Made by a program: the position numbers and the translations under genes
The notes under the pieces: generated by a model
The model's input: the letters and a program-made list of their open reading frames with translations, nothing else
What the model was told of the DNA's origin: nothing
The model's database searches: none
DNA from: an uncultured SAR86 cluster bacterium
GTDB lineage: Bacteria; Pseudomonadota; Gammaproteobacteria; Magnimaribacterales; D2472
DNA: 64,000 nucleotides
Reading direction: 5' to 3'
Assembly: GCA_902602595.1 (NCBI GenBank)
Contig: CACKRJ010000001.1
Span: forward strand, 1-64,000
In this document: piece by piece, positions 1 through 64,000 of the stretch
How the letters are laid out: each line of letters opens with the position of its first letter
Numbering within the stretch: position 1 is the stretch's first letter

Positions 1-444
1 CATTCCTTGCTCAATAATGGCGTAACTTCTTGGCCCAAGACCTGTACCTAGAAAAATGTCTTGGACGTCTTTTCGTCTGCATCTCGTATTATTTATAGAA
101 TAGTGAGACTGCCCGTCCCGTGTCATCATTCTTTTGATGGAAATTTCATTATATTTAGAATATTCACCGCCTAGTTTGCCCATTGAATTATCGAACAATA
201 ACTCAATGCTACATTGACCAGATGGCTTTCTTAAATCCGAACCATTGAAGATAACATCTGACATAGATTCACCACGAAGGTTTTTTGCAGATAATTCTCC
301 TAGAACCCACCGCACAGCATCGATAACATTTGATTTACCACACCCATTGGGGCCAACAACAGCAACCATATTTGTTGGGAAAGATATCCTCGTGGGATCC
401 ACGAAACTCTTGAATCCAGCCAGTTTGATGTGTTTAAGCTGCAT
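1..444 (-). CDS. smc: Chromosome segregation protein SMC, N-terminal part (truncated by window edge)
   Basis: The first 148 codons of an SMC ATPase, which with ScpA/ScpB forms condensin for chromosome compaction and segregation. The protein starts [18 protein letters not shown], the usual SMC opening. A Walker A motif GPNGCGKSN follows near residue 33, and a Q-loop-like stretch ends [13 protein letters not shown] at the window edge. The ATG is at 444-442. The gene lies about 30 bp beyond the ccm operon on the same strand. Coiled coil, hinge and C-terminal ATPase half lie outside the window. Identity is clear from the N-terminus alone. Confidence 0.93.
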
Positions 445-476
445 TAAATATATCCTTTACTCATTTTAAACTATTG

Positions 477-1259
477 TTAGTTTTTTAACCATTCGTTAGT
501 ATAAAAAAACAGCTCCTCTTGGTTGTCTTTTGAGTACTTTAAATCTAAAGTTTTAAAAGCGCTAAAAGCTGAATTATTGCATCTAGCTTGTGACTCGATC
601 TTAACGATTTCTTGTTGTAAAAAAGCTGAAGTAATATCAAAACCTCTGACCAAAGAATGTGACTTATCTAATTTAAAAGGTTTATCAATATTAGGGGAAG
701 TAACTTCCCTAGAAGCAATATTTACCATGGGTCCATTAGGAATGGAAACAAAGAAACTTAATGATTCCAAAATACAATTAGGTGGATTTTCAATGTTCAC
801 CAAAAGATTCGAGCTAGCTAGATTCGGATACTTTAAATCTCGAAAATCAGCCAAGAGACTAAAGATAGGCACTTGGAAATTCTCTGAAGTAAATTTTGAG
901 CTTATTGCTTTTAGAATACTCTCTGCAGAGTTAAATGATCTGAACTCTAAAGCCTTATAAAATAACTCCACTCCAAGCATAAAAGACTCATCTTCTAATG
1001 ATTTATTATTCAAATATTTATTAATAAGAAGATCATCAAACTTTTTATTATCTGAGATAGTTCTATAAATTGTCTCTGATTCCGTGACTTGCACCCATGA
1101 ACCTATCAAAGAGTTAGGTGAGGTAAAGTGAATAAAGAATCCACCAAAAATAAAAAAAGTAGATAGAAATACTAAAGACTTTTGGTTTGAGAGCGGTTGA
1201 AGTAAATAGGCGATTACAGGCAATAGCAAAATAACTAAAACGGCAATGATTATCAACAT
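477..1259 (-). CDS. ccmI: Probable CcmI-like cytochrome c maturation protein
   Basis: A protein of about 260 residues with two N-terminal membrane segments (roughly residues 1-20 and 28-46) and a soluble periplasmic part with few recognisable motifs. Position is the main evidence: it is the last gene of a ccmABCDEFGH operon, where CcmI (the apocytochrome c chaperone that works with CcmF and CcmH) is expected. The N-terminal double-TM layout fits CcmI, but a clear TPR array is not obvious. I use the ATG at 1259-1257, which overlaps the ccmH stop as TGATG; a TTG one codon upstream is the alternative. The call is inference from context. Confidence 0.6.
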   Translation of the reverse strand: MLIIIAVLVILLLPVIAYLLQPLSNQKSLVFLSTFFIFGGFFIHFTSPNSLIGSWVQVTESETIYRTISDNKKFDDLLINKYLNNKSLEDESFMLGVELFYKALEFRSFNSAESILKAISSKFTSENFQVPIFSLLADFRDLKYPNLASSNLLVNIENPPNCILESLSFFVSIPNGPMVNIASREVTSPNIDKPFKLDKSHSLVRGFDITSAFLQQEIVKIESQARCNNSAFSAFKTLDLKYSKDNQEELFFYTNEWLKN

Positions 1260-1642
1260 CAAATTCTACGCTTTACAAAGAATATTGCTAATACTAAAGC
1301 AAGAAAAATAAATGGCCCGAACCATAAAAAGTAATTAGCTCCCCTAAGTGCAGGCCTGTAGTCTGAAAAATCGCCAAATCTTTCTGATACATATTGTTTT
1401 ATTTCTTCATCACTTGACCCATCGAGAACTAACTGATGAACCTTTTTCTTTAAGTCTCGCGAAACTGGTACATCAGAACTAGCAATGCTTCCACTGGTAC
1501 ATTTTGGACATCTTATCTCTGAAATTAATTCATAGAATCTTTTTTCTTGGAATGAATCCTCAAATTCGTACACTATCTGACTAAAAGCAGGAGAAGATAA
1601 GGAAAAAAAATAAAACGCTACTAAGAGAGTCTTGATGGTCAT
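1259..1642 (-). CDS. ccmH: Cytochrome c maturation protein CcmH (thiol oxidoreductase subunit)
   Basis: A 127-residue CcmH/CycL family protein with a cleavable-looking signal peptide (residues 1-21). The family core contains the redox CxxC in IRCPKC, followed by SIASSDVP and then DLKKKVHQLV. A single C-terminal membrane helix ends in KRR. CcmH keeps the apocytochrome haem-binding cysteines reduced for haem ligation. Length matches the short single-domain CcmH, with the TPR part carried by the separate downstream ccmI-like gene. It overlaps ccmG by 4 bp, which suggests translational coupling. Confidence 0.93.
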   Translation of the reverse strand: MTIKTLLVAFYFFSLSSPAFSQIVYEFEDSFQEKRFYELISEIRCPKCTSGSIASSDVPVSRDLKKKVHQLVLDGSSDEEIKQYVSERFGDFSDYRPALRGANYFLWFGPFIFLALVLAIFFVKRRI

Positions 1643-2160
1643 AAGTCTTGCCTAGCTTTTTGAATTAAAGGCAGAAAAATGGTTTCCCATTTTGATTGGC
1701 TCATTTCACCTTGAATATGGCCCACAACCATATTATTTACAAGCAAGAATGATTCAGGTGCTCCAGTAACGCCAAGATCAAAAGCTAAGTCGCCTCTTGG
1801 ATCATACATAGAAAATAAATAAGGGTTGCCATGCTTTTGAAGCCAAGCATTTGCCTTTGCATCTGTATCCTTGTAATTCAAGCCAATTATCTCAATGCCA
1901 TTATTTGAAAGTTTTGTTAGGAATGGATGTTCAACAAGGCAAGTAATGCACCAACTTGCCCAAACATTTACAAGCTTAATCCCATCTAAAGACTCAGTTT
2001 TAACCTGATTACCTTGTAAATCATTCAATTGAAATACTGGAAAATTTTTTTTCTCAAAATTAGAAAACTTAATCTCTTCGTCAATCAAAAGCACTTTAGC
2101 AAAAAAAACTAAAATAAGAATTGGAAAGATTACAATTAAAAACCTTAGCAACTTATTCAT
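1639..2160 (-). CDS. ccmG: Thiol:disulfide interchange protein CcmG/DsbE
   Basis: A membrane-anchored periplasmic thioredoxin-fold protein of 173 residues. One N-terminal TM helix (about residues 5-27) precedes the thioredoxin domain. The active site WASWCITC contains the CxxC; most CcmG proteins have CPTC, so Ile replaces the usual Pro. The family GAPE motif (V-TGAPESF) is present. It passes reductant to apocytochrome c or CcmH. It overlaps ccmF and ccmH by 4 bp each. Confidence 0.93.
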   Translation of the reverse strand: MNKLLRFLIVIFPILILVFFAKVLLIDEEIKFSNFEKKNFPVFQLNDLQGNQVKTESLDGIKLVNVWASWCITCLVEHPFLTKLSNNGIEIIGLNYKDTDAKANAWLQKHGNPYLFSMYDPRGDLAFDLGVTGAPESFLLVNNMVVGHIQGEMSQSKWETIFLPLIQKARQDL

Positions 2161-4055
2161 AAGACTTTCTTTTTAAAAATTGTAAGTAACATTCCAAACA
2201 CCATTAGCGCTGCTGAAAACCAAATCCACTTAATAAAATAGTTTATTTTTAGTGAAAAAGTCCAACTACCATTTTCTAGCTGATCGCCAATGGTTAAGTA
2301 TGTATCTTTTAATAAAGATGCATGAATATCTGATTCTGAAGTAATCTGACCTCTTGTAGCATATTTTCTTTTTTGAGGGTTTAGAGAGATCTCTCTTTCA
2401 TCATGCAATAGAGCAATCTCAGCAGAAATAACATCATGATTTGAGGCTTTTAAAACTTGGATATCTTTAAAAGAAAATTCTTGCACCGATTCGTTCACCA
2501 TAATTGATTGGCCAGGAGCAAGATTTAAGTTTTTCTCATAACTAAGAATACTATTCATCGATACAGCAAAAAATAATAAGCCTAGGCCTATATGAGCAAC
2601 TGCACTACCTTTATTGATATATTTTTTATTGAAGAAATTATTAACTATTCTAAATAGGTAACTTACAAGAATAAGCAATCCAGAAAAAATTCCAACGTAT
2701 GCAAGAATAGAAAATACTCCGGTAGTCATCCAAATAAGATATAAAGAAAGCAAAGACAGTAATGTTGGGGCAGCCACATTAAAAAATAGTGACCTCAGTG
2801 ACATTGAGCGTTGCCATAAAGCATCAACCGAAATCATAATAAATACAGCTGCTATCAAGATTAATGGAGAAAAAATTGTGTTGTAATATGGTGGGCCTAT
2901 GCTGATCTTTTCCCCGCTTATGGATTCGATGATAAGGGGATAAGTAACGCCAAGAAAGATAGAAAAAATACTTGTAATCATAAGTATATTGTTCATTGAT
3001 AAAAATGATTCCTTAGAGCCTGTAACAACTAGTTTTGAAGAATTTAAATCTGGAAGTCGATATGCAAAAATTGATAGCGAAAATAGACTAATCAAACCTG
3101 AAAAACTTAAAAGATATAGCCCTCTTTCTGGATCATTTGCGAATGAGTGAACGCTATCAATAATTCCAGATCTAACAATGAATGCACCAAAGAGACTTAA
3201 TGTAAAAATTAAGATGCCTAAAAACATAGTCCAGGTTTTAAGAACATTTGATCTTGAGGATGCAAATAATGAGTGCATAAATGCTGTTGCTGCAAGCCAT
3301 GGCATAAGTGCAACATTTTCAACAGGATCCCAAAACCAATAACCCCCCCAACCCAATTCATAATATGCCCACCAACTTCCCAGAGCAATCCCGATAGTTA
3401 GAAAAATCCAAGCAACAAAAGACCAATTTTTTATATCTTGCTCCCACTGCAATTCAAAATTGCCATTCAACAAGTATGCTGAAATAAAACTGAAGGAAAT
3501 TACAAATCCAACATATCCTAAATAGAGCATTGGAGGATGTATAGCTAAAGCAGGATCTTGTAAAATAGGGTTTATATCCGCGCCTTCAATAGCCCCAAAT
3601 GGCAAAATTCTTTCAAAAGGATTCGACGTTAAAAGTAAAAATAATAAAAAACCTAAAATAATAAGACTCAACATTAACAAAGTTAATTTTTTTAAAGGAT
3701 GATTTTTATCAAGCGAGTTTATAAAAAAAATACTCCAAGCTGATAAAAATACTATCCACAAAAACATTGACCCCTCATGAGCACTCCAGATAGAGGTGAC
3801 CTTGTAGAAAATAGGCAGTTGGGAGTTTGAATGACTGGCTATATATGCTATTGAAAAATCATCACTTATTGCAAGATAAACATACATACCAAATGAAATG
3901 AAAACCAACCAGCAAGCTTGATTAAATAGTCTCATTGATAGCATTAGTTGATTAGGATGAAATTTATCAAAAGAGAAGAAAAGATTAAAAATCAATACAA
4001 GGCCCAATAAAAGAACTGCTGATAGAGATAGAAAGTGTGAAATCTCACCAATCAT
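2157..4055 (-). CDS. ccmF: Haem lyase subunit CcmF
   Basis: A large polytopic membrane protein (632 aa, usual family length about 640-660) that attaches haem from holo-CcmE to apocytochrome c. It contains the tryptophan-rich WWD domain (GWGGYWFWDPVENVALMPW) and multiple TM segments, and conserved TM histidines are likely present. A periplasmic domain near the C-terminus is followed by a final TM helix. It sits between ccmE and ccmG with 4-bp overlaps on both sides, the usual order in gammaproteobacterial ccm operons. Confidence 0.96.
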   Translation of the reverse strand: MIGEISHFLSLSAVLLLGLVLIFNLFFSFDKFHPNQLMLSMRLFNQACWLVFISFGMYVYLAISDDFSIAYIASHSNSQLPIFYKVTSIWSAHEGSMFLWIVFLSAWSIFFINSLDKNHPLKKLTLLMLSLIILGFLLFLLLTSNPFERILPFGAIEGADINPILQDPALAIHPPMLYLGYVGFVISFSFISAYLLNGNFELQWEQDIKNWSFVAWIFLTIGIALGSWWAYYELGWGGYWFWDPVENVALMPWLAATAFMHSLFASSRSNVLKTWTMFLGILIFTLSLFGAFIVRSGIIDSVHSFANDPERGLYLLSFSGLISLFSLSIFAYRLPDLNSSKLVVTGSKESFLSMNNILMITSIFSIFLGVTYPLIIESISGEKISIGPPYYNTIFSPLILIAAVFIMISVDALWQRSMSLRSLFFNVAAPTLLSLLSLYLIWMTTGVFSILAYVGIFSGLLILVSYLFRIVNNFFNKKYINKGSAVAHIGLGLLFFAVSMNSILSYEKNLNLAPGQSIMVNESVQEFSFKDIQVLKASNHDVISAEIALLHDEREISLNPQKRKYATRGQITSESDIHASLLKDTYLTIGDQLENGSWTFSLKINYFIKWIWFSAALMVFGMLLTIFKKKVL

Positions 4056-4465
4056 GCTTTGCCTTCTTCTTTGTATAACTCTGGAGGCATGTAATTTTCA
4101 TCATGTTTAGCAAAAATTTCTTCTGCCTCAAACACACCATTTTCAAAATATCCCAAGATGACAACTCCACTATCTTCTTTAAATAGATCTGGTGGGATTC
4201 CGTCAAAAGTTACTGGAACCTCTTTCACAAAGTCAGTAACTTGAAATCTAATAATCGTTCCATCTCTCTTGAGTGAGCCATTCTTGACCATTCCGCCAAG
4301 CTTAATCCTATAACCAGATTTTATATCTGCCTGAAGCATCTCAGAAGGTGTGTAAAAAAGATCTAGCTTTGAATTTAAAGAAAAAAGAATTAATGAAATT
4401 CCGCCTGCAGACAAAAAAAGAATAACGATTAACTTCCATAGACGATTTTTTCTAGCTTGAAGCAT
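4052..4465 (-). CDS. ccmE: Haem chaperone CcmE
   Basis: A 137-residue periplasmic haem chaperone anchored by one N-terminal helix (about residues 10-30) with an OB-fold domain. The haem-binding His lies in AKHDENYMPPE (His121), with the conserved Tyr at 125. This is the H-type motif HxxxY. It receives haem exported by CcmABCD and delivers it to CcmF. Its start lies inside the end of ccmD (14-bp overlap) and its stop overlaps ccmF. Confidence 0.95.
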   Translation of the reverse strand: MLQARKNRLWKLIVILFLSAGGISLILFSLNSKLDLFYTPSEMLQADIKSGYRIKLGGMVKNGSLKRDGTIIRFQVTDFVKEVPVTFDGIPPDLFKEDSGVVILGYFENGVFEAEEIFAKHDENYMPPELYKEEGKA

Positions 4466-4628
4466 TTTTGATTTTTATTTTTTGTTGTATGTCTCTAATA
4501 CTTTTTTTAGCAATTAAAAAACTTAAAAAAATTAAAAATGTACCAATTGAATAAACGGACCAAACATAAATACCATGGCCATCCATGTACAAAATTTCGT
4601 TGAAATTTTCAAAAGCTAAATTAAACAT
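4452..4628 (-). CDS. ccmD: Haem exporter protein CcmD (small membrane protein)
   Basis: A 58-codon gene filling the gap between ccmC and ccmE, too short for a usual ORF cut-off. Translating the minus strand from the ATG at 4628-4626 gives one hydrophobic helix preceded by MDGHGIYVWSVY, which is the CcmD family signature (a Gly/His-Tyr-Val-Trp stretch just before the helix). A basic tail follows (AKKSIRDIQQKIKIKN). CcmD stabilises the CcmC-CcmE-haem complex. It overlaps ccmC by 8 bp and ccmE by 14 bp. Confidence 0.88.
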   Translation of the reverse strand: MFNLAFENFNEILYMDGHGIYVWSVYSIGTFLIFLSFLIAKKSIRDIQQKIKIKNASS

Positions 4629-5352
4629 TTTCTGAAATCCATCTTTTATTTTTTTCTCTAATAAATATATAAGAACGGCTACTCAAAATACCAAGGGAAA
4701 TAAGTGTAAAACCCAAACCGATTACTGAGATAAGTAATGGGTATAACATTGATGGATCAATTGAGCTGCCTCCAGAGACTGAAATTGATGCTGGTTGATG
4801 AAGTGTTGACCACCAATCAACAGACTTTTTAATAATAGGGATATTCACTACCCCAATAACAACCAATATTGACATAAGGCGGTCAGCCTTTTCTAGGTTA
4901 GAGAAAGATCCATGCAAAGTTAAAATCCCCAGATACATAATGAATAATATTAATGTTGATGTAATTCTTGCATCCCATTGCCACCAAGTTCCCCAAGTAG
5001 GAATTCCCCATATTGATCCTGATAATAAGCCTATGAATGTTATCATTGCTCCTATTGGTGCTGCAGATTTAATTAAATATGCTCCTAGCTTTACACGCCA
5101 CACAAGATGCATTAATGCGCAAACAGCCATAAAGAAATAAATCAACTCTGCAAAAATTACAGATGGGACATGAAGAAATATAATTCTATAGGAATTTCCT
5201 TGAACTGCATCTTGAGGTGCAAATAACAAACCCCATGTCCATCCAAGCATTAGCATGGAAACTCCAAATATTAAAAAAAAGGGGTAAAGTTTCTCGGTAA
5301 GATTTACAAAACTTTTAGGTGATGAAAATTTATGAATGAATGCTGTAATCAC
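4621..5352 (-). CDS. ccmC: Haem exporter/handling protein CcmC
   Basis: A six-helix inner membrane protein of 243 residues that loads haem onto CcmE. The family WWD motif appears as WGTWWQWDARITS, and conserved periplasmic histidines (FLHVP and TLHQP) are visible. It lies between ccmB (24-bp gap) and ccmD (8-bp overlap) in the standard operon order. Confidence 0.96.
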   Translation of the reverse strand: MITAFIHKFSSPKSFVNLTEKLYPFFLIFGVSMLMLGWTWGLLFAPQDAVQGNSYRIIFLHVPSVIFAELIYFFMAVCALMHLVWRVKLGAYLIKSAAPIGAMITFIGLLSGSIWGIPTWGTWWQWDARITSTLILFIMYLGILTLHGSFSNLEKADRLMSILVVIGVVNIPIIKKSVDWWSTLHQPASISVSGGSSIDPSMLYPLLISVIGLGFTLISLGILSSRSYIFIREKNKRWISENV

Positions 5353-5376
5353 AACAGTATTATAAACCTAAGTTAG

Positions 5377-6027
5377 TTAATCTATATGTGTTTTTAAGGC
5401 CGCAGATATAATTAAGGGCATAATTGCTGACATTACCAACCCGACACCTATCATCAAGGTAATAATTGCAGCAAAACCATCTCCAAATTGAATGCTCCTT
5501 ACTGCGGTTCCAAGTAATATTATAACAGGCAATGCAAGTGGCAAAGAAGAGAGAACTCCTAACATGGCTCCCTTATTAATTGACAAAGCATTGCCAAAAG
5601 CAAATAAATTGAATAGCAAAAGATTTGATAAGCTTAGCAATAAAAATACCTTGGCAAAGCTACCAATGGCAACTCCATTGGCAAATGAAAACAATGCTCC
5701 TATAAATGCAATGGGGATTCCAATCAAACAGACGTATACAAATATTTTAGAGAGCACAAGTTTATAAAAATCTTTTTCAATTAAAAATTCTTGCTCAAGT
5801 GACCCATCTTCAAAATCCTCTTCAAACATACCCTCTGTTGCAACAAAAGAAGTCATTAATAAAGAAACAATAATAATTGAGAAATAAAATTTATCTAAAT
5901 CAAATTGGGAGATATCTATGCTCAGTGGAAATGCTATGAGAACTAGAACCATAATTAATAAAGGTCCTAACCAGGATTTTAATTTTTTTGAAAGCTTGAA
6001 TGATTCTGCTTTAACTAGCCTCAGCAT
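5377..6027 (-). CDS. ccmB: Haem exporter protein CcmB (ABC permease)
   Basis: The 216-residue permease of the CcmAB transporter, with about six TM helices and a conserved acidic cytosolic loop (FEEDFEDGSLEQEFL) typical of CcmB. Together with CcmA it uses ATP to release holo-CcmE from CcmC. Its start overlaps the end of ccmA by 17 bp. Confidence 0.93.
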   Translation of the reverse strand: MLRLVKAESFKLSKKLKSWLGPLLIMVLVLIAFPLSIDISQFDLDKFYFSIIIVSLLMTSFVATEGMFEEDFEDGSLEQEFLIEKDFYKLVLSKIFVYVCLIGIPIAFIGALFSFANGVAIGSFAKVFLLLSLSNLLLFNLFAFGNALSINKGAMLGVLSSLPLALPVIILLGTAVRSIQFGDGFAAIITLMIGVGLVMSAIMPLIISAALKTHID

Positions 6028-6604
6028 TCTTTCCTCCGAGATTTAATACTTTACAGTTAATCATTGGGTCGATATGAGAAGTAAGGATAAGGCCTACTCC
6101 CTCAGATAATTTTTGAATAAGAAAACCACTAAATAGTTCTGCTGTTGTTTTGTCTAGACCAACCAAGGGCTCATCAAGTACTATCAACTCTGAAGATTTA
6201 GTAAAAACTCTTATCAAAGCTAACTTTTTTTGCTGTCCAAAGGATAAACCAGCTGTAAGTTCATCCTGCACATCCAACAAACCAAACTTACCAAGCCATT
6301 TAAGAGCAATTTTTAGCTCTGCATCATTGAATAATAACTTTAAGTTCTCCAGTGGTGAAAGATAGTTTTTTATGGCATTTTTATGTCCAAGGTAGGATAT
6401 ATTTAAGTCTTGATCATATGTCTCAATCAAGCCTTTGGATGGCGATGTTATACCCATAATGATTCTCAGTAATGTACTTTTTCCAGATCCATTACCACCT
6501 TTAATATGCAGTCCTTCTCCAGCATTGATCTCAAAAGAAAGGTTATGAAAAAGCTTATTTTCATTTATCGAATAAGTAATATTTTGAGCTGATAAAAGCT
6601 TCAT
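6011..6604 (-). CDS. ccmA: Haem exporter ATP-binding protein CcmA
   Basis: A 197-residue ABC ATPase. Walker A is GGNGSGKST, the ABC signature is LSFGQQKKLALIR (LSxGQ type), and Walker B plus catalytic Glu is LIVLDEP; the H-loop is TSHID. The length is typical of CcmA, which is a minimal ABC domain. It is the first gene of the ccm operon. No strong promoter is obvious in the short gap upstream, so the operon may be read through from 6611-7126 or further upstream. Confidence 0.95.
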   Translation of the reverse strand: MKLLSAQNITYSINENKLFHNLSFEINAGEGLHIKGGNGSGKSTLLRIIMGITSPSKGLIETYDQDLNISYLGHKNAIKNYLSPLENLKLLFNDAELKIALKWLGKFGLLDVQDELTAGLSFGQQKKLALIRVFTKSSELIVLDEPLVGLDKTTAELFSGFLIQKLSEGVGLILTSHIDPMINCKVLNLGGKNAEAS

Positions 6605-6610
6605 GTAGTT

Positions 6611-7126
6611 TTAATTTAAAAGAGATTTTGCTCTTATTGTAAGGGAAGGAAGTGGTTTTTGTGGATCTAATCTTAGATAAAATCTTTTAGCTAGTTCTGC
6701 AAACGGATTATAACCGCCTTCTCCAAGTCCTCCGACAGAAAAATATAATGATTTGGAAAAAAATATACCTTGCTCTAATTGAGGTGCTTTATTTAAGAAG
6801 GTATTCAGCTTTCTAATACTTTGAGCAGCGCCCTTGAACTTATTCCCAAAATGATACCAACCCCAAAACTGATACTCGCTTCTTGAAAAATGAACAAGTT
6901 GTGCTCTAGCTTCCTTTCTAGGAAAAGCTCCTGCTGGAATTATAGATATAACCGATGAATCTAAGTCGGCAATCTTTGAATCAATGAGCGATGGAAGCTC
7001 TTGTAAAGACTGAAAAGGGCAAAGTAAACACTCTGCCCCTTCCTCTATTTGATATGATTTAACCTTTGACAGCCTCGCCTTAGAGCCAATAATTACATAG
7101 CTAACATTAAGAAGGTTATCTGACAA
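6611..7126 (-). CDS. Hypothetical protein, possibly a shortened glycosyltransferase-2-like domain
   Basis: A 171-residue soluble protein that I do not firmly recognise. The C-terminal half has QGIFFSKSLYFSVGGLGEGG, which resembles the 'gdqgiFvrr..F..vGGf.e' element of small bacterial family-2 glycosyltransferases; it is preceded by an aromatic stretch (YQFWGWYHFGNKF). The nucleotide-sugar-binding N-terminal half and the DxD motif of such enzymes are not evident, so it may be a degenerate or different enzyme. It sits 6 bp upstream of ccmA and 6 bp downstream of metY on the same strand, so it is probably co-transcribed. Confidence 0.45.
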   Translation of the reverse strand: MSDNLLNVSYVIIGSKARLSKVKSYQIEEGAECLLCPFQSLQELPSLIDSKIADLDSSVISIIPAGAFPRKEARAQLVHFSRSEYQFWGWYHFGNKFKGAAQSIRKLNTFLNKAPQLEQGIFFSKSLYFSVGGLGEGGYNPFAELAKRFYLRLDPQKPLPSLTIRAKSLLN

Positions 7127-7132
7127 ACTAAC

Positions 7133-8431
7133 TTATTCAGCTTTAGCTAAAGCTTGATCAATATCAGCCAGAATGTCGTCAATATGTTCAAGTCCAATTG
7201 ATAGTCTGATATACCCGGAGCTAATTCCACCCGAGGCTAACTCCTCTTCATTTAATTGAGAGTGAGTTGTGCTGGCTGGATGAATTGCTAGACTTCTTGA
7301 ATCACCAATATTAGCTACGTGATAAAGCATCTCAAGTGAATTAATAAACTTTTTACCTGCTTCATGACCGCCTTTAATTTCAAATCCTAAAAGTCCACCA
7401 CACCCATCAGAGAGATACTTGTCTGCTCTTTCTTTGGGCAAACCTGAAGATGTTCCAGGGTAGGCAACTCTTTCAACCATAGAATGCTTGCTAAGGTGCT
7501 CAGCAACCTTTTGTCCATTTGCTGAATGCTCTCTCATTCTCAAGTGCAATGTTTCCATGCCTTGGATGAACATGAAAGCATTAAAAGGACTCATGGCAGC
7601 TCCCATATCTCTAAGCAAAGTAGTTCTCGCTTTTAAAATGTAGGCTATTGGTCCTAGGGCCTTAACTGCTTCAGTCCAAATTACTCCGTTGTAATTGGGG
7701 TCGGGTTGATTGAGTTTAGGTTGTCTGTCGGGATGTGCCTCCCAGTCAAAGTTACCACCATCAACTATAACTCCTCCAATAGAAGTTCCATGACCACCAA
7801 TATATTTTGTAGCTGAATGGATAATAATTGCAGCCCCGTTATCAAAAGGACGACAGATTAGCGGTGCTGCAGTGTTATCAACTATTAAAGGTATGCCTAG
7901 CGGTCTCCCAAGATCCGCAACTTCTTGTAATGGAAAAACTTCAAAGCTTGGATTAGGAAGAACTTCCCCATAATAAGCTCTTGTTTTGTCATCTGTGGCA
8001 TCAAGAAAGTTTTGTGGGTCGGATGGGTCAACAAACCTTACCTCTATTCCCATATCTGAAAAAGGATTTTTAAACTGATTATAAGTTCCTCCATATAAAT
8101 GTGATGAAGCAACAAAGTTATCGCCATGGCTGCATAAATTTTGAATTGCATATGCTGAAGCCCCCTGTCCTGAAGCAAGGCCTAAAGCGGCAACTCCTCC
8201 TTCTAATTCAGCGATTCTTTCTTCAAATACCGCATTTGTTGGATTCATGATCCGTGAATAGATATTTCCTAGCTCACTTAAAGCAAATAAATTTGCTGCA
8301 TGGTCAGTATCATCAAATTGATAGCTGGATGTCATGTGTATTGGAACAGCTACAGAATTAGTCGTTTCATCTTTTCTCCAGCCTGCATGAAGCGCAATAG
8401 TTGCTGGGTTGGTATATTTTTTGTCAGTCAT
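7133..8431 (-). CDS. metY: O-acetylhomoserine sulfhydrylase / aminocarboxypropyltransferase (MetY type)
   Basis: A 432-residue PLP enzyme of the Cys/Met metabolism family that makes homocysteine from O-acetylhomoserine and sulfide. Family features are HAGWRKDETTNSVAVPIHMT at the N-terminus, the substrate/PLP region SRIMNPTNAVFEERIAELEGG, and the PLP-lysine segment IIHSATKYIGGHGT. Length is typical for MetY (about 425-435), longer than MetB/MetC. The ATG is preceded by GGAGAG. A SAM-II-type riboswitch lies in its leader, which fits feedback by S-adenosylmethionine. Confidence 0.94.
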   Translation of the reverse strand: MTDKKYTNPATIALHAGWRKDETTNSVAVPIHMTSSYQFDDTDHAANLFALSELGNIYSRIMNPTNAVFEERIAELEGGVAALGLASGQGASAYAIQNLCSHGDNFVASSHLYGGTYNQFKNPFSDMGIEVRFVDPSDPQNFLDATDDKTRAYYGEVLPNPSFEVFPLQEVADLGRPLGIPLIVDNTAAPLICRPFDNGAAIIIHSATKYIGGHGTSIGGVIVDGGNFDWEAHPDRQPKLNQPDPNYNGVIWTEAVKALGPIAYILKARTTLLRDMGAAMSPFNAFMFIQGMETLHLRMREHSANGQKVAEHLSKHSMVERVAYPGTSSGLPKERADKYLSDGCGGLLGFEIKGGHEAGKKFINSLEMLYHVANIGDSRSLAIHPASTTHSQLNEEELASGGISSGYIRLSIGLEHIDDILADIDQALAKAE

Positions 8432-8490
8432 TTTTCTCTCCAGAAAGTTTTTTATTAAATTTAGATTAAGCTAACAAATTCTGTTAATGA

Positions 8491-8543
8491 AATGTTATTT
8501 AGCAACATTTGTTAAGCGCTTGCAAGCCAGTCAAAACTGCGCT
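8491..8543 (-). promoter_or_regulatory. SAM-II-type riboswitch in the metY leader
   Basis: Reading the minus strand from 8543, the RNA has AGCGC, an A/U-rich loop with GUUUUGAC, then CUUGCAAGCGCU, in which GCGCU pairs with the first AGCGC. It ends with ACAAAUGUUGCUAAAUAA. The known SAM-II (metX) aptamer has the same layout: GCGC, UGAUUUAAC, UUGCAAGCGC, then AUAAAUGUAGCUAAA. The H-type pseudoknot arrangement and the downstream methionine gene both match. It begins just after a TATAAT box and ends about 60 nt before the metY ATG. The identification rests on remembered consensus and not on a covariance-model search. Confidence 0.82.
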
Positions 8544-8549
8544 GTTCAT

Positions 8550-8580
8550 ATTATATACATATTTATAAATTAATCTTTAA
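8550..8580 (-). promoter_or_regulatory. Promoter of metY (candidate)
   Basis: On the minus strand a TATAAT hexamer (8555-8550) sits 6-7 nt before the first riboswitch helix, so transcription would begin at the aptamer. The -35 region is weak; a TTAAAG-like element lies near 8580-8575. Confidence 0.5.
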
Positions 8581-8709
8581 AAGATATTTTTAGTAGCAAA
8601 ACTACAAAAAAAATTCAAATTTAACCTTTAAACATAAGTTCTATAAATTTTATTGACAATTTAGATGAAATAATTTCAAATGCGCTACATACAATTTTTT
8701 TAATTAATT

Positions 8710-9108
8710 ATGGCTAAAAAGTACGTAAATTTCAGAGTCGGTGGCTCTCCCTACAAAGTTACCGATGACTATTCAGTTTGGACTAATGACTTGTTGGGCA
8801 AAATTATAGCTAGTAAGACTGTAATCCAGCCTGGAAAATCTACTATTGGTCATAGATTAAGTGACTCAGACGTTGTCTATATTATTGTTAATGGCAGAGG
8901 GATGATGGAAGTTGTAGAGTATATGAATTCAATGGAGGGCCATGGAACAGATCCCAGTGAAGGCATTGAGCATCAAGATTCATTTGCCTTAACTGCAGGT
9001 GATGTGATTCTTGTGCAATCAGGAGACTTCGTAAAAGTTGTTAATGAATCTGAGCATGACCAGCTCACTTATTTAAGAGTGTTTGATAGAGACGGCTGGA
9101 GGGTTTAG
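8710..9108 (+). CDS. Cupin-domain protein
   Basis: A 132-residue single cupin (beta-barrel). Motif 1 is degenerate (GHRLSDSDVVYIIVNGRG) and motif 2 corresponds to LTAGDVILVQSGDFVKVVNES. The usual metal histidines are partly missing: one His in motif 1 and no clear His in motif 2. It may therefore bind a ligand without a classic metal centre. It is divergent from metY across a 278-bp leader and convergent with thrS, whose stop is 2 bp from its own. Substrate unknown. Confidence 0.75.
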   Translation: MAKKYVNFRVGGSPYKVTDDYSVWTNDLLGKIIASKTVIQPGKSTIGHRLSDSDVVYIIVNGRGMMEVVEYMNSMEGHGTDPSEGIEHQDSFALTAGDVILVQSGDFVKVVNESEHDQLTYLRVFDRDGWRV

Positions 9109-9109
9109 T

Positions 9110-11053
9110 CTATTTAGGTGTACTTGAGCTAGCTTCCAATAACTTAACTGCTTCTTCAATTGAGTAAGTATTTGTCTTATTTTCATTCAAATTTCTAATA
9201 GAGACAGTGCTAGCTTCCATCTCATCCTTTCCAATTACTGCCATTAAGGGAACTTTAGCATTGCTATGCTCTCTTATCTTATAACCAATTTTTTCATTTC
9301 TATTATCAAGCTCAACACGTAAATTAATTGCATCAAATTTTTCTTTGAGACTAAAAGCGTACTCATTAACTTCTTCAGTAACTGTTAAAATTGATAATTG
9401 AGTAGGCGCCAACCACAAAGGTAATTTGCCTGAGTAATTTTCAATTAAAATGCCAATAAATCTTTCAAAAGATCCTAGAATTGCTCGGTGCATCATAACA
9501 GGTTGATGCTTAGAACCATCTTCACCAATATATTCTGCTTCTAATCTATGCGGCAGGTTAAAGTCTGCTTGGAATGTTCCACACTGCCATTCACGCCCGA
9601 TTGCATCAGTTAAAACAAAATCTAGTTTTGGACCATAAAAAGCGCCTTCTCCAGCCTCAACTGTATAGGGGATATTAAGTTTTTTAATTGCAGATTCTAA
9701 TGCCGCCTCAGCATTGTCCCAGACCTCGTCTGAACCAACTCTTGTTTCTGGTCTTGTAGATAATTTTATATCAAATGACTCAAAACCAAGCTCAGTATAA
9801 ATTTCAGATAATAAAGATATGAAATCAGCTGTTTCGCCTTCTATTTGATCTTCAGTACAAAAAATATGGCCGTCATCTTGAGTAAATCCACGAACCCTCA
9901 TCAAACCATGCATGGTACCTGAAGCTTCATACCTATGACAGGATCCAAATTCTGCAAGTCGAACTGGGAGGTCTCTGTAGGATTTAAGGCCCTGATTATA
10001 GACCTGCACATGACAGGGACAATTCATTGGCTTAAGGGCATTAACTCTTTTTTCATTAGCATGCTCTTCATCAATTTCAGTGATGAACATATTTTCGCGA
10101 TATTTGTCCCAGTGGCCTGAAGCCTCCCAAAGTTTACGATCAACAACTAAAGGAGTGTTGATTTCTTCGTATCCATTAGCAATTTGCTTTTTGCGTATGT
10201 AGTTTTGCAAAGCTACATATATAGACCAACCTTTTGCATGCCAAAAAACCATTCCAGGCGCCTCTTCTTGCAAATGGAACAAATCCATTTCTTTGGCAAG
10301 TTTGCGATGGTCTCGCTTTTCTGCCTCTTCCAAAAGAGTTAAATATTTTTTAAGATCTTTTTCATTTTTCCAGGCTGTGCCATAAATCCGAGATAGCATT
10401 TCATTTTGCGAATCTCCTTTCCAATATGCGCCAGCAATCTTTGTAAGCTTGTAAGCTCCGACCATATCTAAGCTTGGTAAATGAGGCCCTCGACAAAGGT
10501 CTATAAAGCCGGTATCACCTTGATTGTAGAGTTGGAAATTATCTTCTTGCTCAGACTCTTCAATGATCTTAACTTTGTAATCTTCTTCAATGTCAGCAAA
10601 GTTCTTAATCGCCTCTTTCTTTGAATGAATTGTTTTACTAATGACAGATTTTTCAGCAACAATTTTCGCCATTTCTTTTTCAATTTTTGGCAAATCGTCT
10701 ATAGAAACCCTCTCATCAGATAAAAAATCATAGTAAAAACCATTTTCAATAGTTGGTCCAATGGCTAATTTAGCTTTTGGGTAAAGATTTTTTATAGCAC
10801 GAGCTAACACCTGAGCTGCAACTGTATGCCGCATAATTTCCAGGCCTTCATCTGAATCAAGTGTAAAAATAGAAATATCGGCATCCTGAGTAACAACGTC
10901 ACTCAGGTCTCTTTGCTCACCATTTACACTAAAGGCAACAGCAGCTTTAGCCAGACCAGCGCCAATCATGTTTGCAATTTCAAACCCGCTAATACCAACA
11001 GGAGCTTGCTTCTGAGATCCGTCAGGGAGTGTGATTGTGATTTTTTTGCTCAT
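9110..11053 (-). CDS. thrS: Threonyl-tRNA synthetase
   Basis: A full-length 647-residue class II synthetase (E. coli ThrRS is 642). Domains in order: N-terminal TGS (about 1-62), the editing/SAD domain, the catalytic core with zinc-site MNCPCHVQVY and motif 2 HRYEASGTMHGLMRVRGFTQ, motif 3 HRAILGSFERFIGILIE, and the anticodon-binding domain. It charges tRNA-Thr. The usual gammaproteobacterial thrS-infC-rpmI-rplT order is not present here, since a cupin gene lies at its 3' end. Confidence 0.97.
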   Translation of the reverse strand: MSKKITITLPDGSQKQAPVGISGFEIANMIGAGLAKAAVAFSVNGEQRDLSDVVTQDADISIFTLDSDEGLEIMRHTVAAQVLARAIKNLYPKAKLAIGPTIENGFYYDFLSDERVSIDDLPKIEKEMAKIVAEKSVISKTIHSKKEAIKNFADIEEDYKVKIIEESEQEDNFQLYNQGDTGFIDLCRGPHLPSLDMVGAYKLTKIAGAYWKGDSQNEMLSRIYGTAWKNEKDLKKYLTLLEEAEKRDHRKLAKEMDLFHLQEEAPGMVFWHAKGWSIYVALQNYIRKKQIANGYEEINTPLVVDRKLWEASGHWDKYRENMFITEIDEEHANEKRVNALKPMNCPCHVQVYNQGLKSYRDLPVRLAEFGSCHRYEASGTMHGLMRVRGFTQDDGHIFCTEDQIEGETADFISLLSEIYTELGFESFDIKLSTRPETRVGSDEVWDNAEAALESAIKKLNIPYTVEAGEGAFYGPKLDFVLTDAIGREWQCGTFQADFNLPHRLEAEYIGEDGSKHQPVMMHRAILGSFERFIGILIENYSGKLPLWLAPTQLSILTVTEEVNEYAFSLKEKFDAINLRVELDNRNEKIGYKIREHSNAKVPLMAVIGKDEMEASTVSIRNLNENKTNTYSIEEAVKLLEASSSTPK

Positions 11054-11171
11054 GGTATTGGTCCTTGAGCCCTATTCTAATATTTTTAACTCGAAAGGTA
11101 TATTTTCAGTAGCTCTTTCTATTAAACAGTCTTTAATTTAACATGAAGAAAAGTTTTAATTTACAAAGTTT

Positions 11172-11176
11172 AGGAG
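11172..11176 (+). promoter_or_regulatory. Ribosome binding site deciding the start of the ABM-like gene
   Basis: AGGAG at 11172-11176 with a 5-nt spacer (TCATT) to the ATG at 11182. No comparable site precedes the upstream ATG at 11143. Confidence 0.7.
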
Positions 11177-11181
11177 TCATT

Positions 11182-11475
11182 ATGGCAGTCAGCGTTTTAC
11201 TTAGCGGAACCTTAAAAGATGGGTTGGTTGATCAATTTTCAGGAATTTGTACTGAAGCTTTTCATGTCACCCGTGCATATGAAGGATGTCAAAATATCAA
11301 TCTCACATTACATGTTGAAGATCCTCATAAGTTTGTCCTTACAGAGGTTTGGGATTCAAAAGAGCACTATGAAAAATATTTAGCTTTTAGAACAGAGGAT
11401 GGAACTGTTGGCGCTATTGAGGAAATGTGCGTTGATGGGCCAAACATAGATATTTTTGATATAACAGACGCTTAA
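11182..11475 (+). CDS. Small ABM-superfamily (dimeric alpha/beta barrel) protein
   Basis: A protein of about 97 residues with the antibiotic-biosynthesis-monooxygenase-like fold: VSVLLSGTLKDGLVDQF, then NINLTLHVEDPHKFVLTEVWDS followed by a helix (KEHYEKYLAFR). I start it at 11182 because AGGAG at 11172-11176 is 5 nt before that ATG. The earlier in-frame ATG at 11143 has no ribosome binding site and would add an atypical N-terminus. Such proteins can be cofactor-independent oxygenases or of unknown role. It ends 5 bp before tRNA-Arg. Confidence 0.72.
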   Translation: MAVSVLLSGTLKDGLVDQFSGICTEAFHVTRAYEGCQNINLTLHVEDPHKFVLTEVWDSKEHYEKYLAFRTEDGTVGAIEEMCVDGPNIDIFDITDA

Positions 11476-11480
11476 CCAAA

Positions 11481-11555
11481 GCCTTCTTAGTTAAACGGAT
11501 ATAACAACTCCCTCCTAAGGAGTAGTTCTAGGTTCGATTCCTGGAGAGGGCACCA
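11481..11555 (+). tRNA. tRNA-Arg (anticodon CCT)
   Basis: A complete cloverleaf by eye. The acceptor GCCTTCT pairs with AGAGGGC (one G-U). The D stem is GTTA/TAAC. The anticodon stem ACTCC/GGAGT encloses loop CTCCTAA, giving anticodon CCT. The T stem is CTAGG/CCTGG with TTCGATT loop, and CCA is encoded at 11553-11555. The 3' half is overlapped on the opposite strand by the last codons of the MFS reading frame. Confidence 0.93.
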
Positions 11556-12796
11556 AATTTAATAATTCTTTCAGGCTCTTGAATTTGGCTCGCCAAAGCT
11601 GCAGCAACAAGAGCAAAACATCCCATGATATTGAAAGCTATAAAGTAAGTATCTTGAAAACCTATCAATATACTTGTTATTAGAATTCCAATTGGTTGAA
11701 GCGGAGAAATAATTGGAGATGATATACCTCTCGCTTTCCCAAGATTATGTGCCCCAAAAGTTCTCAGGAAGCACGCAGTCATAAGAGGAGTTGCGGCACC
11801 AAAACCTAAACCAAATATGAATGCACTTAAAAGAAATATACTTGGTTCATTGAAATAAGTAATTCCAAAGATACCAATTGCTTGAAGGAACATCGCTATC
11901 ATTGAAGGGTATGCAGCTTTCATCATGTCCATAAGATATCCAAATATTATTTTTCCTAGGACTCCTCCAAAAGCAGATAGAGCATAAGCAAAAACATATT
12001 GTTTAATAGGAAAACCTAAAAGATTCCAAGTTTCATCTAGCCCCATTTTGCTTGCATGAACGGGTAAGAAAGCAAGCACACCCATCATTGAGAGAAACTG
12101 AAAGGCGAATGCTAAGGAAATTATCCAAAAAACTTTTTTAGATAAAAGATCTTTTGCAGTCATCTCCTCAGGTAAAGATTCTTCTTCATTCTCTTTTTTT
12201 ATGCCATCTTTAACTTGATTAACAGTCTTTGGATCATCAATCACAGTAAAAAAGATAAGAGGTAAGATAATGAAAAGAACTACGGAAGCAAAGATTATAT
12301 AAACATTTCTCCAGCCCACTAAATCAAGAAGAGGATCAACAACCAAAGGAAGCACAACCCCTGAAAAGGAAATACCTATTGCTGCAATACCTAGCGCTTT
12401 GCCGGCATTTTTATCAAACCAATTTGAGATTAATTTAGCTACGGCTAAATTCCCCATCATAATAGATCCCAGGGCAAGAATGGTAAGATAAATTGTCAGA
12501 AGAGACCAAAAAGAATTTATGAAACTTAAAGAGAAAAGTCCTACCGCATAAATTATAGCCCCGATCATCATAAAATTTTTAACAGAATACTTGTCAAGGG
12601 CTCGGCCTACGAAAATTGCCAAAATTCCCACAGGTATAAAATAGAATGCGGAAACCATACCGAGCTGACTTTCAGTCATGCCTAGTTCTGATATTAGGTA
12701 AGGCCAAATGACAGGAAAGCTATAAAAAATGAAACCTATAACAGTAAATTCAAGTGTAAGACCCGTAAATACCATTCTCCACCCAAAAAACTTCAT
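11528..12796 (-). CDS. MFS transporter (monocarboxylate/oxalate-formate-antiporter-like)
   Basis: A 422-residue, 12-TM major facilitator. The loop 2-3 motif is VGRALDKYSVKNFMMIG, and a long acidic central loop (KKENEEESLPEE) separates the halves. It is the last gene of the 25-gene catabolic array, overlapping the D-2-hydroxyacid dehydrogenase gene by 4 bp, so it may import or export an acid linked to the pathway. Its last nine codons (FGALSRNRT) are the antisense of the tRNA-Arg 3' end. That suggests the original C-terminus was replaced, or simply that the stop falls inside the tRNA gene. Confidence 0.85.
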   Translation of the reverse strand: MKFFGWRMVFTGLTLEFTVIGFIFYSFPVIWPYLISELGMTESQLGMVSAFYFIPVGILAIFVGRALDKYSVKNFMMIGAIIYAVGLFSLSFINSFWSLLTIYLTILALGSIMMGNLAVAKLISNWFDKNAGKALGIAAIGISFSGVVLPLVVDPLLDLVGWRNVYIIFASVVLFIILPLIFFTVIDDPKTVNQVKDGIKKENEEESLPEEMTAKDLLSKKVFWIISLAFAFQFLSMMGVLAFLPVHASKMGLDETWNLLGFPIKQYVFAYALSAFGGVLGKIIFGYLMDMMKAAYPSMIAMFLQAIGIFGITYFNEPSIFLLSAFIFGLGFGAATPLMTACFLRTFGAHNLGKARGISSPIISPLQPIGILITSILIGFQDTYFIAFNIMGCFALVAAALASQIQEPERIIKFGALSRNRT

Positions 12797-13812
12797 TCTC
12801 GCTCCATAGTAGCGGAGTAACCATAACCAGATTCTCTTTTTTCTGAATAAAGATTTACTATTTGATCGCCGTTTTTAATATTTTTAATATTTTCAGCGAA
12901 TAAACTAAAGGCTCTTGGTATTGACAACAACGAATGAGCTGAATCATGAGCTGAAATAAAACAGTTTGGAGTGCTCCAAAGCGGTGATGAGTTTTCTAGC
13001 GGTTCAATCTTAGTGGTATCTAATGCTGCTGCTGCAATTTCTTTATCATTTAGTGCATCAGACAGATCTTGTTCATTAATTGCGGTCCCCCTACCTACAT
13101 TAATTAACATAGATGAATTATTAAGCTTTTTTAAAACATCTTGATTAATTATATCTCTTGTTTGAGCACTATCAGGAAGTGCTAAAACTAAATAATCAGT
13201 CAGTGGAAGCAGCTCTTCAAAAGAGTCTAATCCTAAGATTTCATCTGCATACTCGTCATCAACTGGATTTCGTTTTATTCCAGTCACCTTCATACCAAAG
13301 GCTTTGCCAAGTTTTGCTACCTCTTTGCCTATACCTCCATAACCAAGAATAACCAAAGTTTTATCAGTTAACTCTCCATCTCCACCTAATGGAGTCCAAC
13401 TCTTAGATTGTTGTAATTCAATATGCTGATCTATTCTCTTATTCCATCTTAAGATTTGTGAAAAAACGTAATGGGCAATTGGAATTGCATAAATGCTGCT
13501 TGCATTGGCAATTAGTATATCTTTTTCTTTCAAAACCTCTTGCAGGATAGGAGCATCCATTCCAGCAAATCCACTTTGAATAAACTTCATGCGCTTTGAT
13601 AAATCTAAAAGGGGATCAAAAATTTCTGGAATATCTCTAGCTGCAAATAAAAATTGGTAAGACATAAAAAAAGCGTCTGACTCAGGCACCCTTTCCCATG
13701 GAGGATTAGTTGAATCTTCAGGTTTTAAAGAAATAATCTCCATAGAAGGATCAATAGATAAAAGCTCAGATCGATAAAATTTATTTGTATCTTCTGAGAT
13801 AACAATTCTCAT
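12793..13812 (-). CDS. D-2-hydroxyacid dehydrogenase family protein
   Basis: A 339-residue NAD(P)-dependent D-isomer-specific 2-hydroxyacid dehydrogenase. The Rossmann motif is GYGGIGKEVAKLGKAFG. The substrate-binding Arg lies in INVGRGTAINE, the catalytic Glu region is KIEPLENSSPLW, and the His segment is SAHDSAH. The substrate is unknown. The gene lies between the acyl-CoA ligase and the MFS gene with 4-bp overlaps on both sides, so it belongs to the array and may reduce or oxidise a 2-oxo acid from ring cleavage. Confidence 0.87.
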   Translation of the reverse strand: MRIVISEDTNKFYRSELLSIDPSMEIISLKPEDSTNPPWERVPESDAFFMSYQFLFAARDIPEIFDPLLDLSKRMKFIQSGFAGMDAPILQEVLKEKDILIANASSIYAIPIAHYVFSQILRWNKRIDQHIELQQSKSWTPLGGDGELTDKTLVILGYGGIGKEVAKLGKAFGMKVTGIKRNPVDDEYADEILGLDSFEELLPLTDYLVLALPDSAQTRDIINQDVLKKLNNSSMLINVGRGTAINEQDLSDALNDKEIAAAALDTTKIEPLENSSPLWSTPNCFISAHDSAHSLLSIPRAFSLFAENIKNIKNGDQIVNLYSEKRESGYGYSATMERE

Positions 13813-15374
13813 TCGCTTTCCTTTAAAATATACTTCATTACTTTTCCTGCTGCATTTGTAGGCAATGCTTCAACAAATTCTATCTCTCTTGGAACTTTAT
13901 AATTTGCCATATTTTCTTTTGACCATTTAACCAATGACTCTTTTTGGAGTTCATAATTTGGTTTTAATACAACAAATGCTTTGGCAACCTCTCCCATTCT
14001 CTCATCCGAAATACCAATGACTGCTGCTTGGGAAATTGCTGGGTGATCGCATAAAATATTTTCAATTTCAGCAGGATAAGCATTGAATCCTCCCACAATA
14101 AACATGTCCTTGCTTCTGTCTGTAATTTTAATGTATCCATTTTTATCAAGAATTCCTATATCACCGGTATGCAACCAGCCCTCTTTATCAATGGCTTCTT
14201 GGGTAGCTTGCGGATTATTAAAATATCCTTGGGTAATGTTATAACCTCTCACCAAAATCTCTCCGGGTTCCCCAACCGGTACTTCTTTGTTATCTTGATC
14301 AACGCATTTCACCTCTACACCTTCAATAGCACAGCCTGAGGTTGTAGCAATAGTTTCATAATCATCATTAGGTGTGCACATAGTAACCACTCCTGTGCTT
14401 TCTGTTAGTCCATAAGCAGTAATGACAGTTTCAAAACCCAATCTTTCTTTCATGTCCTTGATGAGTTGAACAGGTATAGAGGCAGCGCCTGTCACTCCTA
14501 ATCTTAGAGAAGAAATATCTAAAGTATCTATCAATTGACTGGTAAGAATTGACTGGTAAAGAGTCGGAGGCCCTGGCAGCATAGAAATTCTGTGCTCATT
14601 GATTATCTTCATAATCTTATCTGCATCAAATAATGGGCATGGATAAGCTGTTGTCCCTTTCATTATCGAAGCTAGCCAACCGGCCTTGTAACCAAATGTA
14701 TGAAAAAATGGATTTACAATTAAATATTTGTCATTTTCATTTAAACCAATATAAGAGGACCAATAATCGAATACTTTAATATTTTGTAAATGCGAAGATA
14801 TAACTCCTTTAGGTTTTCCGGTTGTGCCAGAGGTAAAAATAATATCAGCTATATTATTTTCGCTGACTTCAGGCAATTGAACATCCAAAGCTTGTTCTTT
14901 GATATCTTTGAAAGATTGATTTAATTCTTTTGATATAGTTATATCGAGTGGAATTTTGTGTTGCAAATGAGGAAGTTTTTCATTTTCTATTAACTCAAAG
15001 TAATCAATACCAAGAAAAGTTTTTACAGTAAACAAAATTTTTGCTTCTGAATTATTTAAAATGTAAGCAGCTTCCTTTCCTTTCATTCTTGTGTTAATCG
15101 GCACTAAAACTCCACCAGCCTTATGAATGGCAATTGCTGCTAGAACCCATTCATTCATATTTGGAGCCCAAATCGCTACTCGATCACCTGGTAAAATACC
15201 GAGATGTATTAAGTAACTGGCGATGTTAGTTGATAAGCTATCTAGATCTGCAAAAGATAAGGTTTCATTATCAGAAATTAATGCAGGCTTAGAGGAAAGA
15301 TTCTTAGCTTGAAATTTGATTAGTGAAGGTATGGTTAATTTGTCTAATGATTTCAATTTAATATCCTCGCCCAT
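13809..15374 (-). CDS. Acyl-CoA synthetase, FadD3-like (candidate HIP-CoA ligase)
   Basis: A 521-residue ANL-superfamily ligase. The AMP-binding P-loop is FTSGTTGKPKGV, the A5 motif is TAYGLTEST, A7 is GWLHTGD, the hinge lies at KITDRSKDMFIVGG, and the C-terminal catalytic Lys is in AAGKVMKY. In actinobacterial steroid degradation FadD3 activates the C/D-ring propanoate HIP. The presence of ipdA, ipdB, ipdC-like and fadA6-like genes on the same strand makes that the best guess, but the substrate cannot be read from sequence. The start overlaps the preceding regulator gene by 22 bp. Confidence 0.83.
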   Translation of the reverse strand: MGEDIKLKSLDKLTIPSLIKFQAKNLSSKPALISDNETLSFADLDSLSTNIASYLIHLGILPGDRVAIWAPNMNEWVLAAIAIHKAGGVLVPINTRMKGKEAAYILNNSEAKILFTVKTFLGIDYFELIENEKLPHLQHKIPLDITISKELNQSFKDIKEQALDVQLPEVSENNIADIIFTSGTTGKPKGVISSHLQNIKVFDYWSSYIGLNENDKYLIVNPFFHTFGYKAGWLASIMKGTTAYPCPLFDADKIMKIINEHRISMLPGPPTLYQSILTSQLIDTLDISSLRLGVTGAASIPVQLIKDMKERLGFETVITAYGLTESTGVVTMCTPNDDYETIATTSGCAIEGVEVKCVDQDNKEVPVGEPGEILVRGYNITQGYFNNPQATQEAIDKEGWLHTGDIGILDKNGYIKITDRSKDMFIVGGFNAYPAEIENILCDHPAISQAAVIGISDERMGEVAKAFVVLKPNYELQKESLVKWSKENMANYKVPREIEFVEALPTNAAGKVMKYILKESE

Positions 15375-15808
15375 CGATAATCATATTTATAATACTTTAA
15401 GCCAATGGATGACTCTGAAAATCTTACACCAGGAAGAGAAGAGATTTCTTCATACAATACTTTAGAAAGCTTTGTTACGTCTTCAGCAAGAATAAACACC
15501 ATGAGATCATGGCGACCTATTAGCGTTGAAACAAATCTCACTTCATTCATTTTTGAAAGAGATTTTGCAACAGCATCCTTAGATCGAGTTTCAACATCAA
15601 GTCCTACAAAAGCTAAAGAAGGATTTTCCATGCGATTTATATTATTTATAACAGAGATTTTGATAACTTTATGTTTAATAAGTTTTTGAATTCTATTACG
15701 AACAGTGCCTTCAGTTACTCCTATAACCTTAGCCATTTGATTATTTGACATTCTTGCATCCGCGCCAAGCAATTGAATTATTTTCTTATCAGTTTGATCA
15801 AGCTTCAT
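15353..15808 (-). CDS. Lrp/AsnC-family transcriptional regulator (second of a tandem pair)
   Basis: About 151 residues: an N-terminal winged HTH (MKLDQTDKKIIQLLGADARM, then NNQMAKVIGVTEGTVRNRIQ as the recognition helix) and a C-terminal RAM/AsnC ligand-binding domain (GLDVETRS, FVSTLIGRHDLMVFI). I start it at the ATG at 15808, which overlaps the upstream regulator's stop by 11 bp; an upstream in-frame ATG at 15868 would add a non-homologous 20-residue leader. It is a likely local regulator of the catabolic array, but the effector is unknown. Confidence 0.85.
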   Translation of the reverse strand: MKLDQTDKKIIQLLGADARMSNNQMAKVIGVTEGTVRNRIQKLIKHKVIKISVINNINRMENPSLAFVGLDVETRSKDAVAKSLSKMNEVRFVSTLIGRHDLMVFILAEDVTKLSKVLYEEISSLPGVRFSESSIGLKYYKYDYRWARILN

Positions 15809-16265
15809 TTGCAAAAGGAGTCCAATCAGTTTCGAATTTATAAACATTTGATGCAATTGCAGGAGCAATACTCTTTATGCCAACTATGGATGGCAAAGTC
15901 TCATCTAAGAAGATTTTTGTTTCTGTTAAGCTTGAAGTAGCGCAAAGTATTTCAATATCTTGTATTCCACTGACAACATTTACACTAAATACTTCTTTTT
16001 GCTGTGAGAGAATCGATGCAACTTCCTCCAGTTTATCACCCTGAACTCTTATACCTATTGGTAACAAATAGTCATAACCGCATTTTTCAAAATCAGCGAT
16101 TGCAATAATTTTGCAAAAACCTCCATCAATAATTTTTGCAAGCCTTTTACTTACAGTGACCTCATTTACAGATAATTTTTCTGCGATAAATTTTGCTGGT
16201 GCGCGACCATCCTCTTCTAATATTTTAAGAATTTTATGATCAAGATCGTCAAGTGAAAGTTTCAC
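15798..16265 (-). CDS. Lrp/AsnC-family transcriptional regulator (first of a tandem pair)
   Basis: 155 residues with an N-terminal HTH (LDDLDHKILKILEEDGRA; recognition helix near NEVTVSKRLAKI) and an AsnC-type sensing domain (LLPIGIRVQGDKLEEVAS, FSVNVVSGIQDIEILCAT). It starts with GTG at 16265. It is distinct in sequence from its tandem partner, so the pair may form homomers or a hetero-oligomer. It lies directly after the split Rieske oxygenase genes (22-bp gap). Confidence 0.85.
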   Translation of the reverse strand: MKLSLDDLDHKILKILEEDGRAPAKFIAEKLSVNEVTVSKRLAKIIDGGFCKIIAIADFEKCGYDYLLPIGIRVQGDKLEEVASILSQQKEVFSVNVVSGIQDIEILCATSSLTETKIFLDETLPSIVGIKSIAPAIASNVYKFETDWTPFANEA

Positions 16266-16287
16266 TATTAAAAAATTGCTTTAGAAA

Positions 16288-17160
16288 TTAAAATTCTCTT
16301 TTTTCTAAGTCTAAACCAGGGGGTACATTAGCTCGATTGACTAAGAATTGGCCATACCATTTTCTTAGCTTCCTAAGAGGGCCATCACCATCACATACGA
16401 CTGGATCAGGTATATAGATTTTATTTTCCCAAATTGCAACATCTTGGCCAAAAGCATAATTGTTGGCATCGACATATCCTTGAATGAAAGCTGCCTCGTC
16501 TTCAGCCGACATACCTGGAACTTTTTTAACCATAACACCAAAGTTAATTTGAAATGATGTCAATGTTAATGGAATGTGAGTTACGGCAAGCCTGCTCTCC
16601 ACCTTCATGCCGTCATGAACTGCACTCATATAAGTTGTCATATAAGCTGGGCCTTCATAAATTGCTTGTGAAAAAAGATCCCGCCCAAGAATAGGACTAT
16701 CTGCTGTCATTTCTTGCGTATAAGTATGATCCTTGGCTTCATTCCAGAAGCCTTCGAATGGAGCCTGGTGCACAGGACCAAAATGACCTTTATCTGCCAT
16801 ATTATCTATTAATTCACGGCAATTATTTTTTACTAAAAAACTGGCCATTCCATAGTCTGACCACTCATCTGAGTAACACTCATCTATTTTTTTTGGCAGA
16901 TAATCAGGATCTCCCTTTTCAACATCATGCCAAACTAAAACCATTTGATTTCTTTCTAATATGGGCCAAGATTCCCCTTTACCAACATCAATACTAATTC
17001 CATCATTGGTTCTAAGAACTTTAATTTTTCTGTTAAATCCAAATATATTTTTAGTCTCTCCAACAGGAAAATCTCTCTGATGACCAAGCGCAAACCAACC
17101 TCTAGGGAATCTATCAGGAAGGTCGCTGGTTAAAACATCTTCTTTAAAAACTGAGCTCAT
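16288..17160 (-). CDS. KshA-like Rieske oxygenase catalytic subunit lacking its [2Fe-2S] site
   Basis: 290 residues. The C-terminal catalytic domain of a 3-ketosteroid-9-alpha-hydroxylase-like oxygenase is intact: NCRELIDNMADKGHFGPVH gives the bridging Asp123 and iron ligands His126 and His131, and FGQDVAIWENK gives the third ligand Asp240. The N-terminus still aligns with the start of KshA (DLPDRFPRGWFALGHQRDF) and with the later strand MVLVWHDVEKGDP. The segment between, which in KshA carries CxH and CxxH, is missing and replaced by a short linker. No cluster can bind here. The gene overlaps by 17 bp a separate gene for a complete Rieske domain, so electrons are probably supplied in trans. 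The steroid substrate is inferred from context. Confidence 0.85.
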   Translation of the reverse strand: MSSVFKEDVLTSDLPDRFPRGWFALGHQRDFPVGETKNIFGFNRKIKVLRTNDGISIDVGKGESWPILERNQMVLVWHDVEKGDPDYLPKKIDECYSDEWSDYGMASFLVKNNCRELIDNMADKGHFGPVHQAPFEGFWNEAKDHTYTQEMTADSPILGRDLFSQAIYEGPAYMTTYMSAVHDGMKVESRLAVTHIPLTLTSFQINFGVMVKKVPGMSAEDEAAFIQGYVDANNYAFGQDVAIWENKIYIPDPVVCDGDGPLRKLRKWYGQFLVNRANVPPGLDLEKREF

Positions 17161-17593
17161 TTATTCTTTCTCCATTAAAATCTGCAGAATTGCCATCTCT
17201 ATCAAACCAAACATAAATTGAGCCGTCAAGTTCGTCCACTTCCCACGAACGAGTAACTGCCTTTGAAGGAATCCTCTTTGCATATGGAACTTCATTACAT
17301 GGGCCCTCTCCAGACCATCGCCAAGCATGGAAAGGACACCTAATTCCATCTTCCTCCACCTCTCCACAAGCCAATGATGCACCCATATGTTTACAATATA
17401 AATCTAAAGCAGATAATCGATCATCTTTGCCTCTCCATACAACGATTTGCGTAGGAAAATCATCCACTTGTATGGCCTCCATTGAGCCTATATCATTGCT
17501 ATCTGCAACCTTGTACCATCCGGTCTTCAATTGAGCTTTCCTTGGATCTCTCTGCTCTGGTAAATCAGGCGCTATGAGCTCTTGATCAGTCAA
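17144..17593 (-). CDS. Stand-alone Rieske [2Fe-2S] domain protein, partner of the truncated oxygenase
   Basis: 149 residues. The Rieske motifs are intact: Cys67-x-His69 (CKHMGASLACG) and Cys86-x2-His89 (CPFHAWRW), spaced 16 residues apart. The domain continues through VPYAKRIPSKAVTRSW and SIYVWFDRDGN, very like the N-terminal half of KshA, and then stops; there is no catalytic domain. I accept a TTG start at 17593 because GGGAG lies 6 nt upstream. It overlaps the catalytic gene by 17 bp, which would keep the two at similar levels. It probably acts as the electron-transferring subunit of a hetero-oligomeric oxygenase. Confidence 0.85.
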   Translation of the reverse strand: MTDQELIAPDLPEQRDPRKAQLKTGWYKVADSNDIGSMEAIQVDDFPTQIVVWRGKDDRLSALDLYCKHMGASLACGEVEEDGIRCPFHAWRWSGEGPCNEVPYAKRIPSKAVTRSWEVDELDGSIYVWFDRDGNSADFNGERINELSF

Positions 17594-17629
17594 AATTTTC
17601 TCCCTATATCATCTAAACCAATAATTACT

Positions 17630-17655
17630 ATTATATATATATTGAAAGTAATCAA
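17630..17655 (-). promoter_or_regulatory. Candidate internal promoter before the Rieske gene pair
   Basis: The 86-bp gap between the LLM gene and the Rieske gene is the largest gap within the array. On the minus strand it holds TATAAT at 17635-17630 in an AT-rich run. A TTGATT lies at 17655-17650, but with only 14 nt spacing the -35 is poor. Weak evidence. Confidence 0.3.
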
Positions 17656-17679
17656 CGAGTATCAGAGCAATCAAATTAG

Positions 17680-18567
17680 TCAATCGCTTGATTCTTGATT
17701 GAATTTAGATACTACCTCTTCTGCCATTGAAAGCTGGCTAATATCCTTTGAAATAGGGACTAACAGAGCATCTGTTGCGCCCAACTCTTTAATTTCAACT
17801 AAAAAATTGTATAGGTCGTTTTGATTTCCAGAAAATCCTGCTATTTCAGATAAATTTTTTGCAAGGTCTTCGCCCATCCATCCCAAATATCTTGTTAAGT
17901 GAGTCTTAATATCATCCCTACCCGTATCTCCTAATCCAAACCAGAAACTTGTTATTAGTCTTGGAGAAATTTTTTTCTGACTAAACGCCTCTTTTACTCT
18001 GTTAAACGAATCATTAATTTCTTTTAGATCTGCATTAAATGAAAAACCTGCTAATCCCTCTGCAAAATCAGCTGACATGGACATTGCCTTTGGTCCAACT
18101 GCGCCTGCTAGAATTTGAGGTCCAGCCTTAGAAAAGGTATTTGGGCCCATTTCTTTGTGATAATCTTTCGACCAAACTGACTGCATGGTTTTCACATTTT
18201 TTGCAAGTGTTGCCCATCTTCTATCTGACCAATTGGAATTAATGGCAGTATAGTCTTCTTCTCTTCCTCCGACACCAACACCAAGAGTGAATCTGCCCTC
18301 TGCAAGCAAATCAATTGTTGCAAATTGTTTAGCGCTAAGGATAGGATTATGCATTGTTAGAATAGACACCGTTGCAATAATCTCTACTCGATTAGTCCAA
18401 GCGGCTACGGCACTTAAAGTAGAAATAAATTCAGGATTTGGAAATAAAATTCTCTCTCCAAGAGCAATATGAGACCAAGGACCTGTATCAATTTTTTTGG
18501 TCCATTTTTCTAGATCTTTTCTTGTAAGATCAGGCTCCATGACCGGGAGGGTCATGCCAATTTTCAT
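17680..18567 (-). CDS. LLM-class (luciferase-like) F420/FMN-dependent oxidoreductase
   Basis: A 295-residue TIM-barrel flavoprotein of the luciferase-like monooxygenase superfamily. It opens [14 protein letters not shown], with conserved [36 protein letters not shown] and the end-region [11 protein letters not shown]. The cofactor (FMN or F420) cannot be decided from sequence. It overlaps the HsaF-like gene by 4 bp. It may hydroxylate or Baeyer-Villiger oxidise a pathway intermediate; its role is unknown. Confidence 0.83.
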
Positions 18568-19580
18568 GACTTAGATTTTTGTTTTATTAAATCAAGTGCA
18601 ACATCGACAATCATGTCCTCTTGACCTCCAACCATTTTTCTTTTACCTAACTCAACCAAAATTTCTCTGGTATCTAAGTTATAGGTTTCAGCTGCTGACT
18701 CGGCGTGCCTTAAAAATGATGAATAAACTCCTGCGTAACCTAAAGTTAAAGTTTCCCTATCTACTCTTACAGGTCTGTCTTGCAAAGGCCTAACCAACTC
18801 CTCTGCCGCATCCATTAATTTAAATAAATCTGTCCCATGCGACCATCCAAGCCTATCAATAGCTGCAATAAAAACTTCAAGTGGAGCATTGCCTGCACCA
18901 GCTCCCATTCCAGCCAAACTTGCATCAACACGATTTGCTCCATTTTCAACTGCAACAATGGAGTTAGATACGCCCAATGATAGATTATGATGAGCATGCA
19001 TGCCTGTTTGAGTTTTTGGATCTAGTGTATCTTTAAAAGCTTTAAACCTTTCAGCGACATCTTCCATACTTAATGCGCCTCCTGAATCTACAACATAAAC
19101 ACATTCAGCTCCATATGACTCCATAAGCTTAGCTTGATTAGCTAGATTTGATGGTGAGGTCATATGAGACATCATCAAGAAACCAATAGTATCCATTCCT
19201 AACTCTCTTGCAAATTCTATATGTTGTTTTGAAACATCTGCCTCTGTGCAATGCGTTGCAACCCTTACAGATCTAACTCCAAGATCCCAAGCCCACTTGA
19301 GGTCTTCTTTTATAGCAATACCTGGCAAGATTAAGGTAGTAAGCTTTGAATAATTCAAATGTTCCGCAACAGCGCCAATCCATTCTTTATCTGTATGAGC
19401 GCCAAAACCATAGTTAAATGAAGATCCTGCCAACCCATCACCATGAGCCACCTCGATAGCATCAACTTTTGCATCATCCAGGGCTTTTGCAATTTCAATT
19501 ACTTGATCAATTCCATATTGATGCCGGATAGCATGCATACCATCTCTTAATGTCACATCTTGAATATATAACTTTTTCAT
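18564..19580 (-). CDS. hsaF: 4-hydroxy-2-oxovalerate aldolase (HsaF/BphI type)
   Basis: A 338-residue class II pyruvate aldolase of the DmpG/BphI/HsaF family. It splits 4-hydroxy-2-oxo acids to pyruvate and an aldehyde. The N-terminus has the family [16 protein letters not shown] with the catalytic Arg-Asp pair. The metal His cluster is [11 protein letters not shown], and the C-terminal DmpG communication domain is present. It overlaps the acylating aldehyde dehydrogenase gene by 4 bp; these two proteins form a channelling complex. The hsa name reflects the steroid-type context; other meta pathways use the same enzyme. Confidence 0.93.
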
Positions 19581-20500
19581 GAATTTAACTTTATAAGCTC
19601 ATGAGCTGTTCCCATTGCGGCTGAAGTCATGATATCTAAATTTCCTGCGTATGTAGGAAGATAGTGACCAGCTCCTTCGACTTCAAGAAAAATTGAGGCT
19701 TTTAAACCTTCAAATTCACCATATCCAGGAATGGAACAAGGGTTATTAGAGCCAAATCTTTCAAATTGAACCTCTTGTTTCAATCGATAGCCCGGTACAT
19801 AAGATTGAACTCTTTTAACCATTGACTCAATGCTTTCTTTAACTAATCCCTGATCAGCAGGATCACACAAAGTAAAAACAGTGTTTCTCATCAACAAGGG
19901 TGGCTCTGCTGGATTTAATACAATTATTGCTTTTGCTTTGTCTGCACCGCCAACCTTTTCGAGTCCAAGAGTCGTAGTCTGAGTAAACTCATCAATATTT
20001 GCTCTTGTTCCTGGCCCTGCAGACTTAGAAGAGACTGATGCAACTATCTCAGCATATTTCACACTAGATACTTGATTTACTGCAGCAACCATTGGAATGG
20101 TTGCTTGACCTCCACATGTAACCATATTTACATTTTGTTCTTTTAAGTGCTCAGATAAATTTACAACTGGAACGCAATATGGCCCAATTGCAGCTGGAGT
20201 TAAATCAATCATCTGCTTTTTATCTTTTACAATTAAATCATGATGAGTTTTATGCGCGCCTGCTGAAGTGGCATCAAAAAATATTAAGGTATCTTGATAC
20301 TCCGGCATATGCATAAATTCCTCTAATCCATCTGAGGAAATTGGTATATTTAAGGATTTTGCCATAGCAAGGCCCTCTGAGTCAGGATCGATTCCAATGA
20401 CACCATTCAATGATAAATAATCAGAGGTATTAATAATTTTAAGCATTAAATCTGTTCCAATGTTTCCAGATCCTATAATTGCGCATTTTGTTTTATTCAT
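19577..20500 (-). CDS. hsaG: Acetaldehyde/propionaldehyde dehydrogenase, acylating (HsaG/BphJ type)
   Basis: A 307-residue CoA-acylating aldehyde dehydrogenase. An N-terminal Rossmann motif [12 protein letters not shown] is followed by the catalytic Cys129 in MVTCGGQAT and the C-terminal GYRLKQEV. It converts the aldehyde channelled from the HsaF-like aldolase into acyl-CoA. It overlaps hsaF by 4 bp and lies 2 bp from the hydratase gene. Length is typical. Confidence 0.94.
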
Positions 20501-20502
20501 AA

Positions 20503-21288
20503 TTAAATAAAATTGATTTCACAGGTTCCAACACCTTTAAGATTCATTCTAAATTTATCTCCAGCTTTTGCAGGTTCTAATGGCACCAATGAGCCAGATA
20601 AAATAAATTCCCCTGTTAGCAATGGTATATCATATTCACCTAAGGTATTAGCTAGCCATGCAACGGCTTCGGCGGGATGTCCTTGAACTGCAGAACCTTT
20701 TCCTGAAGAGAGAAATTCATCATTTTTAAAAACTTCAACCTCTAATTCATCCATTGCAAATTGGTTTGGGGTGGCTGCGCCCTCACCTAATACAAAAATT
20801 CCACAAGATGCATTATCTGCAATAGTATCTTGAATCTTAATTTTCCAATCATCTATTCTTGAATCAACTATCTCGAAGCAAGGAATAATTTTTTCTGTTG
20901 CCGCAATAACATCCTCCTTGGTAATACCTGGTCCATGAAGATCTTCTTTTAAAATGAAAGCAATTTCAGCTTCAGCTCTCGGTTGTATTAGGTATTGTGA
21001 GATTGAAAAATTTGATTTATTTTTCACTTGCATTGTATTTGTTAAAAAGCCGAAGTCGGGTTGATTTACGCCAAGCATTTCTTGAACAACCTTGCTTGTT
21101 ACTCCAATTTTTTTACCAATAACTTTATCTCCCTCAATCTCTCGATGAGAAAGAAATTTTTTAGAAATCTGATATGCATCATTGATGTTTATTTCAGGAT
21201 ACCTTTCAGTCAAAGGCTGAATCATTGATTGCTGTTTTAATGATGAAAATAACTCAAATGCGATATCATCAATAGTGCTAGGTTTCAT
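20503..21288 (-). CDS. hsaE: 2-hydroxypenta-2,4-dienoate hydratase (HsaE/MhpD type)
   Basis: A 261-residue fumarylacetoacetase-fold hydratase that hydrates 2-hydroxydienoates after meta cleavage. Conserved family segments are [17 protein letters not shown] (with the active-site Lys), [11 protein letters not shown] (metal Glu pair), FEIVDSRI and [12 protein letters not shown]. It sits in an hsaD-hsaE-hsaG-hsaF order with 2-3 bp gaps, a complete lower meta-cleavage module. Confidence 0.92.
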
Positions 21289-21291
21289 ACT

Positions 21292-22101
21292 CTAAGAATT
21301 TAGAAAATTTATACAAGCATTATTAAACACAGCTTCCTGCTCAATCATGACCCAGTGTCCACATTGGCTAAAGAGCATTATTTGAGAATTTGGACAACCA
21401 TTGCCTATTTTCATTGCTCCTGAAACTGGAATGAACTGATCATTCATCCCCCAGAAAGCAAGCACTGGCTGAGTAATTGATGGGAGATCCAATTCCATAT
21501 TGGGTATATCCATTGTTGCCATTACTTGAGTATTCATGAGTGGCAAAATTTCCATTCTCTCATCAATCATCTCTTTAGTTACTATCGACTTATCATATGG
21601 AAATAACTCTAGCAATCCTTCTATTTTCTCTTGATCCATATCACCACCTAAAAAATCAGAAAGTAATTTTTTAATTCCTGGCATTGAATTGTAAACTTCA
21701 AAATCTTCTATGCCTCCAGGAGCCATTAAAATTAGCTTTTGTACTCTTGCAGGATGATCTAGACCAAGACCAATAGACAATGCGCCGCCTAAACTATTTC
21801 CCAATAACGAAAATTCTTCAATTTTTAAGGCATCAATAAGCTCAATTATTTTTTTGTTGAAATATTGTAATGAATATATTTCATTATCTGGCTTACTGGA
21901 AAATCCATACCCGGGAAGATCAGGTAAAATTACTCTAAAACCCGCATCTCTAAGAGCAGAAAAATTATTTTTAAAATTTGTGTGTCCAGATGCGCCTGTT
22001 CCACTTCCATGAAGCAAGACAACAACGTCGCCATCACCCTCATCATAATAATGGAATTTAAAATCGTCATTGACCTCAATAAACGATCCTTCTGGAATCA
22101 T
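21292..22101 (-). CDS. hsaD: Meta-cleavage-product C-C hydrolase (HsaD/BphD type)
   Basis: A 269-residue alpha/beta hydrolase. The oxyanion segment is HGSGTGASGHTNF, the nucleophile is Ser103 in GNSLGGAL, the acid Asp lies in FWGMNDQFIP, and the His is in QCGHWVMIE. The HGxGxGASG motif is typical of BphD/MhpC/HsaD C-C hydrolases that cut ring-fission products. It is flanked by the hydratase gene and the P450 gene with 3-bp gaps. The DSHA specificity of HsaD is inferred from the cluster. Confidence 0.9.
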   Translation of the reverse strand: MIPEGSFIEVNDDFKFHYYDEGDGDVVVLLHGSGTGASGHTNFKNNFSALRDAGFRVILPDLPGYGFSSKPDNEIYSLQYFNKKIIELIDALKIEEFSLLGNSLGGALSIGLGLDHPARVQKLILMAPGGIEDFEVYNSMPGIKKLLSDFLGGDMDQEKIEGLLELFPYDKSIVTKEMIDERMEILPLMNTQVMATMDIPNMELDLPSITQPVLAFWGMNDQFIPVSGAMKIGNGCPNSQIMLFSQCGHWVMIEQEAVFNNACINFLNS

Positions 22102-22104
22102 AGG

Positions 22105-23454
22105 CTAAATCCTCGTAAGTGTTAGTGGAAGACCATCAATAGGTCGAGGTAAGTGAACATGCTGAAAAGCAGGATCATAATCAGGTCTTAAATTGATCTG
22201 ATAGTTTTTAAGAAGCCTAAATAAATAAAGTTTGGCATTCATCATTGCAAAGTGCATTCCGATACATTTATGCGCACCACCACCAAAAGGTATATAACTA
22301 AAACCATGTCTCTTATGCTCTGCTCGCTCAGGAGAAAATCTCATTGGATCAAATGCATATGGGTCATCCCACCATTGCTCCATTCTATGAGTAAAGGGTG
22401 GGCTGATCATCACAACGGTATTTGCTGGTATATCATAGCCTGCAACATTCACATCTCTTGTTGTACGTCTATTTAGAACCATTACCGATGGATAAAACCT
22501 TAAAGTTTCTTGAAAAACATACTCAGTTAAAGTCATTTCAGACAAGTCATCAAACGTTGGCATTTCATTTCTTACATTGAAAATTTCATTTCTAACTTTG
22601 TCCTGCCATTCAGGATTTTTTCCAAGGTAATAAAGGATATTTGTCAAAGCACTTGTTGTTGTATCAAATGCGGCGAATAACAAAAATGCTATATGGCCGT
22701 CTATGTCAATATCATCCAGATATTCACCATCTTCATCAGTAGCATTGCAATATCTAGTAAACATATCTTGGCCGTCTGTTCCTCTTCTTTTAGGAATATT
22801 TTCTATAAAGAATTGTCTTAACTCCTCCCTTGCTTTGAGGGACTTTCTGAACTGCAAGAATGGCAAATCATATGGCAATGGGGTAATTAAACCCTCATTA
22901 ATTTCAGCAAATATATGACTAAGTCTTTGGGCTTCTGGGCTTTTTTCGTCTAAACCGATAAAAACTCTAGCGGCTACATCCATAAGAGTTTGCCCAATAA
23001 TGTTATAAAAAATAAATTCTTCATCTACTGGAAGGTCTTGTATACGTCTTTCTTGGATTGGAATTAACATATCTACATATGTTTTCAATGCATCATTTTT
23101 AAATGCTGGCTGAGAGGCTCTTCTCGTTCTTTTATGCTTTGCATCGTCTCTTGTTAACATTCCATCTGGATAAAGGTTTCCCAAAGAGCTTGCATAACCT
23201 CCAGCAACACTAAAATTTCCTTTTGGATCAAAAAGAGCTGCCTCATTAAACTCAGGCCCCAAGCACATCAAAACTCTTTGATTCTTAACCATGTCTAGCC
23301 TAGAGATAGGTCCATATTTTTCATAATGCTTGTTACACATTGCAAGTGTATCTTTAACAAATTCAATAGTTTTTCCAAGAAATGGAAGGCCATACTCTCC
23401 AGGGAACATCGAAAGATCTCTATTATCTGGAGCTAGTGTATTTGGATTTATCAT
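22105..23454 (-). CDS. Cytochrome P450, eukaryote-like class
   Basis: A 449-residue P450. The haem-binding loop is FGGGAHKCIG with Cys397, the K-helix is ETLR (Glu316/Arg319), and the PERF-like region is FDPMRFSPER. The I-helix reads AAFDTTT where most P450s have AGxDTT, so the usual Gly is replaced. The general look (FPGEYGLPFLGKTIEF at the N-terminus, short B-C region) is closer to CYP51/CYP120-type enzymes than to CYP125/CYP142 side-chain hydroxylases. No signal anchor is present. It may hydroxylate the substrate or a side chain; no ferredoxin gene is nearby. Confidence 0.92.
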   Translation of the reverse strand: MINPNTLAPDNRDLSMFPGEYGLPFLGKTIEFVKDTLAMCNKHYEKYGPISRLDMVKNQRVLMCLGPEFNEAALFDPKGNFSVAGGYASSLGNLYPDGMLTRDDAKHKRTRRASQPAFKNDALKTYVDMLIPIQERRIQDLPVDEEFIFYNIIGQTLMDVAARVFIGLDEKSPEAQRLSHIFAEINEGLITPLPYDLPFLQFRKSLKAREELRQFFIENIPKRRGTDGQDMFTRYCNATDEDGEYLDDIDIDGHIAFLLFAAFDTTTSALTNILYYLGKNPEWQDKVRNEIFNVRNEMPTFDDLSEMTLTEYVFQETLRFYPSVMVLNRRTTRDVNVAGYDIPANTVVMISPPFTHRMEQWWDDPYAFDPMRFSPERAEHKRHGFSYIPFGGGAHKCIGMHFAMMNAKLYLFRLLKNYQINLRPDYDPAFQHVHLPRPIDGLPLTLTRI

Positions 23455-23464
23455 AGTTATTTTA

Positions 23465-24235
23465 TTATGAATTTTTTGCTACTAATTTCCACCAATAGTT
23501 AGGAAAAAATCTCCTTATTCTAGTTGCGTACACTGCTTCTTTTGTAGGATAACAAATTATTTTTTCGGTCAGTAAATCTTTTTCTATTTGATCAACCACC
23601 TCTTCTGGATCACAAAGCATGCCTTTTTCCACCGCAGCATTAATAACATTTGGAGCATCAGTCTCATCAACAAATCTCATTAAAGGCGTATTTGTTTGAG
23701 CGGGACAGACTACCATTACTCTAATGTTTGTATCCTTGACCTCTTTAGCTAAGATTTCTCCAAAAATATTTACAGCTGCTTTAGAAGCACAATAAGCTGA
23801 CATATTTTCAAGAGGACACATTCCTGCTATTGATCCAAAAAGTATTATTTGCCCACTATTATTTTTAAGCATTGCTGGCAAAATATTGCTAACAATATTT
23901 ACAGTTCCCTCATAATTAATTCTCATTAAATTATTTATAGAGGTTGCATCTAAGTCCTGAATTCTCCCCATTGGCATTACTGCTCCAGCATGAGTAACTC
24001 TGTCGATTGGTCCTATTTGAGTGTGCACTTCATTAACCATTTCCTTAACAGCATCTGCATCTGCCAAATCACAATGAAAAGTTGAGATATTATTAGACTC
24101 TTTTTTCAGTTGATTAAGATTTTCTTCGTTTACATCGACTGCCGCTACATGAATTCCGTCTGCCGCAAGTCGTTTTGCAGAAATCTTCCCCATTCCACTG
24201 GCTGCACCAGTTATTAAGGCATTTCTAATTTCCAT
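23465..24235 (-). CDS. Short-chain dehydrogenase/reductase
   Basis: A 256-residue classical SDR. The cofactor motif is TGAASGMGK, the acidic residue after strand 2 (AVDVNEE) suggests NAD(H), and the catalytic set is Ser in FGSIAG with YCASK. The C-terminal basic segment (RIRRFFPNYWWK) is unusual for a simple SDR and may contact membranes. It lies between the EthD-like gene and the P450. It may oxidise a hydroxyl introduced by the P450; this is inference. Confidence 0.87.
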   Translation of the reverse strand: MEIRNALITGAASGMGKISAKRLAADGIHVAAVDVNEENLNQLKKESNNISTFHCDLADADAVKEMVNEVHTQIGPIDRVTHAGAVMPMGRIQDLDATSINNLMRINYEGTVNIVSNILPAMLKNNSGQIILFGSIAGMCPLENMSAYCASKAAVNIFGEILAKEVKDTNIRVMVVCPAQTNTPLMRFVDETDAPNVINAAVEKGMLCDPEEVVDQIEKDLLTEKIICYPTKEAVYATRIRRFFPNYWWKLVAKNS

Positions 24236-24256
24236 AATTCCTTCCTCTGAAATTTA

Positions 24257-24949
24257 CTATATCACTAAATATCTACTTGTAGGGATAACTTCAATTCTTG
24301 AAAAATCAATAAATTTACTGCAACTTTCCATCATGATTTCCACATTTTTTTTCAGCAATGTTGGGTTTCCCTTAGCAGCATAGAATTCTTCTTGGTCTGA
24401 CATTGCTTCACTGGGAAAGCATTCTTCAATAATAGCAACAAAATTTGGTGATTCTTTGTTAAGTCTTCTTACAACTGTATTTTGTGTATAAATAAAATTT
24501 GATTGAGTTTCTATGGCGATTTCAGTGTGATGATGTGTCCAATGATCAAACCAATCAAAAGTCTCAATATTTTTAGGCTTTTCAAGAAAAACAATTTGAG
24601 AAAATCCATCAGTTCGCCTATGTAAATTCTTTGAATCATCAGCTTCAATAATCTTAGATTCGCTAATAATATAACTAAAAAATTTTTTAGCATACGATTC
24701 AAATATTGAAAGCCTTTGCTCAAAATGAAATAAGCTTTTTACTTTTAAAAAGACAATAGCATTTGGGCTTGGTGGATAACATGATTGAATTAAGCCGGCA
24801 GCGTCTTTGACATCTTCATCTACCAAGTTTACTTGATAGCTTGAAATATGATCTTTTAAAGAATGTGGAACTTCATTAATGAGAAATTTTTTGAAATTCT
24901 CTTTATCAATATTTGGATTTTTCCATATTTGAATGGCAATTTTCTCCAT
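24257..24949 (-). CDS. EthD-type two-repeat protein of unknown function
   Basis: 230 residues with two similar ferredoxin-like (dimeric alpha/beta barrel) halves. The second contains FDWFDHWTHHHTEIA, the EthD-like 'W..H...H' segment, and ends FIDFSRIEVIPTSRYLVI. EthD-domain proteins accompany P450 or other oxygenase systems in ether and aromatic degradation, but no clear reaction is known for many of them. It overlaps the IpdF-like SDR gene by 1 bp (TGATG) and is two genes from the P450. Confidence 0.65.
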   Translation of the reverse strand: MEKIAIQIWKNPNIDKENFKKFLINEVPHSLKDHISSYQVNLVDEDVKDAAGLIQSCYPPSPNAIVFLKVKSLFHFEQRLSIFESYAKKFFSYIISESKIIEADDSKNLHRRTDGFSQIVFLEKPKNIETFDWFDHWTHHHTEIAIETQSNFIYTQNTVVRRLNKESPNFVAIIEECFPSEAMSDQEEFYAAKGNPTLLKKNVEIMMESCSKFIDFSRIEVIPTSRYLVI

Positions 24950-25731
24950 CAGGCTTTTTGAGATGAAGCTGATACTATTTCACCAGTCATATAAGAAGAC
25001 AGGTCTGATGCAAGAAATAAGATAATATTTGCAATTTCCCACGGCTCTGCTCCTCTTCCATATGCTTCCTTGGATTCGAGGTCTGCAATTAGTTTATCTG
25101 AGCTAGTTTTAGAAAGGTGAGGATTAATTGCAAGGCTTGGAGCTACAGCATTAATTCTTATCCCATAATCTACTGTTTCCATTGCAACACACCTTGTTAA
25201 TGCCATCACACCTGCCTTAGCAGCTGCATAATGAGATTGACCAGCTTGCGCTCTCCAACCTAAAACAGAAGCATTATTTACAATTACTCCTTGGGTATCT
25301 TTAAGAATGGGTATTGCTGCTCTCATAATTTTCATTGCACCATTTAAAGTTACATCCAAGACTAAATTCCATGCCTCATTAGTCATGTTCTCTAAACTAG
25401 ATTCACCTCCTAATCCAGCATTATTGATGACACCATCTAAATGAGAAAAACATGAAATGGCTTTATTAAACATAATTTCAATATCCTCATCATTTGTCAC
25501 ATTGCAAAGACAACCCTCTACTTTGCCAAGATTCATGTCTTTTAAATTTTTTATAGCTTCATCTAAACGAACCTCGTGAACATCAGAGATAAAAACATTG
25601 GCGCCCTCTTCGAGAAATCGTTTAGCTGAAGAAAAGCCAATCCCAGATCCTGCTGCTGCAGTTAAAAGTATATTTTTTCCTTTAAAGAGGTTTCTTCCTT
25701 CTGGATAATTTGGAGAAAATAAATTATTCAT
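24949..25731 (-). CDS. SDR oxidoreductase, IpdF-like
   Basis: About 260 residues, SDR fold: LLTAAAGSGIGFSSAKR cofactor motif, NNAGLGGESS, catalytic Ser in NNASVLGW and YAAAKAG. The ATG at 25731-25729 overlaps the thiolase stop by 4 bp (ATGA), better than an upstream in-frame start at 25779. In the actinobacterial HIP pathway IpdF oxidises the 5-hydroxyl of a CoA-linked C/D-ring intermediate. The LTAAAGSGIG cofactor sequence and the neighbours support this, but SDR function is not certain from sequence. Confidence 0.8.
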   Translation of the reverse strand: MNNLFSPNYPEGRNLFKGKNILLTAAAGSGIGFSSAKRFLEEGANVFISDVHEVRLDEAIKNLKDMNLGKVEGCLCNVTNDEDIEIMFNKAISCFSHLDGVINNAGLGGESSLENMTNEAWNLVLDVTLNGAMKIMRAAIPILKDTQGVIVNNASVLGWRAQAGQSHYAAAKAGVMALTRCVAMETVDYGIRINAVAPSLAINPHLSKTSSDKLIADLESKEAYGRGAEPWEIANIILFLASDLSSYMTGEIVSASSQKA

Positions 25732-26882
25732 GAGCAATTCTCTAAAATTGTTACATTTGCTTGTCCACCACCTTCGCACATTGTTTGTAAGCCATATTTA
25801 AAATTACTTCTTTTCATTGTATGTATCATAGTCGTCATTAATCTTGCTCCAGTTGCTCCTAAAGGATGGCCAAGTGCAATTGCGCCTCCGTTGGGATTAA
25901 TTTTTTCCATTGGATAATCCATTTCTTTTTGCCACGCCATAGCTACTGATGCAAAGGCCTCGTTTATTTCAACCACATCAATGTCTTTTAAGGTTATTCC
26001 TGATTTTTTGATGGCATGCTCCGTGGCAGGCATCGGAGCTGTAAGCATCCATATAGGATCATCTGCTCTAACACTAATATGAGCAATCCTAACCAAAGGA
26101 TTAAGATTGTGTTCCTTTAAAATTTTTTCTGAGACAATTAATAGTGAAGATGCAGCATCGGCATTTTGAGATGAGACTGCTGCTGTTATATCGTGACCTT
26201 CAATCAAAGGATTTAAAGAAGCCATCTTTTCTAGTGATGTCTCTGCTCGTGGAGTCTCATCCTGAGTAAATTTTCCAATCGTTACAATTTCATCTCTAAA
26301 ATGACCATTGTCAATTGCATTGATTGCTTTTTGATGACTCTGATAAGCATAATTTTCCATCTCTGATCTAGATAATTTCCACTTCTCAGCAATCATTTGA
26401 GCAGAATTAAATTGGCTGACATCCTGTTTTCCGTAGCGCTTTACCCAGCCTGATGAACCTGAAAATGGGTCATTGAATCCAAGCGATTGACCAGCTAACA
26501 TTGCATAAGAAATAGGAATCATGTTCATGTTTTGAACGCCTCCAGCAATCACAACATCAGCTGTGCCTGACATTATTGCTTGAGCAGCGAAATGAACTGC
26601 TTGCTGAGAGGATCCACATTGGCGATCAACCGTTGTTCCTGGGACATGCTCTGGCAATCCAGCTGCTAACCAGCAAGTTCTCGCAATATCTCCTGCTTGA
26701 GGTCCTACAGTATCTACACATCCATAAATTACATCTTCAACTAAATTAGGATCAAGATCTATCTTATTAAAAGTTTCTGAAAGAACTATGGCTCCGAGGT
26801 CTGCTGGATGCATTTCAGATAAGGAGCCTTTCTTTTTTCCAATTGGAGTCCTTAAAGCGCTAACTATAAATGCATCTTGCAT
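25728..26882 (-). CDS. Acetyl-CoA acetyltransferase / thiolase, FadA6-like
   Basis: A 384-residue degradative thiolase. The acylated Cys89 lies in DRQCGSSQQAVHFAA, the GHPLGATGAR motif holds the catalytic His, and the second Cys is in MCEGGGQANV. In HIP degradation FadA6 carries out the final thiolytic cleavage. It is flanked by the IpdF-like gene (4-bp overlap) and an acyl-CoA dehydrogenase gene. Identity as a thiolase is firm; the FadA6 assignment is contextual. Confidence 0.9.
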   Translation of the reverse strand: MQDAFIVSALRTPIGKKKGSLSEMHPADLGAIVLSETFNKIDLDPNLVEDVIYGCVDTVGPQAGDIARTCWLAAGLPEHVPGTTVDRQCGSSQQAVHFAAQAIMSGTADVVIAGGVQNMNMIPISYAMLAGQSLGFNDPFSGSSGWVKRYGKQDVSQFNSAQMIAEKWKLSRSEMENYAYQSHQKAINAIDNGHFRDEIVTIGKFTQDETPRAETSLEKMASLNPLIEGHDITAAVSSQNADAASSLLIVSEKILKEHNLNPLVRIAHISVRADDPIWMLTAPMPATEHAIKKSGITLKDIDVVEINEAFASVAMAWQKEMDYPMEKINPNGGAIALGHPLGATGARLMTTMIHTMKRSNFKYGLQTMCEGGGQANVTILENCS

Positions 26883-26892
26883 GGCTTATCCT

Positions 26893-27930
26893 CTAAAAAG
26901 TATATAAAACACCTAGCTCTTCTTCAGAAGAAGTAAGCGTTTTAAAAATTATATCTTGTTGTTTATCTTCATTTCCCCAGCACGCCATGAGAGACCATGC
27001 TTTCCTCATAAATATATGAAGATCCATTTCCCATGTATATCCCATAGCACCATGCGCTTGAATACTATTTTTACATGCCAGCTCAGCTGCTTTTGCACTC
27101 ATATATTTTGCATGAGCGCAATGTAATGCAAACTTTGGATTATTGTCTAATAATGAATGTGCTGCTCTAAAAATTGTTGGTCTTGCAAACTCAATCTTGA
27201 CAGCTACATCAGCTAACATATGTTTTATTGCTTGAAATGATCCAATTGGTTTTCCAAACTGAGTTCTGTCAAGTGCATATAAAGAACTTAGGTCTAACAT
27301 TTTTTGAGCTAATCCGATTAACAAGCAACCTGTCATCAAAGCGCCCCGAGCTGCGACAGCTGTATTAATTTTCTCAAATTCTTTACTCGATGAAACGGAT
27401 TTATGAATTGAATTAATCTTAGAAAGCCCTCTCGAAGGATCATTTGAAACCAGAGGTATAAAATCTATATCCTCTGTCAGAGCAAATTGATAAGAGTCTT
27501 CATTAAATAAAAGCAGGCCTGCAGCATCATTTAAAAATAGAGGATTGGGAGACAATGGATGAGCTACTGAAATGAAATTGCTTCCAGTTTGATAAGTATT
27601 TTTGATTTCGCCTTTAATTGAATCTGGTAGAAGGGGGATTAAGTCATTAATTAAAAATATTTGTTCTGCTACTGGTTCCGGCAATGCTGCATAGCCCATC
27701 TCTTCAATCATTAAGGAAAGTGCTACTTGATCAATCCCAAACCCACCGTCTTTTTCAGGTAAGTTGGAACTTAAAACCCCAAGATCAGCTATTTTATTCC
27801 ATCTATCATGATTAAAAGGTTCTTTAGCTGTCCAGCCATCTCGGATTGAATTAGTTGAGCACTCGTCTGCTAAAAAAGACTTTAGTGTGTTTTTAAATTG
27901 AAGTTGCTCTTCTGTAAAATTAAAATTCAT
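26893..27930 (-). CDS. Acyl-CoA dehydrogenase, degenerate heteromer subunit
   Basis: A 345-residue ACAD-fold protein, shorter than usual (about 380). The N-terminal helical domain (FTEEQLQFKNTLKSFLADE) and C-terminal domain (DRTQFGKPIGSFQAIKHMLAD, IQAHGAMGYTWEMDLH) are clear. The middle beta-domain lacks the FAD-binding W(T/S)xxGAGS-type motifs and the flavin-contacting loop. It lies next to a full ACAD gene (2-bp gap), which fits the alpha2beta2 FadE pairs of actinobacterial steroid degradation, where only one subunit type has a full active site. Confidence 0.87.
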   Translation of the reverse strand: MNFNFTEEQLQFKNTLKSFLADECSTNSIRDGWTAKEPFNHDRWNKIADLGVLSSNLPEKDGGFGIDQVALSLMIEEMGYAALPEPVAEQIFLINDLIPLLPDSIKGEIKNTYQTGSNFISVAHPLSPNPLFLNDAAGLLLFNEDSYQFALTEDIDFIPLVSNDPSRGLSKINSIHKSVSSSKEFEKINTAVAARGALMTGCLLIGLAQKMLDLSSLYALDRTQFGKPIGSFQAIKHMLADVAVKIEFARPTIFRAAHSLLDNNPKFALHCAHAKYMSAKAAELACKNSIQAHGAMGYTWEMDLHIFMRKAWSLMACWGNEDKQQDIIFKTLTSSEEELGVLYTF

Positions 27931-27932
27931 AA

Positions 27933-29084
27933 TTATTTAGGCAGTCCCAATAGTCTTTCTGCAATAATATTCTTTTGAATTTCATTAGTGCCAGCATAAA
28001 TTGGGCCACCATATGAAAACATAAACCCTTTGATCCATTGAGCTGCATCATGCTCTGAAGAATCAGCTAACTCAGCACTAGCTCCTAAAATTTTAAGAGC
28101 AGTTTGATGCATCATATGGTCTAATTCAGACCAAAATATTTTACCTAAGCTAGATTCGGATCCAATAGATCCTCCAGCAAGCATTTTTGAAGCAGTATGA
28201 TAAATACTCAATGCATAGGATTCAGATTCAGCCCATGCCTCTACTACTTTTGATTGCAACATTGGTGAGCATTGATCTTTATTTTTATAATACAGCTTAA
28301 GTAACTTTGCAGCTGTTTGCTGAAAGCGAGCAGGACTCCTCAACATTAATCCTCTCTCAAAACCAGCTGTTGCCATTGCAATTTTCCAACCTTCACCATC
28401 TTCACCTAATAGGTTTTCTCTCGGAACAATCACATCATCAAAATATATTTCAGCAAAGCCTGGTTCACCATCTAGTTGAGGTATGGGTCTAATAGTTACT
28501 CCTGGTGTATCCAGCGAAACTAAGATAAAAGAAAGTCCTCTATGTCTCTCAGACTCTAGATCAGTCCTAAACAAGCCAAAAGTCCAATCAGCATATGCTG
28601 CTCTAGATGACCATGTTTTTTGACCATTGATTTTATAGTGATCGCCCTCCAAAACTGCTGTTGTTCTTATAGCTGCCATATCGCTTCCAGCTCCAGGCTC
28701 AGACCAACCTTGAGACCAAATATGATCTCCAGCTGCCATTGCATTTAAAAATTTTGACTTTTGCTCATGGTTACCAAACTCCATCAAAGTTGGGCCGAGA
28801 AGAAATACTCCGTTTTGATTTACTCTTGTTGGCGCTTCAGCACAATAGTACTCCTCTTCAAAAATTAACCAACGAATTAAGTCTAGCCCTCTCCCGCCGT
28901 ATTCTTTTGGCCAAGTAACCATGGACCAGTTCCCAGAATTTAATGTTTTTTCCCACTCTCTATGTTGCTCAAATCCTTCTTTTGTGTCTAAAGATAAAAG
29001 AGATTTTTTTGGCACATTAACTTCTAGCCAGGATCTCACTTCTTCTCTGAAAATATTTTGTTCTTTTGTAAAATTAATTTTCAT
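27933..29084 (-). CDS. Acyl-CoA dehydrogenase, FadE30-like
   Basis: A protein of about 383 residues with a complete ACAD set: SQGWSEPGAGSDMA (flavin/substrate), KINGQKTWSS, and the C-terminal SYGGPIYAGTNEIQ where the usual YEGT Glu is Ala. I start it at the ATG at 29084 (MKINFTKEQ, the family opening); it overlaps the hydratase stop by 11 bp. An upstream ATG at 29120 would add a non-homologous leader. It probably pairs with the next gene to dehydrogenate a CoA thioester of the HIP pathway. Confidence 0.9.
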   Translation of the reverse strand: MKINFTKEQNIFREEVRSWLEVNVPKKSLLSLDTKEGFEQHREWEKTLNSGNWSMVTWPKEYGGRGLDLIRWLIFEEEYYCAEAPTRVNQNGVFLLGPTLMEFGNHEQKSKFLNAMAAGDHIWSQGWSEPGAGSDMAAIRTTAVLEGDHYKINGQKTWSSRAAYADWTFGLFRTDLESERHRGLSFILVSLDTPGVTIRPIPQLDGEPGFAEIYFDDVIVPRENLLGEDGEGWKIAMATAGFERGLMLRSPARFQQTAAKLLKLYYKNKDQCSPMLQSKVVEAWAESESYALSIYHTASKMLAGGSIGSESSLGKIFWSELDHMMHQTALKILGASAELADSSEHDAAQWIKGFMFSYGGPIYAGTNEIQKNIIAERLLGLPK

Positions 29085-29835
29085 CTTTAAAATCAGCATC
29101 TCTTTTTTCAATAAATGCATCTCGGGCTTCTTGCGAGTCTTTCGATTTGTAAAGTTCTAGAGTGAAATTTTGCTCAGACTTATAATGCTCGTCAACATTT
29201 CCATGCTCAATTTCATTCAAAGCTTTTTTTGCAAGATTCATAGCAATCGGACTTTTTGAAGCAATATCAACAGCAATATTCATAGCAGCTTCATGCAAAG
29301 ATTCAAAATTAGGGTGAAGAGACTCAATAGATCCATATTCATAAGCCCTTTGTGCTGAAATAGGCTTGCCAGTAAACATCATTTTGCGGACTGCCTGTAA
29401 AGGAAATAATCTACTTAGATGTGCACCTCCTCCAAGCGCACCTCTGTCTATTTCAGGTAAACCAAAGTATGAATCCTCGGTGGCTAATACAATATCAGCA
29501 GCACCAGCGAGTAGTATTCCACCCCCTAAGACAAAACCATGACATGCAGAAATTACTGGTACGTTACATACATGAATTGCTCTGGCTGTTTTCCAGCAAC
29601 CGTCATTCACATCGGTAATTTTTGAGGAATCTTCTTGTAATTCCTTAATATTAGCTCCTGCACAAAAACCCTTACCTTTACCAGATAAAACTATCGCTTT
29701 TACTTCATCATTATGGGATAAATTATCAATATTTATAGCGAGATCTAACCATTCGGTTGAGGTCAAAGCATTGACTGGGGGGCAATCCAAGATTATTTCA
29801 GCAACTCCATTCTTAATTGTTGTATCAACACTCAT
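29074..29835 (-). CDS. Enoyl-CoA hydratase/isomerase family protein, EchA20-like
   Basis: A 253-residue crotonase-fold protein. The oxyanion-hole segments are GFCAGANIKEL and VLGGGILLAGAADIV; the active-site region is PEIDRGALGGGAHLSRLFP, which resembles the RGALG(A/G)..HL element I associate with EchA20, the D-ring hydrolase of HIP degradation. The usual catalytic Glu positions of hydratases are not clearly both kept. It overlaps its upstream neighbour by 1 bp (TAATG). The exact step is inferred. Confidence 0.85.
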   Translation of the reverse strand: MSVDTTIKNGVAEIILDCPPVNALTSTEWLDLAINIDNLSHNDEVKAIVLSGKGKGFCAGANIKELQEDSSKITDVNDGCWKTARAIHVCNVPVISACHGFVLGGGILLAGAADIVLATEDSYFGLPEIDRGALGGGAHLSRLFPLQAVRKMMFTGKPISAQRAYEYGSIESLHPNFESLHEAAMNIAVDIASKSPIAMNLAKKALNEIEHGNVDEHYKSEQNFTLELYKSKDSQEARDAFIEKRDADFKDEN

Positions 29836-30872
29836 TATTTATCTCCCTGAAGCTTATTAAAATTTTCTGCTGCAAAAGAAAACTCATCCATAATCTGATC
29901 CACAAGCTGCTTACAAGAAGGCAAATCAGAAATAAGACCAGCTACTTGCCCAGATGGCATAGCCCCCTCGTTTGGTGATCCCTCAACCATAGCTTTTTGA
30001 ATTATTGCTGGACTATTTGCTGACATTATTGACTGAGATATGGTTAAGTCATCTCCCTTTAACATTGCAAAAAAAGATTTTATTAAATCCGCATATGATG
30101 CCTTTGTTAATTGTTTATATTTCCATGCTGAGATTATGGACATAATAAATAGGCTAATTGGATTAGAACGATCAATTTTTTTAATGTAATTATTAAAAAT
30201 TAATCTATGGGACATGCCATCAAATTTTTTGGTAATTTTTATATCCTCAACATTTGCAGATAAGTATGCTTTTTTAGTGTCATGTGGCACAGGACTCTCT
30301 TTTGTCATCATAAATCGAGTTCCCATTGCAATGCCGCAAGCCCCCCATGCAAGGGATGCTGCTAAACCAGAGCCGTCTCTAAATCCTCCTGCAGCAACTA
30401 TTGGCACATTTACACTTTCAAGTACTGAGCTTAATAGAAGTGTGGTAGGTGTTGAGCCAGTGTGACCGCCCCCCTCTGAACCTTGAATAACTATAGCGTC
30501 TGCGCCAAGTTGCACAGCTTTCACTGCATGTTTTAGAGCTCCTACAGTTGGAATACAAACAACTCCTGCCGCTTTGAATGCTTGAATATACTCGGGTGTA
30601 GGAGATCTTGAATAACTGACTGCTTTAATTTTTTTATCAATAACAGCTTGCACAATTTCTTCAGCTCCAGGTTGAAACATATGAAAATTAATGCCAAAGG
30701 GTTTATTTGTTAGAGCTTGTGTTTCATCCATCATCTCAATTGCCTCTTTTGGACCTGCTGTTGCTAAGGCAAGGAATCCAAAGGCTCCTGCATTTGATGA
30801 AGCAGCAACAAGTTCTGGTAAAGCCACCCATCCCATCGCAGTTTGAATAATTGGGTATTTACAACCCAGCAT
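29835..30872 (-). CDS. NAD(P)H-dependent flavin oxidoreductase, nitronate-monooxygenase-like (IpdC-like)
   Basis: A 345-residue (or slightly longer) TIM-barrel FMN protein of the 2-nitropropane dioxygenase family: LGCKYPIIQTAMGWV, IVIQGSEGGGHTG, PIVAAGGFRDGSGLAASLAWGA, MGTRFMMTKES. IpdC of this family acts on CoA intermediates of steroid C/D rings. The ATG at 30872 has no ribosome binding site. Six codons upstream an in-frame ATT (30890) has AAGGA 7 nt before it and would add INKLTN, matching the usual family start, so the true start may be there. Confidence 0.85.
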   Translation of the reverse strand: MLGCKYPIIQTAMGWVALPELVAASSNAGAFGFLALATAGPKEAIEMMDETQALTNKPFGINFHMFQPGAEEIVQAVIDKKIKAVSYSRSPTPEYIQAFKAAGVVCIPTVGALKHAVKAVQLGADAIVIQGSEGGGHTGSTPTTLLLSSVLESVNVPIVAAGGFRDGSGLAASLAWGACGIAMGTRFMMTKESPVPHDTKKAYLSANVEDIKITKKFDGMSHRLIFNNYIKKIDRSNPISLFIMSIISAWKYKQLTKASYADLIKSFFAMLKGDDLTISQSIMSANSPAIIQKAMVEGSPNEGAMPSGQVAGLISDLPSCKQLVDQIMDEFSFAAENFNKLQGDK

Positions 30873-30902
30873 ATTAGTTAACTTGTTAATATTTGCGTCC
30901 TT

Positions 30903-31811
30903 CTATTTTTTTTTCTTTGGGGCAGCTTTTTTTGATGAATTTTTTTTTGCTGCGGTTTTTTTCGTATTCTTTCTTTGAGATTTAGCCATTTTTTTGGCAT
31001 CAAAACCAGCTAGAACATTGCCAGTAGTAAGATCATTATGTGCATGAGAAAAATGATGCCATGCAAAGGCAGCCTCCATGCCATTTCTTTTTCCTTGCAG
31101 ATCCTCAACATGATTAATTGCTTGTTTTGTTAAAGTTAAGCCCAGCCTTGGCATTGCAGAAATCTTTGATGCCATCTCCATTACCGAAGACTCCAGCTCG
31201 TACAAAGGAACTACCTTATTTACCATTCCCATCTCATAGGCTCTTGCAGCAGACATTCTTTCTCCTAAAAATAAAAATTCTTTCGCAATTCTAGGATTTA
31301 ATTCATAAGGATGCGCAAAATACTCAACACCTGGAATGCCCATACGTACAACTGGATCGGCAAAAAATGCATCCTCAGAGGCCACAATAAGGTCGCAAAT
31401 CCAAGCCAGCATGCATCCACCAGCTACACATGCTCCATGCACCATTGCTATAGTTGGTTTAGGCAAATCTCTCCAGCGTCTGCACATATTTAAATAGACC
31501 TCTTGTTCTCTTACATATAAAAATTCGCCTCCTGGCTTATTAGTATGGTCATACCATATAGATTTTCTGTCATACTCAACATGAACATCTCTTCCAGGTG
31601 TCCCAATATCATGTCCAGCTGAAAAATGTTTTCCATTACCTTTTAAAACTATTACCTTTACATCATCATCGTCTACAGCTTTTTTAAAGAATTTATCAAG
31701 GTCATAAGTCATCTTTCCATTTTGAGCATTGTTATATTCCGGCCTATTCATAGAAATAATGGCAATTCCATCTTTCTTTTTATATGTGACTGTTGGTTTC
31801 GTTCTAGGCAT
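30903..31811 (-). CDS. Enoyl-CoA hydratase/isomerase family protein with a lysine-rich tail
   Basis: 302 residues. Residues about 1-270 are a normal crotonase fold: FSAGHDIGTPGRD oxyanion segment, VHGACVAGGCMLAWICDL, and DPVVRMGIPGVEYFAHPYEL. The last 30 or so residues are almost only Lys, Ala, Ser and Thr (KKTAAKKNSSKKAAPKKKK), like histone-H1-type bacterial tails and unlike other hydratases. It belongs to the steroid-type array, 2 bp after ipdB. It probably hydrates a CoA intermediate; the tail may bind nucleic acid, acidic surfaces or a partner. Confidence 0.88.
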   Translation of the reverse strand: MPRTKPTVTYKKKDGIAIISMNRPEYNNAQNGKMTYDLDKFFKKAVDDDDVKVIVLKGNGKHFSAGHDIGTPGRDVHVEYDRKSIWYDHTNKPGGEFLYVREQEVYLNMCRRWRDLPKPTIAMVHGACVAGGCMLAWICDLIVASEDAFFADPVVRMGIPGVEYFAHPYELNPRIAKEFLFLGERMSAARAYEMGMVNKVVPLYELESSVMEMASKISAMPRLGLTLTKQAINHVEDLQGKRNGMEAAFAWHHFSHAHNDLTTGNVLAGFDAKKMAKSQRKNTKKTAAKKNSSKKAAPKKKK

Positions 31812-31813
31812 TT

Positions 31814-32569
31814 TTATTCTCCAAAAATTGTATTGCGAATACCTTGAGGATCAAGAACCTCTCTTATCAAAACAAGTTCCTCACTTGATGGCATAGATGT
31901 AATACTGTCTGATTGGATTGCAATCTTAAATCCAGTGTTTGCAATAACATCATCTACACTAACATTTGGATGTAAAGATAGTAACTGCATGCAGTTATTT
32001 TTTCCATTAAAGTCAAAAACACCGAGATTTGTTACAACCCTCTTTATTTCAAATATTCCATTAGATAATTCTTTATTCTTGTAGCCCATTCCAGACACCA
32101 TATCAACTTCACCCTCTACAAAAGTTTTTTTAGAATGATTTGGAATAAAAATTGAGTTTTTATGGTTAATAGAATTTCCGGGAAATCCTCTAACACCCAG
32201 CAACTGAATTTTTGGAGAATCATAGTTACCAATTACGCTTATGTTTGTTTGTCCAAAAGAATCTAGTTGAGTTGGGGTAACCATTGCATGTCTTTTTCCT
32301 CCCCAAAGATTTTCAAATACACGGCTATAACTCATATATCCTTCAACTTGATCTGCTGATGAATCTCTTTTACCCATTGGAGCAGGTTCTGAGATCAAGT
32401 ATGTTTCTCCATCGGTCATCATTAAATCTGGATTATGTGTAAGTTTTGCTAAGCCTGCAGCTATTCTTGGAATTAGGCCAATGCCAGTTGCAAGAATTTC
32501 TCCATCATCCTGCCAAGCTTTTGAGGCTTGGCTTATACATATCTCTGCTAATGAAATAGAGTCTGACAT
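31814..32569 (-). CDS. ipdB: IpdB, beta subunit of COCHEA-CoA hydrolase (CoA-transferase family)
   Basis: A 251-residue family I CoA-transferase beta-like subunit: ILATGIGLIPRIAAGLAKLTHNPDLMMTDGE is the recognisable N-terminal part (positions about 24-54), with LLGVRGFPGNSINHKNS later. The Glu-containing ENG-type motif of true CoA transferases is not seen, in agreement with IpdB, where the AB pair acts as a ring-C hydrolase. It is 1 bp from ipdA and 2 bp from the hydratase gene. Confidence 0.85.
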   Translation of the reverse strand: MSDSISLAEICISQASKAWQDDGEILATGIGLIPRIAAGLAKLTHNPDLMMTDGETYLISEPAPMGKRDSSADQVEGYMSYSRVFENLWGGKRHAMVTPTQLDSFGQTNISVIGNYDSPKIQLLGVRGFPGNSINHKNSIFIPNHSKKTFVEGEVDMVSGMGYKNKELSNGIFEIKRVVTNLGVFDFNGKNNCMQLLSLHPNVSVDDVIANTGFKIAIQSDSITSMPSSEELVLIREVLDPQGIRNTIFGE

Positions 32570-32570
32570 T

Positions 32571-33440
32571 TTAAAATTGTGGTAAAGGTATTTTTGTTAT
32601 TTCTTCAGTGCCGCCAACAGATTCTATATAGTCTTGATGGGTTTTATTCATGTATTTATCAGCATAATCATTGAAAGACTTTGCTGAATCTGAATATTCT
32701 TTTAAATGCTTGGTATCAAATCCATAGCTTGGAGAGCAAGATGTTGGATGTGCGCCACAAGGTGAATGAACCACTCCGGTTACAAGACTTCTCTCAAATC
32801 TATTGAATATGGCTCCATCCTTGCCACCAAGCTCTTCGGTGGATAATAACTCTTCTGATGATACAAAAGTCTTCTCAGCCGCTCTAGCAAAAAGATCATC
32901 AAAAAAAGGATCTGGACCGATAATCTGCGTGTTTCCTTTTTCATCAGATTTATTGACGTGGAGCAATGCTACGTCTAATTTGATTGCTGGCATGGCAATG
33001 AAACTCTCTTTATCTTTGTATGGTGAAGTTACAAATTTTAATTCTGGATTATGAGTTAAAACATCTGTGCCAAATCCAACTCTCGTAGGTAAAAATGGAA
33101 GATTCATAGCAGCTGAACGCAGGCCCCATTGAAGCATGCCTTCATCTAACTCCATCACCTCAATTTCTTTATTTTGACGAGCTTTTCGAAAATGAGCTTC
33201 GAGAGGAATGACATCCAAAGAAACAAATCCAAAAATAAGTTTTTTTATTTTTTTATGGGCGCATAGTAAACCCACGTCAGGACCACCGTAACTTACAACT
33301 GTTAAATCTTTTATATCTGATTGACAAATCTCTCTTACTAAAGACATGGGTTTTCTTCTTGCACCCCATCCTCCTATACCAATAATGGTATTGCTCTGAA
33401 GATGATCTAAGACATCTTTATGAGTTAATACCTTATTCAT
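32571..33440 (-). CDS. ipdA: IpdA, alpha subunit of COCHEA-CoA hydrolase (CoA-transferase family)
   Basis: 289 residues of the CoA-transferase alpha family. The signature GIGGWGARRKPMSLVRE (about residues 21-36) is the diagnostic segment I associate with IpdA. Glu100 in ELDEGMLQWGLRSAA is a good candidate for the catalytic Glu described for IpdA. With IpdB it opens ring C of the steroid-derived CoA ester. This gene pair is the best single marker that the array handles steroid C/D rings. Confidence 0.86.
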   Translation of the reverse strand: MNKVLTHKDVLDHLQSNTIIGIGGWGARRKPMSLVREICQSDIKDLTVVSYGGPDVGLLCAHKKIKKLIFGFVSLDVIPLEAHFRKARQNKEIEVMELDEGMLQWGLRSAAMNLPFLPTRVGFGTDVLTHNPELKFVTSPYKDKESFIAMPAIKLDVALLHVNKSDEKGNTQIIGPDPFFDDLFARAAEKTFVSSEELLSTEELGGKDGAIFNRFERSLVTGVVHSPCGAHPTSCSPSYGFDTKHLKEYSDSAKSFNDYADKYMNKTHQDYIESVGGTEEITKIPLPQF

Positions 33441-33445
33441 TTATT

Positions 33446-34348
33446 TTATGCCTCAGGCATATTAAACTCATGACCCCAATGACTTGGTGCTGGCGAATAA
33501 GTTGTTTCATGACTGTCCCAATCAGGCTGAATGCCGTCATATCCAAATTCAAGCATAAATCCACCAGGCGTCATCATATAGAAAGAAACCATATTATCAT
33601 TCATGTGCCTTCCAAGAGTTGAGGAGATATGGATATTATTTTCAATTGCTCTGTCCATGGCATCAACTACTTGCTCAGCAGTCTCCACTTCAACCATTGC
33701 ATGCACAAGTCCAGATGGCGGTGTTGGAGCTTGCATCATTGCAACAGTGTGATGGCGAGGATTATCACAATGCATGAAATACAAAACTGATTCAGGATCA
33801 TCGGGGTCTGGGGAAAATCTCATGCGCATAATATCTGAATCTCCAAAGTTCATTACCTGCTTATAGAAGTCATGAGCAGCTTCAACCTCTAATGTTCCAA
33901 AAACTAAATGGCCCAAGCCCAATCCATGAGTAACAAATTTAGAAATATCTTGGGAGGACTTGAACTCATTTGTATCGATGCTTCTTCCATAAAAAAGTTC
34001 AAGTGTGTTTCCTGCTGGATCATCAAAACTTAAAAGCTCCTCTACACATCTAACCTGAGCTAACTCATCACTTTCGATTGCAACTTCAATTCCTAGATTA
34101 CTAAGCTCTTTTTTTGCTTCTTCAAAAGCTTCCTTATTTTCTAGTTCGAATCCACCCCTCGCATACCTATCATTATCTCCTTTTTGCACCTGAAACCTGA
34201 ATGGACTTTCATCCATTCGGAGGAATAAATTATTCTCATCGCTCAAATCATTATTCTTCATTAGCCCAACTACATCTCGAGCATATGCCTCCCAGCTTTC
34301 TAGATTGGTTGATTCAATTAAAATATAACTTAGAGATTTAATTTTCAT
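33446..34348 (-). CDS. hsaC: Extradiol ring-cleavage dioxygenase (HsaC/BphC type)
   Basis: 300 residues in two VOC modules, as in BphC/HsaC. Iron ligands by position and context are His147 (GLGHLVF), His216 (VHAMVE) and Glu267 (MLEFGYDG); His200 (PRHHTV) matches the catalytic His. I begin at the ATG at 34348 because GAGG lies 7 nt upstream of it; another in-frame ATG is four codons earlier. HsaC cuts the catechol formed from ring A of steroids (3,4-DHSA). It is the first gene of the 25-gene minus-strand array. Confidence 0.9.
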   Translation of the reverse strand: MKIKSLSYILIESTNLESWEAYARDVVGLMKNNDLSDENNLFLRMDESPFRFQVQKGDNDRYARGGFELENKEAFEEAKKELSNLGIEVAIESDELAQVRCVEELLSFDDPAGNTLELFYGRSIDTNEFKSSQDISKFVTHGLGLGHLVFGTLEVEAAHDFYKQVMNFGDSDIMRMRFSPDPDDPESVLYFMHCDNPRHHTVAMMQAPTPPSGLVHAMVEVETAEQVVDAMDRAIENNIHISSTLGRHMNDNMVSFYMMTPGGFMLEFGYDGIQPDWDSHETTYSPAPSHWGHEFNMPEA

Positions 34349-34426
34349 TGCATGCCTCATATTTAAAATTTCTTACGATTACTAAATAACTATGTAAAAA
34401 ATATATTTAACTCTTTATGTTTTCAT

Positions 34427-34440
34427 TGATAATTCTATCA
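34427..34440. repeat. Short inverted repeat upstream of hsaC (candidate operator)
   Basis: TGATA-ATTC-TATCA, 5-bp perfect arms around a 4-bp centre, in the 174-bp divergent gap between hsaC and the MBL-fold gene. It could bind a dimeric regulator of the array. The region is AT-rich, so chance occurrence is possible. Nothing else is evident in this gap besides a candidate -10 for the plus-strand gene. Confidence 0.3.
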
Positions 34441-34522
34441 TTCAATTTATTTATACATAATTATTCGTCAATGATTTACGAACTATATTGAATTGTCTAT
34501 ACATGAATATGCTTAAATTAGA

Positions 34523-34528
34523 TAAAAT
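34523..34528 (+). promoter_or_regulatory. Candidate -10 element very close to the MBL-fold gene start
   Basis: TAAAAT at 34523-34528 lies 6 nt before the ATG at 34535 and no ribosome binding site precedes the ATG. Transcription would begin at or near the start codon (leaderless mRNA). Confidence 0.35.
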
Positions 34529-34534
34529 AATCTC

Positions 34535-35191
34535 ATGGCTCAACTTAAAGTTTTAATTCACCCTGTAACTCCTTTCCAGCAAAATGCTCCTATTATATAT
34601 TGCGAAGAATCTAAAAAATGTGCTTTTGTAGATCCTGGTGGCGATATAGATATTCTTTTAGGGATAGCGAAAGATAACAATCTGATTCCAGAAAAAATTT
34701 TTCTTACTCATGGTCATATCGATCATGCTGGCGCTGCTACAGAACTTGCAAGAATATTGTCTTTAGAGATTGAAGGGCCACACAAAGAAGATCTATTTTT
34801 GTTGGAATCTCTTGAGGAGCAAGGAAAAATGCTTGGGATGGAATGCGAAAACTGTGTTCCTGATAGATGGCTAGATGAGGGAGACGAAATTAGACTTGCA
34901 AACGAAAATCTAAAAGTATTATTTTGTCCAGGTCATTCACCAGGACACATAGTGTTTTATCATCCTGAATCCAAAATGGTAATTATAGGCGATGTATTAT
35001 TTAGAGGATCAGTTGGGAGAACAGACCTGCCACGAGGTGATCATCAAACGTTAATTAATTCAATCACTGAAAAGCTTTGGCCATTAGGAGACGAAATTTT
35101 ATTTATTCCAGGTCATGGTCCAACCTCTACATTTGGTCAAGAAAGAAAAGATAACGCGTTTGTTGCAGATTCAATAATTAGTCAGGTCTAG
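34535..35191 (+). CDS. Metallo-beta-lactamase-fold hydrolase (glyoxalase II-like)
   Basis: 218 residues. The metal motif is THGHIDHAG (HxHxDH), with further ligands in FCPGHSPGH, GDVLF and PGHGPTS. This is the small bacterial YcbL-type subfamily that hydrolyses hydroxyacyl-glutathione-like thioesters; natural substrate unknown. It is divergent from the steroid-type array and its stop overlaps the TM2 gene by 4 bp on the opposite strand. Confidence 0.9.
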   Translation: MAQLKVLIHPVTPFQQNAPIIYCEESKKCAFVDPGGDIDILLGIAKDNNLIPEKIFLTHGHIDHAGAATELARILSLEIEGPHKEDLFLLESLEEQGKMLGMECENCVPDRWLDEGDEIRLANENLKVLFCPGHSPGHIVFYHPESKMVIIGDVLFRGSVGRTDLPRGDHQTLINSITEKLWPLGDEILFIPGHGPTSTFGQERKDNAFVADSIISQV

Positions 35192-35424
35192 TCAACCCAT
35201 AGCTTCACTAGCTTTCCTTCATCATCTTTCATAGATCCGGTAACTATTAGGATAAAATCTATTATCCACCAAATGCCAACCCCTCCGATTGTGAGAATAA
35301 ATAGAATTGCTGATGCATAACGTCTTAAAAAAAATCTATGAGCTGCTAGTGGCCAAGATAGGACAATAAAAAGTAGAAATGTTGGCAAAATTTTCTTTTC
35401 AGAAATATTTAATGGCTCACTCAT
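35188..35424 (-). CDS. TM2-domain membrane protein
   Basis: 78 residues with two hydrophobic helices. The TM2 layout is present: PLAAHRFFLRRYASAIL, then GGVGIWWIIDFILIVTG. The 'G-x-x-x-F' glycine of canonical TM2 proteins is replaced by AAHRFF. The function is not known. Its start overlaps the end of the upstream SDR gene by 8 bp, so the two are probably co-transcribed. Confidence 0.75.
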   Translation of the reverse strand: MSEPLNISEKKILPTFLLFIVLSWPLAAHRFFLRRYASAILFILTIGGVGIWWIIDFILIVTGSMKDDEGKLVKLWVD

Positions 35425-36214
35425 ATCTTCCCCCAGCTAAGTTGGAACTCATCCTTATGACTAAACTGGCAGGCAAAACATTACAAATAAAAGCTAAAAA
35501 TTTATTTAATAATCCTGGAACCCAAACACTCTTGCCTTGCATCATCGCATTGACTGCACCAACAGCAACACTTTGCGAGTCTTTTTTCATAAAAGCAGGC
35601 ACTTTATCCATTGCATCTTGCATCCCACTAGCAGTATGAAATTCAGTTACTGTGAAACCAGGGCAGACATTTGTTGAGGTTATGCCTTTGGATCGATAAT
35701 TAATATTAATAGCGTCTCCAAATCGATTTACAAAGGTTTTAACTGGTCCATATAAAGCACCCCAACCAGAAGATGGAGGAGCAAATGAAGCCAAAGACGA
35801 AACAATCATAATCTTGCCATATTGTTGTTCTAGCATTGCTGGAATAAATTTTTTAGTAAGTGCAATAACTGATGTGCCTAGTACACGAAGAAATTTTTCT
35901 TCTTCTTCCTCAGGAGTTTCATGAAATTTTTTATTTATACTGTACCCAGCATTATTTACCAATATTTCAACTGAATATTGCTTATCTGAGCAAAACCTAT
36001 AAATAGTTTCTGGTGCATTTATGTCAGACAAGTCAGCGGCTACATAGTCACATTGAATATCAAAATCATCAGTTAGTTGAGCAGAGATATCCTTAAGCCT
36101 ATTCTCCCTTCTTGCAGTTAAGATAATGTTATGTCCTTTTTTGGCCAACTCTTTGGCTATGTCTAATCCTATCCCAGCAGTTGCTCCAGTTACTAATGCA
36201 TAACTTTTATTCAT
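35417..36214 (-). CDS. SDR-family oxidoreductase (DltE/YqjQ-like)
   Basis: A 265-residue classical SDR: VTGATAGIGLDIAKELA cofactor motif, LTARRENRL (basic residues favour NADPH), NNAGYS, catalytic Ser in MIVSSLASF with YGPVK. The Tyr-x3-Lys is preserved as YGPVK. The C-terminus is extended and hydrophobic-basic (GLLNKFLAFICNVLPASLVIR), as in acyl-carrier or membrane-associated SDRs. It is 18 bp after the thioesterase gene and probably forms an operon with it. Confidence 0.85.
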   Translation of the reverse strand: MNKSYALVTGATAGIGLDIAKELAKKGHNIILTARRENRLKDISAQLTDDFDIQCDYVAADLSDINAPETIYRFCSDKQYSVEILVNNAGYSINKKFHETPEEEEEKFLRVLGTSVIALTKKFIPAMLEQQYGKIMIVSSLASFAPPSSGWGALYGPVKTFVNRFGDAININYRSKGITSTNVCPGFTVTEFHTASGMQDAMDKVPAFMKKDSQSVAVGAVNAMMQGKSVWVPGLLNKFLAFICNVLPASLVIRMSSNLAGGRYE

Positions 36215-36232
36215 TTTTTCTCCGTGTTTTTA

Positions 36233-36706
36233 TTATAAATCTCTAATATTTAATCTAATTTCATAGGGAATTGGCCCAGCAAGATCATGTTCTCTTTTTA
36301 GGGCTACCACCATTGAAAGTTTTTCTTGAGACATTGGAGCAATTTTTCGTAATTTCATATCAACATGACCTTCAACGGTTTCGTACATCGCTGAAATAAC
36401 TCCCTCATTATCAAACAAGGCTCCAATTAAATGATAAAGTTTTTCATTGACATTCAATAATCTAAACACAGGAAAAATCTTATCGCCCAAAAGGAATTCT
36501 TTTTTAAATCTATAGTTATCCTCAAGAGTAAAACTTGAAAAGCCCTGATTAAAATAATCTTCATTAAAACCAAAGTCTTTATTTACAAAGTCCCATCCCT
36601 GCTCAAAAACTTTCTTTATAAAATTAACATTCATATGCCCATTAAAATCACACATCTCTTGTGTAACTATTATTGTCTCGCCAATATATGGAAATAAATC
36701 TTTCAT
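36233..36706 (-). CDS. Hotdog-fold acyl-CoA thioesterase (4HBT type)
   Basis: 157 residues. The motif CDFNGHMNVNFIKKVFEQG carries the conserved Asp and the G-H-M-N of 4-hydroxybenzoyl-CoA-thioesterase-like enzymes; EDNYRFKKEFLLGDKI follows as the central strand. It probably hydrolyses an acyl- or carnitine-like CoA ester; substrate unknown. It is upstream of, and probably in an operon with, the SDR and TM2 genes. Confidence 0.82.
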   Translation of the reverse strand: MKDLFPYIGETIIVTQEMCDFNGHMNVNFIKKVFEQGWDFVNKDFGFNEDYFNQGFSSFTLEDNYRFKKEFLLGDKIFPVFRLLNVNEKLYHLIGALFDNEGVISAMYETVEGHVDMKLRKIAPMSQEKLSMVVALKREHDLAGPIPYEIRLNIRDL

Positions 36707-36833
36707 AATTTTTATGATATTTGAAAAGAAAGAATTGTGTATAAATACGTTGAAATATGCAAACTTAAAGTTATGTTTTTAGGAAGATATTTCGTACAAT
36801 ACAATTTTTTATAAATTAATACTATCTCTGAAT

Positions 36834-38132
36834 TTGGAAAAAACTCTAGCCCCTGAAGATTTAAGAGCAATTATTGTCTCAATAGAGCTTCTCCGATCAA
36901 ATCAGAATAATCTAGAGCAATTCAATTCTAATGAATTTATTCAACTTGCTACTTCATCTGGATTAAAAGTTGAGCATCATATTTTTTCAAAACAAAAAAT
37001 CGTATCTGCCAATCATTTTCTATCTAAAGGAAAAACTGACGAGCTAAAAAATCTTGTAGAGTCTGAGAAGATTAAGTTAGTTGTTTTAGACTGTGAACTT
37101 TCCCCTTCGCAAGAAAGGAATTTAGAAAAACTTCTTTCTGCACGAGTGCTCGATAGGACTGGACTTATCTTAGATATTTTTGCAGCTAGAGCTCAAAGTG
37201 ATATTGGAAAATTACAAGTGGAGCTTGCTCAGCTAAGTTTCCTCTCAACTAGATTGGTTAGAGGTTGGAGCCATCTTGAGAGGCAAAAAGGTGGAATTGG
37301 TTTAAGAGGCCCAGGAGAGACACAACTTGAAACCGATAGAAGGTTAATTGGCAATAGAATTAAACAACTTAAAAAACGGTTAGACAAACAACATAATCAA
37401 AAAAACTTAAACAGATACTCAAGAAAAAAAAATAACAATAGGCTAGTAGCTTTGGTGGGTTATACAAATGCCGGCAAAACATCACTTTTTAATTTATTAA
37501 CAAAGGGGGGACTTGAAGCTGAAGATAAGTTATTTGCAACATTGGATACAACAACTCGGCGAGCAAACTTTAAATTAAAAACGATTGATACAGTTCTATT
37601 TTCTGACACTGTTGGGTTTATATCTAATCTCCCAGCCAAGTTAGTTGAATCCTTCAAAGCAACACTGGATGACTTAACTTCTGCTGATCTTTTAATCCAC
37701 GTTATTGATGCCTCAGATTCAAACAGAGATTATAAAATTAAAGAAGTCGATATAATTTTGAAAGATTTAGGAGTAACTTCGATTCCTCAAATTAGAGCTT
37801 TAAATAAGGTTGATTTGATTGAAAATGAAGATATATGGCCAGTAAATAATTTGCATCCTGAGCATAAAATTTCTAGTGAAACTGGTGAAGGTCTTGAAGA
37901 GCTAAAAGAATTAATATCTGAAAGGCTTTTTGGAAATTTATTGAGTGGATGGGTTGAATTCTCTCCAATTCAAGCTTCAGTTAGGTCTAAATTATTTGAC
38001 TCTGGGTGCATCATAGAAGAAAAGATAGATGCTAACGGAAAGTATCAATCATTAGTTTCAATTTCACAAAGCATGATCAATGAATTTGAAGGATTGGAAA
38101 TTTTTAATGATTTAAGACCAGTTTCTCCATAA
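36834..38132 (+). CDS. hflX: Ribosome-associated GTPase HflX
   Basis: 432 residues. The N-terminal HflX domain has LSPSQERNLEKLLSARVLDR and the glycine-rich linker GGIGLRGPGETQLETDRR. The GTPase domain has G1 GYTNAGKTS, G3 DTVGF and G4 NKVD. HflX splits stalled ribosomes under stress. The only start consistent with the family N-terminus is a TTG at 36834. It is not next to hfq here, unlike many gammaproteobacteria. A hairpin terminator follows at once. Confidence 0.95.
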   Translation: MEKTLAPEDLRAIIVSIELLRSNQNNLEQFNSNEFIQLATSSGLKVEHHIFSKQKIVSANHFLSKGKTDELKNLVESEKIKLVVLDCELSPSQERNLEKLLSARVLDRTGLILDIFAARAQSDIGKLQVELAQLSFLSTRLVRGWSHLERQKGGIGLRGPGETQLETDRRLIGNRIKQLKKRLDKQHNQKNLNRYSRKKNNNRLVALVGYTNAGKTSLFNLLTKGGLEAEDKLFATLDTTTRRANFKLKTIDTVLFSDTVGFISNLPAKLVESFKATLDDLTSADLLIHVIDASDSNRDYKIKEVDIILKDLGVTSIPQIRALNKVDLIENEDIWPVNNLHPEHKISSETGEGLEELKELISERLFGNLLSGWVEFSPIQASVRSKLFDSGCIIEEKIDANGKYQSLVSISQSMINEFEGLEIFNDLRPVSP

Positions 38133-38163
38133 AAAAAGGATTGCGATAGCAACCCTTTTTTTT
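38133..38163. terminator. Rho-independent terminator, probably bidirectional
   Basis: A-tract, GG, a mismatch, then TTGC-GATA-GCAA, CC and a T-tract. The stem of GG+TTGC with loop GATA extends into A/T pairs, and runs of A on one side and T on the other allow it to work for hflX and for the convergent lipoprotein gene. Confidence 0.85.
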
Positions 38164-38173
38164 AAAGTTTGAA

Positions 38174-38989
38174 TTAAGAAAATTCTGGTTTAGTTGGATC
38201 AAGAAATACCTGGCCATTGGAAATCTCAGGCTCTCCACATGTGCTAACTGATTCTAATTCAGCTTTTGCATCGCCACCTGTAGCTTCCCATAATTCATTG
38301 CCTTCGCTCATAGTTTCAAGATTTTCATGAAAGTTTCCAAACCAAAAATCTTCATCAGCAGTCTTATCCTCAGGAATATATACTCCGTATGCATAAAAAC
38401 CTCTGACTTCAGATTGATCGATCCCATCCAACCATGCATTGTAACTAATGATTGCTTTATTGAGATCTTCTTGGCCCATGCCCTCATTTAATGTGCATGG
38501 AGAAAATGCTGCAGCAAAAGATCCATCCTCAGGAGATTCGCCAAAAGCATATGGATCATATGGAAAAGTAAAGTCGTATCCGTCCCTGTTATCAGCATCA
38601 CATTGAAGTACTGAAGCGGTCTGCTCAATCCAAGCCATAGCTTCCTCACTGGTTACCCATTCCTGCCATGCTGCATCAGCCTCTTCTTTTGAAGACCAGC
38701 TTAATTCCCAGTAATTATTGAAGGAGCTTTCATTTGGAGATACTGAAACATAACCCCATCCTCCAAGCAAAGACTCTGACAGTCCAAGCCCTCTCCATGA
38801 GTCAATCATGTCATCAAGGGCTTCTTGGCTATAGTCTTCACCTGCTGTACATTGCATGAATTCGTTATACATGGTGAAGTTTGTTGCATCCCAAGTAATT
38901 TTAGATTCCTGAACATCATTTGAGTCGGAGCATGAAATAAAAAAGAAAAAAGGTATAGCAAGCGCTGCTAGTTTAAAATTTATTTTCAT
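38174..38989 (-). CDS. Lipoprotein with duplicated ABM-like domains
   Basis: 271 residues. The signal peptide ends in a lipobox FISC with Cys20, and Ser at +2 favours the outer membrane. The mature part is very acidic and Trp-rich. It contains two similar halves: MQCTAGEDYSQEALDDMIDS, ELSWSSKEEADAAWQEW, and later SPCTLNEGMGQEDLNKAIIS, WFGNFHENLETMSEG. Each half starts with a Cys and ends with another Cys (LQCD, STCGEP), suggesting one disulfide per repeat. The pattern resembles tandem ABM-like domains. Function unknown. Confidence 0.75.
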   Translation of the reverse strand: MKINFKLAALAIPFFFFISCSDSNDVQESKITWDATNFTMYNEFMQCTAGEDYSQEALDDMIDSWRGLGLSESLLGGWGYVSVSPNESSFNNYWELSWSSKEEADAAWQEWVTSEEAMAWIEQTASVLQCDADNRDGYDFTFPYDPYAFGESPEDGSFAAAFSPCTLNEGMGQEDLNKAIISYNAWLDGIDQSEVRGFYAYGVYIPEDKTADEDFWFGNFHENLETMSEGNELWEATGGDAKAELESVSTCGEPEISNGQVFLDPTKPEFS

Positions 38990-39031
38990 AATATTTTTAC
39001 CTCAAGCAAAACATTTTTCTATTCACTTAAT

Positions 39032-39050
39032 ATACATTATTTATATGTAT
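39032..39050. repeat. Inverted repeat before the FAD oxidoreductase gene
   Basis: ATACAT-N7-ATGTAT in an AT-rich promoter region, 27 bp upstream of the ATG, overlapping the expected -35 area. Possible operator; chance cannot be excluded. Confidence 0.3.
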
Positions 39051-39064
39051 TATTCATTGAAAGG

Positions 39065-39070
39065 TATAAT
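39065..39070 (+). promoter_or_regulatory. TATAAT box 6 nt from the FAD oxidoreductase start codon
   Basis: A consensus TATAAT at 39065-39070 with ATG at 39077. There is no ribosome binding site in the 6-nt spacer. Either the mRNA is leaderless or the hexamer is a chance match. Confidence 0.4.
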
Positions 39071-39076
39071 CAGGTC

Positions 39077-40672
39077 ATGCCGAATACTAAAAATTCAACG
39101 GACGCAATTATTATTGGAGGTGGGCACAACGGTCTAGTCTGCGCATATTATCTGGCATCAAAAGGTTTGAAAGTAAATATCTTTGAAAGAAGATCGATTG
39201 TAGGGGGTGCTGCAGTTACTGAAGAGTTTCATCCTGGGTTTAAAAATTCTGTTGCAAGTTATACGGTCAGTTTGTTAAATCCAGAAATTATCAAAGAAAT
39301 GAAACTCAAAGAATATGGTTTAAAAATTGTAAAGCGTCCAATTTCGAATTTTCTTCCTATCAACAATACAACATATTTAAAACTAGGCGGAGGATTAGAG
39401 AGAACGCAGGAAGAGTTTAGAAAATTTTCTGAAAAAGATGCGGCTAGATTGCCTGAATACTATGCTCGAATTGAAGCCGTTGCTGATGTTCTTAGAGATC
39501 TCTCAGTTAAGACGCCTCCCAATCCAAAACAAGGGATAAAGGCTGCGCTAAGCGCAGCATTGCAGCTTTGGCCAATTGCAACTAAGGGAAATCAAGTACA
39601 CAGAGATGTTTATGATCTCTTTACAAAAAGCGCTCGATCATTTCTTGATTCATGGTTTGAAAATGAGCATATAAAAGCTGCATTTGGTTTTGATTCAATA
39701 GTTGGAAATTTTGCAAGTCCAGATACTCCAGGTTCTGCTTATGTTTTACTGCATCATGTATTTGGTGAAATTGATGGAGAAAAAGGAGCTTGGGGTCATG
39801 CTATTGGAGGCATGGGTGCGATTACTCAAGCCATGGAAAAAGCCTGCAAAAATATGGGAGTTAAGATTTTTACAGATGCCCCTGTAAACAAAGTAATAGT
39901 TAAAGATAATGCAGCCGTCGGTATTGAGCTTGAGGACGGAAGCTCGATCGTAGCTAATAAAATAATTTCCAATCTGAATCCAAAATTACTTTACAAAAAA
40001 TTAATTTCTGAAGATGAACTAGAACCAGAATTTAATCGCAGCATGGATGGATACAAGTGTGGATCTGGAACTTTTAGAATGAATGTTGCCCTTGCTGAAT
40101 TGCCAGATTTTTCTGCATTGCCTGGTAAAGAAGTGGCCGAACATCATCAAAGCGGCATCGTAATAGCCCCAACATTAGATTATATGGACAAGGCTTACAT
40201 TGATGCTAAGTCGCAGGGCTGGTCTTCAGCACCAATTGTAGAGATGTTAATACCATCAACTATGGACATTACTCTTGCGCCAGATGGAAAGCATGTAGCA
40301 TCTTTATTTTGTCAGCAATTTTCTCCCACTATGCCAGATGGAAGTTCATGGCATGACCACAGATTGGCTGCGGCAGATACTATTATTGAAACTGTAACAA
40401 AACATGCCCCTAATTTTAGAGAATCAATTTTAGGAATGATGATACTGTCTCCATTAGATTTAGAAGAGAAATTTGGACTTATTGGTGGAGATATTATGCA
40501 TGGACAAATGTCTCTTGATCAAATGTGGGCTGCGAGACCATTAATGAATTTCGGAAACTACAGAGGCCCACTCAAATCTTTGTATATGTGTGGTGCTGGA
40601 ACGCATCCGGGCGGTGGAGTGACAGGTCTACCAGGGAAAAATGCTGCTAGAGAAATCCTTAAAGATCTATAG
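39077..40672 (+). CDS. FAD-dependent oxidoreductase, PYROXD2/CrtI-like
   Basis: A 531-residue flavoprotein. The N-terminal dinucleotide motif is IIIGGGHNGLVCAYYLASKG, with VGGAAVTEEFHPGFKNSVAS typical of the PYROXD2/phytoene-desaturase-like family, and the C-terminal FAD signature is MCGAGTHPGGGVTGLPGKNA. Enzymes of this family act on polyenes or have unknown substrates. There are no other carotenoid genes nearby. Its stop is 2 bp from that of the convergent symporter gene. Confidence 0.88.
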   Translation: MPNTKNSTDAIIIGGGHNGLVCAYYLASKGLKVNIFERRSIVGGAAVTEEFHPGFKNSVASYTVSLLNPEIIKEMKLKEYGLKIVKRPISNFLPINNTTYLKLGGGLERTQEEFRKFSEKDAARLPEYYARIEAVADVLRDLSVKTPPNPKQGIKAALSAALQLWPIATKGNQVHRDVYDLFTKSARSFLDSWFENEHIKAAFGFDSIVGNFASPDTPGSAYVLLHHVFGEIDGEKGAWGHAIGGMGAITQAMEKACKNMGVKIFTDAPVNKVIVKDNAAVGIELEDGSSIVANKIISNLNPKLLYKKLISEDELEPEFNRSMDGYKCGSGTFRMNVALAELPDFSALPGKEVAEHHQSGIVIAPTLDYMDKAYIDAKSQGWSSAPIVEMLIPSTMDITLAPDGKHVASLFCQQFSPTMPDGSSWHDHRLAAADTIIETVTKHAPNFRESILGMMILSPLDLEEKFGLIGGDIMHGQMSLDQMWAARPLMNFGNYRGPLKSLYMCGAGTHPGGGVTGLPGKNAAREILKDL

Positions 40673-40673
40673 A

Positions 40674-42017
40674 TTAATTATTTAGAGGCATCTTTTCTAA
40701 TTTTGCAAAATACTCCTTTGCCTTCTCAATAACTTTTGGTGCAAGCCAAACTGATGAAATGAGCGTAGGTATAGCCATCAACGCAAAGGATATATCAATG
40801 ATGTTGATAGCCGCCTCAATGGGAATAACGGCAAAGACAACGACAAATAATATAATCACCCATTGATAGATTTTTACTCCTTTTTTGCCAAACAAAAATT
40901 GCGAGCACGCTGAACCATAAAATGAATATGTAAAGATGGTACTAGCTCCAAAACTCACCACACATATAAATAAAACTGCATAACCAAAGGGTCCAAGAAG
41001 AACACTAAATGCTTCTGCAGTTAGAGTGACACCAGTTGAATCTGATTCAAGCCAAACGCCTGAGATGATAATTAATAATGCTGTAGATGTGCACATTATT
41101 AATGTATCAAAAATAGGTCCGAGCATAGCAACCAAGCCTTGTTTCACTGGATCAGATGTTTTCGCTGAACCATGAACTAGTGTTTCGGTGCCTATTCCTG
41201 CTTCATTCGAGTGGGCGCCTCTTCTTACCCCCATGATAATTACAGCGATGACACTGCCTCCAGCCACTGCAGATCCAGTAAAAGCATCTTCAATTATTAT
41301 TTTGAATGCTGGAAAAATAGAATCTAAATTAAGCATCAATGCAACCAATACTGAACCAAAATATAAAATGCTCATTAACGGAACAAGCCACTCTGAAACT
41401 TTTGCAATCCTTATGAGCCCTCCAAGAATAATTACTCCTGTTACTCCAGCTAAAATTATTCCTGCTATTAGATTAAAGTTTTCAAACTGAAATATTGGCA
41501 AATCACCCATTATTTGTACCAGCTGATTACTCTGGAAACCTGGTAAAGCGCCGATTAAACCTGCAGCCGCAAAAAAATAAGCCAGAGGTATCATTGAGGA
41601 AGGAAGTGCATTTTTAATAACATACATAGGTCCGCCTCGGACTGTCCCATCGTCTCCAACATCGCGATACATTACTGATAAAGTACAAGTAAAAAATTTT
41701 GTTGCTATGCCAAGAACTGCTGTAAGCCACATCCAAAAAATTGCGCCCGGTCCAGCAAGTTGTATTGCAATAGCCACGCCCGCAATGTTGCCCAGTCCAA
41801 TAGTGCCTGATAAGGCCGTAGTTAAAGCTTGAAAATGAGTAACTTCACCAACATCATCTTTTTTGGAGTGCTTTCCTAAAATCAACTCAAAAGCGTGTTT
41901 TAAATATTTAAAGGGGGTTAACTTGGAATAAATTAAGAAGAAGATTCCAGAACCAACCAGTATAGGAACGTTCCATGTCCATACAAACCCAGCAAGATCA
42001 TTTATAAAGTTTTCCAT
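40674..42017 (-). CDS. Sodium:alanine/glycine symporter (AGCS family)
   Basis: 447 residues with about 11 TM helices. The AGCS signature is present: ALSGTIGLGNIAGVAIAIQL, the loop GPGAIFWMWLTAVLG, and GVRRGAHSNEAGIGTETL. It imports alanine, glycine or related amino acids with sodium. Sodium coupling fits a marine organism. Confidence 0.92.
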   Translation of the reverse strand: MENFINDLAGFVWTWNVPILVGSGIFFLIYSKLTPFKYLKHAFELILGKHSKKDDVGEVTHFQALTTALSGTIGLGNIAGVAIAIQLAGPGAIFWMWLTAVLGIATKFFTCTLSVMYRDVGDDGTVRGGPMYVIKNALPSSMIPLAYFFAAAGLIGALPGFQSNQLVQIMGDLPIFQFENFNLIAGIILAGVTGVIILGGLIRIAKVSEWLVPLMSILYFGSVLVALMLNLDSIFPAFKIIIEDAFTGSAVAGGSVIAVIIMGVRRGAHSNEAGIGTETLVHGSAKTSDPVKQGLVAMLGPIFDTLIMCTSTALLIIISGVWLESDSTGVTLTAEAFSVLLGPFGYAVLFICVVSFGASTIFTYSFYGSACSQFLFGKKGVKIYQWVIILFVVVFAVIPIEAAINIIDISFALMAIPTLISSVWLAPKVIEKAKEYFAKLEKMPLNN

Positions 42018-42053
42018 GAGGATGATTTTAAGATTTAATTATTTATTGTAGTG

Positions 42054-43361
42054 CTATCCAAAGTGTTCTGCATGAAAATCTTGAATATCTGGATCAACTA
42101 GAGCATCTCGGACTTTCAACTCACGATATAAATTTAAAGAATCTAATGTTTTACAACGACTCAATGCAACATAGGCCTGCCCAGTGGCAAAAGCTCCCTC
42201 CCCCAAATCCACTGAACAACTATCTAAAGTTAAGCCCTGAGCCTTGTGTATGGTCACTGCCCAACCCAATTTAAGAGGGAACTGCTTGAAAGAAGAAACC
42301 ACCTCCTCTTCCATTTCATCATTATATTCATCATAGACATAACGTACTTTGTTCCATTCTTCTCGTTTAACTTTAAATACCTCTTTGCCAACTTTGACCT
42401 TGATCACTTTTTTATTTTTATCTGAACAATCAATTACAACTCCAATAGTTCCATTGACCCATCTACCCTCTGGATCATTTTTAATAAACATTACTTTGGC
42501 ATCCTCTTTAACGCGTAGTTCTCTGGGAGCTGGTAAATCATTTTCATTTAATTCGCCCTGTTCTTTTGATTTAGCAGCAGTCGTAGGTCCATCGATTCTG
42601 CTTAACATCTCATCATTAATTTGTTCAGCTCGATATTTTCTTGAAGTAATAATTAGTGATGACTCAGTATCAAATTCTGGATTATGACAAGTCTTGTTAA
42701 TCATATTGATTGAACTTTCAAGATTTTTTCCGAGTCGAACATTATTCAGCAGGTTGTAAAACTCTTGATCATCCTGTTGTCTAAAAGAGCTTACAAGTTC
42801 AAAAAATAAGGGTTTCTCAATAGCTTGAAAATTATCAGCGCTAAAAAAATAAACGGATCCGTATCTTTCAAAAATTGCACTTTCCTCATTCTCTTTGACT
42901 ACTGGCGGTAACTGAAATAAATCACCACATGCAAGCACATGAATGCCCCCAAATGGTTTGGATGAATTACGATGTATTTGAAGAGTTTCAGAGATAGCAT
43001 CAAGCATAGGCGCTCGAACCATAGAAATTTCATCAATAATTAATAGCTCTAGATTTTTTAATAACTTTTTAAAGCGTGGATCTATTGATTCTTGAATGAC
43101 TGGAAAAGTATCAAAACCAATCCTGAACGCTGAGTTGATCGTACTGCCACCAATATTTAATGCCGCTACTCCAGTGGGAGCGACAACCATTTTTTTTAAC
43201 AAGCACTCATCCTTAACACGCTCAATTAGAGTTGTTTTACCAGTACCAGCTGCGCCTGTAAGATAGATAAAATGCTGAGAATCATCTTCAAGTAACTCCA
43301 AAATATCTTCAAGCGTATCGTCAAATGCTGACGCAGGATTCTCAGAATTTGGTCGACTCAT
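42054..43361 (-). CDS. Pif1/RecD-like AAA helicase
   Basis: 435 residues. Walker A is TGAAGTGKTTLIE, Walker B is LLIIDEISMV, motif III is ACGDLFQLPPV, and the C-terminal superfamily 1 motif is GWAVTIHKAQGLTLDS with VALSRC (motif VI). This is a compact Pif1-type 5'-3' DNA helicase without extra domains. It probably acts in replication or repair; no partner gene is adjacent. Confidence 0.9.
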   Translation of the reverse strand: MSRPNSENPASAFDDTLEDILELLEDDSQHFIYLTGAAGTGKTTLIERVKDECLLKKMVVAPTGVAALNIGGSTINSAFRIGFDTFPVIQESIDPRFKKLLKNLELLIIDEISMVRAPMLDAISETLQIHRNSSKPFGGIHVLACGDLFQLPPVVKENEESAIFERYGSVYFFSADNFQAIEKPLFFELVSSFRQQDDQEFYNLLNNVRLGKNLESSINMINKTCHNPEFDTESSLIITSRKYRAEQINDEMLSRIDGPTTAAKSKEQGELNENDLPAPRELRVKEDAKVMFIKNDPEGRWVNGTIGVVIDCSDKNKKVIKVKVGKEVFKVKREEWNKVRYVYDEYNDEMEEEVVSSFKQFPLKLGWAVTIHKAQGLTLDSCSVDLGEGAFATGQAYVALSRCKTLDSLNLYRELKVRDALVDPDIQDFHAEHFG

Positions 43362-43439
43362 ATAATTTAAAAAATAGGAGAAATTTATAAAAGATTCTAA
43401 CAGTTACTATAATAATCATGTGGATTAAAATACAGAAAA

Positions 43440-43973
43440 ATGAACGAGTTTACTCACAGAATCGCAACTTTTGATGATATTCCAGCCATTGAAAAATTAA
43501 TGGAACAATCAATTAATCTACTTCTTGGTCCCCTCCTTACAAAAGATCAATTAGAGGCCTCTTTTGATAGCATGGGCTTAGATGATCAACTGATAAAAGA
43601 TAAGACCTATTTCATGATCTTCAGCAAAGATATATTTATTGGGTGTGGTGGATGGAGCAATAGAGAAACTTTGTTTGGTGGCAATCATACGCCTAACAGA
43701 GATAAAAAATTTCTAAATCCTAGGACCGATTCAGCAAGAATTAGAGCAATGTATACCCATCCGAATTGGATCAGAAAAGGGGTTGGTTCATTAGTTATAA
43801 CTTTAGGAGAAAATGCTGCACGGGAATCAGGTTTTAAAAAGTGCGAATTAATGGCTACTTTATCTGGGGAGCTACTTTATGAGGCTAAAGGATATAAATC
43901 CACTAAAAATATTCTTTACAAAACTGATTCAGGTAAAACAGTTCCAATGGTGCGAATGGAAAAAGAGATATAG
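43440..43973 (+). CDS. GNAT-family N-acetyltransferase
   Basis: 177 residues. The acetyl-CoA motif A is seen as MYTHPNWIRKGVGSLVITLGE (RxxGxG type: RKGVGS), followed by ESGFKKCELMATLSG and GYKSTKNIL. N-terminus: HRIATFDDIPAIEKLMEQS. Substrate unknown. It ends 4 bp before the CCA end of the convergent tRNA-Ser. Confidence 0.87.
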   Translation: MNEFTHRIATFDDIPAIEKLMEQSINLLLGPLLTKDQLEASFDSMGLDDQLIKDKTYFMIFSKDIFIGCGGWSNRETLFGGNHTPNRDKKFLNPRTDSARIRAMYTHPNWIRKGVGSLVITLGENAARESGFKKCELMATLSGELLYEAKGYKSTKNILYKTDSGKTVPMVRMEKEI

Positions 43974-43976
43974 TAC

Positions 43977-44067
43977 TGGCGGAGAGTGAGGGATTCGAAC
44001 CCTCGATACAGTAAACCCATATACCTCCTTAGCAGGGAGGCGCTTTCGACCACTCAGCCAACTCTCC
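43977..44067 (-). tRNA. tRNA-Ser (anticodon GCT)
   Basis: Reading the minus strand, acceptor GGAGAGT pairs with ACTCTCC. A long variable arm (TATATGGGTTTACTGTAT region) marks a type II tRNA, the anticodon loop is CTGCTAA with GCT, the T arm is GAGGG/CCCTC with TTCGAAT, and CCA is encoded. Confidence 0.95.
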
Positions 44068-44111
44068 GATTTTGGTCATGAATTATAACGCTTTAAAAAA
44101 ATAAAATAATA

Positions 44112-45446
44112 CTAACGGTCAAATTCTATCTGCATCCCAAAGGGTATATTGTCAGATACTTTTCCCTCTTCAAACGCAATATTGCCATTAACAATCGTCA
44201 TGTATATAGAAGATTTAAAGTTGTGGCCTTCAAATGGAGACCAGCCGCACTTATACAAAATGTTGTCTTTAGAAACTTCGTAAGGCTTGTCATGATCCAA
44301 AATAGCTAAATCAGCAAAAAATCCCTCTCGAATAAAGCCCCTGTCTTTGATCTGAAATCGCTTAGCAACGTTATGACTTGTCTTTTCAACAATGGTTTCA
44401 AGCGAAAGAATATCCTGATGATAAAAATCCATCAGAATTTGAAGTCCATGTTGAACTAATGGCAGGCCTGCAGGCGCCTCAGGATAGGGTTTGCTTTTTT
44501 CTTCCCAAGTGTGAGGGGCGTGGTCTGTAGCAATAATATCAATCTTATTTTCTAAAAGTGCTTTGATCAGTGCTTGTCTATCAGATTCTTGTTTAATAGA
44601 AGGGTTACATTTAATTTGGTTACCAAGCTCAGCATAATAGGAGTCGTTAAAGTACATATGATGAACGCATACCTCAGCTGTAATCTTCTTTTGATCTGCC
44701 TCTCCTGCAGAAAAGTGTTCCATTTCTTTTTCTGTTGTTAAATGAAAAACATGAAGATCTGCATCATACTTTTTAGCTAAATTGACCGCTAAAGAGCTAG
44801 ATAAATAGCAACTTTCAACATCTCTGATTAGATGGTGATGCTCTGGCGATACCTCATCGCCATATTTCTCATAAAATAATTGCTCATTTCTTTCAACCGT
44901 TTTTTGATCCTCGCAATGAGTGACAACTATTAGAGGAGAGTAATGAAAAATATCATCTAATGCATCTAAATCATCAACTAACATGTGACCAGTTGAAGCT
45001 CCCATAAATACTTTTAATGCTGCAGCTTGATGGATATCTGCTCTTTTAATTTCTTCAATATTAGTATTGCTTGCACCCAAATGAAATGAGTAATTCGAAA
45101 CAGACTTTGTACTAGCTAATTGGAATTTTTTTGTAAGATTCTCATTTGTTGTGGTAGTTGGATTAACATTGGGCATTTCAAAAAAACTAGTGACCCCGCC
45201 GGCGAGACCAGCCTTTGACTCAGTTGCAATCTCACCTTTATGAGTTAAACCAGGCTCTCTAAAATGAACTTGGTCATCTATTAGTCCAGGAATGACGTAT
45301 TTACCATTTAAATCAATGACATTTTTGGACTCAGCATCGATGGATGCTGCAATTTTTTCAATTCTGTTTCCTTTGATAGCAATATCTGATTCAAAAATTT
45401 TGCCCTCATTTACAAGAGTTCCATTCTTCAATATTAAGTCAAACAT
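44112..45446 (-). CDS. pyrC: Dihydroorotase, class I, Bacteroidetes-like variant
   Basis: A 444-residue amidohydrolase of pyrimidine synthesis. The metal motif, normally HxH in DxHVHxREPG, reads DDQVHFREPGLTHK: Gln59 replaces the first His while His61 remains. ATDHAPHTWEEK (catalytic Asp) and CNPSIKQ are present. I recall the DDQVHFREPG form from Bacteroidetes dihydroorotases. It is the last gene of an alaS-lysC-pyrC set, overlapping the lysC end by 1 bp, in the place where csrA is found in many gammaproteobacteria. Confidence 0.86.
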   Translation of the reverse strand: MFDLILKNGTLVNEGKIFESDIAIKGNRIEKIAASIDAESKNVIDLNGKYVIPGLIDDQVHFREPGLTHKGEIATESKAGLAGGVTSFFEMPNVNPTTTTNENLTKKFQLASTKSVSNYSFHLGASNTNIEEIKRADIHQAAALKVFMGASTGHMLVDDLDALDDIFHYSPLIVVTHCEDQKTVERNEQLFYEKYGDEVSPEHHHLIRDVESCYLSSSLAVNLAKKYDADLHVFHLTTEKEMEHFSAGEADQKKITAEVCVHHMYFNDSYYAELGNQIKCNPSIKQESDRQALIKALLENKIDIIATDHAPHTWEEKSKPYPEAPAGLPLVQHGLQILMDFYHQDILSLETIVEKTSHNVAKRFQIKDRGFIREGFFADLAILDHDKPYEVSKDNILYKCGWSPFEGHNFKSSIYMTIVNGNIAFEEGKVSDNIPFGMQIEFDR

Positions 45447-46657
45447 TAGTCTCCTAAATTGAATGCTGCATGCAAAGTTTTGACTGCCTCTTCTAGCTGA
45501 TCAACTGATATAACAATCGTGATTTTAATTTCTGAGGTGCTTATCATTTGAATGTTGATTCCTGCATCAGCCAAAGCATTGAATGCCGTACTTGCAATAC
45601 CAGCATGTGAACGCATTCCGACTCCAACCAAAGAAACTTTTCCAATAGCTTCGTCAATAATTAATTCATCATAGGATATGCCCTGCATCTTTTCTTTTAA
45701 AACTGATTCAACTTCAGCTCTATCAGGTGTCCCAACCGTGAAAGTAAAGTCTGTTTTCCCAGAAACACTCACATTTTGCACAATAACATCTACTTCAATG
45801 CCTGCATCACTAACTGGACTTAAAATGCCTGAGGCAATCCCAGGAGTATCACCCACTCCGTGTAAAGTAAATTTAGTCTGATCTTTTTGAGAAGCTATAC
45901 CTGTAATGACAGCATCTTCCATTCCGTCTTCCTCCTGTAAGATAAGCGTTCCTGAGCCAGGCTCAAAGCTTGATAAAACTCTAACTAAAACTTTATATTT
46001 ATTTGCAAATTCAACTGCTCGTATTTGCATAACTTTAGCACCCTGCCCTGAGAGTTCCAACATTTCCTCAATGTTAATTGAATCCAATTTTTTTGCATTC
46101 GGCACAATTCTTGGATCTGTTGTATATATTCCATCAACATCTGTATAGATATCACAACGTTTAGCTTGCATTGAAGCTGCGACAGCTACTGCTGTAGTGT
46201 CACTGCCTCCACGTCCCATTGTTGTTGTATCTCCATCACTGGTGATACCTTGAAATCCTGTAATAATTGGGATGTATCCATCTTCGATGGTTTTAAAAAT
46301 AACTTCTTTATCAAGATCAAGAATTTTTGCACGAGAAAAATTAGCATTTGTTTTCATACCAACCTGAGCTGCAGATAGTGATTTTGCTTTTAAGCCTATT
46401 TGATGCAAAGCAATTGCCACCAAGGATGCGCTGACCTTCTCACCAGTTGAAAGAAGAGCATCAAATTCTCTTTTATTTGGCTCAGAGTCAAAAGAATTAG
46501 CAAGATCAATCAATCGATTTGTTTCTCCGCTCATAGCTGAAACAACGACAACAGGAGTGGCCTCATCGCTGGCTGCTTTTATGATATTTGCAACTGCAGA
46601 TATTCTGTCAGTTGAACCAACAGAAGTGCCGCCAAATTTTAATATAATCGTTTCCAT
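45446..46657 (-). CDS. lysC: Aspartate kinase
   Basis: A 403-residue monofunctional aspartokinase, first step in Lys/Thr/Met synthesis. The N-terminal motif is LKFGGTSVGS, the catalytic region TTMGRGGSDTTAVA is clear, and two C-terminal ACT domains follow (ITGIASQKDQTKFTLHGVGD; VSLVGVGMRSHAG). These bind lysine and threonine for feedback control. It is 18 bp after alaS, a common gammaproteobacterial pairing. Confidence 0.96.
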   Translation of the reverse strand: METIILKFGGTSVGSTDRISAVANIIKAASDEATPVVVVSAMSGETNRLIDLANSFDSEPNKREFDALLSTGEKVSASLVAIALHQIGLKAKSLSAAQVGMKTNANFSRAKILDLDKEVIFKTIEDGYIPIITGFQGITSDGDTTTMGRGGSDTTAVAVAASMQAKRCDIYTDVDGIYTTDPRIVPNAKKLDSINIEEMLELSGQGAKVMQIRAVEFANKYKVLVRVLSSFEPGSGTLILQEEDGMEDAVITGIASQKDQTKFTLHGVGDTPGIASGILSPVSDAGIEVDVIVQNVSVSGKTDFTFTVGTPDRAEVESVLKEKMQGISYDELIIDEAIGKVSLVGVGMRSHAGIASTAFNALADAGINIQMISTSEIKITIVISVDQLEEAVKTLHAAFNLGD

Positions 46658-46675
46658 GATTAATAAGCTTAAAAA

Positions 46676-49246
46676 CTAAGCGATGGATTGTACGATATCA
46701 GGAATAGAATTAACAAATTCTTCAAAATTATCAGCTTCTCCCGCACCTTGAGCAAAATCATTTCGGCCTCCGCCTTTACCATTATGTAATTTTGCAATTG
46801 ATTTAATGACATCATTAGCACTCAGAGAATCTTGAATATCTTCCGTGACTCCGCAAACCATGACCACTCTGGATTTTTGATAACTGAAAATTAAAACGCA
46901 TTTATTTGTATGATCTTTTTTAGATTGATCAACCATATTGCGTAAATCTTGAACATTTTGTGTATCTGCCTGAATAATAGCTAGATCAAAGTTATTAATT
47001 TTGTGAATTGTTTCTTTTAGATCAATTGCAGCTGATTTTTTTGTTTTGGTACCTTTTTTCAAAGCTTTATTTTCTTTAATTAAGTCTGCAACTTTAGAGC
47101 TAATTTGAGGTCCTTTGACATTCAGTATTCCTTGCAGATCTTGTAAATGATTACGAGCTTCTAACATCGATTGAACAGCACCTTGTCCAGCCACAGCTTC
47201 AACACGTCTTACTCCTGAGGAAATGCTTGATTCACTTGTCACCGAAAACATTCCAATATCACCGGTTCTTCTTACATGAGTTCCACCACAAAGTTCTACA
47301 GAAAATTCGCCGCCAATATAAACAACCCGAACCTCATCTTCATACTTTTCTCCAAACATGGCTTCGGCTCCGATCTTAAGCGCATCATCAAGCTGCATTA
47401 TTTTGGTTGTTACATCGGAGTTATTTTGAATATGTTGATTAACAATTAATTCTATTTCCTTAATTTCAGCCTTGGTAACTGCCTTGGAATGTGAAAAATC
47501 AAATCGTAGCTTATTAGAATCTAATAGTGAGCCTTTTTGATGAACATGATCACCAAGAACATCTTTCAAAGCTGCATGCATTAAGTGAGTGGCAGAATGA
47601 TGGACCGAAGCAGCCTTTCTTTTGCTTGCATCAACGGATAATTCCAATTTGTCATTTTTTTTGACGACTCCTTCTTGAACTTTAATTCTGTGGAGAAAAA
47701 TCTTACCTTGCTTTATACAATCTTGAACGATTCCATGGCCTCCAGGAAAAGAAAAGTTTCCCTGATCTCCAACTTGCCCACCTGATTCTGCATAAAAAGG
47801 TGTTTTATCAACTGCAATGAAGCACTCATTTTGATCTGATGCATTATCTATTGCATTGGATTCATTCCATATTCCTAAAACCTTCCCCTTCCCGCATAAC
47901 TCTTCATAACCTAAAAACTTTGTTTCTTTAATCGAGGACAAATCTAATTGCAATCCTTTAAATTTACTTGCTGATTTTGAATTTTTTATTTGTTCATCCA
48001 TGCAACTATTAAAGCCCTCCTCATCTAAATCTAAATCTTGCTCTCGAGCAATGTCTGCTGTCAAATCGAATGGGAAACCATACGTATCATGTAATTTAAA
48101 GATAATTTCTCCGGGAATAACATTTGAATCAATAGACTTAATCTCCTTTTCTAAGATCTCAATGCCTTTTTCTAAAGTTTCAAGAAATTTCTTTTCTTCT
48201 TCATGAACAATCTTCTCTATGGATTTTTGATTGTCTACTAACATGGGAAAGGCACTACCCATCTCCTTAACTAAAGCTTTTACCAATTTATGCAAGAAGG
48301 GTTTCTTAGCTCCAATTTTATATCCATGCCTAATAGCCCGTCGCATTATTCTTCGCAGTACATAACCACGACCCTCGTTTGATGGCAAAATACCATCAGA
48401 AATTAAGAAACTAATACTCCTTATGTGATCTGCTATCACCTTATGTGATTGCTCTCCAGGTGATTTGATAGCTTTTTCAGAGGCTTTGATTAAGTTTTGA
48501 AATAGATCTGTTTCATAGTTTGAATTTACGCCTTGCATCACTGCAGCAACTCTCTCTAAACCCATGCCTGTATCAACGGATGGTTTAGGCAGAGGCGTCA
48601 ATTCACCTGCAGGATCCCTATTAAACTGCATAAAAACTAAATTCCAAATTTCTACAAACCTATCTCCCTCATCTCCAGGCGATCCAGGAGGAGTGCCTTC
48701 ATATTTCTTACCATGATCATAGTAAATTTCTGAGCAAGGTCCACAAGGGCCTGTATCACCCATAGACCAAAAATTATCTTCTTCATCCAATCGAACAATC
48801 CTCTCAGGATTAATGCCAATTGTTGATGACCAAATTTCTGCAGCTTCATCATCATCTCGAAAAACAGAAATCCATAATTTTTCTTTATCCAAATTTAGCT
48901 CATTGGTTAAAAAATTCCAGGCAAGCTGAATAGCTTCTTCTTTAAAATAATCTCCAAAACTAAAATTCCCCAACATTTCAAAGAAAGTATGATGCCTAAG
49001 GGTATAGCCGACATTTTCAAGATCATTGTGTTTTCCTCCAGCGCGAATGCATCTTTGAGATGTTGTGGCCCTTTTATAGGAGCGTTTATCAGATCCTAAA
49101 AAAACATCTTTAAATTGAACCATACCAGCATTTGTAAATAGCAAAGTTTCATCATTCACTGGAATAAGAGGGCTAGAATCAACAACCTCATGACTGTTTT
49201 TGCTGAAGTACTCTAAAAACTTAGCTCTTAGTTCACTTGTTAACAT
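46676..49246 (-). CDS. alaS: Alanyl-tRNA synthetase
   Basis: A full-length 856-residue enzyme. Class II core: RCIRAGGKHNDLENVG and the motif 3 region GRGYVLRRIMRRAIRHG. The editing domain has HSATHLMHAAL and the zinc/editing motif CGGTHVRRTGDIG. A C-Ala domain ends the protein with KGGGRNDFAQGAG. It overlaps the dienelactone hydrolase gene by 14 bp. Confidence 0.97.
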   Translation of the reverse strand: MLTSELRAKFLEYFSKNSHEVVDSSPLIPVNDETLLFTNAGMVQFKDVFLGSDKRSYKRATTSQRCIRAGGKHNDLENVGYTLRHHTFFEMLGNFSFGDYFKEEAIQLAWNFLTNELNLDKEKLWISVFRDDDEAAEIWSSTIGINPERIVRLDEEDNFWSMGDTGPCGPCSEIYYDHGKKYEGTPPGSPGDEGDRFVEIWNLVFMQFNRDPAGELTPLPKPSVDTGMGLERVAAVMQGVNSNYETDLFQNLIKASEKAIKSPGEQSHKVIADHIRSISFLISDGILPSNEGRGYVLRRIMRRAIRHGYKIGAKKPFLHKLVKALVKEMGSAFPMLVDNQKSIEKIVHEEEKKFLETLEKGIEILEKEIKSIDSNVIPGEIIFKLHDTYGFPFDLTADIAREQDLDLDEEGFNSCMDEQIKNSKSASKFKGLQLDLSSIKETKFLGYEELCGKGKVLGIWNESNAIDNASDQNECFIAVDKTPFYAESGGQVGDQGNFSFPGGHGIVQDCIKQGKIFLHRIKVQEGVVKKNDKLELSVDASKRKAASVHHSATHLMHAALKDVLGDHVHQKGSLLDSNKLRFDFSHSKAVTKAEIKEIELIVNQHIQNNSDVTTKIMQLDDALKIGAEAMFGEKYEDEVRVVYIGGEFSVELCGGTHVRRTGDIGMFSVTSESSISSGVRRVEAVAGQGAVQSMLEARNHLQDLQGILNVKGPQISSKVADLIKENKALKKGTKTKKSAAIDLKETIHKINNFDLAIIQADTQNVQDLRNMVDQSKKDHTNKCVLIFSYQKSRVVMVCGVTEDIQDSLSANDVIKSIAKLHNGKGGGRNDFAQGAGEADNFEEFVNSIPDIVQSIA

Positions 49247-49952
49247 TACTAAAAACTTCCTCTAAAAAATTAGACATTGCGGTCCACGATCTTATATCAC
49301 TATCATGATTATAAACTGTTCCCATTTCAATATCGTTGGCTGCAGGGTTAGTAAATGCATGATAAGTATTGCCATAACTGATAAATTGCCAATCAGCTTC
49401 TGATTCAGTCATTTCATTCTGTAAAGCCAGGATTTGATCTGAAGATACCATAGGGTCTTTATCTCCATGCAAAACCAATAATTTAGTATTTACCCTTTGA
49501 AATGGCTGGTTAGATTGATTTAAAAGACCATGAAAGCTTACACAACCTGAGAGCTCATATCCTGAGCGAGCAAGCTCTATGGCAGCAAGACCACCAAAAC
49601 AAAATCCTATCAATGCTATTTTTGATGAATCAACCCCTTTAATGGTTTTGCCAAACTCAACTGCACTTATTAAACGTTGACGGAATAATTGCCTGTCCTT
49701 AATAAAAGGTTCAATTAAAGCTTGATTCTCCTCAACACTTTGACCATTGACTCCGCCACCATAAAGATCAATCGATAGAGCGGCATATCCCAAATCATTT
49801 AATGCAGCGACCTTCTGATCCTCAAACTCTGATCTGCCTTTCCATGTATGCGCCACCAAAACCAAAGGCAGATCATGCATTGATTTGGGCATGGATAAGT
49901 AGCCTTTGCACTCTAATGACTCATCGTAATAATTTACTATTTTTCCTGACAT
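49233..49952 (-). CDS. Dienelactone hydrolase family protein
   Basis: A 239-residue alpha/beta hydrolase. The nucleophile is Cys118 in GFCFGGLAAIE, the acid Asp lies in HGDKDPMVSS and the His in NTYHAFTNP. The Cys nucleophile is characteristic of DLH. It may hydrolyse dienelactone-like esters; the actual substrate is unknown. It overlaps alaS and is 4 bp from the carbonic anhydrase gene. Confidence 0.9.
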   Translation of the reverse strand: MSGKIVNYYDESLECKGYLSMPKSMHDLPLVLVAHTWKGRSEFEDQKVAALNDLGYAALSIDLYGGGVNGQSVEENQALIEPFIKDRQLFRQRLISAVEFGKTIKGVDSSKIALIGFCFGGLAAIELARSGYELSGCVSFHGLLNQSNQPFQRVNTKLLVLHGDKDPMVSSDQILALQNEMTESEADWQFISYGNTYHAFTNPAANDIEMGTVYNHDSDIRSWTAMSNFLEEVFSNVNK

Positions 49953-49956
49953 AGTT

Positions 49957-50472
49957 TTAACCTAACTCAGCCTTATACCTTTTATAGTTTTCTATATAAT
50001 GGTGAGCATTTAATGATGGAATTGCTTGCTCTTCAGGAGTGAGCTCTTTTTTGATCTTTGCAGGAATACCCAGCACCATTGATCCATCAGGCACCTCCAT
50101 ACCCTCTGTAATCAATGCCTTTGCTCCGATAATACAATTTTTTCCTATTTTAGCTCCGTTCAGAATTACTGAGCCTATGCCAATCAATGAGCCATCTCCT
50201 ATTTCACACCCATGAAGCATAGCCATATGACCCACAGTCACAAATTTCCCAATTTTGCATGGAAATCCCGGATCGGTGTGAATCACTGCATTATCTTGCA
50301 CATTTGTTCCCTCACCTAGAATAATGGGCTCAACATCTCCTCTCAGCGTGCAATGGAACCATATGCTTGTATCTTTTGCCATTTGAACATCCCCAATCAC
50401 CGTTGCATCTGGAGCAATCCAAAAATCATCGTTCTCTGTCTGTAAACTTTTATTATTAAAATCTAAGATCAT
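49957..50472 (-). CDS. Gamma-carbonic anhydrase family protein (left-handed beta-helix)
   Basis: 171 residues of hexapeptide repeats: VIGDVQMAKDTSIWFHCTLR, ILGEGTNVQDNAVIHTDPG, VGHMAMLHGCEIGDG. Metal histidines are seen in IHTD, VGHMAMLHG. Trimeric CaiE/PaaY/YrdA-type. It could be a carbonic anhydrase or a thioesterase-like protein; activity is not certain from sequence. Confidence 0.9.
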   Translation of the reverse strand: MILDFNNKSLQTENDDFWIAPDATVIGDVQMAKDTSIWFHCTLRGDVEPIILGEGTNVQDNAVIHTDPGFPCKIGKFVTVGHMAMLHGCEIGDGSLIGIGSVILNGAKIGKNCIIGAKALITEGMEVPDGSMVLGIPAKIKKELTPEEQAIPSLNAHHYIENYKRYKAELG

Positions 50473-50478
50473 GGAAAA

Positions 50479-51057
50479 TTAGCCCTCTAGTATCTCTATA
50501 TTGGCATCAAAACATACATTTAAAAAGTTTACTGTAATCATTGCAGTTAAACCCCAAATCTTTTGATCTTTTATAGTCCAAGTTGGAACTTGCCATACAC
50601 CACCATGCCTTTCTATTATTTCTCTTTTAATATTTATTGGATCAAGCAAAAAATCTAATGGAACAGTAAAAATTTCTTGTATCTCTTCATTTGGTTTTAA
50701 AGTTTGAGGCTGGTCAACTGATGCTACAAATGGATTGACCTCTATTTTATGTCGAGAAATAAGATAATTTAATTTACCTAATTCAGTGACATCTTTGCTA
50801 TTAAGGTTCATCTCTTCATTGGATTCTCTCAAGGCTGTCCCAAAAAGACTTGGATCTGATTCGTCTGCTTTCCCTCCAGGAAAACTTACTTCACCCGAAT
50901 GAGTTGAAAGGTGGCTGGAACGCTGCGTATATATTAATTCAGGAGATTCAATAAATTTTCCATAATTTAAAATTGCTATTAAAACTGAAGCCTGAGGTCG
51001 ACCGCTTGGCTTTTCAGAATTGAGCAAATTTAGTTTATACTTGATGTCTTCAATCAT
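50479..51057 (-). CDS. Nudix hydrolase, CoA pyrophosphatase type (NudL-like)
   Basis: 192 residues. The Nudix box begins GGKADESDPSLFGTALRESN and continues EEMNL. Ahead of it RPQASVLIAIL and TYTQRSSHLSTHSGEVSFPG form the UPF0035/NudL signature, which is linked to CoA and acyl-CoA pyrophosphatases. It starts ATG at 51057, divergent from the next Nudix gene. Confidence 0.9.
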   Translation of the reverse strand: MIEDIKYKLNLLNSEKPSGRPQASVLIAILNYGKFIESPELIYTQRSSHLSTHSGEVSFPGGKADESDPSLFGTALRESNEEMNLNSKDVTELGKLNYLISRHKIEVNPFVASVDQPQTLKPNEEIQEIFTVPLDFLLDPINIKREIIERHGGVWQVPTWTIKDQKIWGLTAMITVNFLNVCFDANIEILEG

Positions 51058-51096
51058 TGCGTAAGTTTAACTTCTTACGACTTTTTATTCTCTAAG

Positions 51097-51103
51097 AAAG
51101 GAG
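51097..51103 (+). promoter_or_regulatory. Ribosome binding site supporting a TTG start
   Basis: AAAGGAG at 51097-51103, 5 nt before the TTG at 51109 of the zinc-ribbon Nudix gene. No ATG or GTG lies near that would retain the first zinc-ribbon cysteines. Confidence 0.75.
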
Positions 51104-51108
51104 CACTT

Positions 51109-51645
51109 TTGAGATATTGTTCAAAATGCGGAAGCGATCAAATTGATTTTAAAGTTCCAGCTGATGACAATTTAAAGCGGTATATTTGTTCTGCCTGTGG
51201 TTCAATTTTTTATACTAATCCAAATTTAATTGTTGGTACGATATGCATCAAAGATGATCATGTCCTTTTATGCAAAAGAAATATAGAGCCTCGCTTTGGT
51301 CGATGGACCTTGCCTGCAGGATTTATGGAGAATGCAGAAACTCTTCAAGAGGGAGCGTTAAGAGAAACCAAAGAAGAAACTCAAGCTACACCAAAAATTA
51401 TTGCCCCTTATACAGCATTTAGCCTGACTCATATTAGTCAAGTTCACTTTTTTTATTTGGCTAATTTGGGTAATGAAAAATTTGGTCCAACTTCTGAAAG
51501 CTCTGAAGTAAGGTTATTTACAAAAGATGAAATTCCTTGGGATGAAATTGCATTCCCAACTGTGACAAAGACATTAAAGTATTATTTTGATGATGTGGAA
51601 TCTGGTGAATTTCCTTTCAGAGAGGAAGCTTTAAAGCTTTGGTAG
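51109..51645 (+). CDS. Nudix hydrolase with N-terminal zinc ribbon
   Basis: 178 residues. CSKCGSDQI and CSACGSIF form an N-terminal zinc ribbon, followed by a Nudix box starting GFMENAETLQEGALRETKEE. It belongs to the NADH-pyrophosphatase-like (NudC-related) ribbon-Nudix group. The start codon is TTG at 51109, supported by a strong AAAGGAG 5 nt upstream. Confidence 0.9.
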   Translation: MRYCSKCGSDQIDFKVPADDNLKRYICSACGSIFYTNPNLIVGTICIKDDHVLLCKRNIEPRFGRWTLPAGFMENAETLQEGALRETKEETQATPKIIAPYTAFSLTHISQVHFFYLANLGNEKFGPTSESSEVRLFTKDEIPWDEIAFPTVTKTLKYYFDDVESGEFPFREEALKLW

Positions 51646-51654
51646 TTAAAATAT

Positions 51655-54600
51655 TTAAGAACCTTGGCTAAATTTATATGCATTTATAAATATTTGCATC
51701 CAGGGAGAATACTCTTTCCAATTCGATGGCTTCCAAGATAGTTGTTGAGATCGAAAAACTCTTTCTGGATGAGGCATCATAATAGTTACTCTCCCGTCTC
51801 TAGTTGTTAGGCCAGTAATACCCTCAGGAGATCCGTTTGGATTTAAAGGGTATGAAGAGGCTATAGCTCCATTATTATCTGTAAATTGAACTGCTATTTG
51901 ATTATGCTCAGAAAGTTTTGCTAGCGCTTCTCCTTGAAATGAAGCTCGACCTTCTCCATGTGCTACAGCAACTGGAATTTGCCATCCCTCCATATTGGCC
52001 AAGAGAACTGACTTAGATTGAGTAATAGTGACTTGAGATAGACGAGCTTCAAATTGATCAGATTCATTCCACAAAAATTCAGGCCAATTTTCAGCACCTG
52101 GAATTAAGTTTTTTAAATTAGATAACATCTGACAACCATTGCAAACACCAAAAGTAAATGTTTCATCTCGATTAAAAAAGTGTTCGAATGAATCTCTTAC
52201 AGCATTGTTATAACTAATGCTTGAAGACCAGCCTCCTCCAGCTCCCAGGACATCGCCGTAAGAAAAACCACCACAAGCTGCCACGCCCTGAAACTTCAAA
52301 AGCAAGTCAGGGTTATCAAGAAGGTCTTGCATATGAACGTCAAAAGCATCAAATCCGGCTAACATAAATGCTGCAGCCATTTCATTTTGACCATTAACTC
52401 CCTGCTCTCTAAAAATTGCTACCTTGGGTTTTATATTTTTATTGAATACGGGTAGATGTGCAGAAAATTGAAAATTGTCTTTAGCAACCAAACCTTGATC
52501 ATCAAATTTTTCAATCAGATCAAACTCCTCTTTGGCGCTAACAGGGTTATCTCTAGAAGATTTGATTGAGTAGGAGGTTTCATTCCAGATCTTTTCTAAA
52601 TTTACTACTGAATCTGAAAACTCAAGTCTATCATTTAATGAAATAGAAATATTCGCATCAAATCTTAGTGTAGCGCACTTTTGAAATTCAATATTTGCCT
52701 GTTTCAAGAAATCTAGGGCTTGATCTTCAAACTTATTATGAAATTGAATGACAGCCCCTGTTTCTTCAGCGAAGAGGTATTGCATCAACCCGTCATTTTG
52801 AACAGTTTCTGAAGTGAAAATTTCTATACCAACCTTATTAGTAAATGATAATTCTGCAAGAGTGGTAAATAATCCTCCATCAGAAACATCATGCAAGGCA
52901 ACGATCCAGCCTCGCTGAATTAACTCCTGAATTGAATTAAATAGGGTTTTTAATGATTGAACACATTCAATATCTGGAACTCCTTGAATACTAGAAGAAG
53001 TAACTTCCTCAAAAATAGAACCGCCTAATCGAGATTCATCATTCAAAAATAAATGATATAAATCTTTTGAACCATGTTCACTAAATTCAGTTGTTATTGC
53101 CATTGAGACATCCTTAACTGGAGCCATAGCAGTAATGACGCCTGACAAAGGGCTCTTCACTTCAAACTGCTGACCATCTTCATGCCACTTTGTTTTCATA
53201 GACAAGGAGTCTTTGCCCACTGGAATAGCAATTCCTAACTCAACGCATATTTGTGATAGCGCTTCAACACCTAGTCTCAATGCATAATTATCATCCTCAT
53301 CTTCACAGGCTGCCATCCAATTTGCAGAAAGTCTAACTAGATCTAGGTTTTTGACTGGAGCAGAGATTAAGTTCATTAATGCCTCAGCTAAAGCCATCCT
53401 CATAGATGCCGCTGGATTTTTGATTGCAAGAGTTGGCTTTTCTCCAATTGATAAAACATCTCCCTCATTACTAAGAAATGATTTAGTAGACATGGCATAG
53501 TTTGAAGTGGGCACTTGATATCTTCCTACTAGTTGATCACGAGCAACCAATCCACCAACAGTTCTATCACCAATAGTAATTAAAAAGGATTTTGAGGCCA
53601 CTGAAGGATGTGCAAGCACTCTATGAATTACTTCAGATAAATCTAAATCATCATTAATAGAATCGGTTGCTTGCTTAGTTGCTGGGCGATTCACTGATAT
53701 GTTGGAAATAGGTAAGTTACCAAATAACATTGATAGTGGTACTTGAACAGGGAATTCGTCTCTTTCAGAATCATAAACCTCTACCGCATCTGATGAGGTA
53801 GTTTTGCCAACAAAAGCAACTGGGCATCTTTCTCTGCGACATATACTTTCAAAAATAACTTTGTTTGATTTTTTAATTGCTAAAACGTAACGCTCTTGAG
53901 ATTCATTTGACCAAACCTCCATAGGAGAGAGGCTTGGATCTGCAACGGGTATCAAGCTTAAGTCTACAGCAACACCTAGATTGCAGTCTTTAGCCAATTC
54001 TGGAATTGCATTTGAAAGCCCTCCTGCTCCAACATCATGAATAAATTCTATAAGGTTTGGTGATTCAAATGAACATTGGTTAATTACCTCTTGGCATCTT
54101 CTTTCCATTTCAGCATTTTCTCTTTGAACAGAAGCAAAATCTAGATCTTCATCACTTTCTCCAGATGACATGGATGAGGCCGCCCCACCCCCCAAACCTA
54201 TAAGCATCGAAGGACCGCCTATAACAACAACTAAATCGCCAACTTCTATGGGATTTTTAATGCTATTTCTATTTTTAACCTCACCTATGCCTCCAGCCAA
54301 CATAATTGGTTTGTGGTATCCGTAAGTTTGATTATTAACAAAGGGCTGCTCAAAAACTCTAAAGTAACCAAGAGTGCTTGGTCGTCCAAATTCATTATTA
54401 AAGGCTGCTGCCCCAATAGGTCCCTCAATCATAATTTGCAGAGGAGAGGCAATCCTTGAAGGGATGTATGAAACTTTTTCCCATGCACGAGGAAAATCCT
54501 CTAATCTAAGATTAGAAACATTAAAACCAACCAATCCCATTTTAGGCTTTGCGCCAGAGCCTGTTGCACCCTCATCCCTTATTTCTCCACCAGAACCGGT

Positions 54601-55509
54601 CGCGGCTCCTGGAAAAGGAGAAATAGCTGTAGGATGATTATGAGTTTCAACTTTTAAAGTTGAATTAATCTTTTCAGAAGAAAAACTATAGCTATTTTTT
54701 AAATTTCTATTCAGCGTCATCACAGCAGCCCCTGAGATAACAGCAGCATTATCTTTATAAGCTGAAATCAAATCTAGTTTTTTGCCTTTGCTTGTTTTTT
54801 TGATTAGGTCAAATAAAGACTCCTCTTGAGAAATGGAATTTATTATCCAAGCTGCATTAAATATTTTGTGCCTGCAATGCTCAGAATTAGCTTGCGCAAA
54901 CATCATTAATTCAGCATCAGTAGGATTACGAGAAACAGATTTATAAAAATGATCTAGATAATTAATTTCTTCCTCAGACAAAGCTAATCCTAAATCTTGA
55001 TTTGCTTGAATTAAAGAATCCTTAGATCCTGAAGAAATATCAATATTTATCAAAGGCTTTCTTTTAACGGCGGTACCAACTGAAGCGATATCTTTTGAAC
55101 TCATAAAGACTTCCTGGGTCATACGATCAAATAAACATGACACACTCAAATTAACTTCATCGCTTTTATTGTTAACAAAATAACCAAAATACTTTTCAAT
55201 TCTTTCGACACCTTGAATACCAACATTAGCAATTATTTCACTTGTTTTAGATGCCCATGGGCTAATAGTTCCAGATCTTGGACCAATAAAAAAATTAGGT
55301 AAATCCGAGGTTTCGCTAGAGTTCAATAACTCTATTAACTTTTCATGATCAGAAAAATCTTGACTTACATCTACAGAATAAAAATCACAGCTACTTAATT
55401 CATCAATTTGAAAATTATTCTCTGAATTCAGATCAGACTTAAGAGATGCAATTTTTGACGGGGAGAAACTTGAGGGACCCTGAAGTAGCAAATTAAGATT
55501 TTTTGACAC
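51655..55509 (-). CDS. purL: Phosphoribosylformylglycinamidine synthase
   Basis: A 1284-residue large-form PurL that makes FGAM in purine synthesis (E. coli 1295). It has the N-terminal PurS-like domain, two AIRS-like halves with KVETHNHPTAISPFPGAATG and GKDSLSMKTKW, and a C-terminal class I glutamine amidotransferase with FGVCNGCQM (nucleophile Cys) and MPHPER. It is next to the MltF-like gene, divergently, as in E. coli. Confidence 0.97.
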   Translation of the reverse strand: MSKNLNLLLQGPSSFSPSKIASLKSDLNSENNFQIDELSSCDFYSVDVSQDFSDHEKLIELLNSSETSDLPNFFIGPRSGTISPWASKTSEIIANVGIQGVERIEKYFGYFVNNKSDEVNLSVSCLFDRMTQEVFMSSKDIASVGTAVKRKPLINIDISSGSKDSLIQANQDLGLALSEEEINYLDHFYKSVSRNPTDAELMMFAQANSEHCRHKIFNAAWIINSISQEESLFDLIKKTSKGKKLDLISAYKDNAAVISGAAVMTLNRNLKNSYSFSSEKINSTLKVETHNHPTAISPFPGAATGSGGEIRDEGATGSGAKPKMGLVGFNVSNLRLEDFPRAWEKVSYIPSRIASPLQIMIEGPIGAAAFNNEFGRPSTLGYFRVFEQPFVNNQTYGYHKPIMLAGGIGEVKNRNSIKNPIEVGDLVVVIGGPSMLIGLGGGAASSMSSGESDEDLDFASVQRENAEMERRCQEVINQCSFESPNLIEFIHDVGAGGLSNAIPELAKDCNLGVAVDLSLIPVADPSLSPMEVWSNESQERYVLAIKKSNKVIFESICRRERCPVAFVGKTTSSDAVEVYDSERDEFPVQVPLSMLFGNLPISNISVNRPATKQATDSINDDLDLSEVIHRVLAHPSVASKSFLITIGDRTVGGLVARDQLVGRYQVPTSNYAMSTKSFLSNEGDVLSIGEKPTLAIKNPAASMRMALAEALMNLISAPVKNLDLVRLSANWMAACEDEDDNYALRLGVEALSQICVELGIAIPVGKDSLSMKTKWHEDGQQFEVKSPLSGVITAMAPVKDVSMAITTEFSEHGSKDLYHLFLNDESRLGGSIFEEVTSSSIQGVPDIECVQSLKTLFNSIQELIQRGWIVALHDVSDGGLFTTLAELSFTNKVGIEIFTSETVQNDGLMQYLFAEETGAVIQFHNKFEDQALDFLKQANIEFQKCATLRFDANISISLNDRLEFSDSVVNLEKIWNETSYSIKSSRDNPVSAKEEFDLIEKFDDQGLVAKDNFQFSAHLPVFNKNIKPKVAIFREQGVNGQNEMAAAFMLAGFDAFDVHMQDLLDNPDLLLKFQGVAACGGFSYGDVLGAGGGWSSSISYNNAVRDSFEHFFNRDETFTFGVCNGCQMLSNLKNLIPGAENWPEFLWNESDQFEARLSQVTITQSKSVLLANMEGWQIPVAVAHGEGRASFQGEALAKLSEHNQIAVQFTDNNGAIASSYPLNPNGSPEGITGLTTRDGRVTIMMPHPERVFRSQQLSWKPSNWKEYSPWMQIFINAYKFSQGS

Positions 55510-55548
55510 TAGCTCTCTAGTAAAATATTGTATTAATTAATTATAAGG

Positions 55549-56268
55549 ATGTTTAAAATTAAAAAAATAAAAACGATGCAATTCCTTGCAAAAAACTCAA
55601 TTATATTCATCCTGATTTTTGTTCTATATGCCTGTACAAAAGAACCTATAAACACTCCTGTATCAGTTTACTGCAGCATTATTAACGAAAAATTATATTC
55701 CTTTTCAAGGCTTAGCGATTTTGAAAAAAATAAATTTGATGAATTGAAAAAATCAAGATTTTTAAAATACAAAAATAATTTTATTGAAGCTGCACAAACT
55801 TTTGATATTGAATGGGAGCTTCTTGCTGCTGTTGCTTTTCAAGAATCGCAATGGAATCCAAAGGCTAGGTCAGCAACCCAAGTTAAAGGTATGATGATGT
55901 TAACCCTTCCGACAGCAGCATCAGTAGGCGTTACAAATCGCTTAGATCCGATTCAAAGTATTTATGGCGGCGCGCAATACATTTCTGATCTCAAATCAAA
56001 CATCAACTATGGCACCTCATCAGGTGACAAAATTGCATTTATATTAGCTTCATACAATTTAGGCACTACCAACATAAAAAATGCAATTGATGCAATAGGT
56101 AAAAAACCTATTGAAGTGACCTGGTTAGATTTGGAAGGATATTTGCTCAATTTAAAGACTTCTATGGATTCAAAAGACTATTCTAGAGGTCAGCAAACTG
56201 TAGATTTTGTAGAAAGAGTTAGAGATTATTATTATCTCTTACTAGCTCAAAACTGCAGTGATAGCTAG
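55549..56268 (+). CDS. Lytic transglycosylase, SLT-domain lipoprotein (MltF-related)
   Basis: 239 residues. The lipobox is LYACTK after an N-terminal hydrophobic stretch. The SLT domain has the catalytic Glu in AVAFQESQWNPKA, followed by VKGMMMLTLPTAASVGV and SYNLG. The SLT domain resembles that of MltF, but the solute-binding-protein-like N-terminal domain is absent, so the protein is a reduced version. It is divergent from purL. Confidence 0.87.
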   Translation: MFKIKKIKTMQFLAKNSIIFILIFVLYACTKEPINTPVSVYCSIINEKLYSFSRLSDFEKNKFDELKKSRFLKYKNNFIEAAQTFDIEWELLAAVAFQESQWNPKARSATQVKGMMMLTLPTAASVGVTNRLDPIQSIYGGAQYISDLKSNINYGTSSGDKIAFILASYNLGTTNIKNAIDAIGKKPIEVTWLDLEGYLLNLKTSMDSKDYSRGQQTVDFVERVRDYYYLLLAQNCSDS

Positions 56269-56270
56269 AT

Positions 56271-58280
56271 TTAGGAATTAATAAGCTGCCACTTTAAATT
56301 TTTGATTTGATCTCTACAAAACGCAGCTTTTTCATACTCAGTTTCTTTAGCATAAATGTACATCTGTTCTTCTAATTTACTAATTGAGGTTGAAATCTCA
56401 TCAGGTGTTTCATTTTTGATTTTAAAAGGTAGTTCCTTTTCAAAATACTGAGGCTTAGTTTTCTTTGCTTGTTTAGTAACTCTTGCTCCCTCCATTACAT
56501 CTTTAATATCTTTTACAATTGATGTTGGGGCGATCTTGTTATCTTTATTAAATTTGACTTGAATTTCTCTCCTTCTGGACATTTCATCCATGGCTCTTTG
56601 CATGGAACCTGTAATCTTGTCGGCATACATGATTGCCTTGCCTCGAATATTTCTTGCCGCTCTTCCAACTGTCTGAATAAGAGTGACTTCTGACCTTAAG
56701 AAACCCTCTTTATCAGCATCCAATATTGCAACTAAACTAACCTCAGGAATATCAAGACCCTCTCTTAATAAATTAATCCCCACCAAAACGTCAAAATGGC
56801 CTAGCCTTAAGTCTCTTATAATTTCAGTTCTTTCTACTGTATCTACATCAGAATGCATATAACGAGTTCGAATACCATTTTCTTCTAAATAGTCAGTAAG
56901 ATCTTCAGCCATGCGTTTTGTTAGAGTTGTTATCAGCACTCTTTCTTTTAAAGCAGCCCTTTCATTGCATTCACCTATAACATCATCGATTTGAGAGGTT
57001 GCGGGTCTAATTTCAACCTCAGGGTCAATCAAGCCAGTTGGCCTGACCAATAACTCAGCCATATTATCGGAATGCTCTAACTCATACTTTCCAGGGGTGG
57101 CAGATACATAAATTTTTTGGGGCGTAACATCCTCCCATTCTTCAAATCTTAGTGGACGATTATCCAAAGCAGATGGCAGCCTGAAACCATACTCAACCAA
57201 AGTCTCTTTTCTTGATCGATCGCCTTTATACATCCCTCCAATTTGAGGAACTGAGACATGAGATTCATCCATAAAAACTATTGCATTTTTAGGTAAATAG
57301 TCAAAAAGACATGGTGGGGGCTCTCCTGGGTTACGCCCAGAAAGATAACGTGAATAATTTTCTATGCCTTGGCAATATCCCAGCTCTTTCATCATTTCCA
57401 AATCGTAGGTTGTTCTCTCCTGCAGCCTTTGTGCCTCAACTAACTTTTCATTATCTTTTAAAAACTTGATTCTCTCTTTTAATTCCTCTCGAACCGTCTT
57501 TAGGCAATTTAAAACTGTCTCTTTGGGTGTTACATAGTGAGTTTTTGGATAGATTGTTGCTCGAGGTGTTTCATTGATAACTTCTCCAGTTAATGGATCT
57601 ATCCAAAGTAAACGCTCTACCTCATCTCCAAATAATTCAATTCTTAATGCATCTCGCTCTGAATCAGCTGGATATATATCAATAACATCTCCTCGCACCC
57701 TAAAAGTTGCGCGCCTAAAATCTATATCATTTCGAGTGTACTGCATTGAAGATAAACGACGCAGAATACTTCTCTGATCAATTGTCTCACCTCTGTCTAA
57801 ATGCAAAATCATATTCAGATAAGACTCAGGGGCACCCAGTCCATATATTGCTGATACAGTAGCGACAACGATAGTGTCATTTCTTTCCAGCAAAGCTTTG
57901 GTTGCTGAGAGACGCATTTGCTCAATGTGCTCGTTAACAGATGCATCTTTTGCAATGTAAGTATCTGAAGTAGGCACATAAGCCTCAGGCTGGTAATAAT
58001 CGTAATAAGATACAAAATACTCAACAGAATTTTTTGGGAAAAAATCTTTAAGTTCTCCATATAATTGGGCAGCTAATGTTTTATTTGGAGCCATGACCAC
58101 AGCAGGCCTTTGGGTTGATTCAATGATTTTAGCCATGGTGTAGGTCTTTCCAGACCCTGTAACACCAAGTAATACTTGATGCAACAATCCATCATTTAAG
58201 CCATTAACAAGAGTTTTGATTGCTGTTGGCTGACTGCCTGCAGGCTCAAACGGAGATGTAACGGTTAAATTTTTTGTCAT
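56271..58280 (-). CDS. uvrB: Excinuclease ABC subunit B
   Basis: 669 residues, helicase-like DNA damage recognition subunit of nucleotide excision repair. Walker A is [12 protein letters not shown], the beta-hairpin has [12 protein letters not shown], motif VI is QTVGRAARN, and a C-terminal UVR motif ([20 protein letters not shown]) binds UvrC. It is convergent with the MltF-like gene and divergent from tRNA-Asn. No clear LexA box was seen in the short upstream gap. Confidence 0.97.
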
Positions 58281-58326
58281 TATCCTGTTTTACTTTATGA
58301 ATTTTAATTTATAATTCTCAACTTGT

Positions 58327-58401
58327 TCCCTGATAGCTCAGCGGTAGAGCAGTTGACTGTTAATCAATTGGTCCGTGGTTCGATCCCACGTCAGGGAGCC
58401 A
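58327..58401 (+). tRNA. tRNA-Asn (anticodon GTT)
   Basis: Acceptor TCCCTGA pairs with TCAGGGA. D arm GCTC/GAGC, anticodon loop CTGTTAA with GTT, T arm CGTGG/CCACG with TTCGATC loop, and CCA at 58399-58401. Confidence 0.95.
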
Positions 58402-58508
58402 TTCTTTTAACCAATCTTCAATTTTAATCTATTTGTTGAACTCATGCATGGCGTGTTTTTAGCAAAACTTTATTTTTATTTTGATAGGCTTTCGGTAATA
58501 ATTACTAA

Positions 58509-59378
58509 ATGAAAAGATTGCAAGATAAAGTCGCAGTAATAACAGGTGCTGGAAGTGGTATTGGCAAAGAAACTGCATTATTATTTTTAGAACAAGGGGC
58601 TAAGGTTGTTTTAGCAGATATAAATAAAGAATCCCTCGAAGAAACGTTTGAAATTATTAAACAAAAAAAACTGGATGCAGATGCATGCATATCTGTCACT
58701 GATGTTTCTTTAGAAAATGATATAGAAAAAATGATCAATATTGCAGTTGATCGTTTTGATGGTTTGAATATCCTTTTTAATAATGCTGGTATTGGTGGTG
58801 CAGTTGGCCCCATTACTCATATTGATGCTGATGAATGGGATAAATCATTCCAAATACTTCTTAAATCAGTTTTTCTTGGCTGCAAATATGCTGCAAGAGT
58901 AATGATAAAAAATAATGTTGGAGGCTCTATTATAAATACGGCTTCAATAGCTGGAATGGGGGGTGGTTCAGGTCCTTTGGCTTATTCTGCTGCAAAAGCA
59001 GGAATTATCAATTTTTGCATTAATGCGGCTATTGAATTAGGCCCAAATAAAATTAGAGTAAATGCAATTTCTCCGGGTACCATAGATACTCCGCTCCTTG
59101 CCACAGCAATTGAAGATAGTAAGCTTGATCAACCTATAAAAGACTTTGGTATGCCAATTGATATAGCAAATACTGCACTTTTTTTAGCTAGCGACGAATC
59201 TAGATTTATAACTGGTATAAATATTTGTGTTGATGGAGGCATAGAATTAGACAGATCAGGTTTAATGAAAGATGCTGCTGAACACTATGCCAAAATGGGT
59301 ATTGAAAGGGTTGTTGGGATGAACATGGGTTCAACAGGTATTGAGTCTGTTATTACGGACCTGCAAGAAGACGATTAA
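58509..59378 (+). CDS. SDR-family NAD(P)-dependent oxidoreductase
   Basis: A 289-residue SDR. Cofactor motif TGAGSGIGKETALLF, the Asp in LADINKE suggests NAD(H), NNAGIGG, catalytic Ser in NTASIAG and YSAAKAG. The C-terminal extension (about 40 residues after GGIELDR) is longer than in most FabG-like SDRs. It is isolated between tRNA-Asn and cysS, so its substrate cannot be guessed. It overlaps the convergent cysS stop by 4 bp. Confidence 0.88.
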   Translation: MKRLQDKVAVITGAGSGIGKETALLFLEQGAKVVLADINKESLEETFEIIKQKKLDADACISVTDVSLENDIEKMINIAVDRFDGLNILFNNAGIGGAVGPITHIDADEWDKSFQILLKSVFLGCKYAARVMIKNNVGGSIINTASIAGMGGGSGPLAYSAAKAGIINFCINAAIELGPNKIRVNAISPGTIDTPLLATAIEDSKLDQPIKDFGMPIDIANTALFLASDESRFITGINICVDGGIELDRSGLMKDAAEHYAKMGIERVVGMNMGSTGIESVITDLQEDD

Positions 59379-60745
59379 GACTTCTTCCAACTAGTTCCAT
59401 CGCTGGAGTCATCAAGTACAATACCTTGTGCTGCTAATTCATCTCTTATCTGATCAGCTTTTTGAAAATCCTTATTATCTCTTGCCTGATTTCTTTCCTC
59501 TATCTTATGGTTAATCTCTTCATCAGTTAAATTTGCACCATACTGAAAAAAGGCTTCAGAGCTATCATTAAGGAGCCCTAAGACTTTACCCAATTCTCTC
59601 ATAGTTGATGCATACATGCTCTGATCTTGAGTATCCTGACTACTATTAATTGATTTTGCTAATCCAAAAAGAATGCTTAATGCCTCAGGGGTATTTAAAT
59701 CATCATTCATTGAATCTTTAAATTCCTTAACACTATCATTATGCAAATCTGACTCTTCTGATGGTGCAAGCGATAAAGCTTGATAAAGCCTTGTTAAAGC
59801 TGATCGCGCTTGATCAAGAGAGTCGTTATCAAAATTTAAAGAACTTCTATAGTGACTAGAGATTAAGTAATATCGAATGACTTCTGGATGATAAGAAGCA
59901 AATAAATCTTTTAGCATTGCAAAATTACCCAAAGACTTTGACATCTTTTCACCATTAATTTTTAGCAATCCTGAATGCATCCAGTAGTTTGCAAATTTAT
60001 GATCAGAGGCACATTCAGATTGAGCAATTTCATTTTCATGATGAGGGAAAAGTAAATCTGGACCTCCCCCGTGGATATCAAAATGCTCACCTAAATTTTC
60101 TAGTGACATTACTGAACATTCAATATGCCAGCCAGGCCTTCCAAGACCCCAAGGAGAATCCCATGATGGTTCATTTGCTTTAGCACTTTTCCATAGCACA
60201 AAATCCAATGGATCTTTTTTAGAGCCATCCTCTTCAATTCTAGAGCCTGGATTCAAATCATCGATATTTTTATTTGACAGTTTTCCATACTCAGGAAATG
60301 TCCGCACGGCAAAAAAAACATCTCCACCTTCAGAATGATAAGCATGTCCTTTATCAATAAGCGTGCTAATCATTTTAATCATGCCTTCAATATGGTCAGT
60401 TGCGCGAGGCTCATTTGTGGGAAGCTCCAGTCCGAGCTTAAAAAAATCTTCTTGCATGCTCGCAATCGTCCGATCTGTGAGAGCATCAATTGTCTCTTTA
60501 TTTTCATTGGCTCTTTCAATAATTTTGTCATCTATATCAGTAATATTACGAGTAAAATTTACTTTATAATTTTGATATCGGAGATAGCGGGCAAGAATGT
60601 CAAAAGCCATCATCGCTCTTGCATGACCCAAATGACAATTATCATAGACCGTCATTCCACAGACATACACTCCAACCTCACCTTCGCGTATGGGTACAAA
60701 ATCTTCCTTCTGGTTAGTTAAGGAGTTATAAAACTTAATTGTCAT
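59375..60745 (-). CDS. cysS: Cysteinyl-tRNA synthetase
   Basis: A 456-residue class I enzyme. VCGMTVYDNCHLGHAR contains a zinc Cys and the HxGH motif (HLGH), GWHIECS carries another zinc Cys, the KMSKS loop is EKMSKSLGN, and the C-terminal DALR-like domain is present. It is divergent from ppiB with a 61-bp gap. Confidence 0.97.
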   Translation of the reverse strand: MTIKFYNSLTNQKEDFVPIREGEVGVYVCGMTVYDNCHLGHARAMMAFDILARYLRYQNYKVNFTRNITDIDDKIIERANENKETIDALTDRTIASMQEDFFKLGLELPTNEPRATDHIEGMIKMISTLIDKGHAYHSEGGDVFFAVRTFPEYGKLSNKNIDDLNPGSRIEEDGSKKDPLDFVLWKSAKANEPSWDSPWGLGRPGWHIECSVMSLENLGEHFDIHGGGPDLLFPHHENEIAQSECASDHKFANYWMHSGLLKINGEKMSKSLGNFAMLKDLFASYHPEVIRYYLISSHYRSSLNFDNDSLDQARSALTRLYQALSLAPSEESDLHNDSVKEFKDSMNDDLNTPEALSILFGLAKSINSSQDTQDQSMYASTMRELGKVLGLLNDSSEAFFQYGANLTDEEINHKIEERNQARDNKDFQKADQIRDELAAQGIVLDDSSDGTSWKKS

Positions 60746-60806
60746 CTATTATTTAATATATGAATCACTTATTATAAAGAACTTAATTGGAATGTAGGTT
60801 TTATTA

Positions 60807-61427
60807 ATGTTAAAAATACAAATTACTGCCTTAATAATTATTGTAACTGCAGTTGCATCAATCTTCTTCCTATCACCCATTGGTCAAAAAGATCAGACTG
60901 AATATTATCCAGAGGAGGATCAAATGTCACTTGTTACTATTTCTACTTCAGCCGGGGACATCCACTTAGAGCTTGATGCTGATAATGCGCCCATAACCGT
61001 GGCAAACTTTTTAAAATTAGCTGGAGACGGCTATTATTCAGGTACAATTTTTCACAGAATTATTGAAGGATTTATGGTACAAGGCGGCGGTCTCGATGAA
61101 AATATGGCTCCCAAACCAACTAATACAGATCCAATCCAAAATGAGGCCAATAATGGATTAAAGAATGATCGTGGTTCTATTGCGATGGCTAGAACCATGG
61201 ACCCTCATTCTGCTACTGGTCAATTTTTTATAAATCATAAAGATAATGACTTTCTAAATCATACAGCCGAAACCTCTCAAGGCTGGGGCTACGCAGTTTT
61301 TGGTTCAGTGATTGATGGGATGGATGTTGTAGATCAGATTGCTTTAAGTGTTACTTCTAATGTTGGTGGTTACGCTGACGCACCACTTGAACCAACAATT
61401 ATTAATTCAGTTACAGTGAGTGAATGA
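60807..61427 (+). CDS. ppiB: Peptidyl-prolyl cis-trans isomerase, cyclophilin type (PpiB-like), with optional N-terminal membrane leader
   Basis: The cyclophilin domain, starting at MSLVTISTSAGDIHLELD (about residue 40), is close to cytoplasmic E. coli PpiB: TIFHRIIEGFMVQGGG, NEANNGLKNDRGSIAMART, HSATGQFFIN. The long frame starts at 60807 and adds 39 residues with a hydrophobic helix that looks like a signal anchor. The internal ATG at 60924 has AGAGGAGG 5 nt upstream, the best ribosome binding site in this part of the window. The main start may be 60924 (cytoplasmic) or both may be used. It overlaps lpxH by 4 bp. Confidence 0.88.
   Translation: MLKIQITALIIIVTAVASIFFLSPIGQKDQTEYYPEEDQMSLVTISTSAGDIHLELDADNAPITVANFLKLAGDGYYSGTIFHRIIEGFMVQGGGLDENMAPKPTNTDPIQNEANNGLKNDRGSIAMARTMDPHSATGQFFINHKDNDFLNHTAETSQGWGYAVFGSVIDGMDVVDQIALSVTSNVGGYADAPLEPTIINSVTVSE
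60911..60918 (+). promoter_or_regulatory. Strong internal ribosome binding site in the ppiB frame
   Basis: AGAGGAGG with a 5-nt spacer to the ATG at 60924, inside the longer open frame. It supports a start that omits the hydrophobic leader. Confidence 0.6.
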
Positions 61428-62173
61428 AGTTAGGCTTTATATCCGATCTTCATTTATCTGAAAATCTGCCCTCTATTACCGAGGGCTTTTTCAAATTTTT
61501 AAAAACTGCATCTCAAGAATTTTCACACCTGTATATTTTAGGCGATCTATTTGAAGTATGGATTGGTGATGATAATAATTCTGAGCTTGCTTTAAAAGTT
61601 ATGCAAAAAATTAATCGTGCTACTCGCAATGGATTAGAAGTATTTTTTATGCATGGCAACAGAGATTTTCTTTGCGGTCAAGACTTTGCAAAAAAATCTA
61701 ATCTTAAAATACTTCCTGATCCATTTTTTATGAATTTCTTTAATTTAAAAATTGCACTTTCTCATGGAGATGATTTTTGCACCAATGATCATAAATACAT
61801 TAAATTTAAGGAAGAAGTCCGCTCACAAAAATGGCAAAAAAATTTTTTACAAAAATCTTTAGATGAACGTCTAAGAATGGCATCAAATATGCGTGATGCC
61901 AGCCAGAATGATAATAATCACAAAGATGCCTCTATCATGGATGTTACGCCAAGTGCTGTTGATAGATTCTTTGCAAAACATAAAGTAGATTTACTGATCC
62001 ATGGTCATACTCATAGACCTTATGTTCATCAGAATAATTTAGGTACTCGCGTTGTCCTTGGTGATTGGGATGAAACTGGGTGGTGTTTAATGATCGATGA
62101 TAAGAAAAAAGAATTGAGTGAATTTAAACTATCTGATAAAAATGCTGTCTGGATAAATAGAATCCTTTTCTAG
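61424..62173 (+). CDS. lpxH: UDP-2,3-diacylglucosamine diphosphatase
   Basis: A 249-residue calcineurin-like phosphoesterase of lipid A synthesis. Motifs: ISDLHLSE (DxH), GDLFEVWIGDD, HGNRDF (GNHD-type, here GNRD), LSHGDDFC and HGHTHRP. The GNRD form is characteristic of LpxH. The cysS / ppiB-lpxH neighbourhood is the same as in E. coli. Confidence 0.95.
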   Translation: MKLGFISDLHLSENLPSITEGFFKFLKTASQEFSHLYILGDLFEVWIGDDNNSELALKVMQKINRATRNGLEVFFMHGNRDFLCGQDFAKKSNLKILPDPFFMNFFNLKIALSHGDDFCTNDHKYIKFKEEVRSQKWQKNFLQKSLDERLRMASNMRDASQNDNNHKDASIMDVTPSAVDRFFAKHKVDLLIHGHTHRPYVHQNNLGTRVVLGDWDETGWCLMIDDKKKELSEFKLSDKNAVWINRILF

Positions 62174-62215
62174 CCTCTTAAATCTTATAAAAAGCTATTG
62201 TTTATTTCCAAATAA

Positions 62216-62235
62216 TACTGTATAAATATACAGTA
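62216..62235 (+). promoter_or_regulatory. LexA (SOS) box before umuDC
   Basis: TACTGTATAAATATACAGTA, a near-perfect match to the E. coli LexA consensus; the CTG(N10)CAG core is intact. It ends 12 bp before the umuD ATG, so it covers the promoter and would repress umuDC until RecA-driven LexA cleavage. Confidence 0.93.
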
Positions 62236-62247
62236 TTTTGGAATCCC

Positions 62248-62679
62248 ATGACTATTAATTATCTCGGTTTAATATCGACAAATGATCTGCCTGCTACTTT
62301 TACAAAATTTTTTGTAGAGCCAGTTTCTGTAGGTTTTCCAAGCCCAGCTAATGATTATCTAGAAAGTCCTATTGATCTCAATAAATATCTTATTAAAAAT
62401 GGAGCGGCAACTTTCTTAGTAAGGGTTTCTGGAGATTCAATGCTAAATGCAAATATTGCTGATCAAGCTATATTAATAGTCGATCGAAGTCTTAAACCAA
62501 AGCACGGCAGTATTGTAGTTGCATCTTTAGATGGTGATTTTATTTGTAAGCGATTGCAACTCAAGCCTCGGCTATGCTTACTGCCAGAGAATCCTAAATA
62601 TGAGCCAATTTATATTCAGCACGGTCAAGATCTAGATATCATGGGAACAGTGACTGCTGCCATTAATAAATTTGAATGA
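62248..62679 (+). CDS. umuD: UmuD, SOS mutagenesis protein (S24 peptidase-like)
   Basis: 143 residues. The Ser nucleophile is Ser64 in VSGDSML, the Lys is Lys101 in DGDFICKRL, and VGFPSPANDYLE matches the cleavage area. The bond corresponding to E. coli UmuD Cys24-Gly25 would be Val28-Gly29. UmuD' with UmuC forms DNA polymerase V. It overlaps umuC by 4 bp and is under the LexA box. Confidence 0.95.
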   Translation: MTINYLGLISTNDLPATFTKFFVEPVSVGFPSPANDYLESPIDLNKYLIKNGAATFLVRVSGDSMLNANIADQAILIVDRSLKPKHGSIVVASLDGDFICKRLQLKPRLCLLPENPKYEPIYIQHGQDLDIMGTVTAAINKFE

Positions 62680-63944
62680 AATTTTTAGCATTAGTAGATT
62701 GCGATAATTTCTATGCTTCATGCGAAAGAGTTTTTAGACCGGATTTAAAACAAAAACCTATTGTTGTGCTATCTAACAATGATGGTTGTGTAATTGCCAG
62801 AAGCAAAGAGGCCAAAGCTATGGGAATCAAAATGGGCATCCCTTGGTTTAAAGTGAAAAAAGCATATTTAGCCCAAGGGGGTAAAGTATTTTCATCTAAC
62901 TTCCCGCTGTATGGTGATCTATCGAAAAGAGTAATGAATATTTTAGATGGGATGGTCAAAAGAATGGAGGTTTATAGCATTGATGAAGCATTTTTAGATC
63001 TACAACATATACAACAGTCAAATCAAGCATATGAATTTGGTGTGTATTGCAGGAACACTATACGTCAATGGGTTGGCATTCCTGTAAGAATTGGCATTGC
63101 ACCAACAAAAACTCTCGCTAAAGTTGCGAGTCATGTAGCAAAAAATCAAAAAGGCGGAGCAGGAGTTTATTGCCTCAGCAATAAAAAAGATATAGCGAAT
63201 ATTCTAAAAACTATTTGTGTCGGAGAGGTTTGGGGTGTTGGTCATCGGCTCTCTAAACAACTCAATCAATTAGGCACATATTCTGCATATGACCTAATGC
63301 AAATGGATATTAGGTTAATTCGAAAAAAATTCAGTGTTGTTTTAGAACGTACGGTCAGAGAATTGAGAGGAGAGCCATGCATTCGAATAGAAGATCATTC
63401 TGATCCAAAAAAACAAATTGTTGTAAGTCGAAGTTTTAGAGGCAGAATTGATAGTTTAGACTTATTAAAACCCCTGATTAGTAATTTTGCAGTACGTGCT
63501 GGAGAAAAATTGAGACATGAAACACAGAAATGCTCCCAGGTTTCTGTCTTTGTTGCAACTAGTCGATTTCAAAAAAATCTACAACATCGAGGATTTAATA
63601 GCTTCCATTTTCCCTACCCCATAGATGATACAAGGAGCATTTTAATGGGTGCAAATAAAGCTCTAAAAAAAACTTTCAAAAATGGTTATCCATATGCAAA
63701 AGCAGGAATATTATTAAGCCACTTTTCACATCCAACCTTCATTCAACAATCTCTTTTTCAAGCAGCAGATCATCAACACTTAAAACAAGATACACATTTG
63801 ATGCACACTATAGATTCGCTTAACAGTAAGCAAACACAGGTTTATTACGCTTCACAGCATCCTGCAGGATTATCACCAATACAAAAACAAATGGTATCGC
63901 CTAGATACACAACAAATTGGTGGGATTTACCGCAAACTAAGTAG
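62676..63944 (+). CDS. umuC: UmuC, catalytic subunit of translesion DNA polymerase V
   Basis: A 422-residue Y-family polymerase. Metal ligands are Asp8 in LVDCDNFYASCERVF and Asp103/Glu104 in YSIDEAFLDL. The thumb/little finger follows and the C-terminus has the UmuC extension (MVSPRYTTNWWDLPQTK). Length equals E. coli UmuC. From 63945 to the window end no further gene is seen. Confidence 0.96.
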   Translation: MKFLALVDCDNFYASCERVFRPDLKQKPIVVLSNNDGCVIARSKEAKAMGIKMGIPWFKVKKAYLAQGGKVFSSNFPLYGDLSKRVMNILDGMVKRMEVYSIDEAFLDLQHIQQSNQAYEFGVYCRNTIRQWVGIPVRIGIAPTKTLAKVASHVAKNQKGGAGVYCLSNKKDIANILKTICVGEVWGVGHRLSKQLNQLGTYSAYDLMQMDIRLIRKKFSVVLERTVRELRGEPCIRIEDHSDPKKQIVVSRSFRGRIDSLDLLKPLISNFAVRAGEKLRHETQKCSQVSVFVATSRFQKNLQHRGFNSFHFPYPIDDTRSILMGANKALKKTFKNGYPYAKAGILLSHFSHPTFIQQSLFQAADHQHLKQDTHLMHTIDSLNSKQTQVYYASQHPAGLSPIQKQMVSPRYTTNWWDLPQTK

Positions 63945-64000
63945 AAAAATATCTTTCATAATGAGCCTCGGAAAGATCAAGAAATTCAGAATAAATTTGA

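Follow-up and report, generated by a model that had tools for sequence, protein, structure and literature searches.

A putative Rieske oxygenase of the KshA lineage divided between two overlapping genes in SAR86 marine bacteria

The gene pair and its operon

The window, by which we mean the whole stretch of 64,000 nucleotides analysed here from an uncultured SAR86 cluster bacterium (contig CACKRJ010000001.1, positions 1 to 64,000), contains two genes between which the domains of a KshA-like Rieske oxygenase are divided. The Rieske gene (product P0002) lies upstream and the catalytic gene (product P0001) downstream, and their reading frames overlap (Table 1). Both open reading frames exist where an earlier note on this DNA, made from the letters alone, had located them; that note left the strand unsaid, and translation identifies the minus strand as the coding strand for both, with plus-strand translations full of stops.

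Table 1. Features of the locus in the window, followed by two further loci of the same genome
Feature	Position	Strand	Basis
Catalytic subunit P0001, 290 aa, KshA_C plus Rieske-domain remnant without cluster ligands	16288..17160	-	ATG start at 17160; Pfam
Lone KshA-type Rieske [2Fe-2S] protein P0002, 149 aa	17144..17593	-	TTG start at 17593; Pfam Rieske
Reading-frame overlap, 17 bp, 3′ end of Rieske gene over catalytic gene	17144..17160	-	
Rieske-domain remnant, P0001 residues 14-75	16936..17121	-	Homologous to both flanks of KshA Rieske domain
Junction, P0001 residues 55-60 (6 residues in place of KshA's 54)	16981..16998	-	Alignment to 2zyl
D123-x2-H126-x4-H131, bridging Asp and two His ligands	16768..16794	-	Correspond to D178, H181, H186 of KshA
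Asp240, carboxylate ligand (KshA D304)	16441..16443	-	Alignment to KshA
Cluster ligands C67-x-H69-x16-C86-x2-H89 of P0002	17327..17395	-	Translation; invariant in 10/10 rows, window included
P0002 residues 53 and 76	17435-17437 and 17366-17368	-	Alignment of split vs fused rows
Luciferase-like (LLM) flavin oxidoreductase	17680..18567	-	PF00296, 90.7 bits
HsaF-type aldolase and HsaG-type acetaldehyde dehydrogenase	18564..20500	-	TIGR03217, 585 bits (cut-off 286); TIGR03215, 436 (cut-off 282)
HsaE-type hydratase and HsaD-type hydrolase	20503..22101	-	TIGR03220, 354 bits (cut-off 408.8); NF045632 best, 183 (cut-off 400)
Cytochrome P450	22105..23454	-	PF00067, 237.6 bits; best PDB match CYP120 (2ve3), E 3.7e-44
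CoA-transferase pair	31814..33440	-	PF01144; 32571-33440 best PDB match 6co6 (CoA-transferase alpha subunit), E 3.6e-74
HsaC/BphC-type extradiol dioxygenase	33446..34360	-	TIGR03213, 263.5 bits (cut-off 366); NF045631 (HsaC), 252 (cut-off 450)
Accessory cluster: HsaA-like gene, fused KshA, two KstD-like flavoproteins	L139:4644-10222 (G000:C11)		
Third intact KshA-related oxygenase, 330 aa	L002:1447-2436 (G000:C3)		152 bits to KshA

To judge by gene content, the pair belongs to a conserved hsa/ipd-type operon for meta-cleavage, whose CoA-transferase pair we take to be IpdAB-like; SDR-like and beta-oxidation-like genes, named from sequence, also follow beyond the P450 on the same strand. The HsaD-type hydrolase matches a BphD-type structure (2og1, E 4.6e-44) and HsaD itself (5jz9, E 6.5e-44), and the extradiol dioxygenase has its best PDB match in 2zi8 (E 6.6e-61). 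Because matches to the HsaC and HsaD models fall short of the curated cut-offs, and models and structures from the biphenyl pathway score about equal to the steroid ones, Hsa and Ipd names denote gene type here, with no proven equivalence. Among the named close loci, the order P450-HsaD-E-G-F-LLM-Rieske-catalytic is kept as far as contigs extend, with the LLM gene in 26/27 and HsaF in 23/27, and the extradiol dioxygenase is present in 24 of the 26 genomes of the window's genus.

Several further features of the neighbourhood were recorded. Within the window's family, the LLM gene sits between HsaF and the Rieske gene; it was not found in two loci of family f3. The operon P450 is 69-98% identical among named loci whose contig reaches it. 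Two same-strand genes that follow the pair downstream (15353-16265) are presumably AsnC/Lrp-like regulators, and no such genes were found in L050, L053, or the f3 loci L145 and L146, whose contigs continue past the pair.

Two metal centres in two proteins

In canonical Rieske oxygenases, the alpha subunits form a C3 assembly that puts the cluster of one subunit near the catalytic iron of its neighbour. A canonical subunit carries both domains in one chain, whereas here they are encoded by separate genes in 27 of the 28 genomes with a short catalytic gene; in the 28th, the pair is interrupted by a contig end. According to Pfam and alignments, the metal-ligand inventories of the two proteins are complementary, with Rieske ligands in P0002 only and catalytic ligands in P0001 only.

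In P0002, the Rieske domain (residues 26-110, 74 bits) is the sole Pfam domain over its cut-off, with Rieske_4 as one extra weak match below it. The CxH...CxxH motifs of a canonical Rieske oxygenase are present, though in this partner protein, and the Cys67/His69 and Cys86/His89 that the earlier note had picked out are invariant (Table 1). Among solved proteins, three KshA sequences come closest (E 5.8e-31 to 3.5e-28; best 4qdf, 110.7 bits), followed by SxtT at 7.5e-11, with NdmA at 1.7e-8, and the segment CxxxPYAxxxPxxA that follows the cluster in KshA is kept. The best NCBIfam match, 4beta-methylsterol monooxygenase, reaches 39.5 bits, far under its cut-off of 600. An ordinary Rieske ferredoxin was considered for P0002 and rejected, as the Rieske ferredoxin CarAc scores 22.3 bits against the 110.7 bits of KshA.

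P0001 is recognised by Pfam as KshA_C at residues 76-272 (191.9 bits vs a cut-off of 23.3), with one extra weak match to VanA_C below cut-off and no Rieske match; its single NCBIfam match is at chance level. The best PDB match is KshA 4qdc (E 2.5e-43), the score to solved KshA is 151.8 bits, and all PDB matches at E<=0.001 are KshA chains. Against KshA 2zyl, residues 8-54 align to 12-58 and residues 61-283 to 113-347; the first stretch on its own is weak against 2zyl (i-Evalue 0.36) but aligns clearly once nearer fused relatives are used. The piece missing between them is the one that carries both cluster-ligand motifs, while the flanks of the Rieske domain are retained, which bears out the proposal that a cluster loop of some 50 residues had been removed from the catalytic subunit.

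P0001 also carries the 2-His-1-carboxylate site and bridging Asp of a Rieske oxygenase alpha subunit. The earlier note had listed Asp123, His126, His131, and Asp240 as mononuclear iron residues; all four are kept, and by alignment to KshA the iron ligands are His126, His131, and Asp240, whereas Asp123 corresponds to the bridging Asp178 rather than to a ligand (roles of D178, H181, H186, and D304 from the available part of PMC4064121). The four residues are invariant in 10/10 rows, window included, and D123, H126, and H131 also in 32/32 rows of an alignment of split and fused sequences. Conservation is uneven along the chain: 32 of 50 positions between residues 113 and 162 are invariant over 13 split rows, compared with just 3 of 31 in the remnant at positions 31-61. 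At the eight putative substrate-contact residues of Mycobacterium tuberculosis KshA, P0001 has the same residue at five (Q149, Y168, M174, F237, and W244) and differs at three (V176M, N240T, and N257V).

A P450 in the same operon, together with the fact that the Fer2 search saw no protein beyond small-ferredoxin and NqrF-size frames, would suit a scheme in which P0001 is a binding protein devoid of oxygenase activity and P0002 a ferredoxin for the P450 or another enzyme. The invariant iron ligands and bridging Asp of P0001, the conservation of its segment 113-162, and the adjacency of the two genes in 25/26 loci all speak against this scheme, which we regard as very improbable.

Some conserved positions distinguish the split proteins from their fused relatives. 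Among the 13 split catalytic rows, 112 positions are invariant, 22 of which are rare (<=20%) in 19 fused rows; one of these 22, G125 in D-x-G-H beside the bridging Asp, occurs in 13/13 split and 1/19 fused rows. In P0002, W53 and an extra Cys76 between the ligand motifs occur in 13/13 split and 0/17 fused rows. As a speculation, these split-specific residues may be candidate adaptations of a docking site.

Distribution across SAR86 relatives

Matches to P0001 of any kind were found in 34 of 107 genomes of the window's family, and a close orthologue in 26 genomes of three genera (L006-L031). The Rieske gene lies directly upstream of the catalytic gene in 25 of these 26 loci; in the exception, L029, the contig begins within the catalytic gene, and in L031, which is among the 25, the end of a contig truncates the catalytic gene. 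CP097973.1 (L053), which carries the pair, is a complete genome. Outside the family, the arrangement recurs in G155 and G162, which belong to a second family of the order, with identities of 50-51% and 40-42%; beyond them, a search of 203 genomes of the order gave no more close matches of this kind in other genomes. The same gene pair in related genomes, proposed beforehand as a check on the split, is thus found.

Within the window's genus, nine genomes have no visible pair. Five of them were followed (G019, G020, G022, G023, and G027), and in 5/5 the contig ends ahead of the pair or within it, with part of the Rieske gene still visible in G019. True absence of the pair from these five was rejected for that reason, and with five of the nine checked (the others being G021, G026, G031, and G038) the pair may be universal in the genus.

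Wider searches covered samples and are no census. Leaving the window's genome aside, 0/37 KshA_C matches in a sample of 398 genomes of the phylum lay in an open frame shorter than 300 aa, the smallest being 305, which marks the short catalytic frame as more than chance, and no split form was seen with the catalytic profile among 369 genomes of the class, a search that scored part of its first-look candidates.

Selection and ancestry

For 12 of 14 pairs with defined values, dN/dS was 0.017-0.076 in the catalytic gene and 0.036-0.154 in the Rieske gene, plus one value of 0.259 from a very close pair; several of the wider pairs lie near dS saturation. Purifying selection acts on both genes, and the Rieske half evolves faster than the catalytic half.

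The overlapping frames and the short catalytic protein could suggest an assembly error, a frameshift, or a decaying pseudogene of one fused KshA. Assembly error is excluded because the pair recurs across genomes of three genera, including a complete genome, and in a second family, amounting to 27 of 28 short-gene genomes. The low dN/dS values contradict decay, and simple fission or frameshift is ruled out because P0002 has a whole Rieske domain and P0001 the flanks of one, a sharing of the Rieske-domain base that goes beyond any frameshift and had already been argued from this single locus. This family of explanations was rejected, and we consider it refuted to near certainty. The overall reading of the earlier note holds in part: the split is genuine, ancient, and maintained by selection, and the pair occupies the same locus in relatives.

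Trees of 42 rows were obtained for each half. In both, one branch separates the 11 split rows from all others (support 93/86 for the catalytic and 98/94 for the Rieske half), and another does the same for the split rows together with a 13-row fused group, which includes the fused KshA of the window's own genome (93/97 catalytic and 92/71 Rieske, the latter moderate). The split rows stand beside this fused group, not within it; both trees are without actinobacterial KshA and carry long-branch warnings. The closest fused relatives are in G362, of the same class, with 49-50% identity in the catalytic part and 35-36% in the Rieske part. The anatomy, with a Rieske base in both proteins, and the congruent trees support an origin by duplication with complementary loss, as the earlier note had suggested. 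Such an origin would probably have been single, in an ancestor of the two pair-carrying families of the SAR86 order: a fused KshA-like gene would have been duplicated in tandem, after which the catalytic domain would have disappeared from the upstream copy, and from the downstream copy no more than the part of the Rieske domain that bears the cluster.

Proposed mechanism and electron supply

From the observed genes, ligands, conservation, operon, and selection, we infer a complex with a stoichiometry, an electron path, a substrate, and a history. P0001 would hold the 2-His-1-carboxylate iron, bind O2 together with a substrate resembling a steroid, and probably retain the usual ring-shaped trimer. 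P0002 would dock so that a cluster histidine meets Asp123 and electrons pass in trans to the catalytic iron, the role played in KshA by the neighbouring subunit. The best explanation as a whole, with a probability of roughly 0.7, is one functional Rieske oxygenase of steroid type spread over two proteins, with the history and electron path proposed here.

The normal electron partner of KSH is KshB, according to the available text of PMC4064121. In the 26 genomes of the window's genus (55-92% complete), searches with FAD_binding_6 and Fer2 saw no KshB-type reductase. FAD_binding_6 gave one match in 21 of these genomes and none in five, in frames mostly of 411-416 aa and also of 308, 388, and 448; the match in the window's genome closes an Nqr operon and reads as NqrF. 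Fer2 matches were confined to frames of 104-241 aa or of NqrF size (388-448 aa), with none in 2/26 and no further protein besides these small-ferredoxin and NqrF-size frames; the small Fer2 protein of the window's genome lies among isc genes and is presumably the Isc ferredoxin. KshB thus seems absent from the genus, within the limits of incomplete genomes. A Reductase_C-type ferredoxin reductase, which we take to be of the glutathione-reductase type, has one match in each of 22/26 genomes (G000:C13:11841-12077 in the window's genome). Electrons would come from a source other than KshB, probably this single ferredoxin reductase, with or without a small ferredoxin.

The same observations leave room for a looser partnership, in which P0002 is a mobile Rieske carrier that takes its electron from the ferredoxin reductase, moves to P0001, hands that one electron to the catalytic iron, and departs, one protein thereby doing the work of both the ferredoxin part of KshB and the Rieske domain of KshA. 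The missing KshB-type reductase, the frequent ferredoxin reductase, and the small size and faster evolution of P0002 agree with it; nevertheless, P0002 is far nearer to the KshA Rieske domain than to a Rieske ferredoxin and keeps the post-cluster segment, and the absences are soft in genomes of this completeness. We hold this arrangement to be fairly unlikely. A dual-purpose P0002, reduced directly by the general ferredoxin reductase yet docking in a socket of the P0001 trimer and replacing both the built-in Rieske domain and KshB, strikes us as unlikely; if true, the oxygenase iron would be fed from an exchangeable rather than a fixed Rieske centre.

Substrate and other KshA-type oxygenases

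For the two-protein oxygenase, the most probable reaction would be hydroxylation of the rings of a 3-ketosteroid or a closely related compound, and 9alpha-hydroxylation, a step that would feed the neighbouring HsaC-HsaG-type ring-cleavage genes, is likely. Steroid degradation by SAR86 has already been predicted (PMC4810484 and PMC11582366, as far as their available text goes).

The pair is not the only KshA-type system in these bacteria. Six of the family's 107 genomes have a fused KshA, namely G000, G032, G034, G036, and G106, which make up the five of 26 split-gene genomes that have both, and G027. In the window's genome (G000), the fused KshA scores 334.8 bits to solved KshA, compared with 151.8 for P0001, and lies in an accessory cluster beside genes that we take to be HsaA-like and, in two cases, KstD-like (Table 1). 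Across the genus, the third KshA-related oxygenase is found widely, usually in frames of about 320-344 aa; in several genomes a KstD-like gene lies no more than about 20 kb away. More distant KstD-like (46-51% identity) and HsaA-like (40-45%) genes are spread over the pair-bearing genera, so that a complete steroid pathway might not need the accessory cluster.

Given the fused KshA and the third oxygenase, the pair may act on another substrate or step. A straightforward KSH reading is also weakened by the searches of the genus, which showed no KshB-type reductase. It would then be a working split oxygenase but no 9alpha-hydroxylase, acting at another position or on another polycyclic or aromatic substrate, with the fused KshA or the third oxygenase providing the KSH step. 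Consistent with this, P0001 stands beside rather than inside the fused group that holds its own genome's KshA, three of eight pocket residues differ, that fused KshA has the KstD- and HsaA-like neighbours, the third oxygenase is widespread, and the ring-cleavage genes fit biphenyl-type models about equally. Set against it are an operon with HsaF/G-type, extradiol dioxygenase, and CoA-transferase genes, the presence of fused KshA in only 5/26 split-gene genomes, and the retention of all iron ligands and five of eight pocket residues; on balance, we treat this alternative as a genuine if minority possibility.

Significance and comparison with known systems

SAR86 bacteria are abundant in the sea and among the commonest lineages of the surface ocean. 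The pair amounts to a natural experiment that parts the cluster from the catalytic iron of a Rieske oxygenase in a very common surface-ocean lineage, and mixing the two proteins at will would give access to electron transfer between subunits, to what the bridging Asp does, and to the question of one-electron delivery. A 2024 comparison of SAR86 genomes assigned the kshA pathway set only to several genomes of one family (PMC11582366, available part). The split suggests that kshA searches may miss the enzyme in SAR86. In the accessible portions of PMC4810484 and PMC11582366, no mention of a split oxygenase was seen, the word "Rieske" being absent from the main text of the latter, and the open-licence literature yielded no earlier split oxygenase of the KshA lineage.

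The closest known system is KshA itself (2zyl and 4qdc), which is homologous to both halves, has the same ligands and bridging Asp, and shares an hsa-type neighbourhood. KshA is, however, one chain with KshB as its partner, whereas the SAR86 system comprises two chains, the catalytic one lacks the cluster piece, and searches of the genus showed no KshB.

The principle of a two-chain Rieske oxygenase is not new, with precedents in chlorophyllide a oxygenase of Micromonas (MpCAO) and in NdmC/NdmD. MpCAO is a two-polypeptide Rieske oxygenase active in vitro (PMC9615114, from the text available); it is eukaryotic and acts on a chlorophyll substrate, unlike the SAR86 halves, both of which match KshA, and it is set apart here by description. 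In the caffeine N7-demethylase NdmC/NdmD/NdmE, a cluster-less catalytic subunit likewise receives its Rieske cluster in trans, but there the Rieske domain is fused to a reductase and a GST-like protein is needed (PMC4408171, available part), whereas the SAR86 Rieske protein is a free KshA-type protein of 149 aa with the Rieske domain alone. Distance from the Ndm proteins was judged on PDB matches (NdmA), with NdmC set apart by description. The alpha3-alpha'3 enzyme NdmA/NdmB is also a hetero-oligomeric Rieske oxygenase; it is composed of alpha and alpha' subunits, each alpha subunit with both domains, as summarized in the accessible text of a review (PMC12445004). Within the open-licence literature, what appears new in SAR86 is a split within the KshA lineage, with a free Rieske subunit of the KshA kind, a catalytic subunit that has lost the cluster piece only, and fixation of this arrangement in the lineage.
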